Origin: Flavipsychrobacter sp.
Lineage (GTDB): Bacteria; Bacteroidota; Bacteroidia; Chitinophagales; Chitinophagaceae
DNA length: 64,000 nt
Assembly: GCA_016786665.1 (NCBI GenBank)
Contig: JAEUVZ010000019.1
Span: 1-64,000, forward strand
Reading direction: 5' to 3'
In this document: in pieces, positions 1 through 64,000 of the stretch
How positions within the stretch are numbered: the stretch's first letter is position 1
Layout: each line of letters opens with the position of its first letter
Translations under genes and position numbers: made by a program
The notes under the pieces: generated by a model
What the model was told of the DNA's origin: nothing
The model's database searches: none
Seen by the model: only the letters and a program-made list of their open reading frames with translations

Positions 1-556
1 CCGCCCAGTTTTTTAACAGCTGAACTCCATGTTCCGTACCTACCGATTCCGGGTGAAACTGGATACCGGTACAGGGATAACTGGCATGATGAAAGCTCAT
101 GAGCGCATCATCGTCCTGGGCATGTGAGGAAGCCACCAGGCCGGTAGAGCCCATATTTTCCAATACAAGAGAGTGATAACGCATAGCCGGGAACACCTGC
201 GGAATCTGGCGGAACAGATTGCTGCCATCGTGCCGCACCTGGCTTATTTTTCCGTGCATGGGGTAGGCGGCGTGTACCAGCTCTGCGCCGAAGTGCATGC
301 CTATCGCCTGGTGGCCCAGACATATACCCAGTATGGGTATCTTGTCGTAAAAGTGGGCGATGGCCTCCATGCAGATGCCGGCCTGGAGAGGGGTCTCCGG
401 CCCCGGGGAGAGTATTAGCCGCGATGGGCGGAGCGCTGCCAGTTGCTGCACGCTTAGTGCATCATTCTTATACACGGTGCATTCGTGCCCCGTTTGCAGC
501 AGGTAGTGGTGCAGTATATAGGTGAAGGAGTCGTAATTATCAATGAGTACCCACAT
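1..556 (-). CDS. Glutamine amidotransferase, anthranilate/aminodeoxychorismate synthase component II (partial)
   Basis: Class I glutamine amidotransferase that would release ammonia from glutamine for anthranilate (TrpG) or aminodeoxychorismate (PabA) synthesis. The protein begins MWVLIDNYDSFTY, the typical N-terminus of this family. The nucleophile motif LGICLGHQA and the C-terminal His-Glu pair in GIQFHPESVGTEHG are both readable. About 185 codons lie in the window and the family is about 190 residues, so only the last few residues are missing past base 1. The ATG at 554-556 overlaps the end of cvpA by 17 bp, which suggests translational coupling in the same minus-strand transcript. TrpG and PabA cannot be told apart here because the partner subunit lies outside the window. 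Confidence 0.9.
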   Translation of the reverse strand, partial: MWVLIDNYDSFTYILHHYLLQTGHECTVYKNDALSVQQLAALRPSRLILSPGPETPLQAGICMEAIAHFYDKIPILGICLGHQAIGMHFGAELVHAAYPMHGKISQVRHDGSNLFRQIPQVFPAMRYHSLVLENMGSTGLVASSHAQDDDALMSFHHASYPCTGIQFHPESVGTEHGVQLLKNWA

Positions 557-1094
557 GTTCGGTCGCTGTTTGGTTAATACCATCAAAGAACTGTTGCAGG
601 TCGCCGAAGATATCTTTAGCAAAGGGCAGTATCGCACCCACATGTGCGAATACCCACGGGGCGATGGGGGCGAAGAAAGAGTAGGTATAGGAGGCGGCTA
701 TTGTTTTTGGGCTAATGAGCGACATTTGGGAGCTTATCCAGAGCAGCGAGCTCCAGATAACCGCGGTAATACCCGCGTACAGCAGCCCACCGGTTATTTT
801 GTTCGCAAAGCCCAGCATCACCAGTTCCAGAGACGATTCTACGGCTTTCCCCAGTAGCCTTACGAGCAGCATCACCCCCGTAAAGAGTACCAGGTAGCTG
901 AGGAGTGGCCCCCAGCCCGAGGTAACGATTCCTTCCCGGTGCAGCCAGGCGGCAAATACTTCCGATAGCTTCAGGGCGCAAACAGCGCCCAGTAGTATGG
1001 CCAATACGGAGAACGCGGCTACAATAAGTCCCTTCATGTAGCCGCGTATAAAAAATAGTATGAGTAGCGTAAGGCCTGCAATGTCTAGCCCCAT
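540..1094 (-). CDS. cvpA: CvpA family inner-membrane protein
   Basis: A 184-residue integral membrane protein with four hydrophobic segments, starting MGLDIAGLTLLILFFIRGYM, with the Gly-rich pattern of the CvpA (colicin V production) family. In this family the conserved N-terminal part is followed by a hydrophilic tail, and the C-terminal 25 residues here are polar. Its biochemical role is not settled in the family; links to envelope homeostasis and colicin V production are reported. It sits between yqeY (9 bp gap) and the overlapping amidotransferase gene and is probably co-transcribed with both. Confidence 0.85.
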   Translation of the reverse strand: MGLDIAGLTLLILFFIRGYMKGLIVAAFSVLAILLGAVCALKLSEVFAAWLHREGIVTSGWGPLLSYLVLFTGVMLLVRLLGKAVESSLELVMLGFANKITGGLLYAGITAVIWSSLLWISSQMSLISPKTIAASYTYSFFAPIAPWVFAHVGAILPFAKDIFGDLQQFFDGINQTATEHVGTH

Positions 1095-1103
1095 ATGCTT
1101 GTC

Positions 1104-1553
1104 TTAGGAGAGTAATGCTTTCACCTGCTCCGATATGGCCTTCCCGTCAGCCTTTCCCGCCAGTTGTTTCGATGCCACGCCCATCACCTTGCCCATATCG
1201 GCGGCGGAGGTAGCCCCCACCTGTGCGATGATGCCTTTCAGTTCGGCCTGCAGTTCCTCGGTAGTCATTTGCTTGGGTAGGAATCGCTCCAGTATGGCCA
1301 GTTCTTCGCGCTCCTTAGCCGCCAGGTCTTCCCGATTTTGCTGCACGAATATATCCAGGGAGTCACGGCGTTGCTTGGCCATTTTCTGAAGCATCTTCAG
1401 TTCCGTAGCTTCAGTTATTTCGCCGGTGGCCCCTTCCGATGTCTTTTCTATCAGTATGGCCGCCTTTATAGCGCGAAGGGTACGCAGTGCAGCTTCATCT
1501 TTAGCGCGCATCGCACTCTTCATTTCTTCCATTACTTTCTGTTCCAGTGACAT
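1104..1553 (-). CDS. GatB/YqeY domain protein
   Basis: A 149-residue YqeY-like protein, homologous to the tail domain of the GatB/GatE amidotransferase subunits that contacts tRNA. MSLEQKVMEEMKSAMRAKD matches the family N-terminus, and the motifs LRAIKAAI, ERFLPKQMT and DMGKVMG are characteristic. An open frame extends 33 codons upstream, but the ATG at 1551-1553 was chosen because it puts the conserved start at residue 1. The free-standing domain has no firmly known function; a role related to tRNA aminoacylation is inferred only from homology. It follows gldC on the same strand after 120 bp. Confidence 0.88.
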   Translation of the reverse strand: MSLEQKVMEEMKSAMRAKDEAALRTLRAIKAAILIEKTSEGATGEITEATELKMLQKMAKQRRDSLDIFVQQNREDLAAKEREELAILERFLPKQMTTEELQAELKGIIAQVGATSAADMGKVMGVASKQLAGKADGKAISEQVKALLS

Positions 1554-1673
1554 ATTGTGTACGTTTTTAATTGAATTTTTAGCATTGCTTAGGGCCTCAT
1601 TCGCAGAGGTACATTCACTTTCGGTATTCCGGTCGCAATCGCCCGTTTCCATCTATGGAGTGGGCTGGGGTTA

Positions 1674-2021
1674 TTACTTATTTTCTTCCTCGGCCTTCAG
1701 GGCGTCAGTCGCTTTTTTCAGGAAGCTTTTGGCAAACTCTTTCAGTTCGTTGGCCAGTTCTGCATTGCGGGTGGCCCGCACATAGGTGTCGGCCATGCCA
1801 AACAGTGTCTGGTAGTAAAAGTCGTTCATCTCGTCTACCATCATCTTCCGGGTCCAGAGGTCTATCCGCAGTGCCGATTTTTCTTCTCCGTCCCAAAGTC
1901 CCAGCAGGAACGCTTTAGCTTTTTGTTTGCCGTCTACACCGCCGTCGGGAGCATTCCATTCTATGGTTTCCGGCATTTTTTCTTCGTCCAGTTCTACATG
2001 GATATTGATGGTCGATTTCAT
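1674..2021 (-). CDS. gldC: Gliding motility protein GldC
   Basis: A 115-residue soluble protein starting MKSTINIHVELDEEKMPETI, with the characteristic region WNAPDGGVDGKQKAKAFLLG. It matches the GldC family of Bacteroidota. GldC was found through gliding mutants of Flavobacterium; it is cytoplasmic and has an accessory rather than structural role in gliding and T9SS function. The gene can be present in non-gliding relatives, so it does not prove motility. Two -7-like elements lie directly upstream, so it probably has its own promoter although it follows the rluA-like gene on the same strand. Confidence 0.9.
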   Translation of the reverse strand: MKSTINIHVELDEEKMPETIEWNAPDGGVDGKQKAKAFLLGLWDGEEKSALRIDLWTRKMMVDEMNDFYYQTLFGMADTYVRATRNAELANELKEFAKSFLKKATDALKAEEENK

Positions 2022-2028
2022 AATTAGT

Positions 2029-2049
2029 CAAAAGTAAAAATCAAAAGTA
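2029..2049 (-). promoter_or_regulatory. Tandem Bacteroidota -7 elements upstream of gldC
   Basis: Read on the minus strand, TACTTTTG occurs twice (2049-2042 and 2036-2029), 13 bp apart. Both match TAnnTTTG. The downstream copy ends 7 nt before the gldC ATG, so a transcript starting from it would have almost no leader. The start sites are inferred. Confidence 0.55.
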
Positions 2050-2054
2050 TGTAT

Positions 2055-2780
2055 TTAATCTTTGGGTGCCCATTTGTTCAGCTGTTTTACCGCAGCCGCC
2101 ATGTCTTTGGGTAGTGGCGCTTCTACGTTTATATCCGTGCCGTCCGCTTTCTTAAATGCCAGTTTCCAGGCATGCAGCGCCAGGCGGCTGATGAGCGGGC
2201 GTTCTTCTTCGTCGTGGCCGGAAAGTTTGAATTTCTTTTTTATCCCCGAAAGCAGGAAGGGTTTACCATCGCCATACAGGTCATCACAAACAATACTGTT
2301 GCCTACCGACTGTATGTGGACGCGCACCTGGTGGGTACGCCCGGTATGTATGCGGAATTGTACCAGCGAGTACAGCGGCCATTGCTCCACTACCTGGTAG
2401 TCGGTTATAGAGGGCTTGCCTTTCTTGGCCGTGGTCATTTTGCCTTTTATAGCGGGGTGTTCCACTATAGCTTTTTCTATGCGACCCTCCGTAGGGATAA
2501 CGCGCCCGTTTACCAGGCCCAGGTAGAATTTGTTTACGTACCGCTCCTGGAAAATCCGGGACATGTATTTGTGCGCCTCCTCGTTTTTAGTAAAGCATAC
2601 CAGCCCGCTGGTATAGCGGTCTATGCGGTGTACTACCCATATGTGCTGCCCCAGTTCCGATTCCAGTATCCGGTTCAGCGAGGGTATCTCCGAGTTAAAC
2701 CGGTCGGGTATTACCAGCACGCCCGGTGGTTTGTTTACTATCAGCAGGTCGTCGTCTTCGTATATCCGTTCTATATTCAT
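2055..2780 (-). CDS. RluA-family RNA pseudouridine synthase
   Basis: A 241-residue pseudouridine synthase. The catalytic-Asp motif is HRIDRYTSG near residue 54, and the later motif RIHTGRTHQVRVH is also present. The protein opens directly with the catalytic domain (IYEDDDLLIVNKPPGVLV), so no N-terminal S4 domain is present; it resembles the short RluA/RluC-like single-domain group. The target is a uridine in rRNA or tRNA; the site cannot be assigned from sequence. Its ATG directly abuts the ybeY stop codon, implying a shared transcript for two RNA-maturation genes. Confidence 0.9.
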   Translation of the reverse strand: MNIERIYEDDDLLIVNKPPGVLVIPDRFNSEIPSLNRILESELGQHIWVVHRIDRYTSGLVCFTKNEEAHKYMSRIFQERYVNKFYLGLVNGRVIPTEGRIEKAIVEHPAIKGKMTTAKKGKPSITDYQVVEQWPLYSLVQFRIHTGRTHQVRVHIQSVGNSIVCDDLYGDGKPFLLSGIKKKFKLSGHDEEERPLISRLALHAWKLAFKKADGTDINVEAPLPKDMAAAVKQLNKWAPKD

Positions 2781-3215
2781 TTATTGTTCTTTGCTGTATT
2801 GCTTCAGGCATTGCTCTTCCATGCGGCGCATTTCTTCCCGGTCTGTTTTTGTCTTGTCTTTAAAGCCGCAAAGATGCAGCGCTCCGTGAAAGATGACCCG
2901 GTGTAGTTCGTTGTCTCGCTCTGTCTGGAACTTTGCTGCATTATCCAGTATGCGGTCGGTGCTGATGTAAATTTCCCCTACCAGTTCCGTATCCGATTCA
3001 CTCAGGTCAAAGGTTATGATGTCAGTATAGGTATCGTGGTTCAGAAACTGCCTGTTGATTTCCAGCAATGCCTCATCACTGCAAAAGATGTAGGTCAGTG
3101 TGGTTTTTTTCACACCTTTACGATGGCGGCTCACCAGTCCGTCCAGGAAAGCCGAGAGCTTTCGCTTGTTTTTCAGGCCGGAGCGCACATCTTGGTCGTA
3201 AAAGCGGGAAGGCAT
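2781..3215 (-). CDS. ybeY: Endoribonuclease YbeY (rRNA maturation factor)
   Basis: A 144-residue YbeY-type metalloprotein involved in 16S rRNA 3'-end maturation and ribosome quality control. The core IFCSDEALLEINRQFLNHD and the metal motif HGALHLCGFKDKT are visible. In the usual H-x3-H-x5-H site the third ligand position is Asp here (H, H, D). From memory this GF/YKDK variant is common in Bacteroidota, so it is probably a lineage feature and not an inactivation. It is the first gene of the minus-strand run and is divergent from the feoA-like gene. Confidence 0.9.
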   Translation of the reverse strand: MPSRFYDQDVRSGLKNKRKLSAFLDGLVSRHRKGVKKTTLTYIFCSDEALLEINRQFLNHDTYTDIITFDLSESDTELVGEIYISTDRILDNAAKFQTERDNELHRVIFHGALHLCGFKDKTKTDREEMRRMEEQCLKQYSKEQ

Positions 3216-3274
3216 GTATGGTAAAAATTTCGGCGAAGTTCGGTTATTTTTTAGGTAAGGGGTAATTCTTCCCG

Positions 3275-3282
3275 TAATTTTG
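3275..3282 (+). promoter_or_regulatory. -7 element of feoA-like gene
   Basis: TAATTTTG, an exact TAnnTTTG match, ends 5 nt before the ATG at 3288. It predicts a leaderless or nearly leaderless mRNA. Confidence 0.5.
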
Positions 3283-3287
3283 TGACA

Positions 3288-3536
3288 ATGAGTGCATTAG
3301 AGAACGAAGTAATACGCCTTTCCAAACTTCCTGCCGGGCAGAAGGCAATTATCCGTTCGCACGAGGAGAGCGGGTTCCAGCTTACATTAATGGAAATGGG
3401 CTGTGTGCCCGGTGAGCCTGTATGGGTACAGATGATAGCTCCCCTTGGCGACCCCATTGCCATACAGATAGCCGGCTACAACCTCAGTATCCGCAAGAAG
3501 GACGCCGATAATATATTAGTATCGATTATGTCTTAG
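3288..3536 (+). CDS. FeoA-family protein
   Basis: An 82-residue single FeoA (SH3-like) domain. The motifs LPAGQKAIIRS, LMEMGCVPGE and IAIQIAGYNLSIRKKDA follow the FeoA pattern. FeoA is a small cytosolic partner of the ferrous iron permease FeoB. No feoB lies nearby, so a role in iron uptake is only inferred; stand-alone FeoA-like proteins also occur. A GTG two codons upstream is possible, but it lies inside the -7 element, so ATG 3288 was chosen. Confidence 0.82.
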   Translation: MSALENEVIRLSKLPAGQKAIIRSHEESGFQLTLMEMGCVPGEPVWVQMIAPLGDPIAIQIAGYNLSIRKKDADNILVSIMS

Positions 3537-3566
3537 CCGGGCGTCTCTATTTCCGAACGCGCCATT

Positions 3567-3574
3567 TATCTTTG
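3567..3574 (+). promoter_or_regulatory. -7 element of nadD
   Basis: TATCTTTG lies 4 nt upstream of the nadD ATG. The conserved NadD N-terminus fixes the start codon, so transcription from this element would give a leaderless message. No clear TTG -33 element is seen. Confidence 0.5.
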
Positions 3575-3578
3575 CCTT

Positions 3579-4148
3579 ATGCACATTGGTTTATACTTCG
3601 GCAGTTTTAATCCCATACATACCGGCCACCTGATTGTCGCCAACCACATAGTAGAGCATACTGATATTGACAAGGTGTGGTTTGTGGTTTCGCCACACAA
3701 TCCCCTGAAAGACGCCCACTCTCTGCTGAACGAGTACGACCGCCTGCACCTGGTGAACCTGGCGATTGACAACAATCCCAAGTTCAGGGCCAGCAATGTG
3801 GAATTTCATCTACCCAAGCCTTCCTACACTATAGACACGCTTACCTATCTCTCCGAAAAATTTCCCCTGGAGCAGTTTTCAATCATCATGGGTTCCGACA
3901 GTTTTCAGAACATTCACCGGTGGAAGAATTTTGAGCAGTTGGTGAGCCGCTATTCATTTGTGATTTACAACCGCCCGGGCTTTGAGATTACCGAGCGCCA
4001 CCAGGCCAGTATTACCCAACTGAGCGCCCCTCTCCTCGATATTTCAGCTACATACATCCGCCGGCAGGTGAAGGAGAAAAAATCCCTCCGCTACCTGGTC
4101 CCCGATGCGGTGAAGGAGTATATAGACAGCAACAACTACTATAAGTAG
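3579..4148 (+). CDS. nadD: Nicotinate-nucleotide adenylyltransferase
   Basis: A 189-residue NadD, which joins ATP and nicotinate mononucleotide to give deamido-NAD in NAD biosynthesis. The nucleotidyltransferase signature is GSFNPIHTGH at residues 8-17 and the C-terminal ISATYIRR is the family ISxTxIR motif. Length is normal. It is flanked by the feoA-like gene upstream (42 bp) and the YtxH operon downstream (122 bp). Confidence 0.95.
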   Translation: MHIGLYFGSFNPIHTGHLIVANHIVEHTDIDKVWFVVSPHNPLKDAHSLLNEYDRLHLVNLAIDNNPKFRASNVEFHLPKPSYTIDTLTYLSEKFPLEQFSIIMGSDSFQNIHRWKNFEQLVSRYSFVIYNRPGFEITERHQASITQLSAPLLDISATYIRRQVKEKKSLRYLVPDAVKEYIDSNNYYK

Positions 4149-4221
4149 GGAAGTATGTTAAGATATGACTAATATCAGTCCCGCTCCGTGCCTAGCTCAT
4201 CAGTAGTGGCATGATATTTAT

Positions 4222-4229
4222 TAGCTTTG
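4222..4229 (+). promoter_or_regulatory. -7 element of the YtxH operon
   Basis: TAGCTTTG matches TAnnTTTG and lies 41 nt before the ATG at 4271, a distance that allows a normal short leader. Confidence 0.5.
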
Positions 4230-4270
4230 TAGTGTAATCATCATTTAAGCACATTCTTAAATTCACTATT

Positions 4271-4465
4271 ATGGCAAAGACCGGAAGAACCGTTGCAACA
4301 TTATTGATTGGCGCCGCTATAGGCGCTGCCGTAGGCTACATCCTGGCTACTGACAAAGACCAGCGCCGCGAAACAGCTGAAAAGATCAAAGACCGCTTCA
4401 ACAACCTGAAGGGTAAATTCCAAAAGCAGGCACAGGATCTGGAAGAAGAAATCTACAATGCTTAA
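4271..4465 (+). CDS. YtxH domain-containing protein
   Basis: A 64-residue protein with one Gly/Ala-rich transmembrane helix (ATLLIGAAIGAAVGYILA, about residues 9-26), then a charged helix rich in Lys, Glu and Gln. This is the YtxH architecture, associated in other bacteria with general stress and envelope functions. It is the first of three tightly spaced plus-strand genes (10 and 12 bp gaps). No catalytic residues are expected. Confidence 0.82.
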   Translation: MAKTGRTVATLLIGAAIGAAVGYILATDKDQRRETAEKIKDRFNNLKGKFQKQAQDLEEEIYNA

Positions 4466-4474
4466 TCTGCCCGC

Positions 4475-4834
4475 ATGAGTTTGATTAGCAAGTGGAAAGA
4501 AAAACTGGCCCAGGGTATCGGGGAGAAGTTGGATACGATAAAGCTCGACTTTATAGATAAGACCTCCGGAATCCTGGGCTATGTTCTTTACAGCCTGGTG
4601 GCATTGTTCATCGCTTTGTCGGTATTTCTGTTCTCCGGGTTAGGGCTGAGCGAAGTGTTTGCCGATGTGTTCCGCTCACGCGCAGGGGGATATTTTGCTA
4701 CTGCGGGGGTGTTCGCCATCATTATCGCTTGCCTGTTTATTTTCCGGCAGAAGATAGTAGATGCTTTCGCGGGAATTTTCATCCGCATTCTCACACAGCA
4801 GGACGATGAGAACAAAGATGCTCCTCAACCATAA
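4475..4834 (+). CDS. Phage-holin-like (holin 3_6 type) membrane protein
   Basis: A 119-residue protein with an amphipathic N-terminal region, two transmembrane segments (about residues 35-55 and 72-92) and a short acidic tail. The pattern fits the chromosomal phage-holin-like superfamily often found beside YtxH genes in Bacteroidota. Nothing nearby is phage-derived, so lysis is not its likely role. It is probably an envelope or stress protein acting with the YtxH protein upstream. Confidence 0.7.
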   Translation: MSLISKWKEKLAQGIGEKLDTIKLDFIDKTSGILGYVLYSLVALFIALSVFLFSGLGLSEVFADVFRSRAGGYFATAGVFAIIIACLFIFRQKIVDAFAGIFIRILTQQDDENKDAPQP

Positions 4835-4846
4835 TAGATACCGGCC

Positions 4847-5227
4847 ATGGAATTATATCGCAAACAACTGAATAGTGTAGCGGAGCTGAGGCGGGAAAAG
4901 AAGCGCCTGAAGGTAGACCGCAAAATAGCTGCCGAAAATGCGGAGGCGGTTGAGCAAGCCCGGGAAGAGGGCGACCCCCTGGCTTCAATATTGGGTGTTG
5001 CCGGCGATTTGTTCGCCTCCAAAGGAGTAGGTAGTGCGCTCATTAGCCTGGCGATGCCGGTATTCCGCACCGCCCTGCGCAAAACCGAAGGCGGATTGCT
5101 CAAGAAAGCAGCCAAAGAAGTTTTGGGTGGCTATGTTAAGTGGAAGGCCATCGACTTTGGCGTAACGCTTGCCATGCGTTTTATCCGCAGGCAAAAGTAT
5201 AAGGCAGAACGCGAGGCCAGCAGCTAA
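4847..5227 (+). CDS. Conserved hypothetical protein, third gene of YtxH/holin-like operon
   Basis: A 126-residue protein with no recognised domain. Residues 1-45 are highly charged and predicted helical or coiled (RREKKRLKVDRKIAAENAEA). Residues 50-110 hold moderately hydrophobic Gly/Ala-rich stretches that could associate with the membrane. The tail is basic. It follows the holin-like gene by 12 bp and its stop overlaps the stop of the convergent usp gene. The location argues that the three proteins work together at the inner membrane; the function is unknown. Confidence 0.65.
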   Translation: MELYRKQLNSVAELRREKKRLKVDRKIAAENAEAVEQAREEGDPLASILGVAGDLFASKGVGSALISLAMPVFRTALRKTEGGLLKKAAKEVLGGYVKWKAIDFGVTLAMRFIRRQKYKAEREASS

Positions 5228-6051
5228 GCTTCGTGCAGGGCCACAATGGGTACGTGGCTCATTCGTACCATCGCCTTTACATGGCTTTTATGAAATAATC
5301 CTTCAAAGAAGGAATGCTTGTGTGGTATTACCACCAGCCAGTCCATTTGGTTCTGCTCTACAAAGGCGTTGATGGCTTCATCGGTATTGCTGCTGTCCAC
5401 AAAATGATATTGCGGGTGTGCGGGAGCCAGGTAATTGCGAAGCTCCTCTGTCTCCAGTGGTGTGTCTGGCGTTACTCCCTGGTCATTGTGATCTATGTTC
5501 AGTACATGCAGTTCCGCACCCGTATTGTTAACCAGTTCCAGCAGGTGCTGCGTAGGCAGGTGCCCGGTTACATGCTTGTAATCGCAGGCGAAGCAGATTT
5601 TTTTCACTTCAGTATAGCTGCACCCTGCAGGGATGGTAATTACAGGATGGTCCAGGTTTTTCAGCGCGCTCAGGGCAGTGCTGCCCAGCCATAGCGAAGC
5701 CTCCTCTCCCGTACCGCTGTTGCCCAGCACTATCAGCCACGGGGCTCCTTCTTCTTCTATATATTCTTTCAGGCAATCTACTATATCACCATACATTATT
5801 TTGCCCACCATGTTTACTTCGGGGAATGCCCGTTTCAATTCGTTGAGCTCTTTTTTCATGCGGTCTTCGGCTATGTCGCGGCTCTCATCTATCGGCATCA
5901 CTGGCATGGGCGTTTCGCTGAAGGCGATAGGAATAATGAACGAGTGTACTACCACGAGCGAGGCGTTGTGTTGCTTGGCCAGTTGGCAGGCATAGCGAAC
6001 GGCGTTTTCTCCTATGGAAGAAAAATCGGTGGCGGCGATAATTGTGGACAT
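5224..6051 (-). CDS. Universal stress protein, tandem UspA domains
   Basis: A 275-residue protein with two UspA folds (about 1-145 and 148-275). The first domain carries the ATP-binding pattern G-x2-G-x9-G-S in GNSGTGEEASLWLGST. The second domain lacks these glycines (VVIPHKHSFFEGLFHKSH), so it probably does not bind nucleotide. Tandem Usp proteins with one degenerate domain are common in Bacteroidota and relate to stress or stationary-phase survival. It stands alone on the minus strand. Confidence 0.9.
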   Translation of the reverse strand: MSTIIAATDFSSIGENAVRYACQLAKQHNASLVVVHSFIIPIAFSETPMPVMPIDESRDIAEDRMKKELNELKRAFPEVNMVGKIMYGDIVDCLKEYIEEEGAPWLIVLGNSGTGEEASLWLGSTALSALKNLDHPVITIPAGCSYTEVKKICFACDYKHVTGHLPTQHLLELVNNTGAELHVLNIDHNDQGVTPDTPLETEELRNYLAPAHPQYHFVDSSNTDEAINAFVEQNQMDWLVVIPHKHSFFEGLFHKSHVKAMVRMSHVPIVALHEA

Positions 6052-6113
6052 AGCAGTTAATTTTCAGGTAAAAAGTACCATGAAAAAACTGAACAAAAAA
6101 GTTTTAGTGCGTA

Positions 6114-6869
6114 CTACGAACTTTTTTTCCCGATTATCGAATGGAATGCTTTCACGAACACCTGCCCGAAGGTGGTGAGGATAATTTTAATATCAAGGGA
6201 AATACTCCTGTTTTTCAGGTAATATACATCCCACTGCACGCGTTTGCGTAGCTCCCGCTCTACATTAATTTCCCCTATGTAGCCCTTTATCTGTGCCATT
6301 CCCGTCATACCCGGCTGCGATTCGTGGCGCAGGTTGTAGTAAGGAATGCTCTGGGCGTAGTACCGCGTGTGGTACAGCATATGCGGCCGCGGGCCTACAA
6401 TGCTCATATCGCCCAACAGTACATTAAAGAACTGTGCTGTTTCATCCAGGTGCGTTGCCCGCAGAAAGCGGCCAACCCGGGTAATACGTTTGTCTTTATA
6501 GGTAGCCTGCTTGGTATCTGCTTCGTCGTTCACGTACATAGTGCGGAATTTGAAGCAATCAAATTCCACCCCCTTCAGGCCGGTACGCTTCTGGCGGAAA
6601 AATACCGGGCCTTTTGAGCTCAGCTTTATTAATAGGGCTACTATAGGAAACAGCCACGACATTACCAGGAATATAAAGGTGGCGGAGGCAACAATATCTA
6701 TGGCCCGCTTAACAGTATGATAATACGGGGCGGGCTGATAAACCATATATCTTTGGTTCATCTCCCGAAACATCTCTCTTATTTCGGCAATATCAGACTG
6801 AGGCGCATCAGGGCTTATGGGTTTAATTTTGCGCTCTACAGGAATGTTAATGTAAACTGGTTGTTCCAT
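6114..6869 (-). CDS. Undecaprenyl-phosphate sugar phosphotransferase (exopolysaccharide initiation)
   Basis: A 251-residue bacterial sugar transferase (monotopic phosphoglycosyl transferase). It moves a sugar-1-phosphate from a nucleotide sugar onto undecaprenyl phosphate, the first step of polysaccharide assembly. A roughly 65-residue N-terminal extension precedes one re-entrant or transmembrane helix (about 70-95). The motifs [38 protein letters not shown] with the catalytic Asp-Glu, and [13 protein letters not shown] follow. It lacks the multi-TM N-terminal half of WbaP/WcaJ. It is divergent from the flippase and probably starts the chain built by the adjacent cluster. Confidence 0.9.
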
Positions 6870-6986
6870 TTAAAAAATCACATAGCAGGTGGAATTGCTA
6901 TATGAGTGGTGGATTTGTCTGCAAAGTTCTATAATAAATCTCAAATCTTACTCCTATTTTCTAAACATTAATTAATCTTTGGCTTT

Positions 6987-7024
6987 TTAAACCGATAAAA
7001 TAGTTTAATATTTAATCGGTTTAA
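6987..7024. repeat. Inverted repeat in the divergent exopolysaccharide promoter region
   Basis: TTAAACCGAT (6987-6996) and its exact reverse complement ATCGGTTTAA (7015-7024) are separated by 18 AT-rich bases. The pair lies between the divergent sugar transferase and flippase genes and about 100 bp upstream of the flippase promoter. It could be an operator for a dimeric regulator or an RNA hairpin; no T-tract follows, so it is not a typical terminator. Confidence 0.5.
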
Positions 7025-7125
7025 TGTCTAGGCATTAATCATGTTTATAGTGCAGGAATACACATAAATAGCAAAAACTAAGCCAAATTGAGGGAAATGA
7101 AATAGAATTTCTCCGGGTTAATAGA

Positions 7126-7133
7126 TAGTTTTG
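7126..7133 (+). promoter_or_regulatory. -7 element of the polysaccharide operon
   Basis: TAGTTTTG matches TAnnTTTG and ends 18 nt before the flippase ATG at 7152. It also explains why a TTG in-frame at 7131 is not the start. Confidence 0.5.
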
Positions 7134-7151
7134 CTCGCTATCACGGTACCC

Positions 7152-8573
7152 ATGAGCAACAGGCCGCTTAAAAGTTTCTTTTCATCCGGATTTCAGGCTA
7201 TTTCGGTGCAAATATTCGGCGGCGCTTTTTTCTATATACTGTCGGTTACCCTCTCCAAACACGATTTCGGAATTCTCAACTGGTCTACGGCTATTTCCTT
7301 GTTCATTACCACTATACTAGGCTTTGGGATGGACCAGGTAGTGGTGCGGCGCATGGCCCTTAGCAAGAGTTCCGACTGGGCGGCCGCGGCTTTTTTCCTG
7401 CACAGCCTGGTGGGGGTTGTGGTTTCCTTCGGGATGATGATGGCCATATTGGCCCTTTATGGCAGCGAGCGCCGGACGCTCGTGATGCTGCCGTCTATTT
7501 TTATCGTGCAGAGCCTGGTGTTTGTGGCTATGCCCTTTCGCCAGTTCCTGAATGCCAAAGAGCGTTTCGCACCCTACGGCATCATCAGCCTGGTGAGTAA
7601 CGTGCTTAAAATTGTATTTATCCTCTACCTGGCTCCGCAGTATAAGGTAACGCTGAATGCGGTCATATGGTTATTAACCGCCACCGGCGCCGCGGAACTG
7701 CTGTTCCTGCTCGTGTATGTAAAAGCGAAATTCAAGCTTAGTTTCTCCTTTAAGTTCACTGCGTATAAAAAGCTGGTGCGGGAGTCGTCGGCCCAATACC
7801 TTTCGGTATTGTTCGATAGCAGCCTTTCCCGCATGGACTGGATACTGCTGGGACTTATCAGCGCGCAGATGGCGCTGGCCGATTACAGTTTTGCTTTCCG
7901 CGCTTACGAAATGATGAAGCTGCCCATAGTAGTGATTGGCGCGGTTATATTACCTCGCTTCGCGCGCATGTTTGCCTCCGGTGTTAATGTCACTTACGAT
8001 AAGCGCCACGAGATACGCCAGTTCCTGAAGATGGAAATAGTGCTGGCGGGTTTTATTATCCTGGTGGCCAATATACTTTGGACGCCGGTAGTAGACGCCT
8101 TCTCCAGCGGAAAGTATGGCACCTCCAACTGGAGGGTTTTTATGATTCTGTCACTTTGCCTGCCGCTCCACTTTCTCATCAATCTTTTCTGGACGCTTAT
8201 TTTCTCCGCTAAAAAGTACCGCTACATTACCATAGCCACTATAGCCACCGCCGTGCTCAATATTGCGTTCAACCTGGTATTTATTCCGTTGTTGGGCGCG
8301 GAGGGCGCGGCTATCGCTTTTGCGCTGGCTACGCTGGTACAGTTGCTGATTTATGCGTACCTCACCCGCAGAAAGGTAATGAGTTGCGATTTGAACCCGC
8401 TGCTGGTCACGGTTAGTATACTCGTTGCGGCCTTTGCGGCAGCTTACTTCGCTACAGGTAATGTCTACCTGCGGCTGGTGATCGCCCTGGGGATATATCT
8501 CCCGCTGGTGTTTGCCACAAAGCAGATGGGGCGCGAACAGATTAGTATTCTAAAATCGTATCTGCGCCGATGA
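7152..8573 (+). CDS. Wzx-type oligosaccharide flippase
   Basis: A 473-residue polytopic membrane protein with about 12-14 hydrophobic segments, of the polysaccharide biosynthesis (MOP/Wzx) superfamily. The N-terminal region with GFQAISVQIFGGAFFYILSV and GFGMDQVVVRRMAL is typical. It would flip undecaprenyl-linked repeat units across the inner membrane. ATG 7152 is used because the upstream TTG overlaps the -7 element. The downstream glycosyltransferase start overlaps its stop (ATGA). Confidence 0.87.
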   Translation: MSNRPLKSFFSSGFQAISVQIFGGAFFYILSVTLSKHDFGILNWSTAISLFITTILGFGMDQVVVRRMALSKSSDWAAAAFFLHSLVGVVVSFGMMMAILALYGSERRTLVMLPSIFIVQSLVFVAMPFRQFLNAKERFAPYGIISLVSNVLKIVFILYLAPQYKVTLNAVIWLLTATGAAELLFLLVYVKAKFKLSFSFKFTAYKKLVRESSAQYLSVLFDSSLSRMDWILLGLISAQMALADYSFAFRAYEMMKLPIVVIGAVILPRFARMFASGVNVTYDKRHEIRQFLKMEIVLAGFIILVANILWTPVVDAFSSGKYGTSNWRVFMILSLCLPLHFLINLFWTLIFSAKKYRYITIATIATAVLNIAFNLVFIPLLGAEGAAIAFALATLVQLLIYAYLTRRKVMSCDLNPLLVTVSILVAAFAAAYFATGNVYLRLVIALGIYLPLVFATKQMGREQISILKSYLRR

Positions 8574-9772
8574 ATATACTCTTCCTTTGCGATGAATATC
8601 CCCCGGGCCGGCATGGCGGTATAGGCACGGCCGTGCAGATGCAGGCGCGCGAAATGGTCCGGAAGGGGCACAAGGTGATAGTGGCTGGTTTCTACGACTG
8701 GGGCTACGGCGGCGCTGATAAGGAGGAAGATAACGGGGTGCTGGTGTATCGCTTCCGGCGCGGACTCGACAGCAGCTGGTTTCATAAGAAGGATGCCAAA
8801 CGCGTACGGGCAACATACCGCTTGCTGAAAATGACAGGGCTCTTTCAGAGAGACATTGAGCGCAGCCTCTTGAAGTACCGCGATTTCCTGGAGGGTCTCA
8901 TAGAGCAGTACCAGGTTGACCTTATAGAGAAGCCTGATTTCAACGAGTATATGCAGTATTGCACCCGGGTAACACACTTTCCCGCGCTGAGCAGGCTCAC
9001 CGTGGTAAAACTCCACGGTACTATTAGTTATATGCTGAAAGAGAGAGGGATTGAGCCGCCGGGCTTACTCCTGCAAATGGAGCGGGAGGTATTGCACACA
9101 GCCGACCTGGTGACGAGCGTAAGTGAATATACGGCACGAAAGACGGCCGGCTATTTCGGGTACACCCGCGCCATTCCGGTAGTGTACAACGGCATAGAAA
9201 CTGTACGCAAAACAAGCTACCCTAAAGTGGCCGGGCAGGTAGTGTTCACCGGCTCGCTGGTAGAAAAGAAGGGCATCTTTCAATTAATGAAAGCCTGGAA
9301 CATAGTGGCGGAAAAAGAGCCGGGCGCCCGTCTGCTGGTACTGGGCAAAGGCCATGTGGAAAAGGTGGAGGTACTCCTTTCTGCCGCGGCAAGGGCGGCT
9401 GTTGAGTTCAAAGGGCATGTCTCCAGGCAGCAGCTGATGCAAGACCTGGCGGGTTCGCAGGTAGCGGTTTTCCCCTCCTATGCCGAGACCTTCGGCATGG
9501 CGGCGGCAGAGGCAATGGCTGCCGGAACGGCTACTATATTCAGCACGCGCACATCAGGGCCCGAGGTCATCAGGGATGAGATAGATGGGCTGTTGGCAGA
9601 CCCCGATGATGTGGAAAGCATCGCCGGCAAGATACTCCGTATCCTGCGCGATGAGGAGCTGCGCACCCGGTTAGAGCTTTCGGGCAGGCAAAGGGTGGAA
9701 GAGCAGTTTGAAATTGGCAAAGTGGCCGAACGGAATAGCGAGATATACCAGCGGTTGCTAGGCACGCGCTGA
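8570..9772 (+). CDS. Glycosyltransferase family 4 (GT4)
   Basis: A 400-residue GT-B fold retaining glycosyltransferase. The N-terminal domain starts MNILFLCDEYPPGRHGGIGT with the acceptor-side glycine loop. The C-terminal domain has VFTGSLVEKKGIFQLMKAW and the E-x7-E motif in SYAETFGMAAAEAMAAG, which binds the sugar nucleotide. It should add one sugar to the lipid-linked repeat unit; donor and acceptor are not predictable. The start overlaps the flippase stop by 4 bp, and its 3' end overlaps the convergent O-antigen ligase gene by 15 bp. Confidence 0.92.
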   Translation: MNILFLCDEYPPGRHGGIGTAVQMQAREMVRKGHKVIVAGFYDWGYGGADKEEDNGVLVYRFRRGLDSSWFHKKDAKRVRATYRLLKMTGLFQRDIERSLLKYRDFLEGLIEQYQVDLIEKPDFNEYMQYCTRVTHFPALSRLTVVKLHGTISYMLKERGIEPPGLLLQMEREVLHTADLVTSVSEYTARKTAGYFGYTRAIPVVYNGIETVRKTSYPKVAGQVVFTGSLVEKKGIFQLMKAWNIVAEKEPGARLLVLGKGHVEKVEVLLSAAARAAVEFKGHVSRQQLMQDLAGSQVAVFPSYAETFGMAAAEAMAAGTATIFSTRTSGPEVIRDEIDGLLADPDDVESIAGKILRILRDEELRTRLELSGRQRVEEQFEIGKVAERNSEIYQRLLGTR

Positions 9773-11056
9773 GCCGGCAAGCTGTTCTTTATTGGTATAG
9801 TAACACAACAGCAATACCTGGGAAAAGAAGGAATAGTAAACGATACCCGCCTGTGTCTGTAATGCGGATTCCTGGAGCATAAACACAAGATAAGTAACGA
9901 GGAATACCAGGAAGGCGGCGCCATGCCTGGTTCGGCGTACCAGCCGGAAAGGCAGCAGGGTCATCAGGCAAAAGACCAGCAGGCCGGGAATGCCAATGGT
10001 GAGTAGCGTTTGCAGATAGGTATTGTGCAGGTTGAAGTGGGAGAGGTCTGGCTGCTTGAATAGCGAACCTGTTTGCGCATTGTAGGCTTCTATGCGTTCT
10101 TTTTGCAGGGCTACTACATCGCCATTGCCGCATCCGGTTAGCCACAGGTTATGGGCATGCATATTTTCCCAGGCCATCTTCCAGAGGAATACCCGGAGCG
10201 AAAAATTATTGAACACCAGTTCCTGGCCGTTGGTAGGTGCGGTGCCTTTTACAAAAGAGTTGTTCACGAGGATCTCTTTGTAACGGTTTTTGATAGGGTT
10301 CTCCGTAGCTAGCAGGGTAGCGATACCCGCCAGTGCTATAGCGCCCGTCCATAGCAGGTGCCGTACCCGTATGTTGCCCGCGGAAAACTGCCGGTAGCAA
10401 TACAGCGGCAGCACAAACACAACGAGTAGCACCAGTAGCGATTTGGAGGATAACAATACAAAAAAGATGGTTGTTACCAGTAGGGTAGCCATACGCCACG
10501 TTTTCCCGGCAAGGAACGTGCGCTCAAAGCGGAACAGCAGCAGCAGGCCTATGGCAAAAATCCCATAGGAAGCATAATAAACCGCATTAGCGTTCAGCCC
10601 GCTTACCAGCCCGTGGTAGAAGAGCTTTTCGGTGCTTCCGTTGGCCAGGAAGCTACCGGTACCCCTGCCCATGCAAAACAGACCCACCAGGCCAAGCCCC
10701 GAGATGAATGAGGCAAACAGGTACTCCAGGTTTTTAGAAGACAGGGCTGGACCTAGCCCGATAGCTAACGGGAGAACAATAAGGCTGAGTTTCTTTTGCA
10801 GGTCATTGGCGGATAGCGTTTTGTCGTCGCTGTAAAAGTAGCTGATGGCCAGCAGCAGGTAGAACAGCATGGATAGCCAGGTCAGTTTACGGCTGAGCAA
10901 GCGCGAAACAAAGTCACGGCTCCTGAACTGGAGCAGCCAGCAAAGCGCTATCAGCACCACCGATACCGATGAAAAAATGAAGGGTAGAGATATAGAGAAC
11001 GCAAGCACGCATAATAGAATGAAATAAATGTGGTTCAGGCGTTCTTGAAACTGCAT
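9758..11056 (-). CDS. O-antigen ligase / Wzy-C family membrane protein
   Basis: A 432-residue membrane protein with about 11-12 TM segments and one large periplasmic loop. The loop carries the Wzy_C signature around LHNTYLQTLLTIGIPGLL. Members ligate or polymerise undecaprenyl-linked glycans in the periplasm. It is the only gene of this cluster on the minus strand. ATG 11056 was chosen over the TTG two codons upstream because the TTG forms part of a TAnnTTTG element. Ligase and polymerase cannot be separated by sequence alone. Confidence 0.82.
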   Translation of the reverse strand: MQFQERLNHIYFILLCVLAFSISLPFIFSSVSVVLIALCWLLQFRSRDFVSRLLSRKLTWLSMLFYLLLAISYFYSDDKTLSANDLQKKLSLIVLPLAIGLGPALSSKNLEYLFASFISGLGLVGLFCMGRGTGSFLANGSTEKLFYHGLVSGLNANAVYYASYGIFAIGLLLLFRFERTFLAGKTWRMATLLVTTIFFVLLSSKSLLVLLVVFVLPLYCYRQFSAGNIRVRHLLWTGAIALAGIATLLATENPIKNRYKEILVNNSFVKGTAPTNGQELVFNNFSLRVFLWKMAWENMHAHNLWLTGCGNGDVVALQKERIEAYNAQTGSLFKQPDLSHFNLHNTYLQTLLTIGIPGLLVFCLMTLLPFRLVRRTRHGAAFLVFLVTYLVFMLQESALQTQAGIVYYSFFSQVLLLCYYTNKEQLAGSARA

Positions 11057-11059
11057 GCC

Positions 11060-11067
11060 CAAAATTA
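11060..11067 (-). promoter_or_regulatory. -7 element of the O-antigen ligase gene
   Basis: On the minus strand TAATTTTG ends 3 nt before the ATG at 11056. It is the tightest -7 to ATG spacing in the window. Confidence 0.45.
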
Positions 11068-11128
11068 GTTGATAAAAGCTAATTAATAGTGGCCCCCGGA
11101 ATAGTAAGACTAATTTGCTGAACTAAGT

Positions 11129-11136
11129 TACCTTTG
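11129..11136 (+). promoter_or_regulatory. -7 element of the Wzy-like gene
   Basis: TACCTTTG matches TAnnTTTG and lies 27 nt upstream of the ATG at 11164. It suggests a second promoter inside the polysaccharide locus. Confidence 0.45.
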
Positions 11137-11163
11137 CGTTATTTTTTGCAAACAATCCTCCAA

Positions 11164-12537
11164 ATGCTTCATTGGCTTAGGAATTTCGCAAAGCAGGTAG
11201 ACATGCTTCTGTTGCTGTTCCTGGTGTTCTTCACCATGGATATGGTGATAGTGAAGCCGGTAGTAATGGCGGCTGCGCTGCTTTGGATGAGGAAAGAGCT
11301 GGGCGCTGGTGATTTTAAGAATACGCCTCTTTTCTACCTGGCCATGCCGGTGCTGGCCCTTGTGCAGTTCTTGTTGTTCAATCGCGATCCTTCATTGGCG
11401 CACCTGGTGTCGTTTACGGTGGGTGTCTGCTACTGGTTAATGGCATTTTTCGCGTTCATCATTATTCGTTCCAGGGTGAACGTTTCCGGTGTGGAAAAGG
11501 TGTCACGAACGGCGGAAGTTTTTTTCTGGCTTAATTGCGTGGTATCGCTCTCCCAGTTGGCCCTGGTAATGGCGCAGTCCGGCACGCTCAATCCCTATGC
11601 GTCGGCAGACCTCCGTTACGGTAATTCCACTGGTGACTATATTAAGGGCGTTTTTCGGGCCCCCTGTTACATCAATACTTTTGTGAGCAGTGTGTTCGCC
11701 TTCTACTTTTTGGGAAAGAAGAAGTACAATGCAGCGCTGATTGCCGTGGTGATAGCTTGCCTCACCACCAGCAATTTTGCTACGCTGGCGTTGGTGGGCC
11801 TGCTGGTGGTGTCACTTTTCCTGTTCCCCGGGCGCCGGGCTCGATGGGCTATTATAGGACAGCTCGTTTTTGTAGGCGCTTTTTACCTCATGGTTTCCTT
11901 CGATAATTTCAGCTACCTGCTTAGCTCTATAAAGAAGCAGAATGCCCGGGAGTTAGTGCTGCCGGAGCTGGGGAAAATAGATTGGGAGTCATCATTGCCC
12001 GGCCTGAAATTGAAAAGCAACAAAGGGAAATTTATGGCCTTTGAGCTGACATTCCACAATATGTCCAGGAGTACCGACCGCCTGCTGTTAGGCTCCGGTA
12101 TGGGAAACTTCTCTTCGCAGTTGGCGCTGAATACTTCCGACTTGCAGCAAGGCAGCCGTTCCCGCCTTTTTGCACGGCTGCCCACATATGTCGCCGCCGA
12201 TTTTCGGGCCAACAATTACCAGGTGTATAAAGCGGTATATGCATTGCCGCCGGAGTACCATTCTGTTCGCCACCTGCCGCGGTCGTTCTATGGGCAGTTG
12301 CTGGGTGAGTACGGATGGCTGGGAGTAGCCACATTCAGCCTGCTCTATTGCGGTTACTTTCTGAAGCGGGTTAAGATGCTCCGGGTTTCGTTGCTTACCG
12401 GGCTTCTGTTGGGCTATTTTCTTTTTTTTGATTACCTCTTTGAATATCTTTCTGTCGTCTTGTTCTTTGAGCTGTTCTTCCTGCTGGAGGTAAAGCAAAA
12501 AACGCAGGCCACAACTATACATACACATGCAGCCTAA
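11164..12537 (+). CDS. Polytopic membrane protein, probable Wzy-like polysaccharide polymerase
   Basis: A 457-residue protein with about 10-12 TM helices and a large loop at about residues 255-375. A short signature near the C-terminus, GQLLGEYGWLGVATFSLLY, resembles the region after the periplasmic loop of O-antigen polymerases. The family is highly divergent, so the assignment rests on topology and on its position between glycosyltransferases. An in-frame TTG ten codons upstream overlaps the promoter element, so ATG 11164 was chosen. Its last 11 bp overlap the next glycosyltransferase. Confidence 0.65.
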   Translation: MLHWLRNFAKQVDMLLLLFLVFFTMDMVIVKPVVMAAALLWMRKELGAGDFKNTPLFYLAMPVLALVQFLLFNRDPSLAHLVSFTVGVCYWLMAFFAFIIIRSRVNVSGVEKVSRTAEVFFWLNCVVSLSQLALVMAQSGTLNPYASADLRYGNSTGDYIKGVFRAPCYINTFVSSVFAFYFLGKKKYNAALIAVVIACLTTSNFATLALVGLLVVSLFLFPGRRARWAIIGQLVFVGAFYLMVSFDNFSYLLSSIKKQNARELVLPELGKIDWESSLPGLKLKSNKGKFMAFELTFHNMSRSTDRLLLGSGMGNFSSQLALNTSDLQQGSRSRLFARLPTYVAADFRANNYQVYKAVYALPPEYHSVRHLPRSFYGQLLGEYGWLGVATFSLLYCGYFLKRVKMLRVSLLTGLLLGYFLFFDYLFEYLSVVLFFELFFLLEVKQKTQATTIHTHAA

Positions 12538-13342
12538 AGTATCGGTGATAGTGCCTTGTTACAATTACGCAAAGTTCCTGCCTTTTGCGCTCGATAGCCT
12601 GTTGGCGCAGAGCCTGCAGGAGTGGGAGTGTGTAATAGTAGACGATGGTTCCAGCGACGATACCGGGCATGTAGCCCGCGCTTATGTGAACCGGGATGGC
12701 CGTTTCCGCTACATATACCAGCAGAATAAAGGCCTTTCGGCTGCTCGCAATACCGGCCTGGTAGCAACCGGCGCGCCTTATATCCAGCTGCTGGATGCCG
12801 ATGATTTACTGGATGAACGGAAGCTGCAATTGCAGGCGGCTTACCTGGATGAGCATACTCAGGTAGCCGTGCTGTACGGCGATGAAGCTTTCTTTCACAC
12901 CAATACCCCCGAACAGCGCCATAAGGGGCGCGATAAGTCGTACAACCGCGATGGATACCTCAAGCGTTCCGGTTCCGGGCAGGAGATGGTAGCTGCTTTT
13001 GCGGTAAATAATTTTATATCAGTATCCAGCCCGCTCATACGCAGGAGCCTGGTGAACGATATTGGTAATTTCGATACAGCTTACCGCTCTTACGAGGATT
13101 GGCATTTCTGGTTCAGGGCGGCGGCGGCCGGTGCGGCTTTCGCTTACGAGCCTATTCCCGGTACGGAGACTTATATCCGTTACGGCCATACCAGTATGCT
13201 CACCAACCAGGCAAAGCTTACGGAAGCCGGTATCCGAATTCGTAAGTTCATGATGCCGTATCTTCCGGTCCGGTTGAAACTGTACAATACATACCGCCTC
13301 TCAAAATTGTTCACACGCAGCCTGTTACAGGGGAAGAAATAG
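12527..13342 (+). CDS. Glycosyltransferase family 2 (GT2)
   Basis: A 271-residue GT-A fold inverting glycosyltransferase. VSVIVPCYNYAKFLPFALDS is the canonical start, VDDGSSDDT binds the nucleotide, and LLDADDLLD contains the metal-binding DxD. It would add a sugar to the lipid-linked repeat unit on the cytoplasmic side. The start overlaps the preceding membrane protein by 11 bp; the next GT2 begins 2 bp after its stop. Confidence 0.92.
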   Translation: MQPKVSVIVPCYNYAKFLPFALDSLLAQSLQEWECVIVDDGSSDDTGHVARAYVNRDGRFRYIYQQNKGLSAARNTGLVATGAPYIQLLDADDLLDERKLQLQAAYLDEHTQVAVLYGDEAFFHTNTPEQRHKGRDKSYNRDGYLKRSGSGQEMVAAFAVNNFISVSSPLIRRSLVNDIGNFDTAYRSYEDWHFWFRAAAAGAAFAYEPIPGTETYIRYGHTSMLTNQAKLTEAGIRIRKFMMPYLPVRLKLYNTYRLSKLFTRSLLQGKK

Positions 13343-13344
13343 AC

Positions 13345-14280
13345 ATGCAGCGCACGCTTATAGCCATACTGAACTGGAATAATGCCCCCGATACCATCGC
13401 CTGCATCGGCAGTGTGATGGAGTTGCCCGGCGTACACATAGCTGTCATGGACAACAATTCGGACGATGGCTCCTATCAGCAAATCCGTGCTTTTCTTCAG
13501 TCGCTGGGCGCCTTCTGCGAGCGCGATGCGGCCAATCTTCAGCAATACGATACCGCGCACCGCTTTACGTTGATACGCTCATCGGTCAATTCCGGTTTCG
13601 CCGGCGGCAACAATGCTATGCTGCGGGCTGCCATGCACACAGCAGGGATGGAGTACGCATGGTTGTTAAACAACGATGCGGTAGCTGCTTCCGGGGCGTT
13701 GCAGGCATTGATACAAACTATGGAGCGCGAACCTGCCGCTGCCTTCGCCGGTTCGGTAGTGCTCGATGGTACCCGGAAGGAATTGGTGCAGTGTTGCGGG
13801 GTCAGGTATTATAAATGGTTCGGCGTATCGAAGCTGGTAATGAAAGACACAATCTGGAATGAACAAGCGGAAGCGGCGATACCACATGGGCGGATTGATT
13901 TTCAGAATGGTGCCAGCGTTATGGTTCGGTTAGGGGCGCTGAAAGTTATAGGGTTGATGGATGAACGGTTCTTCCTGTATTCCGAGGAGCACGACTGGCA
14001 GGAGACGGCTAAGGAAAAGGGATACGTCAATGTTCTGTCTACTGGCAGTGTGGTTTGGCACAAGGGCAGCGTGAGCACCAGCAACCGCAAGCATTTATTT
14101 TTCTATTATTACAATAAGTCGGGGGTAATATTCGCCCGCAAGCACGATACGTGGATAGTGCGCATCGTATCAACGGTATTGCGTACCGGCGTACTGTTGG
14201 TGCGTTCCCGCTTATATCCCAGGAGTATATATTGGGGGCTAAAAGGTATTTTTGAAGGTTGGCTGAAGCCGCTGCGATGA
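13345..14280 (+). CDS. Glycosyltransferase family 2, rhamnosyltransferase-like
   Basis: A 311-residue GT2 enzyme. It begins MQRTLIAILNWNNAPDTIAC, carries VMDNNSDDGS, then NSGFAGGNNAML and the metal-site region WLLNNDAVA, the pattern of the WbbL-like rhamnosyltransferase group. Rhamnose as donor is an inference from this resemblance. Its stop codon overlaps the ATG of the WecG/TagA gene (ATGA). Confidence 0.88.
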   Translation: MQRTLIAILNWNNAPDTIACIGSVMELPGVHIAVMDNNSDDGSYQQIRAFLQSLGAFCERDAANLQQYDTAHRFTLIRSSVNSGFAGGNNAMLRAAMHTAGMEYAWLLNNDAVAASGALQALIQTMEREPAAAFAGSVVLDGTRKELVQCCGVRYYKWFGVSKLVMKDTIWNEQAEAAIPHGRIDFQNGASVMVRLGALKVIGLMDERFFLYSEEHDWQETAKEKGYVNVLSTGSVVWHKGSVSTSNRKHLFFYYYNKSGVIFARKHDTWIVRIVSTVLRTGVLLVRSRLYPRSIYWGLKGIFEGWLKPLR

Positions 14281-15056
14281 GTTTAGAAAGGAAAAAAGTA
14301 TTCGGATTTGATTTCATCTCCGCCCGGCGGGTGGAGGACATAGCCGCTACCATAGTAGGGGAGTCGATGCGTTCGCAAACGCCGGAAGTGCTCATTACAC
14401 CCAATGCTCACCAGACCGGGGTGCTGCTTAGTAAAGAGTATCCGCGCTTCCGGCCATTTTTTTCACGTTCCAGGTATGTGCTTCCCGATGGCATGCCACT
14501 GGTATGGCTCAGCAAGCTGAAGGGGCAGGCATTGCAAAGCCGGCTTACCGGCAGCGACTTGTTCCCGGTATTCTGGGCGGAAGTAAAGCAACAGCAGGCG
14601 CCGGTAACAATGATACTTCCCTCGGAGGAGATCGCCGCCAGGTTCCGGGCAGAGTATCCCTTGTGTTCATGTATCGTTCCCAGGTTTTTTTCCGCTGACG
14701 ACGAGGTATATATACGCCAGTTGGCGGACTTGGTGGCCGACAGTATATCTGCCCATGCTTCGCGGTTTGTTTTTATTGGTTTGGGCATACCCAAGCAGGA
14801 GTTACTCACGGTCGCGGTGCACGATGAAATGGAACGCAGGAGCATGCGGGTAGGGGTATTGTTCCTGTTGCTGGGGGCTTCTTTCGAGTTCTACTTTGGT
14901 ACTAAGAAGCGCGCTCCCGGCATTTACCAGCGCACCGGGCTGGAGTGGCTCTACCGCTTTGCCCAGGAGCCCCGCAGGCTCTGGAAGCGCTATACGGTAG
15001 ATAACTTCCGGTTTGTTATGCTGGCGCTGAAGGAATGGATAAAACCTGCAAAATAA
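14277..15056 (+). CDS. WecG/TagA/CpsF family glycosyltransferase (GT26)
   Basis: A 259-residue GT26 enzyme. LITPNAHQTGVLL, VLPDGMPLVWL, LTGSDLFPVFW and FIGLGIPKQELL are the conserved family blocks, and the basic C-terminal tail (EPRRLWKRYTVDN) is the membrane-associating element. Family members add ManNAc, ManNAcA or a related sugar to an undecaprenyl-linked first sugar. ATG 14277 overlaps the preceding stop and is preferred to a TTG six codons upstream. A strong terminator follows immediately, so this ends the operon. Confidence 0.9.
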   Translation: MSLERKKVFGFDFISARRVEDIAATIVGESMRSQTPEVLITPNAHQTGVLLSKEYPRFRPFFSRSRYVLPDGMPLVWLSKLKGQALQSRLTGSDLFPVFWAEVKQQQAPVTMILPSEEIAARFRAEYPLCSCIVPRFFSADDEVYIRQLADLVADSISAHASRFVFIGLGIPKQELLTVAVHDEMERRSMRVGVLFLLLGASFEFYFGTKKRAPGIYQRTGLEWLYRFAQEPRRLWKRYTVDNFRFVMLALKEWIKPAK

Positions 15057-15077
15057 GACCCCGCTTGCAGCGGGGTC
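15057..15077. terminator. Terminator after the polysaccharide operon
   Basis: GACCCCGC and GCGGGGTC form a perfect 8-bp stem with a 5-nt loop directly after the WecG/TagA stop codon, followed by GTTTCTCTTT. It separates convergent genes and may also stop minus-strand transcripts. Confidence 0.8.
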
Positions 15078-15085
15078 GTTTCTCT

Positions 15086-15862
15086 TTACTGGTTGGCGGC
15101 TTTCGCTTTAAACTTCGCAATCGCTTCCCGGGTAAAGTCGCTCAGTACCAGCTTTCCGCTGATGCCGGCTCTTTCCGATAACAGTTTATCCCAGTTTTCC
15201 GTTCCCTGCCAGAATATCTTTTTAAGCTGCCCCATCGCTTCAGGACTGCTGTGTGCCAGCCGGTGCGCTAGGTCTTCTATCGCCTGGTCCATCTCTTCTT
15301 CGGTTTTGTGTACTTCGGCGTATAGGCCATGTTTTTTCGCCCATTCAGCGGAGCGCCATCCGGTGGCATCTATCGCCAGCTGAGAGAACGCAGAGGTGCC
15401 TATTTTACGCTCCACTGCGGGCCCTACCACAAAGGGGCCGATGCCTACCGCCAGCTCGCTCAGTTTTACAGAGGCGTCTTCGGTAGCAATGGCATAGTCC
15501 ACTGCTGAGGCAAGGCCTACACCTCCTCCTACTGCTTTGCCCTGCACACGGCCTATGATAAGTTTATGACACTTGCGCATCGCGTTAATGACGTTGGCAA
15601 AGCCGCTGAAAAATTTCTGTCCTTCTTCTTCGTTGCTGATGGCCACCAGCTCGTCGAAGGAGGCGCCGGCGCAAAAGGCTTTGGAGCCATGGCTTTTCAG
15701 TATTATCACTTTCACCCGCTCTTCTATGCCTATGTCATTTATTGTTTTGGCCAGGTCGCCCAGTATGTGTCCGGGAAGAGAGTTGCTCGCCGGGTGGTAA
15801 AACTCAATCGTGGCAATGCCGTGGTCTATCTCGCTACGAACGTAGCCGTCAGGATGTTGCAT
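15086..15862 (-). CDS. Enoyl-CoA hydratase/isomerase (crotonase) family protein
   Basis: A 258-residue crotonase. The oxyanion-hole segments are AFCAGASFDEL (about residues 61-71) and GKAVGGGVGLASAVDYAIA, and SELAVGIGPFVVGPAVERKIG carries an acidic residue of the active site. The gene lies on the same strand as paaZ, just beyond it, so a role in phenylacetate breakdown or the following beta-oxidation (PaaF/PaaG-like) is likely but not proven. The substrate cannot be read from sequence. Confidence 0.85.
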   Translation of the reverse strand: MQHPDGYVRSEIDHGIATIEFYHPASNSLPGHILGDLAKTINDIGIEERVKVIILKSHGSKAFCAGASFDELVAISNEEEGQKFFSGFANVINAMRKCHKLIIGRVQGKAVGGGVGLASAVDYAIATEDASVKLSELAVGIGPFVVGPAVERKIGTSAFSQLAIDATGWRSAEWAKKHGLYAEVHKTEEEMDQAIEDLAHRLAHSSPEAMGQLKKIFWQGTENWDKLLSERAGISGKLVLSDFTREAIAKFKAKAANQ

Positions 15863-15917
15863 ATCTTGTGTGTATTGAAGTACAAATATCTGATTTAATA
15901 TGAAAAGGCGGAAACAA

Positions 15918-15941
15918 AAATCCCGCCATTCAGCGGGATTT
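15918..15941 (-). terminator. Terminator after the PaaZ transcript
   Basis: AAATCCCGC and GCGGGATTT form a perfect 9-bp stem with a 6-nt loop, beginning 2 nt after the stop of the small membrane protein gene. The minus-strand downstream flank is T-rich. Confidence 0.65.
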
Positions 15942-15942
15942 C

Positions 15943-16104
15943 TTACAATCTTCTTATCACCAGCACCAGTACCAGCACTACTACAAAAATGAATATATAG
16001 TAGCGAACCCGGGCCTGGCGCTCATTTTTCAGTTGTTCCGATTTGCGTAATACCACGTATGGTATGAACAACAGGATAATGATGGCCAGTAATATGCGCC
16101 ACAT
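15943..16104 (-). CDS. Small two-TM membrane protein downstream of paaZ
   Basis: A 53-residue ORF starting MWRILLAIIILLFIPYVVLR and ending with a hydrophobic run of about 15 residues (YYIFIFVVVLVLVLVIRRL). The two TM helices are joined by a charged loop (KSEQLKNERQARVR). The ATG begins one base after the paaZ stop codon and a terminator hairpin follows 2 nt after its own stop, so it is packed exactly into the end of the paaZ transcript. No family was recognised. The tight fit and the clean two-helix pattern support a real gene. Confidence 0.65.
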   Translation of the reverse strand: MWRILLAIIILLFIPYVVLRKSEQLKNERQARVRYYIFIFVVVLVLVLVIRRL

Positions 16105-16105
16105 G

Positions 16106-18157
16106 CTAGTCCTGGTTGCGCTTTTTTACCATCGTTAGTATCGTGGCTATCGCTACGGTTTCGCCTGTTTCGTCATATACGTCTACCAGCCATTTCACTA
16201 TGCCTTTGGCTATGTCGTCCTCCGTGCGTTTCTCCTGGTCCATTTTTTCCTTTACGGTAAGTTTTACCCCAATGGTCATGCCGGGGTACACCGGTTTGGT
16301 AAAGCGCGCTTCGTCTATACCGTAGTTAAGCAACACAGGTCCCTTTTTCGCATCTACAAACAGCCCTGCAGCCTTTGAGAGTACAAAGTACCCATGCGCC
16401 ACTCTCCGCTCAAAGATGGTGCCTTCCAGAGAGGTAGCGTCCATATGGGCGTAGAAGTTATCGCCGCTCACGTTGGCAAAGTTGGTAATGTCTGTTTCCG
16501 TTACGGTATGTTTAGCCGTGGTAACGGTATCGCCCACTTTCAGGTCTTCAAAATGCTTGCGGAACGGATGTATGTCTGTTTCGTACTGCTTCGCCCCTTG
16601 TTGGTACACATTGGTTATACGGGTAATGGTGGTTGGCGAGCCTTGTATGGCAGTGCGTTGCAGGTAGTGCAGCACACCGCGCTTGCCGCCCATTTCCTCG
16701 CCGCCTCCGGCCCGTCCGGGGCCTCCGTGTACCAGCAGTGGCATGGGCGAGCCGTGCCCGGTACTTTCTTTCGCGCAGTCGCTGTTCAGCACCAGTATAC
16801 GGCCGTGCATGCTGGCCGCTCCCAGCACAAAGTCGCGCGCTATATCATCATCTTGCGTTATCAGCGAGCATACCAGCGAGCCTTTCCCCATCTTAGCCAG
16901 GTCTATGGCCTCGTCCAGTCCGTTGTAAGGTATAATGGTAGACACAGGCCCGAAGGCTTCTATGTTATGGCAGTCGGTATTGGTGAACGGGTCCGTATTC
17001 AGGAAGATAATAGGCGCTACGAAGGCACCCTTGTTCTTGTCGGCACCCACTACATCAAAGTTGTCCAGGTCGCCTATTACTATCTGTTGGGTTTTGGCCA
17101 GTTGTTGTACTTTTTCCCGCACCTCTTCGCGCTGGGAGATACCGGCCAGTGGCCCCATCCGTACTCCTTCTACCGAGGGGTCGCCAACAGTGGTTCCTTT
17201 CAGTCGTTTGCCCAGTGCTATCTGTACATCTTCCACTTTGTCTGCCGGAACTATGATGCGACGGATGGCGGTACATTTCTGTCCGGCTTTTGTGGTCACT
17301 TCCCTAACTACTTCTTTAATAAAGAGGTCAAACTCCGGCATGTCGGTGGCCACGTCCGGCCCCAGCACGCAGCAGTTCAGCGAGTCGGCCTCCAGGTTAA
17401 AGGGAACTGCTTCCGATACTATACGTGGATGCGACTTTAGCTGTTGTCCGGTAGACGCAGACCCGGTGAAGGTGACCACGTCTCCGTTTTCAATGTGGTC
17501 CAGTATGCCCCGGGCAGAGCCGCATATCAGTTGCAGTGAGCCTTCGGGAAGGATGTTCGATTTAATGATCTCTTCAAATACCGCTTCCGTAAGGTAAGAA
17601 GTAAGTGTTGCGGGTTTTACTATAGCCGGAACGCCTGCCAGCAGGTTCACCGCTATTTTTTCCAGCATGCCCCACACGGGGAAGTTGAACGCGTTGATGT
17701 GTATCGCTACGCCTTCGCGCGGAACCATGATGTGGTGCCCTATAAAGGTGCCGTTCTTAGAAAGTTTCGCAGCGTCGCCATCTACATAGTAGCGCTCATC
17801 CGGAAATTGCTTGCGCAGGCTCGCATTGGCAAACAGGTTGCCGATACCACCCTCAATGTCTATCCACGAGTCGGCTTTGGTAGCGCCGGTGTAGGCGCTG
17901 ATTTGGTAGAAGTATTCTTTCCGCTCCAGCAGGTAGAACGCCAGCGCTTTTAGCATGCGTCCCCGCTCATGAAAGGTAAGCTTCCGCAGTGCCGGGCCAC
18001 CTGTTTTCCGGGCGTAGTGCATCATGGCGCCGAAATTCAAACCATCGCTGCTGGCAGTATAGATAGCATCGCCAGTTATGGCATTATATAACGCATCTCC
18101 TCCTTTCGCAGGCACCCACTGTCCTTCCGCGTAGTTCTTAAGCTGTTTTACCGACAT
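16106..18157 (-). CDS. paaZ: Phenylacetate degradation bifunctional protein PaaZ
   Basis: A 683-residue fusion of an aldehyde dehydrogenase (about 1-520) and a MaoC-like R-specific hydratase (about 540-680). The enzyme opens the ring of oxepin-CoA and oxidises the resulting semialdehyde-CoA in aerobic phenylacetate catabolism. The ALDH catalytic residues are visible: Glu256 in NLEADSL and Cys295 in AGQKCTAIRR, matching the numbering of the E. coli enzyme. The hydratase part has GDNFYAHMDAT and RRVAHGYFVLS. Other paa genes (paaABCDE, paaK) are not in the window. Confidence 0.95.
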   Translation of the reverse strand: MSVKQLKNYAEGQWVPAKGGDALYNAITGDAIYTASSDGLNFGAMMHYARKTGGPALRKLTFHERGRMLKALAFYLLERKEYFYQISAYTGATKADSWIDIEGGIGNLFANASLRKQFPDERYYVDGDAAKLSKNGTFIGHHIMVPREGVAIHINAFNFPVWGMLEKIAVNLLAGVPAIVKPATLTSYLTEAVFEEIIKSNILPEGSLQLICGSARGILDHIENGDVVTFTGSASTGQQLKSHPRIVSEAVPFNLEADSLNCCVLGPDVATDMPEFDLFIKEVVREVTTKAGQKCTAIRRIIVPADKVEDVQIALGKRLKGTTVGDPSVEGVRMGPLAGISQREEVREKVQQLAKTQQIVIGDLDNFDVVGADKNKGAFVAPIIFLNTDPFTNTDCHNIEAFGPVSTIIPYNGLDEAIDLAKMGKGSLVCSLITQDDDIARDFVLGAASMHGRILVLNSDCAKESTGHGSPMPLLVHGGPGRAGGGEEMGGKRGVLHYLQRTAIQGSPTTITRITNVYQQGAKQYETDIHPFRKHFEDLKVGDTVTTAKHTVTETDITNFANVSGDNFYAHMDATSLEGTIFERRVAHGYFVLSKAAGLFVDAKKGPVLLNYGIDEARFTKPVYPGMTIGVKLTVKEKMDQEKRTEDDIAKGIVKWLVDVYDETGETVAIATILTMVKKRNQD

Positions 18158-18235
18158 ATTATCTTATTTATTCCTCGTTTTTTGCTTTTACCAATGGACG
18201 CAATTTATGATATTTACAAGGAATAAGGATAGATA

Positions 18236-19738
18236 ATGCCATCTATGTTTCTTAACCAATCCCTAAGATTGTCAACTCGAGGTAAGAAAGTTTGCTATGT
18301 ACTGGCCGGACTTATAATCGCAGCGGGAATAGGCCTTCGGCTCATGATATATTTCAAGAATAATTGTTTATTCATGGACGAGGTGAATTTAGTGATGAAT
18401 ATATACGACCACCCATTCCAGGATCTTTTCGGAACGTTAGATAACCATCAGTATCCGCCTCCCGGCTTCCTTATTATAATAAAAGTATTCTCCGCCTTGT
18501 TTGGTTTCAGTGAGTATGCCTTGCGGCTTTATCCATTTTTGTGTGGTATAGTGGCTTTATGGCTGTTTTATAAGGTGCTGAAAGAGTACGTTAGCTTGCC
18601 TGTATTACTCTATCCCCTTTCTATTTTGGCCTTGGGCTTCATCTATATCCGGTACAGTGCCGTCGTTAAGCAGTACTCAATGGATATGGTGGTGGTGCAG
18701 TCGCTCATACTACTGGCTATTAAATGGGATGTCGCTGACTTGTCTCAGCGCAGATTTTCCGCGTGGTGGATAGTAGTGGGGATGCTGGCCATATGGTCCT
18801 CCATGCCATCAGTATTTGTATTAGCTGCAATATGGACTTACTATTTTTTGACAATTTATAAAAGCAGAGAATACAAAAAAATATTTTACCTGGCGCTTAT
18901 TGGAGCCGCTTGGCTTTTGAATTTCTGGGTTTATTACGAAACAATGCTCCTGCAACAGATAGAGTCCGGTTATCTGCAGTTTACCACGAGACGCTTTCGC
19001 CTGAATGTAACAACGTTAAACCCGGAACATTGGAAGCATAACTGGTTGCTGATAAAAGATCTGTTGGTGGAGCTAGGTGGAGACAAAACGTTATCTATTA
19101 TTTTTCATATAGCTATGGCTTTCCTGGGGGGAATATATTTGTTCCGCAACAGTGCTCGTAAGGCAATCTTGCTTGCAATGCCGGTAGCCTTATGTTTCCT
19201 CGCCGTCTGCCTGGGTAAGTACACCATGATGGTACGTGTATGGTTATTCACATTCCCTTTGATGCTTGCATTGATTGGCGTAGGGATACAGGTATTGGCC
19301 CAACAGCGAGGCAGATTGGTCAAAATAGTTGCGTTCACATGCTGCCTTATCTGTACGGTAAATGTTACGGATTTTAAAACACTGGCCGTAAGAACAGAAT
19401 CGGAAGAAATTACCCGCAACATGGACTATGCCCTCAAGTGGAACATCACTTCTGAAAATCTCTATGTGCAATGGTCTGCTCGTTATGCATTCCGGTATTA
19501 CACTACCGCACATCCTCGCAGGGATCAATGGAACGCGATTAAAGATGCTACCGTATTTACAGGATTCGTTAATTTCGATTCATTATCCGCAACTTTCAAA
19601 GGGCGTACAGCTGTTTTGTTTGGTGGTGAAGAGTGGGACTTATTTGTCTCACAGTTGGATGAAATAAACAAGAATGCCAAAGAGCTTGCCCGGAACAATG
19701 TACCCGTAGGCTGGATATTTATTTATGATAAAAAGTAG
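18236..19738 (+). CDS. GT39-like (ArnT/PMT-type) membrane glycosyltransferase, copy 1
   Basis: A 500-residue membrane protein with about 10-12 TM helices in the N-terminal two thirds and a soluble C-terminal end. The first periplasmic loop has the acidic pair of this class in LFMDEVNLVMN, followed by NHQYPPPGFLIIIKVF. Such enzymes move a sugar from a polyprenyl-phosphate donor to an acceptor outside the membrane. The acceptor is unknown. It is more AT-rich than its neighbours and is followed by a clear paralogue overlapping by 14 bp. Confidence 0.75.
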   Translation: MPSMFLNQSLRLSTRGKKVCYVLAGLIIAAGIGLRLMIYFKNNCLFMDEVNLVMNIYDHPFQDLFGTLDNHQYPPPGFLIIIKVFSALFGFSEYALRLYPFLCGIVALWLFYKVLKEYVSLPVLLYPLSILALGFIYIRYSAVVKQYSMDMVVVQSLILLAIKWDVADLSQRRFSAWWIVVGMLAIWSSMPSVFVLAAIWTYYFLTIYKSREYKKIFYLALIGAAWLLNFWVYYETMLLQQIESGYLQFTTRRFRLNVTTLNPEHWKHNWLLIKDLLVELGGDKTLSIIFHIAMAFLGGIYLFRNSARKAILLAMPVALCFLAVCLGKYTMMVRVWLFTFPLMLALIGVGIQVLAQQRGRLVKIVAFTCCLICTVNVTDFKTLAVRTESEEITRNMDYALKWNITSENLYVQWSARYAFRYYTTAHPRRDQWNAIKDATVFTGFVNFDSLSATFKGRTAVLFGGEEWDLFVSQLDEINKNAKELARNNVPVGWIFIYDKK

Positions 19739-21242
19739 CGTGTTTATGCGTACGATGACAGACTACTATAAGGGACTGGACAGGAAGGAACGATTGTGGT
19801 ATGGCCTGGCGCTGCTCATAGTTCTGGCAGGCGCGGCATTGCGGATTATTGTATGGGTTCAAAGCCGGGATTTTATCATAGATGAGTCGAATATCGCACG
19901 AAACCTGTACGAGAAGGATTTCAGTCAGCTGGCGGGCAGGCTGAGCTACGAGCAGTATGCTCCGGTTCTTTTTATGTGGATAGAAAAGTGTTTCGCGCTG
20001 CTTTGGGGTTTTAGCGAGTCCGCGCTTACAGCCTATCCTTTAGTAACAGGTATCGCTGCGCTAGGGGTCTTCTTCCTGGTGCTGAAGGAGTTTGTTTCGG
20101 TGAAAGCGGCCTGGTACCCATTGGCTTTTTTTGCGTTTGCTCACTTTTTCGTCCGGTATAGTACCGAGTTGAAGCAATACATGCCCGATGCGTTGATTAC
20201 ACTTTCGCTGATACTACTGGCGCTGCGTACGGATATCCTGGGGAAGAATCGTTCCAGGTTTATCCTCATCTGGCTGGTAGCAGGTTCATTAGCGGTATGG
20301 AGTTCCATGCCCTCTGTGTTTATACTTACAGGCGTAGGCGCATATTATCTTTGGGTGTGTGTACAAAGCGGGAAATGGCAGCGCATTCTTCTTTTTGTAT
20401 TGCCGGCATCGGTGGCCCTCGCTCAGTTCCTGGGCTACTACATGGCCGTACTACGCAGTGATGCTCATTCAGACTATCTGCAGAACTTTCATGCCGACTA
20501 TTTCCTGGTGGCTACACCCGGCAACTTTAAAGAGTGGAAGCACAACTGGTACCTCTGTAGCGAGTTGGTGAAGCTATCGGTAGGATATACACTGCGTTCC
20601 CTGGTCTTCAATTTTCCCTTGCTGGCATGGGGTGCACTACATCTGCTCCGGAAGATGACCGCCAAAGGGATGCTGGTGCTGGTCCCGCTGTTCCTTACTA
20701 TGTTCGCGGCAGCTATCAACGAATTTTCGTTAATACCACGGGTGGCGTTGTTTACCATGCCGTTGTTCCTGGTGCTCATTGGTGTGGGCCTGGAGCGATT
20801 ATTATCTGTCAATAAATGGGTAAGTGCAGCCGGTCTGTTAGTTGGGGGCGTTTGTGTAGCTACATTCACGGGCTTCAGCATGCTATGGAAGCCATTTGTG
20901 AACGAACAGATTACCTGGGCGTTGCAACTCATGAAGGATAATAACGTACCCAAAGAGCAGTTGCATCTCTCCAATGGCTCTTACCCAGCATACTATTACT
21001 ATACCATTATTCATCCGGACAATCAGCGGTGGGAAAGCCTTAAAGGAGCGGTGAAAGAGCCATGGGACGCTGATTGGCGGGCCATCTCTGTTGCCGCACA
21101 AGGCAAGTTCGGAGTTGTCTTAACTACCATTCCCGAAACGGAAGGGAGCAAGATACGCGGGGAGTTAAAGGAGGCTGCCCGTGAAGTAGCAGCCATTCAC
21201 AATCCGGAAGCGAAGTGTTATGCTTACGTAATGGAGAAATAA
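19725..21242 (+). CDS. GT39-like (ArnT/PMT-type) membrane glycosyltransferase, copy 2
   Basis: A 505-residue paralogue of the preceding gene. Shared landmarks are FIIDESNIARNLYEKDF (acidic pair), YEQYAPVLFMWIEKCFALLWGFSES, LKEFVSVKAAWYPLAFF, RYSTELKQYMPDA and EWKHNWYLCSELV, all at matching positions in copy 1. It is more GC-rich than copy 1, so the duplication is not recent or the copies have drifted differently. The ATG at 19725 overlaps copy 1; ATG 19746 would remove the overlap and is also possible. Confidence 0.75.
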   Translation: MIKSSVFMRTMTDYYKGLDRKERLWYGLALLIVLAGAALRIIVWVQSRDFIIDESNIARNLYEKDFSQLAGRLSYEQYAPVLFMWIEKCFALLWGFSESALTAYPLVTGIAALGVFFLVLKEFVSVKAAWYPLAFFAFAHFFVRYSTELKQYMPDALITLSLILLALRTDILGKNRSRFILIWLVAGSLAVWSSMPSVFILTGVGAYYLWVCVQSGKWQRILLFVLPASVALAQFLGYYMAVLRSDAHSDYLQNFHADYFLVATPGNFKEWKHNWYLCSELVKLSVGYTLRSLVFNFPLLAWGALHLLRKMTAKGMLVLVPLFLTMFAAAINEFSLIPRVALFTMPLFLVLIGVGLERLLSVNKWVSAAGLLVGGVCVATFTGFSMLWKPFVNEQITWALQLMKDNNVPKEQLHLSNGSYPAYYYYTIIHPDNQRWESLKGAVKEPWDADWRAISVAAQGKFGVVLTTIPETEGSKIRGELKEAAREVAAIHNPEAKCYAYVMEK

Positions 21243-21253
21243 AATCGTTTACA

Positions 21254-22363
21254 TTAGTTTCCCAACACGGTGATAAACATACTGTCTGCATGCAGGCCTA
21301 TGCCATTGATGAGCTCCTGTTGCTGTATTTTCAGTCCGGTTTCTGAGAGTATGCCCGCTACCACTTCTTCATTTTCAGCGGCCAATACCGAACAGGTGAT
21401 GTAGAATAGCCGGCCACCGGGGTTAAGATAAGCCGATGCGTTTACCGCAATTTGCTTTTGCAGGGCGGGCAGTGTTGCCAGCAGCGATTGGTCAAAATAA
21501 TACAGTTGCTCCGGGGTACGGGCCCAAGTACCGGACCCGGTACATGGCACATCGCAGATAATGCGGTCGTAGCGCTGTCGGCCCAGGTGATTGGCTAGTT
21601 GTTTCTTATCCGATACATCTACTACGTGCGATGCCGGCGGATTATGTTTATACAGCTTAAAACGTTTGTGAAGGTTGTGTAGAATGGTGTCCCGCTTGTC
21701 CGATACGGTGAGTTTTATGTCCGGTTGCAGGTCTTTCAACAGGAGCGATTTCCCGCCTGCACCCGAGCAACTGTCGTACCAGTGCTCCCCCTTAGAGGGC
21801 TTAAAGAAGGTGCCGGTGTATTGAGACGAAGCATCTTGCACCACGTAGCTATCCTCGGGAAGGAGTTTGTCTATAGCCGCACCATTGGGCAACGACAGGC
21901 ATGTCTCATTCACAAAATCGTGCGTTATCTCATGCCGGTTCAGTATTTCAACTATTTTTTGCAGGTCTTTCTGTACCCGGATAAAAAGCCGGGGCTGCGT
22001 CAGCATGCTGTCCAGCCATTCTTCTCTCCCTATGCCATCGGAAAACGAGTAGGTGTTATCAAACAGCTGGTCTATCCGGAATACAGGCGCTTCGTCCTGC
22101 TCCAACGGCAAAAAAGTCTCTATGTGCTTGGAGGAGGCACGGCACAACTTCAGGCACTGTCTCATTTTCTCCTCAAAATCCAGCGATGCGCTCAGTCCTT
22201 TCGATGCCCGGTACCAACTATACGCCATTTCGCTTAGTATTCTCCGGTCGCGGCTACCTAGCTTAGGGTGCTGCTTCAGATACCCCTTCAGGTAGTGGGC
22301 CAGCGGGACACTACCGTTGTAGTTGTCGGTAATGGTTTGTATATGTTGCCAGATGTAGCGCAT
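21254..22363 (-). CDS. RsmB/NOP family RNA (cytosine-5) methyltransferase
   Basis: A 369-residue SAM-dependent methyltransferase. The SAM-binding region is YDSCSGAGGKSLLLKDL. Both cysteines needed for m5C chemistry are visible: CDVPCTGSGTWARTPEQL (motif IV) and FYITCSVLAAENEEVV (motif VI). An N-terminal domain of about 110 residues resembles the RNA-binding part of the RsmB family. The target is probably rRNA. An upstream ATG would add 16 residues; ATG 22363 was chosen because it gives a compact start (MRYIWQHIQTI). Confidence 0.88.
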   Translation of the reverse strand: MRYIWQHIQTITDNYNGSVPLAHYLKGYLKQHPKLGSRDRRILSEMAYSWYRASKGLSASLDFEEKMRQCLKLCRASSKHIETFLPLEQDEAPVFRIDQLFDNTYSFSDGIGREEWLDSMLTQPRLFIRVQKDLQKIVEILNRHEITHDFVNETCLSLPNGAAIDKLLPEDSYVVQDASSQYTGTFFKPSKGEHWYDSCSGAGGKSLLLKDLQPDIKLTVSDKRDTILHNLHKRFKLYKHNPPASHVVDVSDKKQLANHLGRQRYDRIICDVPCTGSGTWARTPEQLYYFDQSLLATLPALQKQIAVNASAYLNPGGRLFYITCSVLAAENEEVVAGILSETGLKIQQQELINGIGLHADSMFITVLGN

Positions 22364-22436
22364 GTGCTTATTGGATAAGTTGCCGCCCAATCCCGTTACG
22401 AGGGAACTCAATAGGTAGCAAAGTTATTAAAATAGA

Positions 22437-22467
22437 GAAGGTTGATAAGTGTAACCTATCAACCTTC
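22437..22467. terminator. Hairpin between odhB and the RNA methyltransferase gene
   Basis: GAAGGTTGATA and TATCAACCTTC form a perfect 11-bp stem with a 9-nt loop. On the minus strand the downstream side reads TCTATTTTAAT, consistent with termination of the odhB transcript. Confidence 0.65.
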
Positions 22468-22514
22468 CAATTATGTTATCCCGGGCTTCCCTTTTGGGGG
22501 TGGGCCTTGGGAGC

Positions 22515-23732
22515 TTACACTTCCAGCAATGTCTTTACCGGATCCTGCCCGAAAAGTAGCAACTCGGGATTTTCCAGCAGTTCCTTCACCCGCACCAGGA
22601 AGCTAACCGACTCACGGCCGTCAATAATGCGGTGGTCGTAGCTCAGCGCTACATACATCATCGGGCGAACTTTAATTTCACCGTTTATCACCATCGGGCG
22701 TTCTTGTATCTTGTGCATACCCAGTATAGCCGACTGCGGGATATTAATGATGGGTGTAGACATAAGCGAGCCGAACACACCACCATTGGTGATGGTAAAG
22801 GTACCGCCCGTCATTTCTTCCATGCTCAGTTTATTATCGCGTGCCTTGGTAGCCAGTTCCACTACTTTAGCTTCTATTTCGCTCATGCTCATGCTCTCGG
22901 CATTGCGTATCACCGGCACTACCAGCCCCTTGGGAGCCGATACGGCTATAGAGATATCGCAGTAGTCGTGGTATACCAGTTCTTCGCCATCTATATATGC
23001 GTTCACTGCTCTCCATTCGCCCAGGGCTATGCAGCAGGCTTTGGTGAAGAACGACATAAAGCCCAGGTTCACACCATGCGCTTCTTTAAACTTGTCCTTA
23101 TACTGCTTGCGTATATCCATAATACGGGTCATGTCTACTTCGTTAAAAGTGGTGAGCATGGCCGTTGTATTCTTGGCTTCTACCAGTCTGCGGCTTACGG
23201 TCTTGCGCAGGTTGGTCATTTTTTCACGCTTATCGTTGCGGCTGAAGGCATCAGCACCCGCTTTGCGGCCGGGATTAGCCAGTGCTTCCAGTACATCATT
23301 TTTCAGTATGCGTCCTTGCGGGCCGCTACCTTTTACGGCATCCGGCTTCACCTGCTTATCGCCCATTATGGCTTTGGCTACGGGTGTAGCTTTTACGTCG
23401 GTGGCGGGGGCGGCTTTGGGCTGCTCTGCTTTAGCCGGTGCAGGCTCAGCTTTCTTTTCCTCCTTCTTTGGTGCTTCGGCTGCCCCGGCAGGGCGCTCGG
23501 CCTTGTCGTCTATCTTGCACGCCAGGTCGCCTATGTTCAGCGTAGCGCCTTCCTCAGCTACGGGGTGTAGTATGCCCGCCTGCTCAGCGTTCAGCTCAAA
23601 GGTGGCCTTTTCACTTTCCAGTTCGCACAATATCTCGTCTCGTTCTACCCATTCTCCGTCTTTTTTCAGCCATTTTACCAGGGTAACCTCGCTAATGGAC
23701 TCACCAACGGTGGGAACTTTAATTTCTATCAT
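22515..23732 (-). CDS. odhB: Dihydrolipoyllysine succinyltransferase, E2 of 2-oxoglutarate dehydrogenase
   Basis: A 405-residue E2. The N-terminal lipoyl domain starts [19 protein letters not shown] with the lipoyl-Lys context [11 protein letters not shown] (residue about 43). An Ala/Lys/Pro-rich linker follows, then a subunit-binding domain (about 120-155) and the acyltransferase core ending in [17 protein letters not shown] with the catalytic His and Asp. [10 protein letters not shown] at the start and DHRIIDGRE at the end are typical of the succinyltransferase and not of the acetyltransferase. The E1 gene is not adjacent. Confidence 0.92.
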
Positions 23733-23908
23733 CGAATACCGTATTACGGGTGGCTAAATTAACAAAATGTGGTGGGTTAAGCAAAAATGTCATTTGCGGG
23801 CAGATAATACCGCTATTTGCTACCGGTTCATTCTATTTATTTGGTATGTGTTGCATATATGGCGAAACTATTTTTATCTTAACATTTGCTAACCATTACC
23901 CAACTACT

Positions 23909-26359
23909 ATGCCCAGCCCAAACCTCAAGGCTTGCCTTTGTTTTATTATCTTTTTATGCAGTGCATCCCCCGCGCCCGCCCAAAAACTGGAGGGCACCCT
24001 CCTGGTAGACTCCTTAATAAAGGCACTGCCGGCAAATAAATCAACCAGGCGAGTAGACATTTTGAATACCCTGGTGCCGGAGCAGCGGAGAACTTCGCCC
24101 GATTCTGCGCTGAGGTTTGCAAGAGAGGCTCTGGCGATAGCCAGGGAATTAAGATACTCCGTAGGGATAGGCGATTCCTATTTAAGTATCGCAAATGCCC
24201 AGGAAAGTCTCAGCGATTATGCAGCTGCAATAGAGAATTGCCGAACGGCGATAGAAACATATAGGAAGTTGGATACCATTTCTATTGCCGGCAATAGTAA
24301 GAAAGAAACGAAAATCGCCCGTGTAAATAATACTATCGGTGTCATATATGGTGGGCTCGGTAAAATTGATTCTGCTTTTCACTATTTCAGAACCGCCGTC
24401 GAAACGGCAAGGTCAGGACGGGATACCGCCGTAATGGCAATCGGTTATAATAATTTAGGTGCGGGCTATTTTATGATAGGAGAGGTGGATACTGCAATGA
24501 GGTATTATCAATTGTCGCTGGTGCTCAGAAAGGCTATCAGAAATCAGCAAGGAATTTCAGAATCGTATCAGAATATCAGCAGACTTTTATCCAACCAGGG
24601 TAAGCAGGACGAAGCGCTGAACTACCTGGTACAGGCCATGGCGATAAAGGAGCAACTGGGGGATAAGAAAGGGCTGGCTGACTTGAATGCCAATCGCGGG
24701 AAAATATACATAGATAAGGGAGACTTTACGAAAGGGTTGGAGAGTCACGAAAGGGCCCTCGCGCTTCGTAAAGAGATGAATGACAGAAGAGGGATTGCTG
24801 CGTCTCTTGCGGATATTGGCAGTATACATCGTAGCCTGGGGGGATACACGAGAGCCTTGACCTATTTCCTGGAAGCAAAAAAGATAAACGAGGAGATTGG
24901 TAACCAAATAGGCCTGATGAATTCGTTTACCAGCATAGGAAGTGTGTTTCTCTCTTTGCACGAGTTAGATAATGCAATATCCAATTACCAGGCAGCTAGA
25001 GAAATAGCGCTCAGGAATAAAGATCAGAAAATACTGGCGAACATACATATCAACCTCGGTATCGTAAAGTCTGAATTGGGTATGGCTGACTCAGCGTTGG
25101 CTGAATTTCAAATGGCTATTGAACTGTCGGAGAGGAAAGGTTATCCCGGCCTTCAAGCGACTGCTGAAGCAAATATAGGACAGTTGTATACCGTGACTGG
25201 GAAGTACGACCTGGCACTGGAGCATTTCAACAAAGGTTTGATTATTTCCGAGCAAATTGAAAGTCCCGTTCGCCTGGCTGAAGGATATATGGCTATAGCT
25301 GATGTCTACAGGCGGATGAAGCGTCTGCCCTCCGCCAGGCAGTATATCAGGCGAGCCGAAGAGTACGCGAAAGATATTCCAAGCCTGGAACTGCATAAAA
25401 GCCTGTATTGGAGTATGTCGCTGATAGATAGCGCCTCTGGCGACTACCAGAGCGCATTGACGCATTATATGACGCACATTGAGTTCAGGGATAGCATCTT
25501 CAACCGGGATAATAACAGGAATATAATACAGCTTCAGGTGCAGTATGAGGCAGATAGAAAGCAGGACTCGCTCAAGCAGGTACATAATGCCGCAATCGCT
25601 ACACAAAAACAGAAGGCCGCCGCGTCGCTACGTTTTTGGTTAACTATTGCGGCGGCAACATTAGTTCTGTCTTTGGTAGTTTTCTACTTCTACCGTCGCA
25701 GGGAGCAGGATAAGCTCAAAGCACAGGTGACGCAGGCTCGTCGGGAGGCGCTTAAAGCGCAACTCGATTCACATTTTATTAGCGACACGCTTACGGCTAT
25801 TAATGAGTTTGTGGAGAACAATGAGTATCGTTCAGCCAGCAGCTATCTGTTAAAGTTCAGCCGGCTGGTGAATAGCGTGCTCAAAAGCTCATTCCAGGCT
25901 TCGGTTACACTCGAGGAAGAACTTGATTTTGTAGATACCTATTTTAACCTTGCCAGCCTCCGGTACCGCCCCGGTCATATACGTTATAAGGCTACCGTCC
26001 TTCCGGGCCTGGACCCTGCAGAAGCGGTAGTGCCATCCATGGTATTACAGGTTCTGGTAGAAAATGCCATAAAGCACGCATTTACACCCAAGCAGGGAGG
26101 CGATATTTTGGTACAGATAGAGCGGGTGGGCGATACGGTACGCTGTACCGTGGAAGACAATGGTAGGGGACGGCATGATGCCCGGCTACAACCCGAGCGC
26201 AATCGCCCCTCTATGGGTACTTCACTTTCAGAAAGATTGGTGGATACTTGGAACAAGGGCAAAGGTGCCGGTACGTTTCAGACCATTGATCTAAAAGATT
26301 CGGACGGCCTGCCAGGCGGCACAAAAGTTGTATTCTCTTTTCCATTCATTACCTATTAA
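23909..26359 (+). CDS. TPR-containing LytS-type sensor histidine kinase
   Basis: An 816-residue sensor kinase. A signal peptide (about 1-26, ending SASPAPAQ) is followed by a periplasmic region of about ten TPR units (about 70-540), a TM helix (about 575-596), and a His_kinase/HATPase module. The phospho-acceptor His is in LDSHFISDTLTAINEF near residue 621; most relatives read NPHFLFN here, so the motif is degenerate around the His. The N-box LVENAIKHAF and the G1 box EDNGRGR are intact. ATG 23909 was chosen because it starts the signal peptide. A LytTR response regulator follows by 12 bp. Confidence 0.88.
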   Translation: MPSPNLKACLCFIIFLCSASPAPAQKLEGTLLVDSLIKALPANKSTRRVDILNTLVPEQRRTSPDSALRFAREALAIARELRYSVGIGDSYLSIANAQESLSDYAAAIENCRTAIETYRKLDTISIAGNSKKETKIARVNNTIGVIYGGLGKIDSAFHYFRTAVETARSGRDTAVMAIGYNNLGAGYFMIGEVDTAMRYYQLSLVLRKAIRNQQGISESYQNISRLLSNQGKQDEALNYLVQAMAIKEQLGDKKGLADLNANRGKIYIDKGDFTKGLESHERALALRKEMNDRRGIAASLADIGSIHRSLGGYTRALTYFLEAKKINEEIGNQIGLMNSFTSIGSVFLSLHELDNAISNYQAAREIALRNKDQKILANIHINLGIVKSELGMADSALAEFQMAIELSERKGYPGLQATAEANIGQLYTVTGKYDLALEHFNKGLIISEQIESPVRLAEGYMAIADVYRRMKRLPSARQYIRRAEEYAKDIPSLELHKSLYWSMSLIDSASGDYQSALTHYMTHIEFRDSIFNRDNNRNIIQLQVQYEADRKQDSLKQVHNAAIATQKQKAAASLRFWLTIAAATLVLSLVVFYFYRRREQDKLKAQVTQARREALKAQLDSHFISDTLTAINEFVENNEYRSASSYLLKFSRLVNSVLKSSFQASVTLEEELDFVDTYFNLASLRYRPGHIRYKATVLPGLDPAEAVVPSMVLQVLVENAIKHAFTPKQGGDILVQIERVGDTVRCTVEDNGRGRHDARLQPERNRPSMGTSLSERLVDTWNKGKGAGTFQTIDLKDSDGLPGGTKVVFSFPFITY

Positions 26360-26371
26360 ATTCAACGAACA

Positions 26372-27148
26372 ATGATTAAAGCCATTATTGTAGAAGACGA
26401 ACACCGCCACAGCAACCGGCTCCGGAAGTTGATCGCGCAAACCGATAACGATATTAAAGTGCTGGCTGTTTGCACTGAAGTGGAAGAGGCGGTCTCCGTT
26501 ATCAGGGAGCAAAAGCCCGAATTGCTCTTCCTCGATATCTGTATCAACGGGGAACTGAAGGCGGGTTTCCGATTACTAAAATTACTTGCTGATGATTCGG
26601 CGATGTTTGATGTTATTTTTACAACAGCTCACATAGACAGTAACATCATTGAGATTCGCAGGTGTGGGCTCGACTACATAGCGAAGCCCTACGTGGAGGA
26701 GGAGTTGTCCGATGCGCTTGGCAAATTTTGGGAGAAGAAGGAAGGCCATATTGGTATTCGGCAGGTTAAGACGTTGCTCAATAACCTGGTGACAGAAGAC
26801 CTGGAAGACCAGATGGTATGGCTGTCCGATAAAGTGCAGGACTTCCCGGTAAGGGTCAGGGATGTCATCTACTGCGAGTCTGCCACCCAGCCAAAGGAGC
26901 ATACGAAAGTACACTATTTGCAAAATGATAAACTCACACACGTAGTGTCATCGCTCAATATTGGGCGCTGGGAGGAAATGCTCGCTAAATATAGGTTTTG
27001 CAGAATACACCGGCAGCACCTGGTAAACTTCCGGCACATTTCCAGCTTCAACCGTTCGGAGAATATGGCAACACTTGGCAAGGTCAATCTTCATTTCCCT
27101 GTCTCCCGCACAGGAAAAGAAAAACTAGGCATTTTAATGAATAAATAG
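26372..27148 (+). CDS. LytTR-family response regulator
   Basis: A 258-residue regulator. The receiver domain (about 1-120) has the acidic pocket VEDEH, phospho-acceptor Asp55 in LLFLDI and Lys105 in DYIAKPY. The LytTR DNA-binding domain (about 155-258) contains IHRQHLVNFRHISSF near its end. LytTR domains bind paired short direct repeats. It is translated just after the TPR kinase, its obvious partner. A repeated motif directly downstream may be its target. Confidence 0.92.
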   Translation: MIKAIIVEDEHRHSNRLRKLIAQTDNDIKVLAVCTEVEEAVSVIREQKPELLFLDICINGELKAGFRLLKLLADDSAMFDVIFTTAHIDSNIIEIRRCGLDYIAKPYVEEELSDALGKFWEKKEGHIGIRQVKTLLNNLVTEDLEDQMVWLSDKVQDFPVRVRDVIYCESATQPKEHTKVHYLQNDKLTHVVSSLNIGRWEEMLAKYRFCRIHRQHLVNFRHISSFNRSENMATLGKVNLHFPVSRTGKEKLGILMNK

Positions 27149-27155
27149 ATTTTCA

Positions 27156-27192
27156 TTCCCGGCCTGTAAATGTCGTTCCCGGCTTCCAAATG
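27156..27192 (+). promoter_or_regulatory. Paired direct repeat, candidate LytTR operator
   Basis: TTCCCGGC followed four bases later by AAATG occurs twice (27156-27172 and 27176-27192), exactly 20 bp apart, or about two helical turns. It lies between the LytTR gene and the next gene. LytTR proteins are known to bind pairs of direct repeats on one face of DNA, so this is a plausible operator; the link is inferred. Confidence 0.45.
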
Positions 27193-27241
27193 CTATAACC
27201 CGAAACGCATTTCAGCTTCTTTAATTGTAATTATACTTTGC

Positions 27242-27270
27242 GTTCCTGTTCATACATAAACAACAGGAAC
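27242..27270 (+). promoter_or_regulatory. Inverted repeat at the start of the SHOCT-like gene
   Basis: GTTCCTGTT (27242-27250) pairs perfectly with AACAGGAAC (27262-27270), leaving an 11-nt loop. The second arm contains AGGAA, the only purine-rich ribosome-binding candidate before the ATG at 27272. Folding would hide it. An imperfect -7 element (TATACTTTG, 27232-27240) lies just upstream. Confidence 0.4.
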
Positions 27271-27271
27271 T

Positions 27272-27856
27272 ATGCACAAGCAAAGAAAATTTATAATAGC
27301 AGCAGCGGCTATCGGGTTAGTCGCTACCTTTCTTCCGTGGATTACAGCAACTGCAGGTGGCTTCGGCTATAGTATATCGCGCAGCCGAAACGGCTTTCAT
27401 GGAGCGGGCATTTTTTATTTTATGCTCCTCCTGGCCGCAGCCGTTATCTGCTTCACCGGTGATAAGATGGATACTCTTGCCAAGAATATGAGGCTCGCAG
27501 TTATTAGCTGTGGTGCGGTTGGCCTGATATGTATACTGCTGGTGTTCGGAAACGCCAACTCAGAAATAGGTTCTTACGGAGTGGATGTAGGGCCATCTAT
27601 TGGAGCTTTCCTGGCATTCCTGTCCGCCGCTGGGCTTGTTGCTATTCCGTTAATTATAAAAAAGGCTGGGGAGAGTCTCGGTGCCGACCTGGCCAACCTA
27701 AAGGGCGGCGTCCAGGCATTGCAGCAGGATATGGCGACTAAAAATACGTCGCGGTCGCAATTAAAACTCGATGAGATGGAGAAGCTCATAAACTGGAGAA
27801 ACGAAGGGAAGATCTCGCAACAGGAGTTTGAAGAATTGAAGTCAAAAATCATGTAA
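27272..27856 (+). CDS. Four-TM membrane protein with C-terminal SHOCT-like domain
   Basis: A 194-residue protein. Four hydrophobic segments lie at about residues 10-27, 48-64, 73-90 and 103-128. A linker leads to a C-terminal SHOCT-like helical hairpin (LDEMEKLINWRNEGKISQQE). SHOCT domains are short oligomerisation modules found at protein ends. It follows the LytTR regulator and the repeated motif, so regulation by that system is likely. No enzymatic motif is seen. Confidence 0.7.
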   Translation: MHKQRKFIIAAAAIGLVATFLPWITATAGGFGYSISRSRNGFHGAGIFYFMLLLAAAVICFTGDKMDTLAKNMRLAVISCGAVGLICILLVFGNANSEIGSYGVDVGPSIGAFLAFLSAAGLVAIPLIIKKAGESLGADLANLKGGVQALQQDMATKNTSRSQLKLDEMEKLINWRNEGKISQQEFEELKSKIM

Positions 27857-27897
27857 TCCAAACCGTTTTATAACAATCAATCTAAAAATCAACAATT

Positions 27898-28074
27898 ATG
27901 AAAAAGATGATCATGTCCGCAATGTTTGCTTTTATCGCTATAGCCAGCTTCGACAGCTGCAAGAGCTGTAAGAAATGTCACGGTGAAATAATGGGAGTAA
28001 AAAGCCCGGCGCAAGAGTATTGCGGCGACGACCTGAAGCGCATACAGGAGCAGCCCGGCATTGTTTGCGAATAG
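27898..28074 (+). CDS. Small cysteine-rich putative lipoprotein
   Basis: A 58-residue ORF starting MKKMIMSAMFAFIAIASFDS. A basic N-terminus and hydrophobic stretch precede Cys21, which could be a lipidated Cys under the relaxed Bacteroidota lipobox, though the -3 residue is Phe. Mature sequence contains five further Cys (CKSCKKC, EYC, IVCE). It lies 41 bp after the SHOCT-like gene and 29 bp before the next gene. No known family was recognised. Confidence 0.6.
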   Translation: MKKMIMSAMFAFIAIASFDSCKSCKKCHGEIMGVKSPAQEYCGDDLKRIQEQPGIVCE

Positions 28075-28103
28075 TATTCCATCACTAATCAAACTCATTT
28101 CTT

Positions 28104-28634
28104 ATGAATCATCAACCGTTGTTGCGGCTATTTACAGCCGCTACGATACTTTTTTGCACTACCTCGGCAGTAGCCCAGGAGTGCAGGTATGTAAAGACCG
28201 TTACCGACCCGTTTACTAAGGTGGTGTCCCGGGGTGCTAAGATGGCGATTGGTGATCCCTTCGCCATGCGCGAGGTCCTTTTTGAAGAATCGGAAGGTAA
28301 GCTGTATTTCGGTTTAAGGATAGTTTTCAGCGATATGGAGGATATACCTTTTCTTAAAGGGGATAAGGTATCAATGATGCTCGCCAGCGATGAACTTATC
28401 GAAATATCGCCGGCAAAAGACGTTCCGTCGCAGGTGTTTAAAATAGACAATTTAAGTCTGCGCCAGTGGATCGTCATGCAGGAAGTGCCCGTTGGGTTGT
28501 ACGAGAAAATTTCAGCATCACCCATTACTGCCATAAAGTTTCACTTGAAGAACGACTATATGGTAAAGGGGATAAAGGAAAGGCAGGTACAGAAAATAAT
28601 GGAGAATGCAGCTTGTATGCTGAAGACCAGGTAA
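28104..28634 (+). CDS. Hypothetical secreted protein
   Basis: A 176-residue protein with a signal peptide (about 1-24, cut after TTSAVAQ). The mature part is mixed alpha/beta with no recognised motif; two Cys residues occur, near each end (QECRYVK and AACMLK). It belongs to the plus-strand series downstream of the LytTR system. Function unknown. Confidence 0.65.
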   Translation: MNHQPLLRLFTAATILFCTTSAVAQECRYVKTVTDPFTKVVSRGAKMAIGDPFAMREVLFEESEGKLYFGLRIVFSDMEDIPFLKGDKVSMMLASDELIEISPAKDVPSQVFKIDNLSLRQWIVMQEVPVGLYEKISASPITAIKFHLKNDYMVKGIKERQVQKIMENAACMLKTR

Positions 28635-28670
28635 TCAATTTGTAAACATTTAGCAGTAAAAATCAGAATT

Positions 28671-30233
28671 ATGAAAAGAGTCATTACACTAATCGCCTTT
28701 TTAACGATGTCCGTTCCGGCTGTGGTTAAAGCCACTATATGGCGTGTGAACAATACAACTGGGATTAATGCAAATTTCACCTCGTTGCAAACTGCAAATG
28801 ATGACGGCAATGTTGTAAATGGAGATACATTGCATTTAGAGGGTTCCAGTATAGAGTACTCAACATGTACTTTTAATAAGAGGCTGGTAGTTATTGGGCC
28901 CGGGTATTTTCTAAGCGAAAATCCTAAAACATCCGTGAATGCGCTACATGCGCTAGTTGACGCAATATTTCTTAGTTCAGGAGCAAGTGGGTCCACTTTT
29001 ATCGGGTTGACTGCTAGAAGATTTGAGGTGTCTGCGAATGACGTCACGATACAGAGATGCAGAATACTTCAGTATGTGTACCCTGATCTGAACTATTCAA
29101 ACATGTCCATTGTTCAGAATTTTTTTGATAATACGACCACTTTAAGCACCGGTATATCTACATTTTGGGCTTTACCCACCGGTGTAGTTGTAAACAATAA
29201 TATATTTAAGAAGATTTTGTACATGCCCGGGAACTCAAGCTATACTTTTCAGGAATGTAAGAACAACGTTTTTGATGTTCCTGTTGTATGGCAAAATGAT
29301 CCATCTCTGAGATTTTTTGCAGCGTCGTTTGAAAACAATATTATCACTAATTCATCTGCCGTTGTAGACATTAACGGCATCAGCGACTTTGTTGCAACGC
29401 CGTTGAGTTCCGTGAACCATAACGTCAGTATTACTACCAATACACAGTTTGGCACAGCAAACGATAATATTGTGGTCAGCAATATGACGGCTAACTTGTT
29501 CGTTCCCGCCAACATAAGCAATAGTACCGATGGTAAGTACCAGTTGAAAGCAAACTCTCCTGGTAGCGGCAATGGTTCGGATGGTACGGATAGGGGAGCT
29601 TTTGGCACTTCTTCGGCCTTCACCCAGTACACTTTGTCTGGCTTAGCTCCTATACCGGTCGTGTACGAGATCAATACTACGGGAATTGCCAATACAGTGA
29701 GCGGCCTGCCAGTTACTATAAAGGCCCGCACCAACAATGGGGGTGTCTCCAATATTGTTTCCGCAGAGTATTTTTTTGATACTGACCCCGGTTTCGGAAA
29801 TGGCAACCAGGTCACATTTACCAACCCGTCACCGGATGGCACTTTTTCGTTCGATATACCTGCTAATCAGTTGCTTTCCGGAAACCATAAGCTGTTCATC
29901 AGGGTAAGAGACAACATCGGGGCCGACGTGTCGCTCACCGCTTGGAAAAATGTAAATGTCATAATTGTTCCGGTGTCAGTAGAAAAGCTGGATCGTCCCA
30001 ACTACCGCGTTTATCCTGTGCCGGCACAGAAGTTCCTGAACGTTGAGCTGTCACGCACAACGCAGGAAGAAGCTCAGTTGTCACTAACGGACATCAGCGG
30101 CCGGGTATTACAGCAAGTGGTCACGCACGGACGTACAGCTACACTTATGTTAGACTACCCATCGGGTGTTTATTTCCTTTCTGTTACAGGTAATGGTAGC
30201 ACCAGTACAGAGCAAATAATTATTAACAATTAA
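28671..30233 (+). CDS. T9SS cargo protein with beta-helix-like region and type A sorting domain
   Basis: A 520-residue secreted protein. A signal peptide (about 1-21) precedes a repetitive Asn/Thr/Ser-rich region (about 25-270) resembling a right-handed parallel beta-helix, with phrases such as IQRCRILQY and VVNNNIFKKI. An Ig-like stretch follows (SAEYFFDTDPGFG...). The last 80 residues are a T9SS type A sorting domain: YRVYPVPAQKFLNVEL, LSLTDISGRVLQQV and YPSGVYFLSVTG. It should be exported across the outer membrane and attached or released. The gene is AT-rich compared with the housekeeping genes. Confidence 0.87.
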   Translation: MKRVITLIAFLTMSVPAVVKATIWRVNNTTGINANFTSLQTANDDGNVVNGDTLHLEGSSIEYSTCTFNKRLVVIGPGYFLSENPKTSVNALHALVDAIFLSSGASGSTFIGLTARRFEVSANDVTIQRCRILQYVYPDLNYSNMSIVQNFFDNTTTLSTGISTFWALPTGVVVNNNIFKKILYMPGNSSYTFQECKNNVFDVPVVWQNDPSLRFFAASFENNIITNSSAVVDINGISDFVATPLSSVNHNVSITTNTQFGTANDNIVVSNMTANLFVPANISNSTDGKYQLKANSPGSGNGSDGTDRGAFGTSSAFTQYTLSGLAPIPVVYEINTTGIANTVSGLPVTIKARTNNGGVSNIVSAEYFFDTDPGFGNGNQVTFTNPSPDGTFSFDIPANQLLSGNHKLFIRVRDNIGADVSLTAWKNVNVIIVPVSVEKLDRPNYRVYPVPAQKFLNVELSRTTQEEAQLSLTDISGRVLQQVVTHGRTATLMLDYPSGVYFLSVTGNGSTSTEQIIINN

Positions 30234-30246
30234 CATTAACTAGCTT

Positions 30247-30579
30247 ATGAACAGGTTGAATTTTGTTTTAGGTTTTCTGCTGTTGTTGGCAATGGCTGGT
30301 TGTTCCGGCGGCGGTAAGTTTGAAGGTAAATGGAAAGAGTTGCAAAAGGGGCAGATATTGGTTATCCAAAAGAAAGGGGAATCGTATGACGTATTCCCTG
30401 CCGAGAAGCCGACTGAGTTCATGTCCTTTAAATATGATAAAGATCACGACCTCCTGAGCCTGGAACGAGAGGGAACCATGGTAGATATCAGCTATGTAAA
30501 AGAGAATGGCCACATCATTGTAAAGCCACGCGAAAAGCAATATGGGCTCCCTCCCATGGAATTCGAAAAAGTTAAATAG
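30247..30579 (+). CDS. Small lipoprotein
   Basis: A 110-residue protein with a clear lipoprotein signal (LLLAMAGCSGGG, Cys19). The mature 90 residues are Lys/Glu-rich and beta-prone (KFEGKWKELQKGQILVIQKK), like small lipocalin-type or DUF lipoproteins. It follows the T9SS gene by 13 bp and ends the plus-strand series at a strong terminator. Function unknown. Confidence 0.7.
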   Translation: MNRLNFVLGFLLLLAMAGCSGGGKFEGKWKELQKGQILVIQKKGESYDVFPAEKPTEFMSFKYDKDHDLLSLEREGTMVDISYVKENGHIIVKPREKQYGLPPMEFEKVK

Positions 30580-30601
30580 CCGGGATCTCCCGGAGTAATT
30601 G

Positions 30602-30642
30602 TAGTCTGTAGGCTATCCAGGTAGTGGATAGCCTACAGACTA
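30602..30642. terminator. Long perfect hairpin terminator
   Basis: A 17-bp perfect stem (30602-30618 with 30626-30642; inner arms GGCTATCC and GGATAGCC) closes a 7-nt loop between the convergent lipoprotein and cdd genes, and should stop transcripts from both sides. Confidence 0.8.
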
Positions 30643-30663
30643 TTTACTCGGCTTTGTCGTTTC

Positions 30664-31155
30664 TTACCCCTGGGGTTTATACCCGGGAAGGTCTTTGTTG
30701 CCGAAGGAGAAGGGTAGCAGAAATTCGGAGTCTTCTACCATGGTTACTTCGTTGCCGGGGCCGCACATATATAGGGTAATGGGGGTGCCCTGGCGGTGCT
30801 GCATTTCCAGTATGCTTTGCCGGCACATGCCGCAGGGGGCTATGGGTGCCAGTTGGGTTGTGTCTTCGGCGGTATAGGTTACCGCTATGGCTTTTATCTT
30901 CCGGTCGTCGCTGGGGTTGATGGTGGAAAGCACTGCCCGTTCGGCGCAGATACCTACCGGGTAGGAGGCGTTCTCCTGGTTGGCTCCCGTAATCGTTTGT
31001 CCGTCTGTCATCAGTACGGCCGCGCCCACCTTCAGTTGCGAGTAGGGAGCATAAGCCTGCGCGCAGGCCGCCTCGGCCATAGCGACAAGCTGCTTTATTT
31101 CTTCAGGAAGTTCATCCTTCAGGTATTGCTGGTACGGAAAACTGAATACGTCCAT
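30664..31155 (-). CDS. cdd: Cytidine deaminase
   Basis: A 163-residue zinc cytidine/deoxycytidine deaminase of pyrimidine salvage. The zinc and catalytic motifs are CAERAVLS (Cys and catalytic Glu) and PCGMCRQ (two zinc Cys). The N-terminal region has AYAPYSQLKVGAAVL, typical of the tetrameric class. It is divergent from the fluoride riboswitch unit and has no operon partner. Confidence 0.93.
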   Translation of the reverse strand: MDVFSFPYQQYLKDELPEEIKQLVAMAEAACAQAYAPYSQLKVGAAVLMTDGQTITGANQENASYPVGICAERAVLSTINPSDDRKIKAIAVTYTAEDTTQLAPIAPCGMCRQSILEMQHRQGTPITLYMCGPGNEVTMVEDSEFLLPFSFGNKDLPGYKPQG

Positions 31156-31220
31156 GGTTGTTTTTTTTAGTAGTGGGTATGCTTGTAAAACTATTGAATA
31201 AACATCGTTCCATGAAGGTG

Positions 31221-31254
31221 TTGGAGATGTTAATAATTATTTATTGTACATTTG
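31221..31254 (+). promoter_or_regulatory. Promoter of the fluoride riboswitch unit
   Basis: A TTG (-33) at 31221-31223 and TACATTTG (-7) at 31247-31254 are separated by 23 nt, at the edge of the spacing reported for Bacteroidota promoters. Transcription would begin just before the aptamer. Confidence 0.55.
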
Positions 31255-31260
31255 TGTCAA

Positions 31261-31340
31261 GGTGATGGTGTTCCACCTATTTAACCGCCCTTTCCGGGCT
31301 GATGGCGCCTACAATAGTTGTGTAACACAAGTTGTAGGCG
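31261..31340 (+). ncRNA. Fluoride riboswitch (crcB motif) with expression platform
   Basis: The aptamer (31261-31312) begins GGTGATGGTGTTCCACC, continues with the AACCGCCC-TTTCC-GGGC stem-loop, and ends GATGGCGCCTAC, the hallmark pieces of the fluoride riboswitch. In this fold the first loop pairs with the 3' CGCC to form a pseudoknot. The same CGCC (31306-31309) opens a competing hairpin: CGCCTACAA (31306-31314) pairs with TTGTAGGCG (31332-31340), capped by TTGTG-TAA-CACAA. The start codon is at 31342. Fluoride binding should break the hairpin and expose the start codon, an ON switch. No T-tract follows, so control is probably translational. Confidence 0.92.
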
Positions 31341-31341
31341 T

Positions 31342-32709
31342 ATGCATCGTATTTTCAATTTCCTCGGGAAACTTTCCTTTCCCGGCTACCTGTTAAAGTG
31401 GCTGCTGATCACGGCTCCCGTTTCGGTAGCGGTTGGGTCGCTTGTGGCGCTGTTCCTCTGGTTGCTCGATTGGGCAACGGTAACGCGCTGGGGCCATGAG
31501 TGGCTGCTGTATGCATTGCCAATGGCAGGATTAGCTATTCATTTTCTCTACAAGGTATATGGCAAAAGCTCCGAAAAGGGCAACAACCTGATAATAGATG
31601 AAATACACAGGCCGGGTGGTGGCGTGCCGCTCGCGATGGCTCCCCTGGTATTGGTGACCACGGTAGTTACACACCTTTTTGGAGGCTCTGCAGGCCGCGA
31701 AGGTACTGCGGTGCAAATAGGAGGAAGTATCGCCCACCTTTTTGGCCGTCGTTTCGGTTTGTCGCCGGTGGAGGTAAAGACCCTGCTGATGGCTGGTATT
31801 GCTGCCGGTTTCGGTGCGGTGTTCGGTACTCCTTTTGCGGGAATGATGTTTGCCATGGAGGTGTTGGTGGTGGGACGGGTGCATTTCCGGGCGGCGATAC
31901 CTTGTCTTATGGCTGCCTTTATCGGCGATTGGGCCACTTCCGCATGGGGCATTCATCATACGCACTACTCTATTGCTCCTCTACCAGGAGGCTACAGGTT
32001 TTATGGCGTTCACATAGAGGGCTTTTTGCTGCTGAAATCGGCCCTGGCTGGTATTGCCTTCGGCGCGGCTGCCTATATTTTTGCCGCATTCACACATACT
32101 GTAGGTGCGGCGGCTAAGAAGTTTTTTCGCCGGCAATGGCTGGTGCCACTTGCCGGGGGACTCCTGGTTATCGCACTCGTTTATGTATCCGGTACTACCG
32201 ACTACCTGGGGCTAGGTGTTACCGGGAAGAGTGCCGGGAGTGTCAGTATTGTTTCGGCATTCAGCGGGCGCGGCGTTACTGAATGGAGCTGGTTATGGAA
32301 GATCGTCTTTACGGGCGTTACACTGGGTATGGGCTTTAAAGGGGGGGAAGTGACTCCCCTGTTCTTCATTGGGGCCACCCTTGGTAGTGCGTTGGCTGTG
32401 GTAGCCAGTGTGCCAGTGGATGTATTTGCTGGTATCGGTTTCATCGCCGTTTTTGCCGCGGCTACTAATACACCACTTGCCTGCGGCGTTATGGGTATCG
32501 AACTCTTTGGGCACCAGTACGCCATTTACTTTTTTGCTGCCTGCTTTGTGGCATATCTATTCCATCGCGAAACAGGCATCTACTCCTCTCAGCGAATCAG
32601 AGCAATAAACGAAAAGTCGGGTGAGCCATTTACCCTGGCAGACATAAAAAAGAGGCGTACGCGCATCAATCGCATACGCCTCTACAAAGGCAGGCGTTTT
32701 TTTAAATAG
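31342..32709 (+). CDS. CLC-F type fluoride/proton antiporter
   Basis: A 455-residue CLC-family membrane protein. The selectivity motif, GSGIP in chloride CLCs, is replaced by GNNLI (residues 80-84), and the gating-glutamate motif reads GREGT (Glu120) and not GREGP. Both are marks of the CLC-F (EriC-F) fluoride exporter subgroup. The fluoride riboswitch directly upstream independently supports this substrate. ATG 31342 is the first start after the switch hairpin; an upstream in-frame TTG would lie inside it. The C-terminus is very basic (KKRRTRINRIRLYKGRRFFK) and its codons contain hairpin-forming sequence. Confidence 0.93.
   Translation: MHRIFNFLGKLSFPGYLLKWLLITAPVSVAVGSLVALFLWLLDWATVTRWGHEWLLYALPMAGLAIHFLYKVYGKSSEKGNNLIIDEIHRPGGGVPLAMAPLVLVTTVVTHLFGGSAGREGTAVQIGGSIAHLFGRRFGLSPVEVKTLLMAGIAAGFGAVFGTPFAGMMFAMEVLVVGRVHFRAAIPCLMAAFIGDWATSAWGIHHTHYSIAPLPGGYRFYGVHIEGFLLLKSALAGIAFGAAAYIFAAFTHTVGAAAKKFFRRQWLVPLAGGLLVIALVYVSGTTDYLGLGVTGKSAGSVSIVSAFSGRGVTEWSWLWKIVFTGVTLGMGFKGGEVTPLFFIGATLGSALAVVASVPVDVFAGIGFIAVFAAATNTPLACGVMGIELFGHQYAIYFFAACFVAYLFHRETGIYSSQRIRAINEKSGEPFTLADIKKRRTRINRIRLYKGRRFFK
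32677..32703 (+). terminator. Terminator overlapping the end of the CLC-F gene
   Basis: CGCCT (32677-32681) can pair with AGGCG (32692-32696), followed at once by seven T residues. The last codons and the stop codon of the transporter lie within it. A larger stem (AGAGGCGTA at 32651 with TACGCCTCT at 32675) overlaps it. Confidence 0.5.
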
Positions 32710-32739
32710 CCCCAATGATATGTTTTGCCGGTAAGGCCA

Positions 32740-33807
32740 CTAGTCTACCCAGTCGCAAACAAAAATGTTGGTATCGTGTGTGCCACCATTGTTGCGGTTG
32801 GAGCTGAAAATGAACTTTTTGCCATCGGGCGAGAACATCGGGAAAGCATCAAATCCGCCATCGTGCGATATCTTTTCCAGTCCGCTACCGTCCATATTCA
32901 CCAGGTATATGTTGAAGGGGAACCCTTTCGCGTATTCGTGGTTGGAAGCAAAAATAATACGTTTGCCATCCGGCGTAAAGTTAGGCGCCCAGTTGGCTTT
33001 GCCTAGTTTGGTCACCTGCTTTATATCGCTTCCGTCGGCGTTGGCTACAAATACTTCCATATTGGTGGGCATCACCAGCCCTTGCGATAGCAGGTCTTTA
33101 TACTCCTTTACGTCTTCCGGTGTCATGGGCCGGGAGGCGCGCCATACTATCTTCTTGTCGTCAGGAGAGAACCAGGCGCCGCCGTCGTAACCCAGGTCTT
33201 TGGTTATTTGCTTTACGTTCTTGCCGTTAATATCCATTACATACAGGTCCAGGTCTCCGTTGCGCATAGAGGTGAACAGTATCTTTTTGCCGTCGTGCGA
33301 GATTACCGCTTCCCCATCGTAGCCCGGGGTTTTAGTGAGCTGCCGGGTGATTTTGCCGTTCAGGTCGGCCACAAATATGTCGTAGCTGTCGTAGATGGGC
33401 CAAACGTACTTCTTCACTACCTTCCTGTCGGGCACCGGGGGGCAGGTATCGGCGCCCAGGTGGGTAGAGGCATACAGAACGTGTTTTTTGTCCGGCATTA
33501 TGTACGCGCAGGTAGTGCGGCCTTTGCCCGTGCTCACCATCTGGTAGTTAAATTTCTCTTCCCCGTTCGCGGGTATCTTACCGAAAAAAATCTGGTCGCA
33601 CTTTATGCCGTCAGCCGGGGCTGTACGCTGGAAAGAGATATGTTCGTTATCAAAACCGAAGTAGGCTTCCGCATTATCGCCACCGAAAGTCAGTTGGCGG
33701 ATGTTCTTGAAGTGTTTTTCATCCGGGTAGCTCAGCGAGGCGCCATCCTGTGCAGCGGTCTTCATGCTGAGCAATGAAAGCGCCGATATCGTCAGTAAGT
33801 TTTTCAT
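32740..33807 (-). CDS. TolB-like WD40/PD40 beta-propeller protein
   Basis: A 355-residue secreted protein. A signal peptide (MKNLLTISALSLLSMKTAAQ) is followed by about six PD40 units with the repeated pattern F-[ST]-PDGKK-I-F-x-S-x-R (for example MFSPDGKKFIFSSNR and NFTPDGKRIIFASNH). Such propellers in Bacteroidota act as TolB-like scaffolds or accompany peptidases. No enzymatic domain is attached. ATG 33807 was chosen because a -7 element ends 6 nt before it. Confidence 0.85.
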   Translation of the reverse strand: MKNLLTISALSLLSMKTAAQDGASLSYPDEKHFKNIRQLTFGGDNAEAYFGFDNEHISFQRTAPADGIKCDQIFFGKIPANGEEKFNYQMVSTGKGRTTCAYIMPDKKHVLYASTHLGADTCPPVPDRKVVKKYVWPIYDSYDIFVADLNGKITRQLTKTPGYDGEAVISHDGKKILFTSMRNGDLDLYVMDINGKNVKQITKDLGYDGGAWFSPDDKKIVWRASRPMTPEDVKEYKDLLSQGLVMPTNMEVFVANADGSDIKQVTKLGKANWAPNFTPDGKRIIFASNHEYAKGFPFNIYLVNMDGSGLEKISHDGGFDAFPMFSPDGKKFIFSSNRNNGGTHDTNIFVCDWVD

Positions 33808-33813
33808 TTGCTG

Positions 33814-33821
33814 CAAAGCTA
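33814..33821 (-). promoter_or_regulatory. -7 element of the TolB-like gene
   Basis: On the minus strand TAGCTTTG ends 6 nt before the ATG at 33807, predicting a leaderless mRNA. Confidence 0.5.
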
Positions 33822-33840
33822 CAATCGCGGAAAAGCAATC

Positions 33841-33863
33841 AGAAGCCTGATTGTCAGGCTTCT
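33841..33863 (-). terminator. Terminator after the metallo-hydrolase gene
   Basis: AGAAGCCTGA and TCAGGCTTCT form a perfect 10-bp stem with a 3-nt loop between two minus-strand genes. The minus-strand downstream flank reads GATTGCTTTTCC. Confidence 0.7.
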
Positions 33864-33886
33864 GTCATTTGCAGCGCTGATGTTCG

Positions 33887-34735
33887 TCAGTCAGCAGCCC
33901 AGGTGCTCAGGTCGAAGGTTTCTTTGATTCGGATACCCCTGTCGGTTTCCGTCAGCGAAGCGCATTCCACTTTAGGGTCGTGCTCAAAGTAGAGCACCCA
34001 ATCGTTGGCGGCGGCCTCGCGGAGGAGTTTGGCTTTTTCGTTCAGGGTATCCAGCGGGCGCATATCGTAGGCCATTACCCAGGGCATGGATATATGTGCC
34101 GCGCTCGGCACCAGGTCGGCGCAGAACAGGAGCGTCTTGTCATTATACTTCACCTGGGGCAGCATCATAAAGTCGGTGTGCCCGTTGCAGTAGCGGATGC
34201 GGATGTCTTCTATCCATTCTTCGCCGTCGGCTACTTCTACAAAACGCAGTTGCCCGCTTTCCTGTATGGGGAGTATGTTCTCTTTCAGGAACGAGGCTTT
34301 TTCGCGGTCGTTGGGGTTTAGTGCGCTCTGCCAGTGCTTCTCGTTGCTCCAGTACTGGGCTTTCTTAAAGGCAGGCACCAGCCGGTCGCCTTCCCGCACT
34401 ATGGAGCCGCCACAGTGGTCGAAGTGGAGGTGGGTGAGGAACACATCGGTAATATCATCCATGCTGAAGCCGTGGGCCGCCAGCGATTTTTCCAGCGTAT
34501 CATCGCCATGGGGGTGGTAGTAGCTAAAGAATTTTTCGTCCTGCTTGCTGCCCATGCCGTTATCTATCAGTATGCGGTAGTTGCCGTGCTCTATCAGCAG
34601 GCAGCGCATGGCCCAGCTACACATATTGTTGTCGTCGGCGGGGTTTATTTTGTTCCACATGCTCTTGGGCACTACGCCATGCATAGCGCCACCATCCAGC
34701 TTAAAGTATCCCGCATTTACTGTAAATAATCTCAT
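33887..34735 (-). CDS. Metallo-beta-lactamase-fold hydrolase
   Basis: A 282-residue MBL-fold protein with the zinc motif THLHFDHCGG (HxHxDH), a later metal His region in RYCNGHTDFMM and a further Asp in LLFCADLVPSAAH. The overall pattern is that of small-molecule hydrolases such as lactonases and related enzymes; no signal peptide is seen, so it is cytoplasmic. Substrate unknown. It lies 17 bp after the UMF1-type gene on the same strand and may be co-transcribed with it. Confidence 0.85.
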   Translation of the reverse strand: MRLFTVNAGYFKLDGGAMHGVVPKSMWNKINPADDNNMCSWAMRCLLIEHGNYRILIDNGMGSKQDEKFFSYYHPHGDDTLEKSLAAHGFSMDDITDVFLTHLHFDHCGGSIVREGDRLVPAFKKAQYWSNEKHWQSALNPNDREKASFLKENILPIQESGQLRFVEVADGEEWIEDIRIRYCNGHTDFMMLPQVKYNDKTLLFCADLVPSAAHISMPWVMAYDMRPLDTLNEKAKLLREAAANDWVLYFEHDPKVECASLTETDRGIRIKETFDLSTWAAD

Positions 34736-34752
34736 GACCGTAATCCTTTTGT

Positions 34753-36084
34753 TTATGATATGCTTGTTACTTGTTCCTTTTTCGCTTTTGCTATGGCAAG
34801 ATACAAAACGATAGCCCCCAGGGCAAAAAAGCCAATAAGCGCCACAATAGAATTGCGCATGCTGCCGGTAACCTGCTCTATAAAGCCGAACGAGAACATG
34901 CCCAATACAATGGCCAGCTTTTCCGTAACATCGTAGAAACTAAAAAATGATGCCGTGTCCTGGGTGGGGGGCATCAGTTTGGCATAAGTAGAGCGGCTGA
35001 GCGACTGTATGCCGCCCATTACCAGGCCCACTACCGCCGCCACTATGTAGAACTCGCCAGGGGCTTGTATATAATATGCGGCCACACATACGCCTATCCA
35101 GATAAACAGCACGAAGAGCAGCACCTGCAAATTGCCAAACCGCCCCGACAGGCGCGACATTATCAGCGCGCCCGCTATGGCCACCACCTGTATGATGAGT
35201 ATGGTGGCTATCAGCTCTTCATCCTTCATGCCTATCTCTTTGCTGGCGAATATAGTGGCCGCCAGCATCACGGTCTGCACGCCCATGCTGTAGAGGAAAA
35301 ACGCGCCCAGGTAGGTTTTCAGTACGGCCAGTTGCTTTATCTGTGCCCAAACCTTCTTTAGCTCGTGGAAGCCATTGGCAAATATGTTATGCTCCGGGTG
35401 CTGAGCCTGGGGCGTACCCCGGGGCAGGCGGCGCAGGGGTATGTGGGCAAAGGCAAACCACCACACCCCCACCAGCACAAAAGAAATGCGGCTACCCATG
35501 CCGGCGGTAATGCCAAACCACTCTTTTTTCAGTACAAAAACGAAGCAGACCAATTGCAGCAGCACGCTGCCTATGTAGCCATACGCAAAGCCCTGCGCGC
35601 TCACCCGGTCGCGGTCGGCAGGGGCGGCTATTTCCGGCAGGTAGGCGTTGTAGAACACCAGGCTGCCGCAGTAGCCCACGGCGGCAATGGCGAAAAAGAT
35701 AATGCCGGTCTCTACCGTATTCAAGCCGTCGAAAAAGAACAGCCCGGCGCAGGCCAGCGCACCGAGGTAGCAGAAAAACCGCATAAAGGCTTTCTTGTTT
35801 CCTTTATAGTCGGCTATGGAGGATAGGATGGGGGAGATAAGCGCTATAATAAGGTAGGCGGCAGCGGCAGCATAGTCGAACAGCACACTATTGGTCACCT
35901 CCAGGCCAAAGAAAGATACTTTGTCGCTGATTACCGTATCGCCCTCCTTCACCGTTGTGACGGCGGTATAGTAGGCGGGGAAGATGGTAGAGGTGATAAC
36001 GAGGTTGTAGGCTGAGTTGGCCCAGTCGTACATCGCCCATGCCCGGTGTGTTTTTCGTTGCTGCTTGTCCACAGTTGCTGCCAT
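34753..36084 (-). CDS. UMF1-family MFS transporter
   Basis: A 443-residue protein with about 12 TM helices. The start region RAWAMYDWANSAYNLVITS is diagnostic of the UMF1 family (related to yeast vacuolar Atg22). The second half has LVMGGIQSLSRSTYAKLMP, also conserved. The substrate in bacteria is unknown. An upstream ATG (36111) would add nine residues; ATG 36084 gives the family-like start MAATVDKQQ. It is divergent from the cyclase gene. Confidence 0.87.
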   Translation of the reverse strand: MAATVDKQQRKTHRAWAMYDWANSAYNLVITSTIFPAYYTAVTTVKEGDTVISDKVSFFGLEVTNSVLFDYAAAAAYLIIALISPILSSIADYKGNKKAFMRFFCYLGALACAGLFFFDGLNTVETGIIFFAIAAVGYCGSLVFYNAYLPEIAAPADRDRVSAQGFAYGYIGSVLLQLVCFVFVLKKEWFGITAGMGSRISFVLVGVWWFAFAHIPLRRLPRGTPQAQHPEHNIFANGFHELKKVWAQIKQLAVLKTYLGAFFLYSMGVQTVMLAATIFASKEIGMKDEELIATILIIQVVAIAGALIMSRLSGRFGNLQVLLFVLFIWIGVCVAAYYIQAPGEFYIVAAVVGLVMGGIQSLSRSTYAKLMPPTQDTASFFSFYDVTEKLAIVLGMFSFGFIEQVTGSMRNSIVALIGFFALGAIVLYLAIAKAKKEQVTSIS

Positions 36085-36178
36085 ACATCTAAAGTAGAAA
36101 AATAGCCGCACCCGTACTATTAATATTCAGTAAATCGCCTCCACTTATATATAGAATTTGTATTTTGGGCAAACACCT

Positions 36179-37555
36179 ATGTCACAACCGAGTTTTATAC
36201 GCCAAAGCCTGAACCGCATCTACCGGCATTTTGATGCCGTACCAGCTGCCGTACACCTGGATAACTACCGGTTCTACATGGTGCTGAACCTGGCGCAAAC
36301 CATGGCGTGGATTACCCACGCCTTGTGGATGCTGGTGTTCTTTTCGCTGGGCATATACCTGATAGCTTACATCCAGTTGGTGAGCGTGGCCATTTATATC
36401 CTGTCCATTGCGCTTAACCGGCGGGCCCGGCATATGCTCAGTATGACGCTCTCCCTGGCGGAACTGGTGTTTCACCAGGTGCTGGTATCGCGGCTTATTG
36501 GCTGGGATGCCGGCTTTCAGTACTTTATACCGGTTGCCGCCATTTTTCCGTTCCTGATACCGAGGGCCAACCTGGTATGGAAATGGGCGCTGGTACTATT
36601 TGCCGTACTGGGTTACCTGTATATAGAGCTGTTCATCCGGAAATCGACCCCGGTGTTTGCACTGGACAGCGGCGGCTTGTTCGTCTTCAACGTGCTGAAC
36701 ATTACCCTCGCTTTTGGCTTTTTCACCACGTGGGCTTACTACTTCACTGTATCGGAGGCCCGGTCGCAAACCATTATCCGCCAGCAGGCCCGTGACCTGG
36801 CCGATGCCGAACATGCCATAGAGCAGGCCAAAATTGAAGAACGGCTGAAAATGCAGGAGCACGAGAATATGCTCATAACCCGTGAAAAGGAACGCTACCA
36901 GGAACTGCTGCTGAATATATTGCCCTACGAGGTGGCGCGGGAACTGAAAGATACCGGCAAGAGCGAGGCCCGTATGTATCATAACGTTACGGTAATGTTT
37001 ACCGACTTTAAAGACTTTACCCGCATATCGGAGCGGCTTACCGCCGAAGAGGTGGTACACGAAATAGACATCTGCTTCCGCGCCTTTGACGATATAGCCG
37101 GCAAATACGCCATTGAAAAGATAAAGACCATTGGCGACAGCTATATGGCGGTGTGCGGGCTACCAGTGCCTAACGACCGCCACGCCGACATAATGGTGGC
37201 CGCCGCCCTGGAGATAAGGGCCTTTATGCAACAGCACAATGAACGCCAGCGCGCCCAGGGGAAAATTGTCTTTGAAACGCGCATCGGTATTCATTCGGGG
37301 CCGGTGGTGGCGGGCATTATAGGCGTTAAGAAGTTTGCCTATGATATATGGGGCGATACCGTAAACATAGCTTCGCGCATGGAAAGCAGTTGCAAGGAGG
37401 GAGAAGTGAACATCAGCGGTTCTACCTACGAACTGGTAAAAGATAGCTACCCGTGCAGCTACCGCGGTAAAGTAATGGCCAAGAATAAAGGAGCGATAGA
37501 CATGTACTTTGTGAATGGCCCGGGGCCAGCGGCGGCTACTGAGCGCCAGGGGTAG
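36179..37555 (+). CDS. Membrane-bound class III adenylate cyclase
   Basis: A 458-residue protein with six TM helices (about 40-200), a coiled-coil linker (about 200-255) and a class III cyclase domain (about 260-450). Catalytic features visible are the metal Asp in VMFTDFKDFTRISE, the base-selecting Lys in EKIKTIGDSYM and the Asp in YDIWGDTVNIASRME that favours ATP, with the Asn and Arg of the same motif. It should make cAMP in response to a membrane signal. Its last 20 bp overlap the convergent lipoprotein gene. Confidence 0.92.
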   Translation: MSQPSFIRQSLNRIYRHFDAVPAAVHLDNYRFYMVLNLAQTMAWITHALWMLVFFSLGIYLIAYIQLVSVAIYILSIALNRRARHMLSMTLSLAELVFHQVLVSRLIGWDAGFQYFIPVAAIFPFLIPRANLVWKWALVLFAVLGYLYIELFIRKSTPVFALDSGGLFVFNVLNITLAFGFFTTWAYYFTVSEARSQTIIRQQARDLADAEHAIEQAKIEERLKMQEHENMLITREKERYQELLLNILPYEVARELKDTGKSEARMYHNVTVMFTDFKDFTRISERLTAEEVVHEIDICFRAFDDIAGKYAIEKIKTIGDSYMAVCGLPVPNDRHADIMVAAALEIRAFMQQHNERQRAQGKIVFETRIGIHSGPVVAGIIGVKKFAYDIWGDTVNIASRMESSCKEGEVNISGSTYELVKDSYPCSYRGKVMAKNKGAIDMYFVNGPGPAAATERQG

Positions 37556-38555
37556 CCCCGTGGTAGGTGTACTTCGTCTCTATTTCGCGGATGGGTACCG
37601 GCTTCCCTTCCTGTAGCTCGTAGTCCACCTGGCGGGTAACGTTGCCGGCGGCGTCGTACTCGTAGGTGCTGGTGCTGCGTGTTGTTTTACCATCATACTC
37701 ATCTACTACTTCTATCTCGTTGCCCATCTTGTCGTACTTAAAGGAGGTTTTGCCTATTATTTTCCCCTCTTTGTTATACATGATCATTTCCGTTGCCTGT
37801 CCGTTGTCGTTATTCTTCCGTTCCCAGCGGGTATCCAGGGAATCGCCGCGGTAGTCTGCGCCCGATGTTTTGTAACCCCTTGCATCGTAGGTGGCCGTCA
37901 TCCGGTAGCTGGTAGTGCCGTCTCCGTTCTTATATATAGCCGCTACCTGGTTGCCCTGCTTGTCGTACTCAGAGGTTTCTATGCGTTCCAGCTTACCCTT
38001 TCCGTCGTAGAGGCGGGTTTCGGCCAGGTTGCCTTGCTCGTCGTACGCGTATTCCTTCCTGCTTACCTGCTGTTCCTTCCCGTTGATCTCCGTTTCGGAG
38101 ACCAGGTTGCCCGTGGGGCCATACTCAAAGCGGTAGTGGCTTTCCTCGTTTCGGTCGAAGAACTGGAAGTGCCACGCTTCCCGCTTATTGTCGGTGGTGT
38201 AGGCGTATACACATTTCAGGCGGGGTACCTGCCCGCTTTCCAGTACGCTCTGGTCTACCAGGCGGCCCTGCTCATCGTATATATTATGGCCGCTTTCCAT
38301 TACGCGTTTTATCTGCTCGCCCCCCTGCATCATTGGCAGGTACTCGGTGTACTCCACATCCTTTACCTTCCCTTTAAGGCCCAGTTCTGCGGCGGTGAGC
38401 GGTATCTGCACTATGTTTACCCTGTCGGCTATCCTGCCTTTGCGGGCGGTGCCGGTGGTAGCCTCCTTGTTTTCGCCTTTGCCGGTATCTTCTTTACAAG
38501 ACGCGATAAGGGCCAGTGCCGCTATAAACAATATGCGGGTGCCGCGGGAGAACAT
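37536..38555 (-). CDS. YD-repeat-like lipoprotein
   Basis: A 339-residue protein with a lipoprotein signal (ALALIASCKED). The mature part has repeated RHS/YD-like units such as YDEQGNLAETRLYDGKGK, YDKQGNQVAAIYKNGDG and YDARGYKTSGADYRGDS, about 20-25 residues each. These build beta-rich, often surface-exposed proteins. No toxin domain or peptidase is attached, so it is not a classical Rhs toxin. It is convergent with the cyclase gene and overlaps it by 20 bp. Confidence 0.8.
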   Translation of the reverse strand: MFSRGTRILFIAALALIASCKEDTGKGENKEATTGTARKGRIADRVNIVQIPLTAAELGLKGKVKDVEYTEYLPMMQGGEQIKRVMESGHNIYDEQGRLVDQSVLESGQVPRLKCVYAYTTDNKREAWHFQFFDRNEESHYRFEYGPTGNLVSETEINGKEQQVSRKEYAYDEQGNLAETRLYDGKGKLERIETSEYDKQGNQVAAIYKNGDGTTSYRMTATYDARGYKTSGADYRGDSLDTRWERKNNDNGQATEMIMYNKEGKIIGKTSFKYDKMGNEIEVVDEYDGKTTRSTSTYEYDAAGNVTRQVDYELQEGKPVPIREIETKYTYHGATPGAQ

Positions 38556-38911
38556 ATGAGCCATACCTGGGGATTTTATTGCTGAACGTAAAAATAGAAA
38601 GATTATTACATGCCTGTATGCCTCCTTGCCAGCGGAGACCCCCCAGCCAGGTGATGCTACCAGCGCCCGCTAACAGGGGGAAAACAGGGCGTAAAATGAG
38701 CCGAAAAGCGTTTTTTGGGGATATGTGAAGATGCAGGTATCGAAACAGCTCCCTGTTTTGAGCTGGTTATCAGTGTTTTATTATTGTGTTTTTAAATTCT
38801 ATGATGCCCTCCGTCGTTTGACGGTTTCTTTTTATGTGCAGATACCATAGGTTTGTAGAGCAACCACACACTATTTTATTTTTCTGAAAACCACACACAC
38901 TACTACCAACC
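38556..38911. other. 356-bp intergenic region
   Basis: No ORF of a plausible kind is seen. It holds a -7 element at 38848-38855 for the next gene. The first 200 bp are G/C-rich with A- and T-runs and show no clear hairpin terminator. Confidence 0.4.
38848..38855 (+). promoter_or_regulatory. -7 element upstream of a 68-residue ORF
   Basis: TAGGTTTG matches TAnnTTTG. It lies 56 nt before the ATG at 38912 and supports this small ORF being transcribed. Confidence 0.45.
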
Positions 38912-39118
38912 ATGTTATCACTGTTTTTAGCTCCGAGAGCGGAAAAGACGACGAGCTACATTAAAGAAGTAAATACCCGGCCCAACCGGCCCATCATTTT
39001 TTACCTCGCCCCCGCCCGCAGGGTCCCAGAACCGGAAGTCAGCTGCCTGATGACGGCCAGGGACATAGGAACGATAGGCGATATGGAGGACGACCTGCTG
39101 GAAGACTGGCTCTTCTGA
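38912..39118 (+). CDS. Small hypothetical protein
   Basis: A 68-residue ORF starting MLSLFLAPRAEKTTSYIKEV, with an acidic C-terminus (DMEDDLLEDWLF). No family was recognised. Support comes from an upstream -7 element and a clear terminator 55 bp downstream (39174-39204), so it appears to be a single-gene unit. Confidence 0.45.
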   Translation: MLSLFLAPRAEKTTSYIKEVNTRPNRPIIFYLAPARRVPEPEVSCLMTARDIGTIGDMEDDLLEDWLF

Positions 39119-39173
39119 CACACATAAAGAGTTTTCGCGGGAACGCGACACCTGTGAGTATGAAAACTGCGAA

Positions 39174-39204
39174 GGCCGGCTGAAAAGCCGGTTCTTCTTT
39201 TATA
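39174..39204 (+). terminator. Rho-independent terminator
   Basis: CCGGCT and AGCCGG form a 6-bp stem with a GAAA loop, followed by TTCTTCTTTTAT. Confidence 0.75.
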
Positions 39205-39268
39205 TACCATGGCCGTGGCCTCCCGGCGGGTGGGTGGTACAGTTTTGTATGGTACCTGGCTGTATACT

Positions 39269-39532
39269 ATGAAAAAGGTAAAGCTATTTTCGGAAGAGAC
39301 GGTAGAGCAACTGCAACGTTCTGTTAACGACTGGCTGCTGGCCAACAAGGCTATAGGCATCATACGCACGGACATGCAGTGCAGCAGCGCCGGCGGAGCG
39401 GCCACCCACCAGTTCTACATACTGTATGAGGTGCTGGAGGCGGCGGCAGAAATAGCCGTGGCCAACCAGGCGGCGGAGGCCATAGCCGGGCAGGCAGTGG
39501 TACCCGACAGCGGCGAAATACAGCTGCAATAA
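39269..39532 (+). CDS. Small hypothetical protein
   Basis: An 87-residue protein starting MKKVKLFSEETVEQLQRSVN, predicted mainly helical. It contains a Cys-Ser-Ser segment (TDMQCSSAGGAATHQ). The Met at 39269 gives a compact start; an upstream in-frame ATG (39209) sits just after the previous terminator and adds 20 residues of unconvincing sequence. No known domain. Confidence 0.5.
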   Translation: MKKVKLFSEETVEQLQRSVNDWLLANKAIGIIRTDMQCSSAGGAATHQFYILYEVLEAAAEIAVANQAAEAIAGQAVVPDSGEIQLQ

Positions 39533-39618
39533 TCAATTACCGCCCAGCCATCGGCCCCGGGGCTTGACGTTTTGGGTTTGCCGCTGTACTTTAGGGGTGG
39601 CACTAAAACACGCCGCTT

Positions 39619-40194
39619 ATGAAAGGGTTAGTTGTTCTCCGCTCTATGGGCATCGTACGTTTATTTATTCTACTGTTCCTGAGCCTGGCCGGAGTGAGCG
39701 CCCAGGGGCAGACCCAGGTGTACTGCGACATAATAGTTGCCAGGGAATTTCATAACCAAAGCGGAGGCGCCTTCCTGGTGCCGGAAAAATTTTATAAGCG
39801 GCAGAACCCGGGCGACTGCCCGAACTACCTGGGCCGCTCGTGCGGGCAATTCGTGGTTCCGTATAACAAAATGAAGGAGGCGATAGGCAACCGCGTGGAA
39901 GTGCCGGCCAGCGAGGTGAACACCCTGCTGGGCACCAACATGAAGCCCGGCACTTACCTGCTGATATGGGTAGATACTGACCGTAAAGAACTGCACCTGC
40001 GCTGCCCCCGGTACGCCGACCTGCACCGGGCGGCACAAACGGGCGCGTGCCCTACCAATGACGCCTGCGGCTGCAACCCGCTCTTTAAAGACGGGCAGGC
40101 CCAAACCTCCGGCGGTGTAACCGAGGGTTTTGTTTCCGGCGTGCGCCGTGACCAGAACTACTGGCAGGAAAAAGGCATAGTGGTGCTGAAGTAA
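39619..40194 (+). CDS. Secreted hypothetical protein
   Basis: A 191-residue protein with a signal peptide (IVRLFILLFLSLAGVSAQGQ). The mature part has six Cys (for example DCPNYLGRSCGQF and TGACPTNDACGCNP), suggesting disulfides in the periplasm or outside. A second ATG at residue 10 (MGIVRLF) could be the true start. No family was recognised. Confidence 0.6.
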   Translation: MKGLVVLRSMGIVRLFILLFLSLAGVSAQGQTQVYCDIIVAREFHNQSGGAFLVPEKFYKRQNPGDCPNYLGRSCGQFVVPYNKMKEAIGNRVEVPASEVNTLLGTNMKPGTYLLIWVDTDRKELHLRCPRYADLHRAAQTGACPTNDACGCNPLFKDGQAQTSGGVTEGFVSGVRRDQNYWQEKGIVVLK

Positions 40195-40255
40195 AAACGC
40201 CCGCTGCGGAAAGCGGTGTTTGGTGTAAATTGCCGCTCTAAAACTTATAGGCCCT

Positions 40256-41089
40256 ATGCGGTTTCTCGTATTTCTTTTCGTGTTTTGCGTTACTCATACG
40301 CACGCCCGGCAAGCTCCCGACTCCAGTAAAAGTGAACATAAAGTATTGGCCAACGACTCTACCATGGCGGTGGGCGTTTCCCGCGGCTGTTTTGGTACCA
40401 AAGATGTTACCTACTGCTCCCTGCGTTCGGACAAATACATACCTTCCGGCAAAGCGGTGGTGATACGCGGCATGAAGCATTGCAAAAGCGGGTATACGGT
40501 AGAGCACCTCTTTGAAGTAATCTACAACAACAAAATCTACTTTGTGCCTTCGCTGGATATAGCTACGGATGAAACCTACTACGATCAACTGGAACGGATG
40601 CCGGCGGACGCGTTGGCGCGGTTCCGGGCGTATGCCGACCATATAGGGCAGATAGTGTACGAATCGGATGTATTGAAAGTGTTGACCTTCCTGGAGTCGT
40701 GCAAGCCTAAAGGGCTCTCCGTAGTCAAGTGGTCGTTTCATGACGAAAGTGAGTACACCTCCGGCAAGGGGGTGGAGGTAAGTGTGTACAACCCCACCGG
40801 CAAGACGATAAAGTACCTGTGGTTTACGCTGGTGGGGTATAACCCCGTAGGAGATAAGGTGGTGGACCCGAAAAGAAAGACGGCGAATATTACCCTGAAG
40901 GGCGTGGGCCCCATAGCCCCGGATGAAACCAGTAGCTATACATTCAGCTATGCCTGGTTTACCGACCTGGTATCTACCGCTAAAATGCTATCGATAAAAG
41001 TGCAGTATATGGACGGAACCTTTAAGACCATTTCCGCGCCGGGCAGCATTACCCTGAGCGAAGACCTCTACCGGATAATAGAAGACTAG
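40256..41089 (+). CDS. Secreted hypothetical protein
   Basis: A 277-residue protein with a short signal peptide (MRFLVFLFVFCVTHTHA). The N-terminal half contains a small beta-rich block; the C-terminal half (about 170-265) reads like an immunoglobulin- or FxLYD-like fold (VSVYNPTGKTIKYLWFTLVG). No enzyme motif. It follows the previous secreted-protein gene by 61 bp and may share its promoter. Confidence 0.6.
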   Translation: MRFLVFLFVFCVTHTHARQAPDSSKSEHKVLANDSTMAVGVSRGCFGTKDVTYCSLRSDKYIPSGKAVVIRGMKHCKSGYTVEHLFEVIYNNKIYFVPSLDIATDETYYDQLERMPADALARFRAYADHIGQIVYESDVLKVLTFLESCKPKGLSVVKWSFHDESEYTSGKGVEVSVYNPTGKTIKYLWFTLVGYNPVGDKVVDPKRKTANITLKGVGPIAPDETSSYTFSYAWFTDLVSTAKMLSIKVQYMDGTFKTISAPGSITLSEDLYRIIED

Positions 41090-41091
41090 CC

Positions 41092-41685
41092 TTACTTACG
41101 CCTCCTGGGGAACCAGACGCGCTCGTTGGGCACCAGGCAGAAGTCGAGCTCCTTTACCTGGGCCCTGCAATTCTTTTTAATGTCCTCGTCTATTTTCTGT
41201 ATTCCCCTGGAATCAAAAGGGTGGAGAAGCAGTGAGCTCAGCAATCGTATCTCGAACGAAGCGGATGTGAGCCAGTCCACTTCCTGCTTGTAGCCCAGCA
41301 GCGCTACGGTTTCGGTGCGCTGCATGAAGGCCTGCAGCTTGCGTCGGTCGAGCTTCATGGTAGCGCAGCTGCCGAAGTAAATGACCACGCCGCTGCACTT
41401 ATTGCCCAGCAGGTCGGCCAGCTGATCGAGCGAGAAGGATTCTTTGCCGATGAGTATCTTGCCCGGTTCGCCATGAAAGGCGAGGTACAGGAGGGGGTAA
41501 CGCCGGTGGAACGCTTTGGTTTTCCAACGCTCCAGGGAAAAAACAAATTCCTCTACCGTCGCGCACCGATGATGCACGAAGGGGAGGTCCTGGTAGCGCC
41601 GCACGAGATCGAGCACGGGATAAACAGAAGTGGTGTCGCGGTGGTCGCCATACCAGAAGCCTTCCAGGCAAAATACTCCTTTCAT
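41092..41685 (-). CDS. Caspase-fold (DUF6642-like) protein
   Basis: A 197-residue cytoplasmic protein starting MKGVFCLEGFWYGD. It has the His-Gly and Cys dyad of clan CD (caspase/CHAT-like) peptidases: YLAFHGEPG (His71) and IYFGSCATM (Cys107), each after a hydrophobic strand. From memory it fits the DUF6642 family. Substrate unknown. It is convergent with the secreted gene and separated from it by 2 bp. Confidence 0.6.
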   Translation of the reverse strand: MKGVFCLEGFWYGDHRDTTSVYPVLDLVRRYQDLPFVHHRCATVEEFVFSLERWKTKAFHRRYPLLYLAFHGEPGKILIGKESFSLDQLADLLGNKCSGVVIYFGSCATMKLDRRKLQAFMQRTETVALLGYKQEVDWLTSASFEIRLLSSLLLHPFDSRGIQKIDEDIKKNCRAQVKELDFCLVPNERVWFPRRRK

Positions 41686-41816
41686 AGGGCAGTGTTGATT
41701 TTTCCTGTTAACAGTGGTGCATCTGCACGAGGTGAAAATAAGTAAATGTTACGGTATGTAGCAGGTGCAATGTGGCCGGAAAATCCCGATATTTGAAGCC
41801 GGTTTTCACATAAAGT

Positions 41817-42951
41817 ATGGACAAACATTCCGGCACTTTCGCGTTCGGCGAGGGAAAGATAAGCGGTTACACTTCTATATTCCTGGCGATACTATCGGTA
41901 TTGGGGGTATTGTGCTTCCAGTACCCTGAATGGCTCACCACCCCTGAATTCCGGGAGGTGTACACCGGGGCATCGATGAAGGCGCTGCTGACAGGGTGCA
42001 TCATCGCCTCCTTCTTTTTCGCGGTGCTGAGCTTTATGCTGAGCCGGAAGAAGAAGTGGGCGACCATAGCCATTGTAATTGCCACGCTGGCGATAGTGCT
42101 GGGCGGCTTTACGGTGCAGGGGCGCTCGGTGCATAAAACCAACTGGCACCTGGGGCTGGACTGGCTGCTGCTGGACCTGCTGCTGATGGCGGTGATATTT
42201 GTGCCCATAGAGTGGGCGTTCCCCAAGCGTACCGACCAAACCAAGTTTCACGCGGAGTGGCGTACCGACCTGGTGTATTTCGTGGTGAGCCACCTGTTCA
42301 TCCAGTTCTTTGGGGTGATAACGCAAAAGCCGGCTACTCTTTTCTTTGGCGGTATGGGCCTGTCGGGCCTGCATAGCCGGGTGCAGGGCTTGCCCTTTGC
42401 GCTGGAGCTGCTGACGGCCTTTGTAGTAACCGACCTGTTCCAGTACTGGGCGCACCGTATATTTCACAGCCAGACCTACCTGTGGCGTTTTCACTCGGTG
42501 CATCACTCCACGAAGCATATGGACTGGCTGGCCGGCTCGCGCACGCATTTTATTGACATCTTCGTGACCCGCTCGTTTACGTTCATACCGCTGTACGTGC
42601 TGGGCTTCTCAGAAATAGTGGTGAATGTGTACATCGTCTTTATGGCGATACACGCGGTGCTGATACATGCCAATACCCGCATCAACTTTGGCTTTGTGAA
42701 GTATATTATCGCAACACCGCCATTGGCACCACTGCGAAGACCCGCGCTACTATGGTAAGAACTTCGCGACCATCTTTCCCTTTATTGATAAGATATTCGG
42801 CACCTACTACCTTCCCGGAAAGGTGTGGCCGGAGGGCACCGGGCTGCACGAGGCGCACTATCCCAAGGGTTATATAAAACAAGCCATCTATCCCTTTACC
42901 AAGAGCCCCTTTGATAATGACCTGAAGATGGAAGACCGTGCGGAGCGGTAA
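41817..42951 (+). pseudogene. Sterol desaturase / fatty acid hydroxylase family gene, frameshifted
   Basis: A membrane di-iron hydroxylase with TM helices at the N-terminus and the His boxes HRIFH and HSVHH at about residues 220-240. Reading frame 0 runs from 41817 and stops at 42758. The third His box (RHWHHCEDPRYYGKNF) and the rest of the domain continue in the +1 frame from about 42718 to the stop at 42949-42951. So the gene carries one frameshift exactly at the third box, consistent with a 2- or 8-base deletion or a one-base insertion; a sequencing error cannot be excluded. No slippery heptamer is seen. With the shift repaired the protein is complete. Confidence 0.85.
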
Positions 42952-43008
42952 ACATTTTGCGCGCCCTTGCCAGGCCGAAAAGTAAAGATTATACCGTCTT
43001 TTTTTGTG

Positions 43009-43037
43009 AAACCCGCTATGGTAGCGGGTTTTGTTTT
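43009..43037 (+). terminator. Terminator after the sterol desaturase gene
   Basis: AAACCCGCTA and TAGCGGGTTT form a perfect 10-bp stem with a 3-nt loop, followed by TGTTTTTT. Confidence 0.8.
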
Positions 43038-43039
43038 TT

Positions 43040-43142
43040 CAAAAGTAAATTCAGCTACGTGAAAAGTAAATTTTACTACCATCAAAAGTGAATTTTACTA
43101 CGTGAAAAGTAAATCTAACTACGTGAAAAGTAAATTTCTGAG
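43040..43142. repeat. Imperfect tandem array of about five 21-bp units
   Basis: Units start near 43040, 43060, 43081, 43103 and 43124. The consensus is close to TGAAAAGTAAATTTTACTACG; units two and four are nearly identical. There are no unique spacers, so it is not a CRISPR array. The array lies between a terminator and the T9SS gene. On the minus strand the core reads TTTACTTTTC/G, near the -7 promoter consensus. Confidence 0.7.
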
Positions 43143-43443
43143 TGGTAAATGGAGTTTTCAGGAGTTTTGGTTTTGTGGCGTGGGTGGTAGTGCGCCGGGT
43201 TCTCTGATGGCATTGCTGTTACAAAATTACGGATATGGGTGGAGTTGGGGCAAATAACATATCCACAAGGGCGGTGCCCTTATCGCCTGATAGGGGGGGA
43301 CGCATAAGGCGTGGGCGAGGGGGCGTCATTGATAGCGGTAATTTTGTGCGGGAGTATGGGATGCCGTGCCGAGCATCGCTAACGGCCGGTGACGTATGAT
43401 TAGTGAATTATTGTTGTATTTTTATTTAATATAACAGATAACT
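43143..43443. other. Intergenic region before the large T9SS gene
   Basis: It contains the first copy of the 33-bp repeat (43273-43305) and no ORF. The last 60 bp before the ATG at 43444 are AT-rich and include TATTTTTA, one base from the -7 consensus. Confidence 0.4.
43273..43305. repeat. 33-bp direct repeat, left copy
   Basis: The unit begins GGTGCCCTTATCGCCTGATA and ends GGACGCAT. It contains a hairpin (CCCTTATC with GATAGGGG, loop GCCT). The identical right copy is at 45773-45805, 2500 bp away. Confidence 0.75.
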
Positions 43444-45732
43444 ATGAAAACACTCCTCACTTTTCTATCGGTTCTTTCCTCTGTAGTTGCTTTGGGAAGC
43501 CAGAACTCATTACTCTTTATAGAAAACATTGGCCAGGTAACCGACCAGTATTATCAACACCGTCCTGATATTGATTTTATGATACGAGGAGGCGGAATTA
43601 ATGTGTTTGTCGGCGATGGGCAAATCCACTACCAGTTCATGAGTTTCGAAAGGGAAACAAACGTGGACAGGCATGAACTAAAAAAAACGCCGGTAAAGAC
43701 ACACCGCATAGACGTGGAACTATTGGGTGCTAATAGAAATAGCCCCATGATCCGTGAGCAAAAAAATCAATACTACGAACAGTATTACACCCCGCAGTTT
43801 GGCAATGAGGGCGGCCTTGCTCAGAGCTATGAGCAAATCACCTACACCAACATTTATCCCAATATAGATTGGGTGTTGTATATAAAAGACGGGAAGCTGG
43901 AGTATGAATTTGTGGTGAAGGAAGGCGGTAATGTAAAAGACATAAAGTTGAAATATGCCGGTGCCACACACCTGGAAATTGCCGGTGATGGCAGCCTGTT
44001 GGTAACCAGTTCACTGGGGGCTATTACCGAGCAGGAGCCCTATTCTTATACTGCCCATGGACCCATCGCTTCCGCCTACCAATTGACGGATGATATCCTC
44101 ACCTTTAATGTGGGGGCTTATGTAGGCAGGCTAGTAATAGACCCCACAGTTGAATGGACTTATGGGTGTTGTGGAAATGGGTATGATGCTACAGGCGGGG
44201 TAACAGTTGACCAGCAAGGGAACGTTTATATTACTGGTGGTACCGAGGGAGGAAATGTGGCTACAACAGGGGCTTTTCAGAGTACGGTTGCTGGAATGGA
44301 AGACGGATATGTAATAAAATTAAACAGTTCCGGCGCTAAACAATGGGGGACATATTTCGGCGGCACTGAACCTGATCACCCGTTGGCAATCAAGTATGAT
44401 AATATAGGCGCTGTTTACATTTATGGAACTACGATAAGCCCAAGTGGGCTAGCCTCCTCTGGTGCACACCAAACAACGTATTCAGGCCCTGGCTTAAATG
44501 ACAAAGGTATTTTTCTTGCAAAATTTAACTTAGCCGGTTCTCGCCAATGGAGTACCTACTATGGTAATGGCTATATGGACTGGGGCACTATTGCTTGTGA
44601 CTTATCGGGGAACGTATATGTTTGTGGTGCCACAAGCGACCAGGCAAATATTGCTACAGTAGGTACGCACCAACCAATAATGTCAGGAGCATCTGATGGC
44701 TTTTTTGTTATGTTCAACGGCAATGGTGTTAGACAATGGGGAACATATTACGGAGGAAGCGAGGCTGAAGCAGTTAGAGGGATAACTGTTGATAACAATG
44801 GCGATATTTATATTTCTGGATTTACCCTTAGTCATGACAACATTGCTACCTCTGGAATGTTCCAAACCAGCTTCTCAACCCCAGATGCGGGCATGCTGGC
44901 TAAGTTCAACAGTAACGGAATTAGGCAGTGGGGGACTTACTATTGTAGGAGTAGTATAAATAGTATTGCTTGTGATAATTTAGGAACTATTTACATTGCA
45001 GGAACTACCGCCGATATTAATAATATAGCCACAAATGGAGCTTACCAGGCAACGTATGCCGGGGGATTGTATTATGGGGATGTTTTCATAGCACAGTTTG
45101 ATGGAAATGGTAACCGTAATTGGGGTACTTATCTGGGCGGAAATGATGATGAATACCTGGAAAATATTGTTGCCTCACCTGATGGCTCGGTGTATATAAT
45201 GGGGTATTCAAAAAGCACCTCCGGGGTAGCTACTTCCAATGCGTATAAGTCCACCTACCAGGGTGGCACACATGATGGGTTGTTTGCCAAGTTTACGGCC
45301 AACGGCACATGCCTGTGGAGCAGTTACTATGGCACGAATAATACAGATGCCTGTTATGATATTGCCCCGGACGGCTCCAATACCTTTTATATGTGTGGGA
45401 TGGACCCCGTGTTACCCTATAGTGACGGGTTCCTGGTAAAATTTAGCGATAATAGTACCGGTATTGCTCCTGTTCCCAGTAATATGAATACCATGACACT
45501 CTACCCTAACCCGGGCAACGGCAAATTTTCACTAAGTTCTGCTAAGTGGACAGGAAATGACAAGCTGCGGCTGGCTGTCACCGATATGCTAGGCCATGTG
45601 ATATACGAAACTGATTATGCGCAGCAGCAGAAAATAGAAGTGGATATTTCCTCCTCGTTAGCACCAGGCTTTTACACAGCGCAGGTAGCGGTATCCGGCA
45701 CGATATACATAGCTTCGTTTGTGGTTAGGTGA
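43444..45732 (+). CDS. SBBP-repeat T9SS cargo protein
   Basis: A 762-residue secreted protein. A signal peptide (about 1-19) is followed by an N-terminal domain of the DUF7948 type (NSLLFIENIGQVTDQYYQHR, about 20-230). Then come about ten SBBP/beta-propeller units (about 235-670), each with QWGTYYGGS or a close variant. The last 75 residues are a type A T9SS sorting domain (TLYPNPGNGKFSLSS, SSLAPGFYTAQVAVSG). It should be exported to the cell surface. The gene is AT-rich and is flanked by the two copies of the 33-bp direct repeat. Confidence 0.88.
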   Translation: MKTLLTFLSVLSSVVALGSQNSLLFIENIGQVTDQYYQHRPDIDFMIRGGGINVFVGDGQIHYQFMSFERETNVDRHELKKTPVKTHRIDVELLGANRNSPMIREQKNQYYEQYYTPQFGNEGGLAQSYEQITYTNIYPNIDWVLYIKDGKLEYEFVVKEGGNVKDIKLKYAGATHLEIAGDGSLLVTSSLGAITEQEPYSYTAHGPIASAYQLTDDILTFNVGAYVGRLVIDPTVEWTYGCCGNGYDATGGVTVDQQGNVYITGGTEGGNVATTGAFQSTVAGMEDGYVIKLNSSGAKQWGTYFGGTEPDHPLAIKYDNIGAVYIYGTTISPSGLASSGAHQTTYSGPGLNDKGIFLAKFNLAGSRQWSTYYGNGYMDWGTIACDLSGNVYVCGATSDQANIATVGTHQPIMSGASDGFFVMFNGNGVRQWGTYYGGSEAEAVRGITVDNNGDIYISGFTLSHDNIATSGMFQTSFSTPDAGMLAKFNSNGIRQWGTYYCRSSINSIACDNLGTIYIAGTTADINNIATNGAYQATYAGGLYYGDVFIAQFDGNGNRNWGTYLGGNDDEYLENIVASPDGSVYIMGYSKSTSGVATSNAYKSTYQGGTHDGLFAKFTANGTCLWSSYYGTNNTDACYDIAPDGSNTFYMCGMDPVLPYSDGFLVKFSDNSTGIAPVPSNMNTMTLYPNPGNGKFSLSSAKWTGNDKLRLAVTDMLGHVIYETDYAQQQKIEVDISSSLAPGFYTAQVAVSGTIYIASFVVR

Positions 45733-45772
45733 CAGTGGTTGGTTACAAACGAGGACGAGTTTGGCATAGGCT

Positions 45773-45805
45773 GGTGCCCTTATCGCCTGATAGGGGGGGA
45801 CGCAT
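45773..45805. repeat. 33-bp direct repeat, right copy
   Basis: Identical in sequence and orientation to 43273-43305, 41 bp after the T9SS gene. The following bases (GAGGCGAGGGGAGGCGG) partly resemble the left flank. Confidence 0.75.
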
Positions 45806-45845
45806 GAGATGAGGCGAGGGGAGGCGGCTGGCGTTTTACACGGTG

Positions 45846-47045
45846 CTATTTTGTTGGCTTTAGCTTTAGCGTGGCGCGTACCGCTTTCTTGTTCACCAGT
45901 TTCAGGTACAGGAAGCCGATTAGTCCCGATAGCAGCGACGCGGCGATGATGGCTACTTTGGCAATCGTCTGCGCCCCGGCATCGGTGAGGGCCAGCGTGG
46001 CCATAAAGATGGATATGGTAAAACCAATGCCTGCTATCATGCCCATGCCCAGTATGTGCCGCCACACGAGTCCCTGCGGCAGCGAGCCGATACGCAGCTT
46101 CACCGCCAGGAAGGTAAGCAGGAAGATACCCAGCGGCTTGCCCACCACGAGCCCCATAAAGATACCGTGGTGCAGGTCGGTAGTGAACACCGCGGCGATA
46201 TCGGCGGGCAAGGGTATGGCGGTATTGGCCAGCGCGAAAATGGGCAGGATGATGAAATTGACGGGGTCGTGCAGGTTATGAATGAGCTGATTGATCTTGC
46301 GCAATGGTATGGTGAACGCCAGCAGCACACCGGCTATGGTGGCATGCACCCCGGAATTGAATATGAAATACCACATGAGCAGGCCCAGCAACCAGAATAC
46401 CACATAGTAGCGCACCTTCAGCAGGTTGAGCGTAACCAGCACCCCGAACATAAGCAAGCCCAGCCCCAGGTATAACCAATTCAGCTCGCCGGCGTAGAAG
46501 ATAGCAATGGCGAGTATACCGCCGAGGTCGTCGATAATGGCCAGCGCGGTAAGAAATATGCGCAGCGACAGGGGGGCTTTCTTGCCCAGGAGCGATAATA
46601 TACCCAGCGAGAAGGCGATGTCAGTGGCCATGGGTATCCCCCAGCCATTGCTGTAAGGCGTGCCCCCGCACCATATGGCATACATCAGTGCCGGCACCAC
46701 CATGCCGCCTATGGCCGCCACTACCGGCAGCATGGCCTTTCGCAGCGTGTTGAGCTCGCCGGTCATCAGCTCCCGCTTTATCTCCATACCCACCATCAGG
46801 AAGAAGACCGCCATCAGTCCATCGTTCACCAGGTGCAGTACGGTATGCGGCAGGTGGAGTCCGCCCCCGCTCAAGGGCAGCTCCAGGTTCCAGAAAGCGA
46901 GATAACCCTCCGCGGCGCCGGAATTGCTGATGATCAGCGAAAGTATAGTGCAACATATAAGCACAATACCCACCGCCCGGCTATCGCGGATGAACTCCAG
47001 AACCGGGGATATGAGGTACCTGCTTACAATCGAACTCTTTGCCAT
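45846..47045 (-). CDS. nhaA: Na+/H+ antiporter NhaA
   Basis: A 399-residue antiporter with about 12 TM helices. The ion-binding Asp pair is visible in ALAIIDDLGGILAIAIFY. PVVAAIGGMVVPALMYA and GWGIPMATDIAFSLG are other conserved segments. It exports Na+ in exchange for protons for pH and salt homeostasis. An open frame continues 54 codons upstream into the neighbouring promoter, but ATG 47045 fits the family and lies just after a -7 element. Confidence 0.95.
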   Translation of the reverse strand: MAKSSIVSRYLISPVLEFIRDSRAVGIVLICCTILSLIISNSGAAEGYLAFWNLELPLSGGGLHLPHTVLHLVNDGLMAVFFLMVGMEIKRELMTGELNTLRKAMLPVVAAIGGMVVPALMYAIWCGGTPYSNGWGIPMATDIAFSLGILSLLGKKAPLSLRIFLTALAIIDDLGGILAIAIFYAGELNWLYLGLGLLMFGVLVTLNLLKVRYYVVFWLLGLLMWYFIFNSGVHATIAGVLLAFTIPLRKINQLIHNLHDPVNFIILPIFALANTAIPLPADIAAVFTTDLHHGIFMGLVVGKPLGIFLLTFLAVKLRIGSLPQGLVWRHILGMGMIAGIGFTISIFMATLALTDAGAQTIAKVAIIAASLLSGLIGFLYLKLVNKKAVRATLKLKPTK

Positions 47046-47051
47046 AAGCTG

Positions 47052-47059
47052 CAAAAATA
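47052..47059 (-). promoter_or_regulatory. -7 element of nhaA
   Basis: On the minus strand TATTTTTG ends 6 nt before the nhaA ATG, predicting a leaderless transcript. Confidence 0.5.
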
Positions 47060-47123
47060 ACAACCTTCGGGTTAACGGGGGAGAAATAACACTGCGGTTA
47101 TATATGGCCGTGTTGTTTCTGCG

Positions 47124-47131
47124 TACCTTTG
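47124..47131 (+). promoter_or_regulatory. -7 element of the split 5'-nucleotidase operon
   Basis: TACCTTTG ends 8 nt before the ATG at 47140. It is divergent from the nhaA element 65 bp away. Confidence 0.5.
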
Positions 47132-47139
47132 CCGCAGCT

Positions 47140-47883
47140 ATGATGTTTGCCCGCCGTTTTCGTTTGCTCGCTTTCGTGCCACTGCTGCTTGCGGCAGCCT
47201 GCGGCACCTCTTACCAGGTAGCTCAGCACTCGTCAGTTATATATAATGTAAAAGACACTTCGCCCGACAGCAGCCTGTACCGGCTGGTGCAGCCCTACAA
47301 AGAAGAGCTGGACAAAAAGATGTCGGAAGTAATAGGCCGGGCAGACACCACCCTTACCAAGAAGCAGCCGGAATGCACCCTGGGCAACTTTATGGCCGAT
47401 GCCCAACTGGCCGCCGCCAGGGAATTGTACCCTGATGTAACCGTGTCGGTCTCCAACTATGGCGGCATCCGCGTCTCTTACCTGCAGGAAGGCCCTGTAA
47501 TGCTCCGCCATATGTATGAGCTTATGCCTTTTGACAATACCCTGGTGATACTGGAGCTACCCGGCACCGTGCTGGTTGAGTTCTGCCAGCATATGGCCTC
47601 GCTGAAAGGGTGGCCGGTAAGCGGGCTCAGCTATACCATAAAAGATAAAAAAGCCGTTAATATAAAAGTGAATGGCCAGGCGGTAAAAGAAGACGCCCTC
47701 TATAAGGTAGCCACCAGTGACTATGTAGCCAATGGTGGCGACAATTGCCATTTTTTAAAAGCCTATAAACCGGTGCTGACCAACATATTTGTGCGGGATG
47801 TGCTGATAGCCTATGTGCGTAACCGTACTGCATCGGGCCAGGCGCTTTCCGCTACACTCGAAAACCGCGTAACCAATGAATAG
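47140..47883 (+). CDS. 5'-nucleotidase C-terminal-domain lipoprotein
   Basis: A 247-residue lipoprotein (signal LLLAAACGTSYQ). The mature part is only the substrate-binding C-terminal domain of UshA-type 5'-nucleotidases: TLGNFMADAQLAAA, VSNYGGIRVSYLQEG, ELMPFDNTLV and ATSDYVANGGDN. The metallophosphatase domain that normally precedes it is in the next gene, overlapping by 8 bp. The two proteins probably work together in nucleotide salvage at the envelope. Confidence 0.87.
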   Translation: MMFARRFRLLAFVPLLLAAACGTSYQVAQHSSVIYNVKDTSPDSSLYRLVQPYKEELDKKMSEVIGRADTTLTKKQPECTLGNFMADAQLAAARELYPDVTVSVSNYGGIRVSYLQEGPVMLRHMYELMPFDNTLVILELPGTVLVEFCQHMASLKGWPVSGLSYTIKDKKAVNIKVNGQAVKEDALYKVATSDYVANGGDNCHFLKAYKPVLTNIFVRDVLIAYVRNRTASGQALSATLENRVTNE

Positions 47884-48808
47884 AAGAGCTTTCCTTAAAA
47901 AAGCCGGTACCGGCGCGGCGCTGGCCATGGCCGGAGGGTTCCCGCTGGAAGCGCTGGCCGCCCCGTCCGTGCAACGGCTCACCATACTGCACACCAACGA
48001 TGTACACAGCCGCCTGGAACCCTTCCCCATGGATGGAGGCAAGTACGAAGGCCAAGGGGGAGTGGCCGCCCGCGCCGCACTGATAAAGCAGATAAGGGCG
48101 GAACAGGAGCATGTGCTTTTGTTTGATGCAGGTGACATCTTCCAGGGTACGCCCTACTTTAACCTCTACAAGGGTGAGCCCGAAATAAAAGCACTGAGCC
48201 TGATGGGCTACGACGCGGTAACTATGGGCAACCACGATTTTGATGCCGGGGTGGAAGGTTTTGCGAAGCAACTACCACACGCGAACTTCCCGGTGCTGAC
48301 GGCCAACTATGATTTTAATCATACCGCGCTGGAAGGTAAAACACTACCTTACACCACGATAAAAAAAGGCGGATTGAAAATAGGTGTTTTCGGGCTGGGG
48401 GTGGAGCTTCGCGGATTGGTTTCGGATAACTGCTTTGGCAACACGAAATACAACGACCCGCTGCCGGTAGCGAAACAAATTTCGGAGCGATTGAAAAAGG
48501 ATGAAAAATGCGATATGGTCATCTGCCTGTCGCACCTGGGTTACGAGTATGAAAACAATAAAGTAAGCGACAAAATAATCGCCGCCGAAACCGAATACAT
48601 TGACCTGGTAATAGGCGGTCATACGCATACGTTCCTGGATGCGCCGACAGTTGTGAAGAACAAGCGTGGCACGGATGTTTTAGTAAACCAGGTGGGCTGG
48701 GCGGGGCTTCGCTTAGGCAGGATAGACTACGAATTCGGGAGCACAAAAACAACTAAAAAACCGAAATCCCAATCTGTAATAGTAGGTAAACAAACAAGGG
48801 GTGGGTAA
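47876..48808 (+). CDS. Tat-exported metallophosphatase (5'-nucleotidase N-terminal domain)
   Basis: A 310-residue calcineurin-like phosphoesterase. The first residues carry a twin-arginine signal (MNRRAFLKKAGTGAALAMAG). Metal ligands are in ILHTNDVHSRLEP, FDAGDIFQG, TMGNHDFDAG and IGGHTHTF. The C-terminal domain of a complete UshA-type enzyme is missing and is supplied by the gene upstream. The Tat signal places this half in the periplasm after folding and metal loading. Confidence 0.9.
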   Translation: MNRRAFLKKAGTGAALAMAGGFPLEALAAPSVQRLTILHTNDVHSRLEPFPMDGGKYEGQGGVAARAALIKQIRAEQEHVLLFDAGDIFQGTPYFNLYKGEPEIKALSLMGYDAVTMGNHDFDAGVEGFAKQLPHANFPVLTANYDFNHTALEGKTLPYTTIKKGGLKIGVFGLGVELRGLVSDNCFGNTKYNDPLPVAKQISERLKKDEKCDMVICLSHLGYEYENNKVSDKIIAAETEYIDLVIGGHTHTFLDAPTVVKNKRGTDVLVNQVGWAGLRLGRIDYEFGSTKTTKKPKSQSVIVGKQTRGG

Positions 48809-49045
48809 TTTTTTTTTTCAACAAAATGTTGGCAATTTCGTTCTCCCGCTGAAGGAAAGCGTTTAGCGGAATACCAATAGTGCTGTTGACTGGTTTTTAG
48901 GGTTTCACGATAGTAAAAAAGAACAACTTTGCAAAGGAATTTTTTCCGGATTTGAGAAAAACAACTCTTCCGAAAAAAAATTGTCGGCGGAATTATTGGA
49001 AAACTAAAAATGGTATTAACTTGAAGAATTGAGTACGGCCAAAAC

Positions 49046-50524
49046 ATGAACCAAAACATAAACGATACAACCAACAATATAACAACTGACACCGAAGCCG
49101 TTTGGAACAAGTGCCTGGGAATTATAAAGGATAATGTGAACTGGAGAACATTCCAGACATGGTTCGAACCAATAACGGCGGTTGCACTCACGGGAAACAT
49201 ACTTACATTACAAGTGCCCAGCCAGTTCTTTTACGAGTGGCTTGAAGAACACTATGTAGAATTACTGGGCAAAACAATAAAGCGCGTTCTTGGAAAGGAA
49301 GGACGCCTGGAGTACCGCATACTTATGGAGAGCAGCACCGCGCAGCGGAACCCCGCCTCCATTAATATGCCCGGAAGCACGCAGCCAAAGGCATCGAAAG
49401 ACAACAACTATGTAGACATGCCACTGAAGTGGGATGATCCGCACAATATTAAAACTCCCTACGCCATACCGGGACTGAAGCGCCTGCAGATAGACCCGCA
49501 GCTAAATGCCAACTACACCTTTGACAACTATGTGGAAGGAGATTGTAACCGTGTAGCCCGTTCTGCGGGATTGCACGTGGCACAGAAGCCGGGCACTACC
49601 TCGTTCAATCCGCTGGTAATATTTGGCGGTGTGGGCTGGGGTAAAACCCACCTGGTGCAGGCAATAGGCAACGAAGTGCGCCGCCAGCACCCCAACAAAT
49701 CGGTACTGTATGTAAGCGCGGAGAAATTTATTAACCAGTTTATTGACCACTCCCGCAACAACGAGATAAACGATTTCATCCACTTCTACCAACTGATAGA
49801 CGTGCTGATACTGGATGACATACATTTATTCGTTTCGGCGGTGAAGACGCAGGATGTATTCTTTGCCATCTTCAACCACCTGCACCAGAGCGGCAAGCAG
49901 ATAATACTTACCAGCGATACCCCACCTAAAGATATGGAAGGCATGCAGGAGCGCCTGCTGAGCCGTTTCCGCTGGGGGCTGAATGCTGATATACAGGCGC
50001 CCGACTTTGAAACCCGCCAGCAGATACTGCAGGTGAAAATGCGCCAGGAAGGCCTGGAGATACCCGAAGAGGTGGTGAAGTATGTGGCCTACAACGTGCA
50101 GAGCAATGTGCGCGAACTGGAAGGCGCACTGATAGCCCTGTTTGCCCAGGCTACGCTGAACAAGAAGGAAATAGATATAGACCTGGCTAAGCGGGTGATG
50201 AAAAACTTCGTGAAGACCGCAGCGCGCGAGCTTACGATAGAGAACATCCAGAAAATGGTATGCGAGTACTTCCATATAGGCTATGATAAGCTGCTGGCAA
50301 AGACCCGCAAGCGCGAAATAGTGCAGGCGCGCCAGATAACCATGTACCTGGCCAAGAAGTTCACCAAAAGCTCGCTGAAGAACATAGGCGAACACTTTGG
50401 GGGCTTTGACCACACTACCGTAATACATAGCTGCCAAACCGTAGAAAACCTGATGGATACCGACGGAGACTACAAAGAGCACCTGCTGGAGCTACAGCAG
50501 AAAGTGCAGCTGGCCAGCATCTAA
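49046..50524 (+). CDS. dnaA: Chromosomal replication initiator DnaA
   Basis: A 492-residue DnaA, which unwinds oriC and starts chromosome replication. N-terminal domain I is followed by a linker. The AAA+ domain has the Walker A motif GGVGWGKTHLVQA and Walker B in IDVLILDDIHLF. The C-terminal DNA-binding domain has FGGFDHTTVIHSC, where many DnaA proteins read GGRDHTTV. The 237-bp region upstream shows no DnaA-box cluster (TTATCCACA or close match), so the origin is probably elsewhere. A terminator follows. Confidence 0.95.
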   Translation: MNQNINDTTNNITTDTEAVWNKCLGIIKDNVNWRTFQTWFEPITAVALTGNILTLQVPSQFFYEWLEEHYVELLGKTIKRVLGKEGRLEYRILMESSTAQRNPASINMPGSTQPKASKDNNYVDMPLKWDDPHNIKTPYAIPGLKRLQIDPQLNANYTFDNYVEGDCNRVARSAGLHVAQKPGTTSFNPLVIFGGVGWGKTHLVQAIGNEVRRQHPNKSVLYVSAEKFINQFIDHSRNNEINDFIHFYQLIDVLILDDIHLFVSAVKTQDVFFAIFNHLHQSGKQIILTSDTPPKDMEGMQERLLSRFRWGLNADIQAPDFETRQQILQVKMRQEGLEIPEEVVKYVAYNVQSNVRELEGALIALFAQATLNKKEIDIDLAKRVMKNFVKTAARELTIENIQKMVCEYFHIGYDKLLAKTRKREIVQARQITMYLAKKFTKSSLKNIGEHFGGFDHTTVIHSCQTVENLMDTDGDYKEHLLELQQKVQLASI

Positions 50525-50541
50525 ACACTTATATTATTAAT

Positions 50542-50572
50542 AAGCCCCCGGTAAAGCCGGGGGCTTTGTTTT
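50542..50572 (+). terminator. Terminator after dnaA
   Basis: AAGCCCCCGG and CCGGGGGCTT form a perfect 10-bp stem with a 5-nt loop, followed by TGTTTTA. Confidence 0.85.
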
Positions 50573-50675
50573 ACCACGCGGCACGTATAGTATGAGTCGC
50601 GAAGCAGGCTCCCGGAAACAGCTACGCCCCGTCACATAAATATTAAAAACATGCTGCCGAATGCAAAAAATCTTT

Positions 50676-50704
50676 TTGTTTTTTCGCCATTAAAACTATC
50701 TTTG
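50676..50704 (+). promoter_or_regulatory. Promoter of the tRNA pair
   Basis: TTG at 50676-50678 and TATCTTTG at 50697-50704 are 18 nt apart, an excellent match to the Bacteroidota promoter. The first tRNA begins 66 nt downstream. Confidence 0.65.
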
Positions 50705-50770
50705 CAGTCCCTCGGAAAAAGGGAAACAGTTCTTAAACACCTTGTAAGCAACGGCTTACATCGTATTATA

Positions 50771-50858
50771 GGTGAGGTGGGAGAGTGGCCGAATCCAATA
50801 GTTTGCTAAACTGTCGTACGCTTAACCGTGTACCGCGGGTTCGAATCCCGCCCTCACC
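50771..50858 (+). tRNA. tRNA-Ser (anticodon GCT)
   Basis: An 88-nt type II tRNA. Acceptor arms GGTGAGG and CCTCACC pair fully. The anticodon loop TTGCTAA gives GCT, reading AGC/AGU serine codons. A long variable arm and the T-loop TTCGAAT are present. The 3' CCA is not encoded in full (GCA follows). It is followed by tRNA-Pro after 73 bp. Confidence 0.95.
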
Positions 50859-50931
50859 GCAGGCCACAAAAAGAAATTGATTCTCATTTTTTGGGAGTCA
50901 ATAGCGAAAGACCGAAAGGTCTTGCAATGTT

Positions 50932-51006
<75 letters not shown>

Positions 51007-51015
51007 GAACACAAA

Positions 51016-51041
51016 AGCTCAGCATATGCTGGGCTTTTTTT
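51016..51041 (+). terminator. Terminator after the tRNA pair
   Basis: AGCTCAGC and GCTGGGCT form an 8-bp stem (one G-T pair) with an ATAT loop, followed by seven T residues (TTTTTTTG). Confidence 0.85.
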
Positions 51042-51162
51042 GTTTTTGGTGGCGGGTGCTTTGTAATGGGTCAAAAGCGAATGCTCTGACCAGTGAAGGT
51101 GACTATACCGTTTACTTCAATGATACGTTGCTGCATGTAGAATGACCGTGGTGGAGCCACAA

Positions 51163-51198
51163 AAAAAGATTCCGCAGGTATTGCTGCGGAATCTTTTT
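51163..51198. terminator. Terminator after the branched-chain E2 gene
   Basis: A 15-bp perfect stem (51163-51177 with 51184-51198) around GATTCCGCAG and CTGCGGAATC, with a 6-nt loop and T-rich ends on both strands. The 120 bp before it hold only a short open frame of uncertain meaning. Confidence 0.8.
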
Positions 51199-51218
51199 AT
51201 TTAAAACGTTATTATTAG

Positions 51219-52574
51219 CTATACCGGCCTGTTGGGGTCGAATGCTTCCAGTTCGTTGGCTACGGCGGTCAGGAAACTGGCGCCGAGGGAACCGTCTACT
51301 ATACGGTGGTCGTAGCTGAGTGACAGATACATCATGTGGCGGATGGCTATTACATCACCATCGGGTGTTTCTATTACCATCGGGCGCTTTTTAATAGCGC
51401 CTACCGCCAGGATGGCCACCTGCGGCTGATTGATAATAGGCGTGCCCATAAGGCTGCCAAAAGTACCCACGTTGGTTACCGTAAAGGTGCCCCCCTGCGT
51501 GTCGTCCGCTTTCAGTTTGTTGCTGCGGGCGGCGTTGGCCAGGCCGTTCACATCTTTGGTCAGCCCCAGCAGGTTTTTGGTATCGGCATTTTTTATTACG
51601 GGAACTATCAGGTTGCCGCTGGGCAGCGCGGCTGCCATACCAATATTTATATCCTTCTTAATGATGATGTTGTTGCCGTCTATACTGCTGTTGATCATCG
51701 GGTACTTACGGATACAGTTTACGATGGCTTCAAAGAAGATAGGCGTAAAGGTGATTTTTTCGCCGTAGGTATTTTCGAAAGCCTTCTTGTTCTTTTCTCT
51801 CCAGCGCACGATGTTGGTGACATCGGCTTCTGTGAAAGAGGTAACGTGGGGCGATGTAGCCTTGGAGCGTACCATATGGTCTGCAATGAGCTTGCGCATG
51901 CGGTCCATTTCCACAATCTCTACATTTCCGCTCACGGCTGCCGGTGTGCTTTGCGCGGCGGCAGGCTGCTGTGCCGGCTGTGTGGCTGCGGGAGCCTGGG
52001 CCTGGGCCTGTGCCTGCGGCGCTGCCGGGGCAACAGGTGCCGCTGCCGGTGCGCCGGTGCCGCGGTCGGCTATGTATTGCAGTATGTCCTTCTTTGTTAC
52101 GCGGCCTTCGTTTCCGGTACCGGGAATGGTTTCCAGTTCGGCCATGCCAATGCCTTCCTTGCCGGCGATGTTCAACACCAGTGGCGAGTAAAAGCGATTG
52201 CCCCCTGCTGCTGGTGCCACCGGTTGCTGCTGTGGCTGCGGAGGCGCTACGGGTGCTGGCTGCGGGGCCGGTGCGGGAGCCGCCTGTACCGGAGCTGAAG
52301 CAGGAGTAGCGGTAGCCGTACCGGTGCCTGCACCGGCGCTGTCTATGCGGGCTATCACCGTGCCAACGGGAACCACATCGTTTTCCTGAAACAGTATTTC
52401 GGTAATAGTGCCGGCGGCCGTGGAAGGAACCTCACTATCCACTTTGTCGGTGGCTATTTCCAGCACCGTTTCATCCATCTTCACACTATCGCCCGGTTTT
52501 TTGTGCCACTTCAGTACGGTGGCCTCCATAATGCTCTCTCCCATTTTGGGCATTACCAGATCAACTATTGCCAT
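51219..52574 (-). CDS. 2-oxoacid dehydrogenase E2 (probably branched-chain)
   Basis: A 451-residue E2. The lipoyl domain starts MAIVDLVMPKMGESIMEATV with lipoyl-Lys in EIATDKVDSEV (about residue 43). An Ala/Pro/Gln-rich linker follows, then a subunit-binding domain (NIAGKEGIGMAELETIPGTG) and the catalytic core ending LSYDHRIVDGSLGASFL. The KMGESIMEATV start and the DHRIVDGS core fit the branched-chain (BkdB) group better than the succinyltransferase, as odhB also exists at 22515-23732. E1/E3 genes are not adjacent. Confidence 0.85.
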   Translation of the reverse strand: MAIVDLVMPKMGESIMEATVLKWHKKPGDSVKMDETVLEIATDKVDSEVPSTAAGTITEILFQENDVVPVGTVIARIDSAGAGTGTATATPASAPVQAAPAPAPQPAPVAPPQPQQQPVAPAAGGNRFYSPLVLNIAGKEGIGMAELETIPGTGNEGRVTKKDILQYIADRGTGAPAAAPVAPAAPQAQAQAQAPAATQPAQQPAAAQSTPAAVSGNVEIVEMDRMRKLIADHMVRSKATSPHVTSFTEADVTNIVRWREKNKKAFENTYGEKITFTPIFFEAIVNCIRKYPMINSSIDGNNIIIKKDINIGMAAALPSGNLIVPVIKNADTKNLLGLTKDVNGLANAARSNKLKADDTQGGTFTVTNVGTFGSLMGTPIINQPQVAILAVGAIKKRPMVIETPDGDVIAIRHMMYLSLSYDHRIVDGSLGASFLTAVANELEAFDPNRPV

Positions 52575-52610
52575 AAATAGCGGTTTGTTATAATTTCAAA
52601 TTGGTTGCTG

Positions 52611-52639
52611 CAAAAGTAATCAAATGAACGCCAAAAGTA
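52611..52639 (-). promoter_or_regulatory. Tandem -7 elements upstream of the E2 gene
   Basis: On the minus strand TACTTTTG occurs at 52639-52632 and 52618-52611. The nearer copy ends 36 nt before the E2 ATG at 52574, leaving room for a normal leader. Confidence 0.5.
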
Positions 52640-52743
52640 AATTTTGGTTTTCAACACCAAATTAATGTATAGTGCGCTGTTATATTTCATATTTACCCGT
52701 TATTCCGCAATATTTGTAGCATAATTATCGCTTTCACCGGCCC

Positions 52744-54126
52744 ATGCTATTCAATTCGCTCCAGTTCCTGGTGTTTTTTATGGTGGTCACGTTGTGGTTC
52801 TTCCGCTTACGGACCCAGCGGGGGCGGGTATGGCTGCTGCTGCTGGCCAGTTGTTATTTTTACCTGTCGTTCGTTCCTATATATATAGCGATACTGGGCG
52901 TTACGATAGTGGTGGATTATTTCGCGGGTTGGCAGATAGAAAAAAGCCAGGGCCGCGCCCGCAAAGCCTGGCTGGTGATGAGCCTGGTGTTCAACATCGG
53001 TTTTCTTGCCTTTTTCAAGTATTTCAATTTTTTTACTGATAATATTAATTTGTTGCTGGCGGCTACGGGCAGTGAGTCGCAATTGGCGTTTCTTAAGATT
53101 GCGTTGCCCATAGGCCTATCTTTTCACACCTTCCAGGCGATGAGCTACACTATTGAGGTGTACCGGGGCCGCCATCCCGCGGAACGCAGCTTCCCGGTGT
53201 ATGCGCTGTACGTGATGTTTTACCCGCAATTGGTAGCGGGGCCGATAGAGCGGCCGCAAAACGTGCTCCCTCAACTGAAAGAATACAGGGAGTATGACTA
53301 TAGTAATGTGCGGGAGGGGATAGCCCGTATGCTGTGGGGCTTCTTCAAAAAGGTGGTTATCGCCGATCGGCTGGCTATAGGTGTCGACTATGCCTTCGGG
53401 CATAGTAGCGAGCTGTCGTCGGCTGCCTTGTTTACCGGTGCGGTGCTGTATTCTTTCCAGATATATTGTGATTTTTCCGGTTATTCCGACATTGGTATTG
53501 GCGCCGCCCGGGTGATGAACATAAAGCTGATGGAAAACTTCAACCAGCCTTATATCTCCAAAAGCATCACCGAGTTCTGGAGCCGCTGGCATATATCACT
53601 GTCTACCTGGTTTCGGGATTATGTATATATACCCCTGGGCGGTAACCAGGTAGGGGAGGTGAAACGAAAGCGCAATGTGTTCGTTGTTTTTTTACTGAGC
53701 GGACTATGGCATGGCGCTAACTGGACATTTGTAATATGGGGAGGGTTGCACGGCCTGCTCACCACTATTTTGCCGGGAAGCAAATCGCCCATCAAGAGCA
53801 GGATAAAATCGTGGTGCAGTGGCATCGCCCTGTTTGTAGTAGTTACGTTCTTCTGGATTTTCTTCCGTGCGGAAAATGTTGGCCACGCAGTGGCATATAT
53901 AGCCGGAATATTCCGCTTCGGAAGCGGCGGGGAGCACATAGGGCTGAATAACCTGGAATTAGGATTTTCGCTGCTGCTGATAGCGGCACTGATGCTCCGG
54001 GAGTATTTCTATCCCTCTCATGTTATCCGCCGGGGACGGTTTGGCTGGTACGTGGCGCTGATGGTAGCGCTGTGTTACTGGTTTGGCGTGTTTAACGAAA
54101 ACCAGTTCATTTATTTTCAATTTTAG
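52744..54126 (+). CDS. MBOAT-family O-acyltransferase (AlgI-like)
   Basis: A 460-residue membrane-bound O-acyltransferase with about 10-12 TM helices. The active-site His region is LSGLWHGANWTFVIWGGLHG. TKSITEFWSRWHIS-like text (KSITEFWSRWHISLSTWFRD) is another conserved block. AlgI/DltB-type proteins pass acyl groups across the inner membrane for polysaccharide or teichoic-acid acylation. The next gene encodes an AlgJ-like partner, which supports O-acylation of a cell-surface glycan. Confidence 0.9.
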   Translation: MLFNSLQFLVFFMVVTLWFFRLRTQRGRVWLLLLASCYFYLSFVPIYIAILGVTIVVDYFAGWQIEKSQGRARKAWLVMSLVFNIGFLAFFKYFNFFTDNINLLLAATGSESQLAFLKIALPIGLSFHTFQAMSYTIEVYRGRHPAERSFPVYALYVMFYPQLVAGPIERPQNVLPQLKEYREYDYSNVREGIARMLWGFFKKVVIADRLAIGVDYAFGHSSELSSAALFTGAVLYSFQIYCDFSGYSDIGIGAARVMNIKLMENFNQPYISKSITEFWSRWHISLSTWFRDYVYIPLGGNQVGEVKRKRNVFVVFLLSGLWHGANWTFVIWGGLHGLLTTILPGSKSPIKSRIKSWCSGIALFVVVTFFWIFFRAENVGHAVAYIAGIFRFGSGGEHIGLNNLELGFSLLLIAALMLREYFYPSHVIRRGRFGWYVALMVALCYWFGVFNENQFIYFQF

Positions 54127-54132
54127 GCAAAA

Positions 54133-55206
54133 GTGAAAAAGCTGCTTCGGGACATATTGATACTGGCGGGCCTGCTGCTGATGGGCATTTCCACCGTGCG
54201 GCCGGTAATGGGCTGGATATCGGAACGGCGGGTGGAAAATGATGCGTGGTGGGGCGTTCATAAAGCGGTGAACGGAGACCTGGTAGGGATGGCTTACCTG
54301 GATAAGGTGCCGCAATTCCACTCAGCGCGCGACTATGTATTTACCCGGCACCCCGTGGAGACCGGCAGAAACGACCTGTATGTATGGGGCGACAGCTATA
54401 TATGGAAAGTGCCTGACAGCGCCTATGCGGCCGTCCGGTATTTTCGCTTTGGCTGGCGATACCGGGAGGATATCGCTTACCGGCTGAATGATACCCAAAA
54501 CAATATCCTGTTGATTGAAGTATCTGAGCGCTATGTACGGCAATACCTTGCCGGTACCGATATGTTTCGGCATGTGTACGGGGCGGGCGGCGATAAGCAT
54601 CCCGTTTCGCGCGACTATACCGAGGAGCGGGAAGGAATAAATACTCCCGGATTCCTTAACAAGCATATCAATCAGAACCTGGAATTCAACCTGTTTAATT
54701 ACAACTTCATTAATCCCATACGACATTGGAAGGCTGCCATGAATTACCATATGTTCCGGCGCGCTTCCGGGGATGTGGTGCTGTCGGGAGACGGGCGGCA
54801 ATTGTACCTGAGAGAGACGGTAGCCGGAACGAATAACGCGAACTCCTACTATCCACTGGAAGATGGGGAGCTGGAGCAAATTATCCATACCCTTAATGCG
54901 CTCCAGGCTCATTATGTAGCGGAGGGCTTTGATGAGGTTTACCTCTCGATATTGCCGAACCCCGCAACCATTATGGAACCCGAGGGGTATAACCAGCTCA
55001 TACCCCTTGTAGAGCGACACCCGGGATTGCGGATGAAAGTGATATCGGTGTATGATGAGTACCACCGGCAGACCAGGCGTATATACCGCCCGGGAGATAC
55101 GCACTGGAATAATGAAGGATTGCAGATATGGTTGCGGAAAGTGAACGAGGTGCTGCTGGAGCGCCAGGCTACTGCACCGAATCGCGGAAGTCGCGGCGGC
55201 GCATGA
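54133..55206 (+). CDS. AlgJ/AlgX-like SGNH-type acyltransfer protein
   Basis: A 357-residue protein with an N-terminal signal-anchor (DILILAGLLLMGISTV). It has a GDSY segment (LYVWGDSYIWKVPDS) and a C-terminal GDTHWNNEGLQIWLRKV, the Ser/Asp-His pattern of AlgJ/AlgX-like SGNH proteins that work with MBOAT acyltransferases. The start codon is GTG at 54133, 7 nt after the MBOAT stop. Its 3' end overlaps lptD, on the other strand, by 38 bp. Confidence 0.75.
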   Translation: MKKLLRDILILAGLLLMGISTVRPVMGWISERRVENDAWWGVHKAVNGDLVGMAYLDKVPQFHSARDYVFTRHPVETGRNDLYVWGDSYIWKVPDSAYAAVRYFRFGWRYREDIAYRLNDTQNNILLIEVSERYVRQYLAGTDMFRHVYGAGGDKHPVSRDYTEEREGINTPGFLNKHINQNLEFNLFNYNFINPIRHWKAAMNYHMFRRASGDVVLSGDGRQLYLRETVAGTNNANSYYPLEDGELEQIIHTLNALQAHYVAEGFDEVYLSILPNPATIMEPEGYNQLIPLVERHPGLRMKVISVYDEYHRQTRRIYRPGDTHWNNEGLQIWLRKVNEVLLERQATAPNRGSRGGA

Positions 55207-57805
55207 GCTTCAGGTCTTGCAGCACGGATGCTTTTACGTTGATGGTAAAATTATAGTTCTTCTGAGGCCCGAAGGGTACGGTTTCCAGGCGCATGGCCCA
55301 GCAGTGCAGGTCTCGAAAAATCTGTATGCGGGTAGCCTGTAGCTTCTTGTCTATAAAACTGTAGCCACTCTGGAACGATACCTTCCAGCGGGAGGTGACG
55401 TTGAAATCGCCCCCAAAGGTGAGGTTGTGCGCCGTGATGGAAAGGGTGTCTTTCTTGGTAGCGGCCACATAATTATTGGTAATGTTGAGCGCATAGCTGA
55501 GGTTGATACTCCAGGGAATATCAAAATCCACATAGTTGTAGTAATCAGGATTGAAGACGATACCGTCGTTGGTGCCGGGTACTACCTTTTGCCCGTTTTG
55601 CTGTTTGGGCTTGGAAGAGAGCGAGGTACTGGCGCTGATAGCCGCATCGCGAAAGCGGGCGAAACCTTCGCCGCGCTGCCACATGGTAGACTGTGTGTAG
55701 GGGCGGTCGGTAGCGGGGTTGTAGCCATACTGGTCCAGGTTCATGATAGCGCTCAGCGATATAAGGTTGAGGATATTGTTCCGGGCGCGTATGCTGATCA
55801 TCGACCAGTTGTTGGAGTCGGCGGCGAAGTTGTAACCGGTAGAGAGGCGAAGCTCGTCTATGAGCGTGATGTTTTTAAAGCCGGAGACGGTGTCTTTGCT
55901 GCTGCGCACTTTTATCTGCAGGTTGTTGTTGATGCCGAAGTTGATATTGCGCTGCTCTCCCGGCCCCACCGTTCCTACGAACGAGGATGTTTCGTATCGG
56001 TAGAGCATTTGCAGGGCGCTGCCGGTATCGAGCCGTGTCTGGTAGTAATAAGAAGACCTGGAGAAGTCGGGCCGGTAGGCCAGTTCCACGCCCGGTTCCA
56101 GGGTGTGGCGTATTCCGCGCAGCTTACCCTTCTTAAAGAGCTTCATGCCGTATATACGGGTAGTAAGGGGCAGCGAGAAGGAGTACTCACGGGCGGTGAA
56201 GAACCCGCGCTGTACGCTGGTGTCTATTTTGCCGGTCACGTCGTTGTACCGCTTGTCGATGCGCTCCGTGTACCAGTACTCGTTGTAGGGTATGTTGATG
56301 GGGACATTCAGGTAGCGGAAAAGGGTATAGTTGGCCGACAGGGGTATAGAGTGGCTCAGGCCATTCTGGAACTTCAGCGAACTGACATTGAAGAGGCTAT
56401 CGTAGAAGCTGGTCCTGTTCTGGGCATTCAGGGTGTAGGTAAAGGTGATCTTGTCGTACCACTTTGGGGCGCCCACGGCTTTTTTGCTTTGGAACGGCGC
56501 TATGCTGGCCACGTTGAAAGCTATCTGCGGCAGGGTAACATCTACCAGCTTGGTTTGGGTGTTCTGGTTGTGACGGCCGCTGACGGTCAGGTTGAACGGC
56601 CTGTTCTGCCACGATTTATTGTAGCTAAGGTTCGACTGGAACTGGTTGTTGGTAGCCTGCAGGGGATCGTAACTGGTGGTGCTGTAGAAGGTGGAGGAGC
56701 CCACATTAACAGACGCGGTAAATGCTTGCCCCGGTCGTGCTTTGGGGTCGGTCTGGTGGTCCCAGTTCAGCATGTACACCCGGCCCACCTGCGCGTTGGG
56801 TTCGTATGATTCTCCGGTTTTATTGTAGGCGTACTGAAACTGCAGGTTCCCGTTATAATGGTAAATGTTCTTGTAGCGGGCGGTTCCCCCCGCCTGCCAG
56901 CTACCTTTAGAGAAGATATTGAGCTGGGTGAGCAGGTCGGTCTGGTCGCTGATGTGAAAATAATAACCACCATTGAGCAGCCCGAGGCCGCGATTTTGTT
57001 CCACCGTATAGGTAGGGAGTATGAACCCCGATTTTTGCTTTTGCGATATAGGGAAAAGCCCGAACGGCAAAAACAGCGGTGTAGGCACTCCCTCTATGGC
57101 TATATTGGCCGGGCCTGATGCGGCAATGCGGTTGGGTATCACCTTTATCTTTTTGGCTACTATGCCAAAGTGGGGCGTATCGAGTGCGCAGGTGGTGTAC
57201 ACATTGTGCAGGCCATAAATAGATTGGTCGGGGTTTCGTTTTATCTGCTGGCTGTGCAGGTAGCCCTCTCCGTATTGCGTGTTAGCGTTCCTTACAATCG
57301 CCCTTTTGCTTTTAAAGTTGTATTGCAGCGAGTCGTACATTACCTTTTCGCTGCCCTGTGTAAACACCGGCTTTTCCATGGCCTTTCCCGAGGAGTCGAA
57401 CTGCGGGCCGGCCAGTACATTATTATTATTCTGGTTATAAAGTACTTCGCCTGCCTCCAGCACCAGGTCGTCGTAGGTTACTTTAGCCTTCCCGTACAGG
57501 TAGAACATATTGCTGTCCAGGTTCATAACGGCGGAGTCCCGCGCGGTGGCTACTACTACTTCGGTGAGGGCGTCTTTGGATATTTTCAGGCCCATGCGCT
57601 CCAGTTGGCTTTTTTGAGGGCGGGTGGAGTCGGCGGGGAGCGCTGTGGAGTCGGCCAGGGTGGTGTCGGCGGTGTTGATAATTCGCTTGGTGGTATCTTG
57701 CTGGGCGAAGCTAAGATTGCTAAAAAAAACAAAAATGACCACCCAAAAGCAATAAAGGCGGCTGCCAGATGTTTTTTTTAAGATAATTTTACCGCGCTGG
57801 CTCAT
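55169..57805 (-). CDS. lptD: LPS-assembly outer-membrane protein LptD
   Basis: An 878-residue LptD. After the signal peptide (WVVIFVFFSNLSFAQ) comes an OstA-like N-terminal domain (about 65-210, with VVATARDSAVMNLDSNMFYL), then a C-terminal beta-barrel (about 210-860) rich in alternating aromatic strands. It inserts LPS into the outer leaflet of the outer membrane. The ATG at 57805 lies 9 nt after a -7 element. It is divergent from the amidase gene. Confidence 0.92.
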   Translation of the reverse strand: MSQRGKIILKKTSGSRLYCFWVVIFVFFSNLSFAQQDTTKRIINTADTTLADSTALPADSTRPQKSQLERMGLKISKDALTEVVVATARDSAVMNLDSNMFYLYGKAKVTYDDLVLEAGEVLYNQNNNNVLAGPQFDSSGKAMEKPVFTQGSEKVMYDSLQYNFKSKRAIVRNANTQYGEGYLHSQQIKRNPDQSIYGLHNVYTTCALDTPHFGIVAKKIKVIPNRIAASGPANIAIEGVPTPLFLPFGLFPISQKQKSGFILPTYTVEQNRGLGLLNGGYYFHISDQTDLLTQLNIFSKGSWQAGGTARYKNIYHYNGNLQFQYAYNKTGESYEPNAQVGRVYMLNWDHQTDPKARPGQAFTASVNVGSSTFYSTTSYDPLQATNNQFQSNLSYNKSWQNRPFNLTVSGRHNQNTQTKLVDVTLPQIAFNVASIAPFQSKKAVGAPKWYDKITFTYTLNAQNRTSFYDSLFNVSSLKFQNGLSHSIPLSANYTLFRYLNVPINIPYNEYWYTERIDKRYNDVTGKIDTSVQRGFFTAREYSFSLPLTTRIYGMKLFKKGKLRGIRHTLEPGVELAYRPDFSRSSYYYQTRLDTGSALQMLYRYETSSFVGTVGPGEQRNINFGINNNLQIKVRSSKDTVSGFKNITLIDELRLSTGYNFAADSNNWSMISIRARNNILNLISLSAIMNLDQYGYNPATDRPYTQSTMWQRGEGFARFRDAAISASTSLSSKPKQQNGQKVVPGTNDGIVFNPDYYNYVDFDIPWSINLSYALNITNNYVAATKKDTLSITAHNLTFGGDFNVTSRWKVSFQSGYSFIDKKLQATRIQIFRDLHCWAMRLETVPFGPQKNYNFTINVKASVLQDLKLMRRRDFRDSVQ

Positions 57806-57814
57806 TGACGGGCA

Positions 57815-57822
57815 CAAAAATA
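57815..57822 (-). promoter_or_regulatory. -7 element of lptD
   Basis: On the minus strand TATTTTTG ends 9 nt before the ATG at 57805, supporting this start over an ATG four codons upstream. Confidence 0.5.
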
Positions 57823-57888
57823 GTTATTTAGACCGCAGCTTTATTTATTTTGTACTTTTAAACGGCTTTTTTCATTTTGATCAACAAT

Positions 57889-58728
57889 ATGCGTACCAGC
57901 CTTATAGCACTCTTCCTGTTCCTGGCATTTTCTCCCCAGTTGCTTTTTGCAAACGGCAAAAAGGTGAAAAAAATTGTTTTGGACGCCGGCCATGGTGGCA
58001 AAGACGGTGGAGCCAGGGGTAAAATATCCTCTGAAAAGGACCTGACACTTGATGTGTCTTTGCTGGTGGGCAAGATGATAAAAGAATACATGCCGGATGT
58101 AGAGGTAATCTATACCCGCACCACCGACGTGTACCCTTCCCTGGTGCAGCGCCATGAAATAGCCAACCAGAATGGCGGCGACCTGTTCATTTCCATACAC
58201 GTAAACTCCACCGCCGGGCGCACCCAGCGCATACAGACCGGTACCAAACTGGTAAAAAAAGGCAAGAAGAAGGTGCGGGTACCCGTTTACAAGACCATTC
58301 ACCACCGGGAAACCAGTACTTCCGGCACGGAAACCTATGTGCTGGGGCTGCACCGCAACTCGCAAAAGGAAGGCGCCATAGGTGAGTACAGCGAGGAGAT
58401 AACCGATGAAACCGGTATGCTGAACACCAACGACCCGCAGACGGCCATCATTATAGCCCAATACACGCAAGCCTATCTCAGCCGCAGCATTACGCTGGGC
58501 AATAAGATACAGCAGCAGTTTTACAGCCAGGGGCGCAACGACCTGGGCGTGAAGCAGAAAGGGCTGGAAGTACTGGCGGGCAGCGCTATGCCCGGAGTGC
58601 TGATAGAAATAGGCTTTATCAACAACCCGGAGGAAGAGGAATACCTGAACTCCGCCGCCGGGCAGAAGGAAGTAGCGACCGCCATAGTAAAGGGCATAAT
58701 GGCCTACAAGGCCGAGGCGGAGAAATAA
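57889..58728 (+). CDS. N-acetylmuramoyl-L-alanine amidase (AmiC-like)
   Basis: A 279-residue zinc amidase (Amidase_3) with a signal peptide (about 1-21). The motifs are KIVLDAGHGGKDGGARG (His), LFISIHVNSTAG (second His) and VLIEIGFINNPEEEEYL (Glu). It cuts the bond between MurNAc and the stem peptide during cell separation or peptidoglycan remodelling. A TTG four codons upstream is possible but ATG 57889 is preferred. Confidence 0.93.
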   Translation: MRTSLIALFLFLAFSPQLLFANGKKVKKIVLDAGHGGKDGGARGKISSEKDLTLDVSLLVGKMIKEYMPDVEVIYTRTTDVYPSLVQRHEIANQNGGDLFISIHVNSTAGRTQRIQTGTKLVKKGKKKVRVPVYKTIHHRETSTSGTETYVLGLHRNSQKEGAIGEYSEEITDETGMLNTNDPQTAIIIAQYTQAYLSRSITLGNKIQQQFYSQGRNDLGVKQKGLEVLAGSAMPGVLIEIGFINNPEEEEYLNSAAGQKEVATAIVKGIMAYKAEAEK

Positions 58729-58865
58729 CCGCTGATTAAAGAACCGGGCTACAGACCACACCCGCAGGCTGAAAATGGAACGATAATTGAGGATTTTCTC
58801 CTGAAAGTCTTGCACTTAAAATTGTTTTATTTATCTTCAAGCCTGATTTAAATACTGATTTGCCG

Positions 58866-59420
58866 ATGAAGACCTGTTTGAAGACTATTGTTCTCACGTG
58901 TATGAGTACTTTAGTTGTATTTGCAGGATTAACCATATCCTCTTGCGGAAATGACCCTTGCAAAGCCATAGTGTGCGCTTACGGCGGTGTGTGTGCAGAC
59001 GGGGAATGTACCTGTGCTACCGGATATGAAGGAACCCAGTGTGAGAAGGTGAGCCGTGAAAAATTCATGGGCACCTGGGGTGTTACCGAGAAAGGCACGC
59101 TGACGAATCCGGCTATTTACAATGTATCGATAGAGCCCGCAGAGGCCATACAGGATGTAACCATCGCTAACTTCTACAATCTTTTCCCGGGCGAAGTGCG
59201 CGTGAAAGCCCGCGTGAGCAATGATACGCTCTATATAGACCGCCAGGAAGCCTTCAACAGGGTAGTGGAAGGCGTAGGCTACATAGACCAGCCGGCTACT
59301 AAGGAAGAGAATGCTCACATGATAATGCGTTATTATGTGGCTGACCCCTCTACCGGAAAGATCAACGATTTCGGCTGGGATGCCGGCCAGCCCTCAGAGT
59401 GGGAACTGCAAGACCAGTAA
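58866..59420 (+). CDS. EGF-like domain lipoprotein, copy 1
   Basis: A 184-residue lipoprotein. The signal ends GLTISSC, followed by an EGF-like six-Cys module (CKAIVCAYGGVC, GECTCATGYEGTQCE) and a beta-rich C-terminal domain of about 140 residues (GTWGVTEKGTLT, NDFGWDAGQPSEW). This is a common Bacteroidota surface-lipoprotein design. It is paralogous to the next gene, 137 bp downstream. Function unknown; adhesion or calcium-independent structural roles are possible. Confidence 0.8.
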   Translation: MKTCLKTIVLTCMSTLVVFAGLTISSCGNDPCKAIVCAYGGVCADGECTCATGYEGTQCEKVSREKFMGTWGVTEKGTLTNPAIYNVSIEPAEAIQDVTIANFYNLFPGEVRVKARVSNDTLYIDRQEAFNRVVEGVGYIDQPATKEENAHMIMRYYVADPSTGKINDFGWDAGQPSEWELQDQ

Positions 59421-59557
59421 CGCCCCCGCTACCTTTTAATGTACCCATACCCATTACAAAAAATGGAATGATAATTGCTGCAAATAGCTTGTAAGAGGCT
59501 TTGCTTTTTACATTCGTTTCGCATATCTTTAAGCTTTGGTAAAATGTACATTCTCTG

Positions 59558-60103
59558 ATGAACAACCGTTTGAAAACAATACTTCTTACTGTATCGGGCG
59601 CTGTAATGCTGTTCGGCGCTGTGACATATACTTCCTGCAAGCGGGATAAGTGCAAGGAGATAACCTGCGCGTTTGGCGCCGCCTGCGTGGAAGGTACCTG
59701 CTACTGCGCTACCGGCTATGAAGGAACCCAGTGTGAAAAATTGATCCGCGCTAAGTTTACCGGTACCTGGAGCGCTACCGAAGCCGGCACCCAGACACTG
59801 ACCGAGGAATATCCCCTGGATGTGGAAGAAGGTACCGAAATAAACAAAGTAAAAATCCGCAACTTCAACAACCGCTTTGGCCCCGGAATGGAAATAAATG
59901 CTATTGTCTCCGGCGACACCATGTACATTCCCCGCCAGTCGCTGGATGCGAAAGTGGTAGAAGGCCGCGGATACCTGGTGCCGAGCAAATACTACCAGGA
60001 GCACTCAGAGATGGTAGTACACTACTACGTGTATGACAGCGCTACCGGTAAGACCAACGATTTTGGCTGGGACTTCGGGAAGCCTGCAGAGTGGCTGAAA
60101 TAA
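59558..60103 (+). CDS. EGF-like domain lipoprotein, copy 2
   Basis: A 181-residue paralogue of the upstream gene. The signal ends VTYTSCKRD; the EGF-like module is CKEITCAFGAAC followed by GTCYCATGYEGTQCE; the C-terminal domain ends TNDFGWDFGKPAEWLK. The shared CATGYEGTQCEK and NDFGWD segments prove tandem duplication. A terminator at 60134-60166 ends the pair. Confidence 0.8.
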   Translation: MNNRLKTILLTVSGAVMLFGAVTYTSCKRDKCKEITCAFGAACVEGTCYCATGYEGTQCEKLIRAKFTGTWSATEAGTQTLTEEYPLDVEEGTEINKVKIRNFNNRFGPGMEINAIVSGDTMYIPRQSLDAKVVEGRGYLVPSKYYQEHSEMVVHYYVYDSATGKTNDFGWDFGKPAEWLK

Positions 60104-60133
60104 GATTGAACTCACTTTTTTTGAGATAAACAG

Positions 60134-60166
60134 AGCGCCCCTGGCCATATGCCAGGGGCGCTTCTA
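60134..60166. terminator. Terminator after the EGF-like pair
   Basis: AGCGCCCCTGGC and GCCAGGGGCGCT form a perfect 12-bp stem with a 5-nt loop between convergent genes; a short T-containing tail follows. Confidence 0.8.
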
Positions 60167-60200
60167 TATAAGGTACCGGCCAACGGGCCGTTGCGATAAC

Positions 60201-60602
60201 TTACCTGCTTTTTTCTTTTTCTATCCAGCCGGCTTTCACAAACGATTGATAGCCTTTTTTCGTCAGGGCCTTCAGCTCGCGAAACAAGGCGGGTTCTGCC
60301 TTTTTAAAGTTGAAGCAGCTCTTGCCCTGCATGCGCTTTTTAAGCTCCGGGCTGATGTTCTGCAGCAGCGATGGATCTGCGTATACCGGCATCAGGTGGT
60401 AGCTCACGTAGTTCTTCATAATAGTAACCGAGCCGAAGAACATAGGCATGCCTTTCTTCACTTCCTTCTTGCAGTTGAGGGAATAATGTGTTTCCGCTTC
60501 AATAACGTTCAGGTGTGTGCAGTAGGGTACGAGCAAGCCACGCAGTTCTTCAAAGAGTTCCAGGTATGTCTCGTCGGTTTCGGTGAGCGCTTGCTTTTTC
60601 AT
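60201..60602 (-). CDS. Conserved hypothetical protein, possibly DUF1801-like
   Basis: A 133-residue basic cytoplasmic protein. MPMFFGSVTIMKNYVSYHLM and GKSCFNFKKAEPA resemble DUF1801/YdhG-type small proteins, but the match is from memory and weak. It lies 9 bp downstream of ccmF on the same strand, and so may be co-transcribed with it by accident or design. Function unknown. Confidence 0.55.
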   Translation of the reverse strand: MKKQALTETDETYLELFEELRGLLVPYCTHLNVIEAETHYSLNCKKEVKKGMPMFFGSVTIMKNYVSYHLMPVYADPSLLQNISPELKKRMQGKSCFNFKKAEPALFRELKALTKKGYQSFVKAGWIEKEKSR

Positions 60603-60611
60603 ATACCCCTA

Positions 60612-63104
60612 TTATTCAGCGGAAGGAATATCCTGTTTTATTTCTTTTTGTGAAAAGCGGTGCGCCAGGCTCATCAGGAAGCCCAGGACCATTACTATCA
60701 CGCCCGCCCACAGTACGTTGATGTACGGGAACACGATGGCTTTCAGCACTATGTAGTCGTTTTCGGGGCTTATTTGTTTTACTTCCAGTTCGGCAGCGCC
60801 TTTGTCCGGCACTATCTGCGTAAAGCGTACAAAAAGGTTCATCTGGCTGAGGGTGTCTTCCGTGCCGCCCTGTATGTTGTTGTTAATAGAGTATAAAGGT
60901 TCCAGCCGGGCTACTTCTCCTTTCAGGTCGTAAACGGTAAGGTCGGCGGCTACATCCAGTTTCCCGCCCTCTCCGGAGAAGTTCTCATTGTTTACTACGC
61001 GTATCCCTTTCAGTACCATATAGCCCCCGGTGAGGAAAATGCTATCGCCCGTCTTGATGGTGTGCTTAATGTATTTGTCCTGTCCCTTCTTATTGCTCAC
61101 GCCATTTACGTAAGTAAATATATCGCGGGTAAGGTAGTGTTTGGAGTCGGGGTTGGCGGTGAAGTTATCGGAGTGCTTTGGCTTCACCAGTTCGGGGTAC
61201 AGCGTGAATTTCTCGCTGGCCGTCTTAGCTCCGGGTTCGCGGCGCTGGTAGTCTACCCGGTAGTATTGGTGGGTTTCGTTGATGGCGGAGTCTCCCATGT
61301 AGGTAGCAAAGTACTCGCCCATGGCTACGGGTATACCAATAGGCAGAATGATATTCTCGCGGTTCTCTTTCCTGTTGGCCTGGGCGCTGCCCTTGTCGAA
61401 GCCAATTTCCACGCCGGTAGTATTAAGCGATATAACCTCTTTGTTGTAAGAAGAAAGCAATATGCCGAGCAGCGACATGCCAAAGCCGAGGTGCGCTACC
61501 GGTGCGCCGATGGCTTTCAGCTTCGCCTTCTGTATGGCGGCGGCGTACCAGATATTGGCCACTATGGCGAAGCAGCAGGAGAACAGGAATAATAAATAAG
61601 GTATATTCTCCAGTATGCGGCTGCTGTCGGTGCCAATCTTTTGTGTCAGGCTGACCAGTATGGTAAATGCCAGGCCGATAGCGGCTGTAAGCCCCAGGCG
61701 GCGGAGTACGGTTTTGCCGTCGGTCTGTTTAAACTTCAGGTAGAGTATAGCCGCGGAAAGCAACGCTACCACTACCGCCACCCAAAGCTGGATGCTGTTG
61801 TAGTGCTGCACGGGGTCTACCGGCGGGGCGATGTCTTTGCCGGTAATCCACTTGGCCAGCGGCGACCATACCGGGATAGAGGTGCTGATGGATATCTGTA
61901 TAGCGGAGAGCAGGAGCACAAATGAACCGATGAACATCCAGAACTCGCGCGAGCTGACAGCCTCTTCCGTTTTTACCCGCGGCATGGCCTTCCAGCGCTT
62001 TATTATCAGCCATTTGCTGATGAGCAGCAGTACGCCTATGATGGTAAGCAGGTGATAGGTGAGCGAAGACCCCTCGCCGGTAAAGGCGTGTACCGAAGTA
62101 TCGCCCAGTATGCCGGTGCGGGTAAGGAACGTGGAGTACCAGATGAGCAGGTGCGTGAGCAGCAGCAGTACAAAAGTGATGATGATAGAGCGCTTTGTAG
62201 CCTTGTAAATAAGCAGGGTGTGCAGGCCGGCTATGAGTGTGAGCCAGGGCACCAGTGAAGCGTTTTCTACGGGGTCCCAGGCCCAGTAGCCGCCAAAATT
62301 CAGCGACTCGTATGCCCACGCGCCACCCATCATAATGCCGGTGCCCAGCGCCGCACCCGAGAACAGCGACCAGGTAAGGGTGGGGCGCACGAAGCTTTGG
62401 TAGTCGCCCTTCCACAAGGCTGCGATGCAGTAAGCAAAAGGTATGAGGGTAGAGGCGAAGCCGAGGAACAATACCGGCGGGTGGATGGTCATCCAGTAGT
62501 TTTGCAGGGTTTCATTCAGCCCGTCTCCGTCCTTAATAAAATCGAGGTAGTTGGCCTGTGCAAAAATGGGGGCTCCCTGCATCTTCTCGCGCAGCAGGAT
62601 GAACGGCGAGCTGCCAATAGCGATGCTATCGCCTATGTAGAAGCCCAGCACGGTGCTGCCGATGGCCACCTGCACCAGCGCTACTATCGCCATGGTGCGC
62701 GACTCCAGCGTTTTGCCCCGTGCCATCACTACCAGGCCCAGCACGGCATTCCAGAAGGCCCAGAGCAGGAAGCTGCCTTCCGAGCCCTCCCAGAAGCAGG
62801 AGAGCAGGTACTTCATGGGCAGCGATTTGTCGGAGTGGTCGTAGGCGTAATAATACTCGAAGAGGTGGTTGGAAATAATGTAATAGAGGCAGATGAACAC
62901 CGCAATGATGGATACGGAGTGTATGATAAAACTATTCCGGCCCATAAGCAGCCAGCCGCGGCTGGCCTTCAGGTCTTTCTGCTCTGTTCCGGCTGCCCGG
63001 AAATAGCTGAATGCACTGAAAATGGCCCCGATAAAGGACAGTAGTATAAAAAAATGGCCCAGCTTCCCGGGCGCAAGATTTTCTCCGATGAATTGTGTGT
63101 CCAA
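60612..63104 (-). CDS. ccmF: Cytochrome c heme lyase subunit CcmF
   Basis: An 830-residue polytopic protein of cytochrome c maturation system I. The WWD-type heme-handling loop is GGYWAWDPVENASLVPW, with conserved His residues around MTIHPPVLFLGF and the C-terminal loops. Together with CcmH-like partners it attaches heme to apocytochrome c. The start is a TTG at 63104: AGGAG lies just upstream on the minus strand and the protein then begins (M)DTQFIGENLAPGKLG, like other CcmF proteins. Open frame continues 16 codons further. Confidence 0.9.
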   Translation of the reverse strand: MDTQFIGENLAPGKLGHFFILLSFIGAIFSAFSYFRAAGTEQKDLKASRGWLLMGRNSFIIHSVSIIAVFICLYYIISNHLFEYYYAYDHSDKSLPMKYLLSCFWEGSEGSFLLWAFWNAVLGLVVMARGKTLESRTMAIVALVQVAIGSTVLGFYIGDSIAIGSSPFILLREKMQGAPIFAQANYLDFIKDGDGLNETLQNYWMTIHPPVLFLGFASTLIPFAYCIAALWKGDYQSFVRPTLTWSLFSGAALGTGIMMGGAWAYESLNFGGYWAWDPVENASLVPWLTLIAGLHTLLIYKATKRSIIITFVLLLLTHLLIWYSTFLTRTGILGDTSVHAFTGEGSSLTYHLLTIIGVLLLISKWLIIKRWKAMPRVKTEEAVSSREFWMFIGSFVLLLSAIQISISTSIPVWSPLAKWITGKDIAPPVDPVQHYNSIQLWVAVVVALLSAAILYLKFKQTDGKTVLRRLGLTAAIGLAFTILVSLTQKIGTDSSRILENIPYLLFLFSCCFAIVANIWYAAAIQKAKLKAIGAPVAHLGFGMSLLGILLSSYNKEVISLNTTGVEIGFDKGSAQANRKENRENIILPIGIPVAMGEYFATYMGDSAINETHQYYRVDYQRREPGAKTASEKFTLYPELVKPKHSDNFTANPDSKHYLTRDIFTYVNGVSNKKGQDKYIKHTIKTGDSIFLTGGYMVLKGIRVVNNENFSGEGGKLDVAADLTVYDLKGEVARLEPLYSINNNIQGGTEDTLSQMNLFVRFTQIVPDKGAAELEVKQISPENDYIVLKAIVFPYINVLWAGVIVMVLGFLMSLAHRFSQKEIKQDIPSAE

Positions 63105-63191
63105 TGTTCTCCTGTATTGATTGGTTGATGCGGATGCCCCGGGCGTTACCAACCGCCAAGCAGCGGAATAACGTAAAAGGGCGCACAGAAA

Positions 63192-63587
63192 CTAGCTCAT
63201 ATCGCCTATGGTCTGATCGCGGTCTTTGTACTTAGACGGGCACTTCATTTGTATGCCTGTGCAGTGGAAATTACCGTTATCTATATAGCCTTTCATCACT
63301 ATCTGTTCCGATTTTTCAATATCCTGTGGTTTGCCCTTGTCGAATATCACCTTGGTGACAGCGCCGGCCTTGTCTTTTGCGTAGAACACAAAGCGGTTGG
63401 GGTCAACGCCCGGGTCGTATTCCATAGGCTTATCGGTCTGGAGGTAGCCGATAACGTGAAAACTCTTTCCCGGCGAGGCGGAAGCGGAGGCAAATGTTTC
63501 GTAGGTGCTGAAATCCGCGAACTTCATTACGATGACAGCTATGGCAATGGCAATAAGCCCCAGCAGTACAATTTGCGTCTTTTTCAT
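63192..63587 (-). CDS. ccmE: Cytochrome c maturation protein CcmE, CxxxY type
   Basis: A 131-residue periplasmic heme chaperone with an N-terminal TM anchor (QIVLLGLIAIAIAVIVM) and an OB-fold domain (FHVIGYLQTD, FVFYAKDKAGAVTKVI, IVMKGYIDNGNFHCTG). The heme-binding motif of E. coli-type CcmE (HxxxY) is replaced by CPSKY, so it is a CxxxY type. ATG 63587 lies 6 nt after a -7 element; an open frame extends 47 codons upstream. ccmF follows, 87 bp downstream. Confidence 0.9.
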   Translation of the reverse strand: MKKTQIVLLGLIAIAIAVIVMKFADFSTYETFASASASPGKSFHVIGYLQTDKPMEYDPGVDPNRFVFYAKDKAGAVTKVIFDKGKPQDIEKSEQIVMKGYIDNGNFHCTGIQMKCPSKYKDRDQTIGDMS

Positions 63588-63593
63588 AAGCCA

Positions 63594-63601
63594 CAAAGTT
63601 A
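63594..63601 (-). promoter_or_regulatory. -7 element of ccmE
   Basis: On the minus strand TAACTTTG ends 6 nt before the ccmE ATG. The TM anchor fixes the start, so the message would be leaderless. Confidence 0.5.
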
Positions 63602-63736
63602 CAGCGAATTGCCTTTCAAAACTCAACAACAGATAGCTGATAATAGTCATGCAGGCATTGAATGAAACAATATGCCATACATGAGCTGTTATATGGCAAT
63701 ATGGTGTAAATTCGCGCCTCAAAATCATGTTGCCCC

Positions 63737-64000
63737 ATGGCTGATCTTTCCAATTTCGATCCCAATTCGGTAGGCTTGAAGACCAATAACATCTTCGGGT
63801 TGCCTTTTAAAGAGGATGATGCTGAAGTGGTATTGCTTCCCGTACCCTGGGAGGTGACCGTATCTTACCGGCAGGGTACGGCCCGCGGACCGGAGAACAT
63901 CTTTGACGCATCGATGCAGATAGACCTATACGACCCGGATGTAACCGACGGCTGGAAGAAAGGCTTCTACATGATGCCGGTGGATAAGAACATCCGGAAG
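63737..64000 (+). CDS. Agmatinase/arginase (ureohydrolase) family protein (partial)
   Basis: The first 88 codons of a ureohydrolase. The start MADLSNFDPNSVGLKTNNIF and the core VLLPVPWEVTVSYRQGTARG with GPENIFDASMQ are typical of the agmatinase-like group in Bacteroidota. Metal-binding residues come later and lie beyond the window edge, so the substrate (agmatine, arginine, or formimidoylglutamate) cannot be decided. It is divergent from ccmE. Confidence 0.85.
   Translation, partial: MADLSNFDPNSVGLKTNNIFGLPFKEDDAEVVLLPVPWEVTVSYRQGTARGPENIFDASMQIDLYDPDVTDGWKKGFYMMPVDKNIRK

Follow-up and report, generated by a model that had tools for sequence, protein, structure and literature searches.

A fluoride-sensing riboswitch very probably controls the translation of a CLC-F fluoride/proton antiporter in Flavipsychrobacter sp., as judged from the sequence of contig JAEUVZ010000019.1, positions 1 to 64,000 (this whole stretch of 64,000 nucleotides is called the window below). 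The initial annotation had described a fluoride riboswitch with its hallmark parts in front of a CLC gene carrying fluoride-type motifs, and had taken RNA and protein to agree on fluoride as the substrate. This agreement is supported by a covariance match on the RNA side and by a tree on the protein side. The pairing of fluoride riboswitches with CLC-F genes is already well established (PMC11139923, PMC7266159), and the window is one further good example of it, from the Bacteroidota. The features are collected in Table 1.

Table 1. Features of the riboswitch and the transporter gene in the window, and the related loci with a GTG in the hairpin
Feature	Position	Strand	Basis
TACATTTG, fits Bacteroidota -7 promoter element, directly 5' of aptamer	31247..31254	+	sequence match
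Fluoride riboswitch aptamer, RF01734	31252..31318	+	Rfam covariance match, model 1-64/64
Pseudoknot 5' strand GGUGU, P1 loop	31267..31271	+	Rfam alignment
Pseudoknot 3' strand GCGCC, also base of OFF hairpin 5' arm	31305..31309	+	Rfam alignment, hairpin analysis
Putative expression platform: hairpin of GCGCCUACAAU (31305-31315) with GUUGUAGGCGU (31331-31341)	31305..31341	+	11 contiguous pairs
Predicted CLC-F fluoride/proton antiporter, 455 aa, ATG directly after hairpin	31342..32709	+	PF00654, 6D0J match, tree
GNNLI selectivity signature, residues 80-84	31579..31593	+	motif comparison
GREGT signature, residues 118-122, external gating glutamate E120 (E118 of 6D0J)	31693..31707	+	motif, alignment
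GEVTP signature, residues 335-339, internal glutamate E336 (E318 of 6D0J)	32344..32358	+	motif, alignment
Leader-ORF loci, first set: L067, L089, L101, L105, L106, L107, L110, L111			
Leader-ORF loci, rest: L200, L206, L211-L214, L222-L224, L226, L227, L230, L231			
In-frame GTG loci: L058, L063, L209, L220, L221, L225, L228, L229			
In-frame GTG loci, further: L050, L073, L079, L080, L092			

An Rfam scan of the whole window gave three matches, among them the fluoride riboswitch. A covariance search had been named as a check on the initial annotation, and the match is strong: it is full length, and its 58 bits (E 1.8e-13) exceed the gathering score, which is 34. The annotated start, 31261, coincides with the P1 stem and lies inside the Rfam match, which begins at 31252. 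The pseudoknot between the P1 loop and the 3' strand is present, i.e. the two strands pair if G-U pairs are included. The aptamer occurs as a single copy in the 3.5-Mb genome, and it is predicted to bind fluoride and to alter gene expression. In some related genomes two fluoride riboswitches were seen within 1-3 kb of one another (L015, G208:C1 627684 and 630376; L009, G296:C62 17661 and 14954; G441:C146 1253 and 2298).

The -7 promoter element of Bacteroidota is TAnnTTTG, and the matching sequence in the window begins 17 nt upstream of GATGG. The element begins 8-28 nt upstream in 55 of 108 distinct related aptamers, as compared to 1.3% of background 28-nt windows. Transcription probably starts near the P1 stem of the aptamer.

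The sequence that follows the aptamer can form a hairpin whose 5' arm includes the 3' strand of the pseudoknot and whose GUUGUAGGCGU arm ends immediately 5' of AUG 31342. None of 100 shuffled sequences gave a helix as good as GCGCCUACAAU/GUUGUAGGCGU, the predicted energy of the hairpin is -20.3 kcal/mol, and the leader as a whole is more stably folded than its shuffles (z = -3.24). In the predicted free fold the bases 5' of the AUG are nearly all paired, and the AUG itself is flanked by two stems and occupies a small bulge. Once both pseudoknot strands are blocked, to represent the fluoride-bound state, the six bases 5' of the AUG go from a predicted unpairing of about 0-0.02 to one of 0.2-0.9. 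Shine-Dalgarno pairing is a weak dependence in Bacteroidota; because of this, and because the AUG is in a bulge, we infer the blocking of the start from the position of the hairpin.

The core of the hairpin is kept in the relatives, with compensatory changes between A-U and G-C (72 distinct arm pairs). Pairs 5 and 6 are standard in all 72 distinct sequences and so is pair 7, where 41 A-U, 22 G-C and 9 G-U pairs compare with a shuffle maximum of 65; the arms were chosen for best pairing, so that these counts lean towards structure. Many two-sided changes are found at pair 7 only, since the aptamer also constrains the 5' arm. In most relatives the hairpin ends 1-5 nt 5' of the start codon, or else it includes a GUG start.

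The same hairpin might be an intrinsic terminator rather than a block of the start, so that transcription and not translation would be controlled. The hairpin is a strong one, and terminator-type fluoride riboswitches are known from the crcB genes of B. cereus and T. petrophila. However, there is no U-run: the next bases are AUGCAUCG, the AUG follows the arm directly, and in the relatives, too, the 3' arm remains beside the start codon. With the U-run missing and the arm abutting the AUG, we reject the terminator platform and regard transcription termination as very unlikely; control is most likely at the level of translation, because no U-run follows the hairpin.

In the proposed translational ON switch, whose direction and level are both inferred, the 3' strand of the pseudoknot would pair with the nucleotides just 5' of the start codon when fluoride is absent, and translation start would be closed. 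Binding of Mg-bound fluoride would let the pseudoknot form and reclaim its 3' strand, whereby the hairpin would shorten and the ribosome could initiate at AUG 31342. The antiporter would then use the proton gradient to expel fluoride.

The reading frame most likely begins at ATG 31342 rather than within the aptamer. The mechanical ORF start, TTG 31318, was rejected because it coincides with the final aptamer base and because ATG 31342 agrees with the relatives. The encoded protein matches PF00654 at 1.3e-65, and its closest solved structure is the CLC-F fluoride/proton antiporter 6D0J (1.5e-56), whereas the chloride transporter ClcA, 3EJZ, is matched at only 7.8e-7. A 2024 review gives the CLC-F signatures as GNNLI/GMGLI, GREGT/V and GEVTP (PMC11139923). 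All three are found in the window protein, the last one as GGEVTP, and most of its relatives likewise carry GNNLI, GREGT and GEVTP. At the first two of these sites, GSGIP and GREGP are found instead in ClcA of E. coli and in ten CLCs of the chloride type from Bacteroidota, which bears out the replacement of motifs that had been annotated. In 6D0J the external and internal glutamates, Gluex and Gluin, are E118 and E318 (PMC12035849), and by alignment both glutamates of the proton path are retained in the window protein.

A protein tree was built from 57 rows, 36 of them CLC-F-like, including 6D0J and the window protein. A branch with 100/100 support separates these 36 proteins from all chloride-type CLCs, although the exact placement of 6D0J within the CLC-F side is unsure owing to its long branch. 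Placement with chloride transporters had been named beforehand as evidence that would speak against the annotation; the window protein groups with CLC-F, apart from them. That the gene encodes a chloride CLC merely lying downstream of a fluoride riboswitch is very unlikely, and we reject it: the generic names PRK01862 ClcB-like and ClcA match weakly, far below their cut-offs (70 vs 482 bits), and the three signatures, the closest structure and the tree all point to CLC-F. The transporter is predicted to move fluoride selectively, coupled to protons.

The 3.5-Mb genome that contains the window has no second PF00654 match elsewhere, and no CrcB/Fluc was found in it. A genome of the same genus (L232, G319) has one CrcB/Fluc gene and no PF00654 match, which is in line with the usual mutual exclusivity of the two types of fluoride exporter (PMC11139923). 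Among the 80 closest CLC relatives in GTDB genomes (52-60% protein identity), 70 have the fluoride riboswitch upstream on the same strand at the gathering score. We also note that the window encodes, at 33887-34735 (-), a metallo-beta-lactamase-fold protein that resembles the YtnP lactonase family; its 187.6 bits fall short of the curated cut-off, 425.

A different arrangement is seen in part of the relatives. In eight of them, which have a gap of 170-220 nt between the hairpin and the CLC-F gene, a GTG in the 3' arm of the hairpin opens an ORF of 54-77 codons, whose end lies at -11 to +12 nt relative to the ATG of CLC-F. With a further set of loci taken from the same genus, Mucilaginibacter, the number of distinct leaders grows to 21; their ORFs are 34-77 codons long and stop at -29 to +12 nt relative to this ATG. 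In other words, of 22 distinct long leaders that were inspected, 21 have their end no more than about 30 nt away from the ATG of CLC-F; the exception, L204, has a long leader with a weak hairpin match, and its nearest GTG opens a three-codon ORF. The shuffle frequencies are 0.25-12% for single loci; because the loci are related, these frequencies taken together should not be read as a probability. In further relatives this GTG of the hairpin shares the reading frame of CLC-F and may give an N-terminal extension of the transporter.

The Mucilaginibacter leader peptides align poorly past the first few residues, which disfavours a conserved functional leader peptide. As the peptide sequences vary, translational coupling is the better reading, and it is also suggested by the arrangement itself, in which a short leader ORF begins at the GUG of the hairpin and stops where CLC-F starts. 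Fluoride would open the GUG in the hairpin, the leader of 34-77 codons would be translated, and the CLC-F start would be reached by termination-reinitiation. We consider the chances evenly balanced that the start-sequestering hairpin is ancestral in these Bacteroidota and became a leader-ORF termination-reinitiation switch in part of Mucilaginibacter. Termination-reinitiation behind a riboswitch-controlled uORF is described for a B12 riboswitch of M. tuberculosis (PMC11260477). In the literature searched, which covers few subscription papers, no report of this mechanism was found for a fluoride riboswitch.

The analysis gives a firm substrate assignment to a protein that is named a chloride channel in sequence databases, and it yields a testable candidate for a translational fluoride switch in Bacteroidota. 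The presence of CrcB without CLC in a genome of the same genus means that the type of exporter can differ between close relatives. If the leader-ORF form of Mucilaginibacter is real, fluoride would join the few riboswitch classes that act through upstream ORFs.

In comparison with known systems, the aptamer does not differ from the fluoride (crcB) riboswitch RF01734: the covariance match is full length, the pseudoknot is the same, and so is the position 5' of a fluoride exporter gene. The platform of the window, on the other hand, is a hairpin adjacent to the start codon and not a terminator. The transporter belongs to the same subfamily as 6D0J of Enterococcus casseliflavus, with which it aligns over residues 22-427 and shares both glutamates of the proton path and an identical GEVTP; it has GNNLI and GREGT where 6D0J has GMNLV and GREGV, and its C-terminal tail is longer. 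The order of aptamer, hairpin and gene is that of the riboswitch-controlled CLC-F genes in other members of the Bacteroidota (Mucilaginibacter, Pedobacter, Chitinophagaceae; 70 of 80 relatives), whereas the hairpin helix of the window is longer than most and the leader ORF is absent from it.
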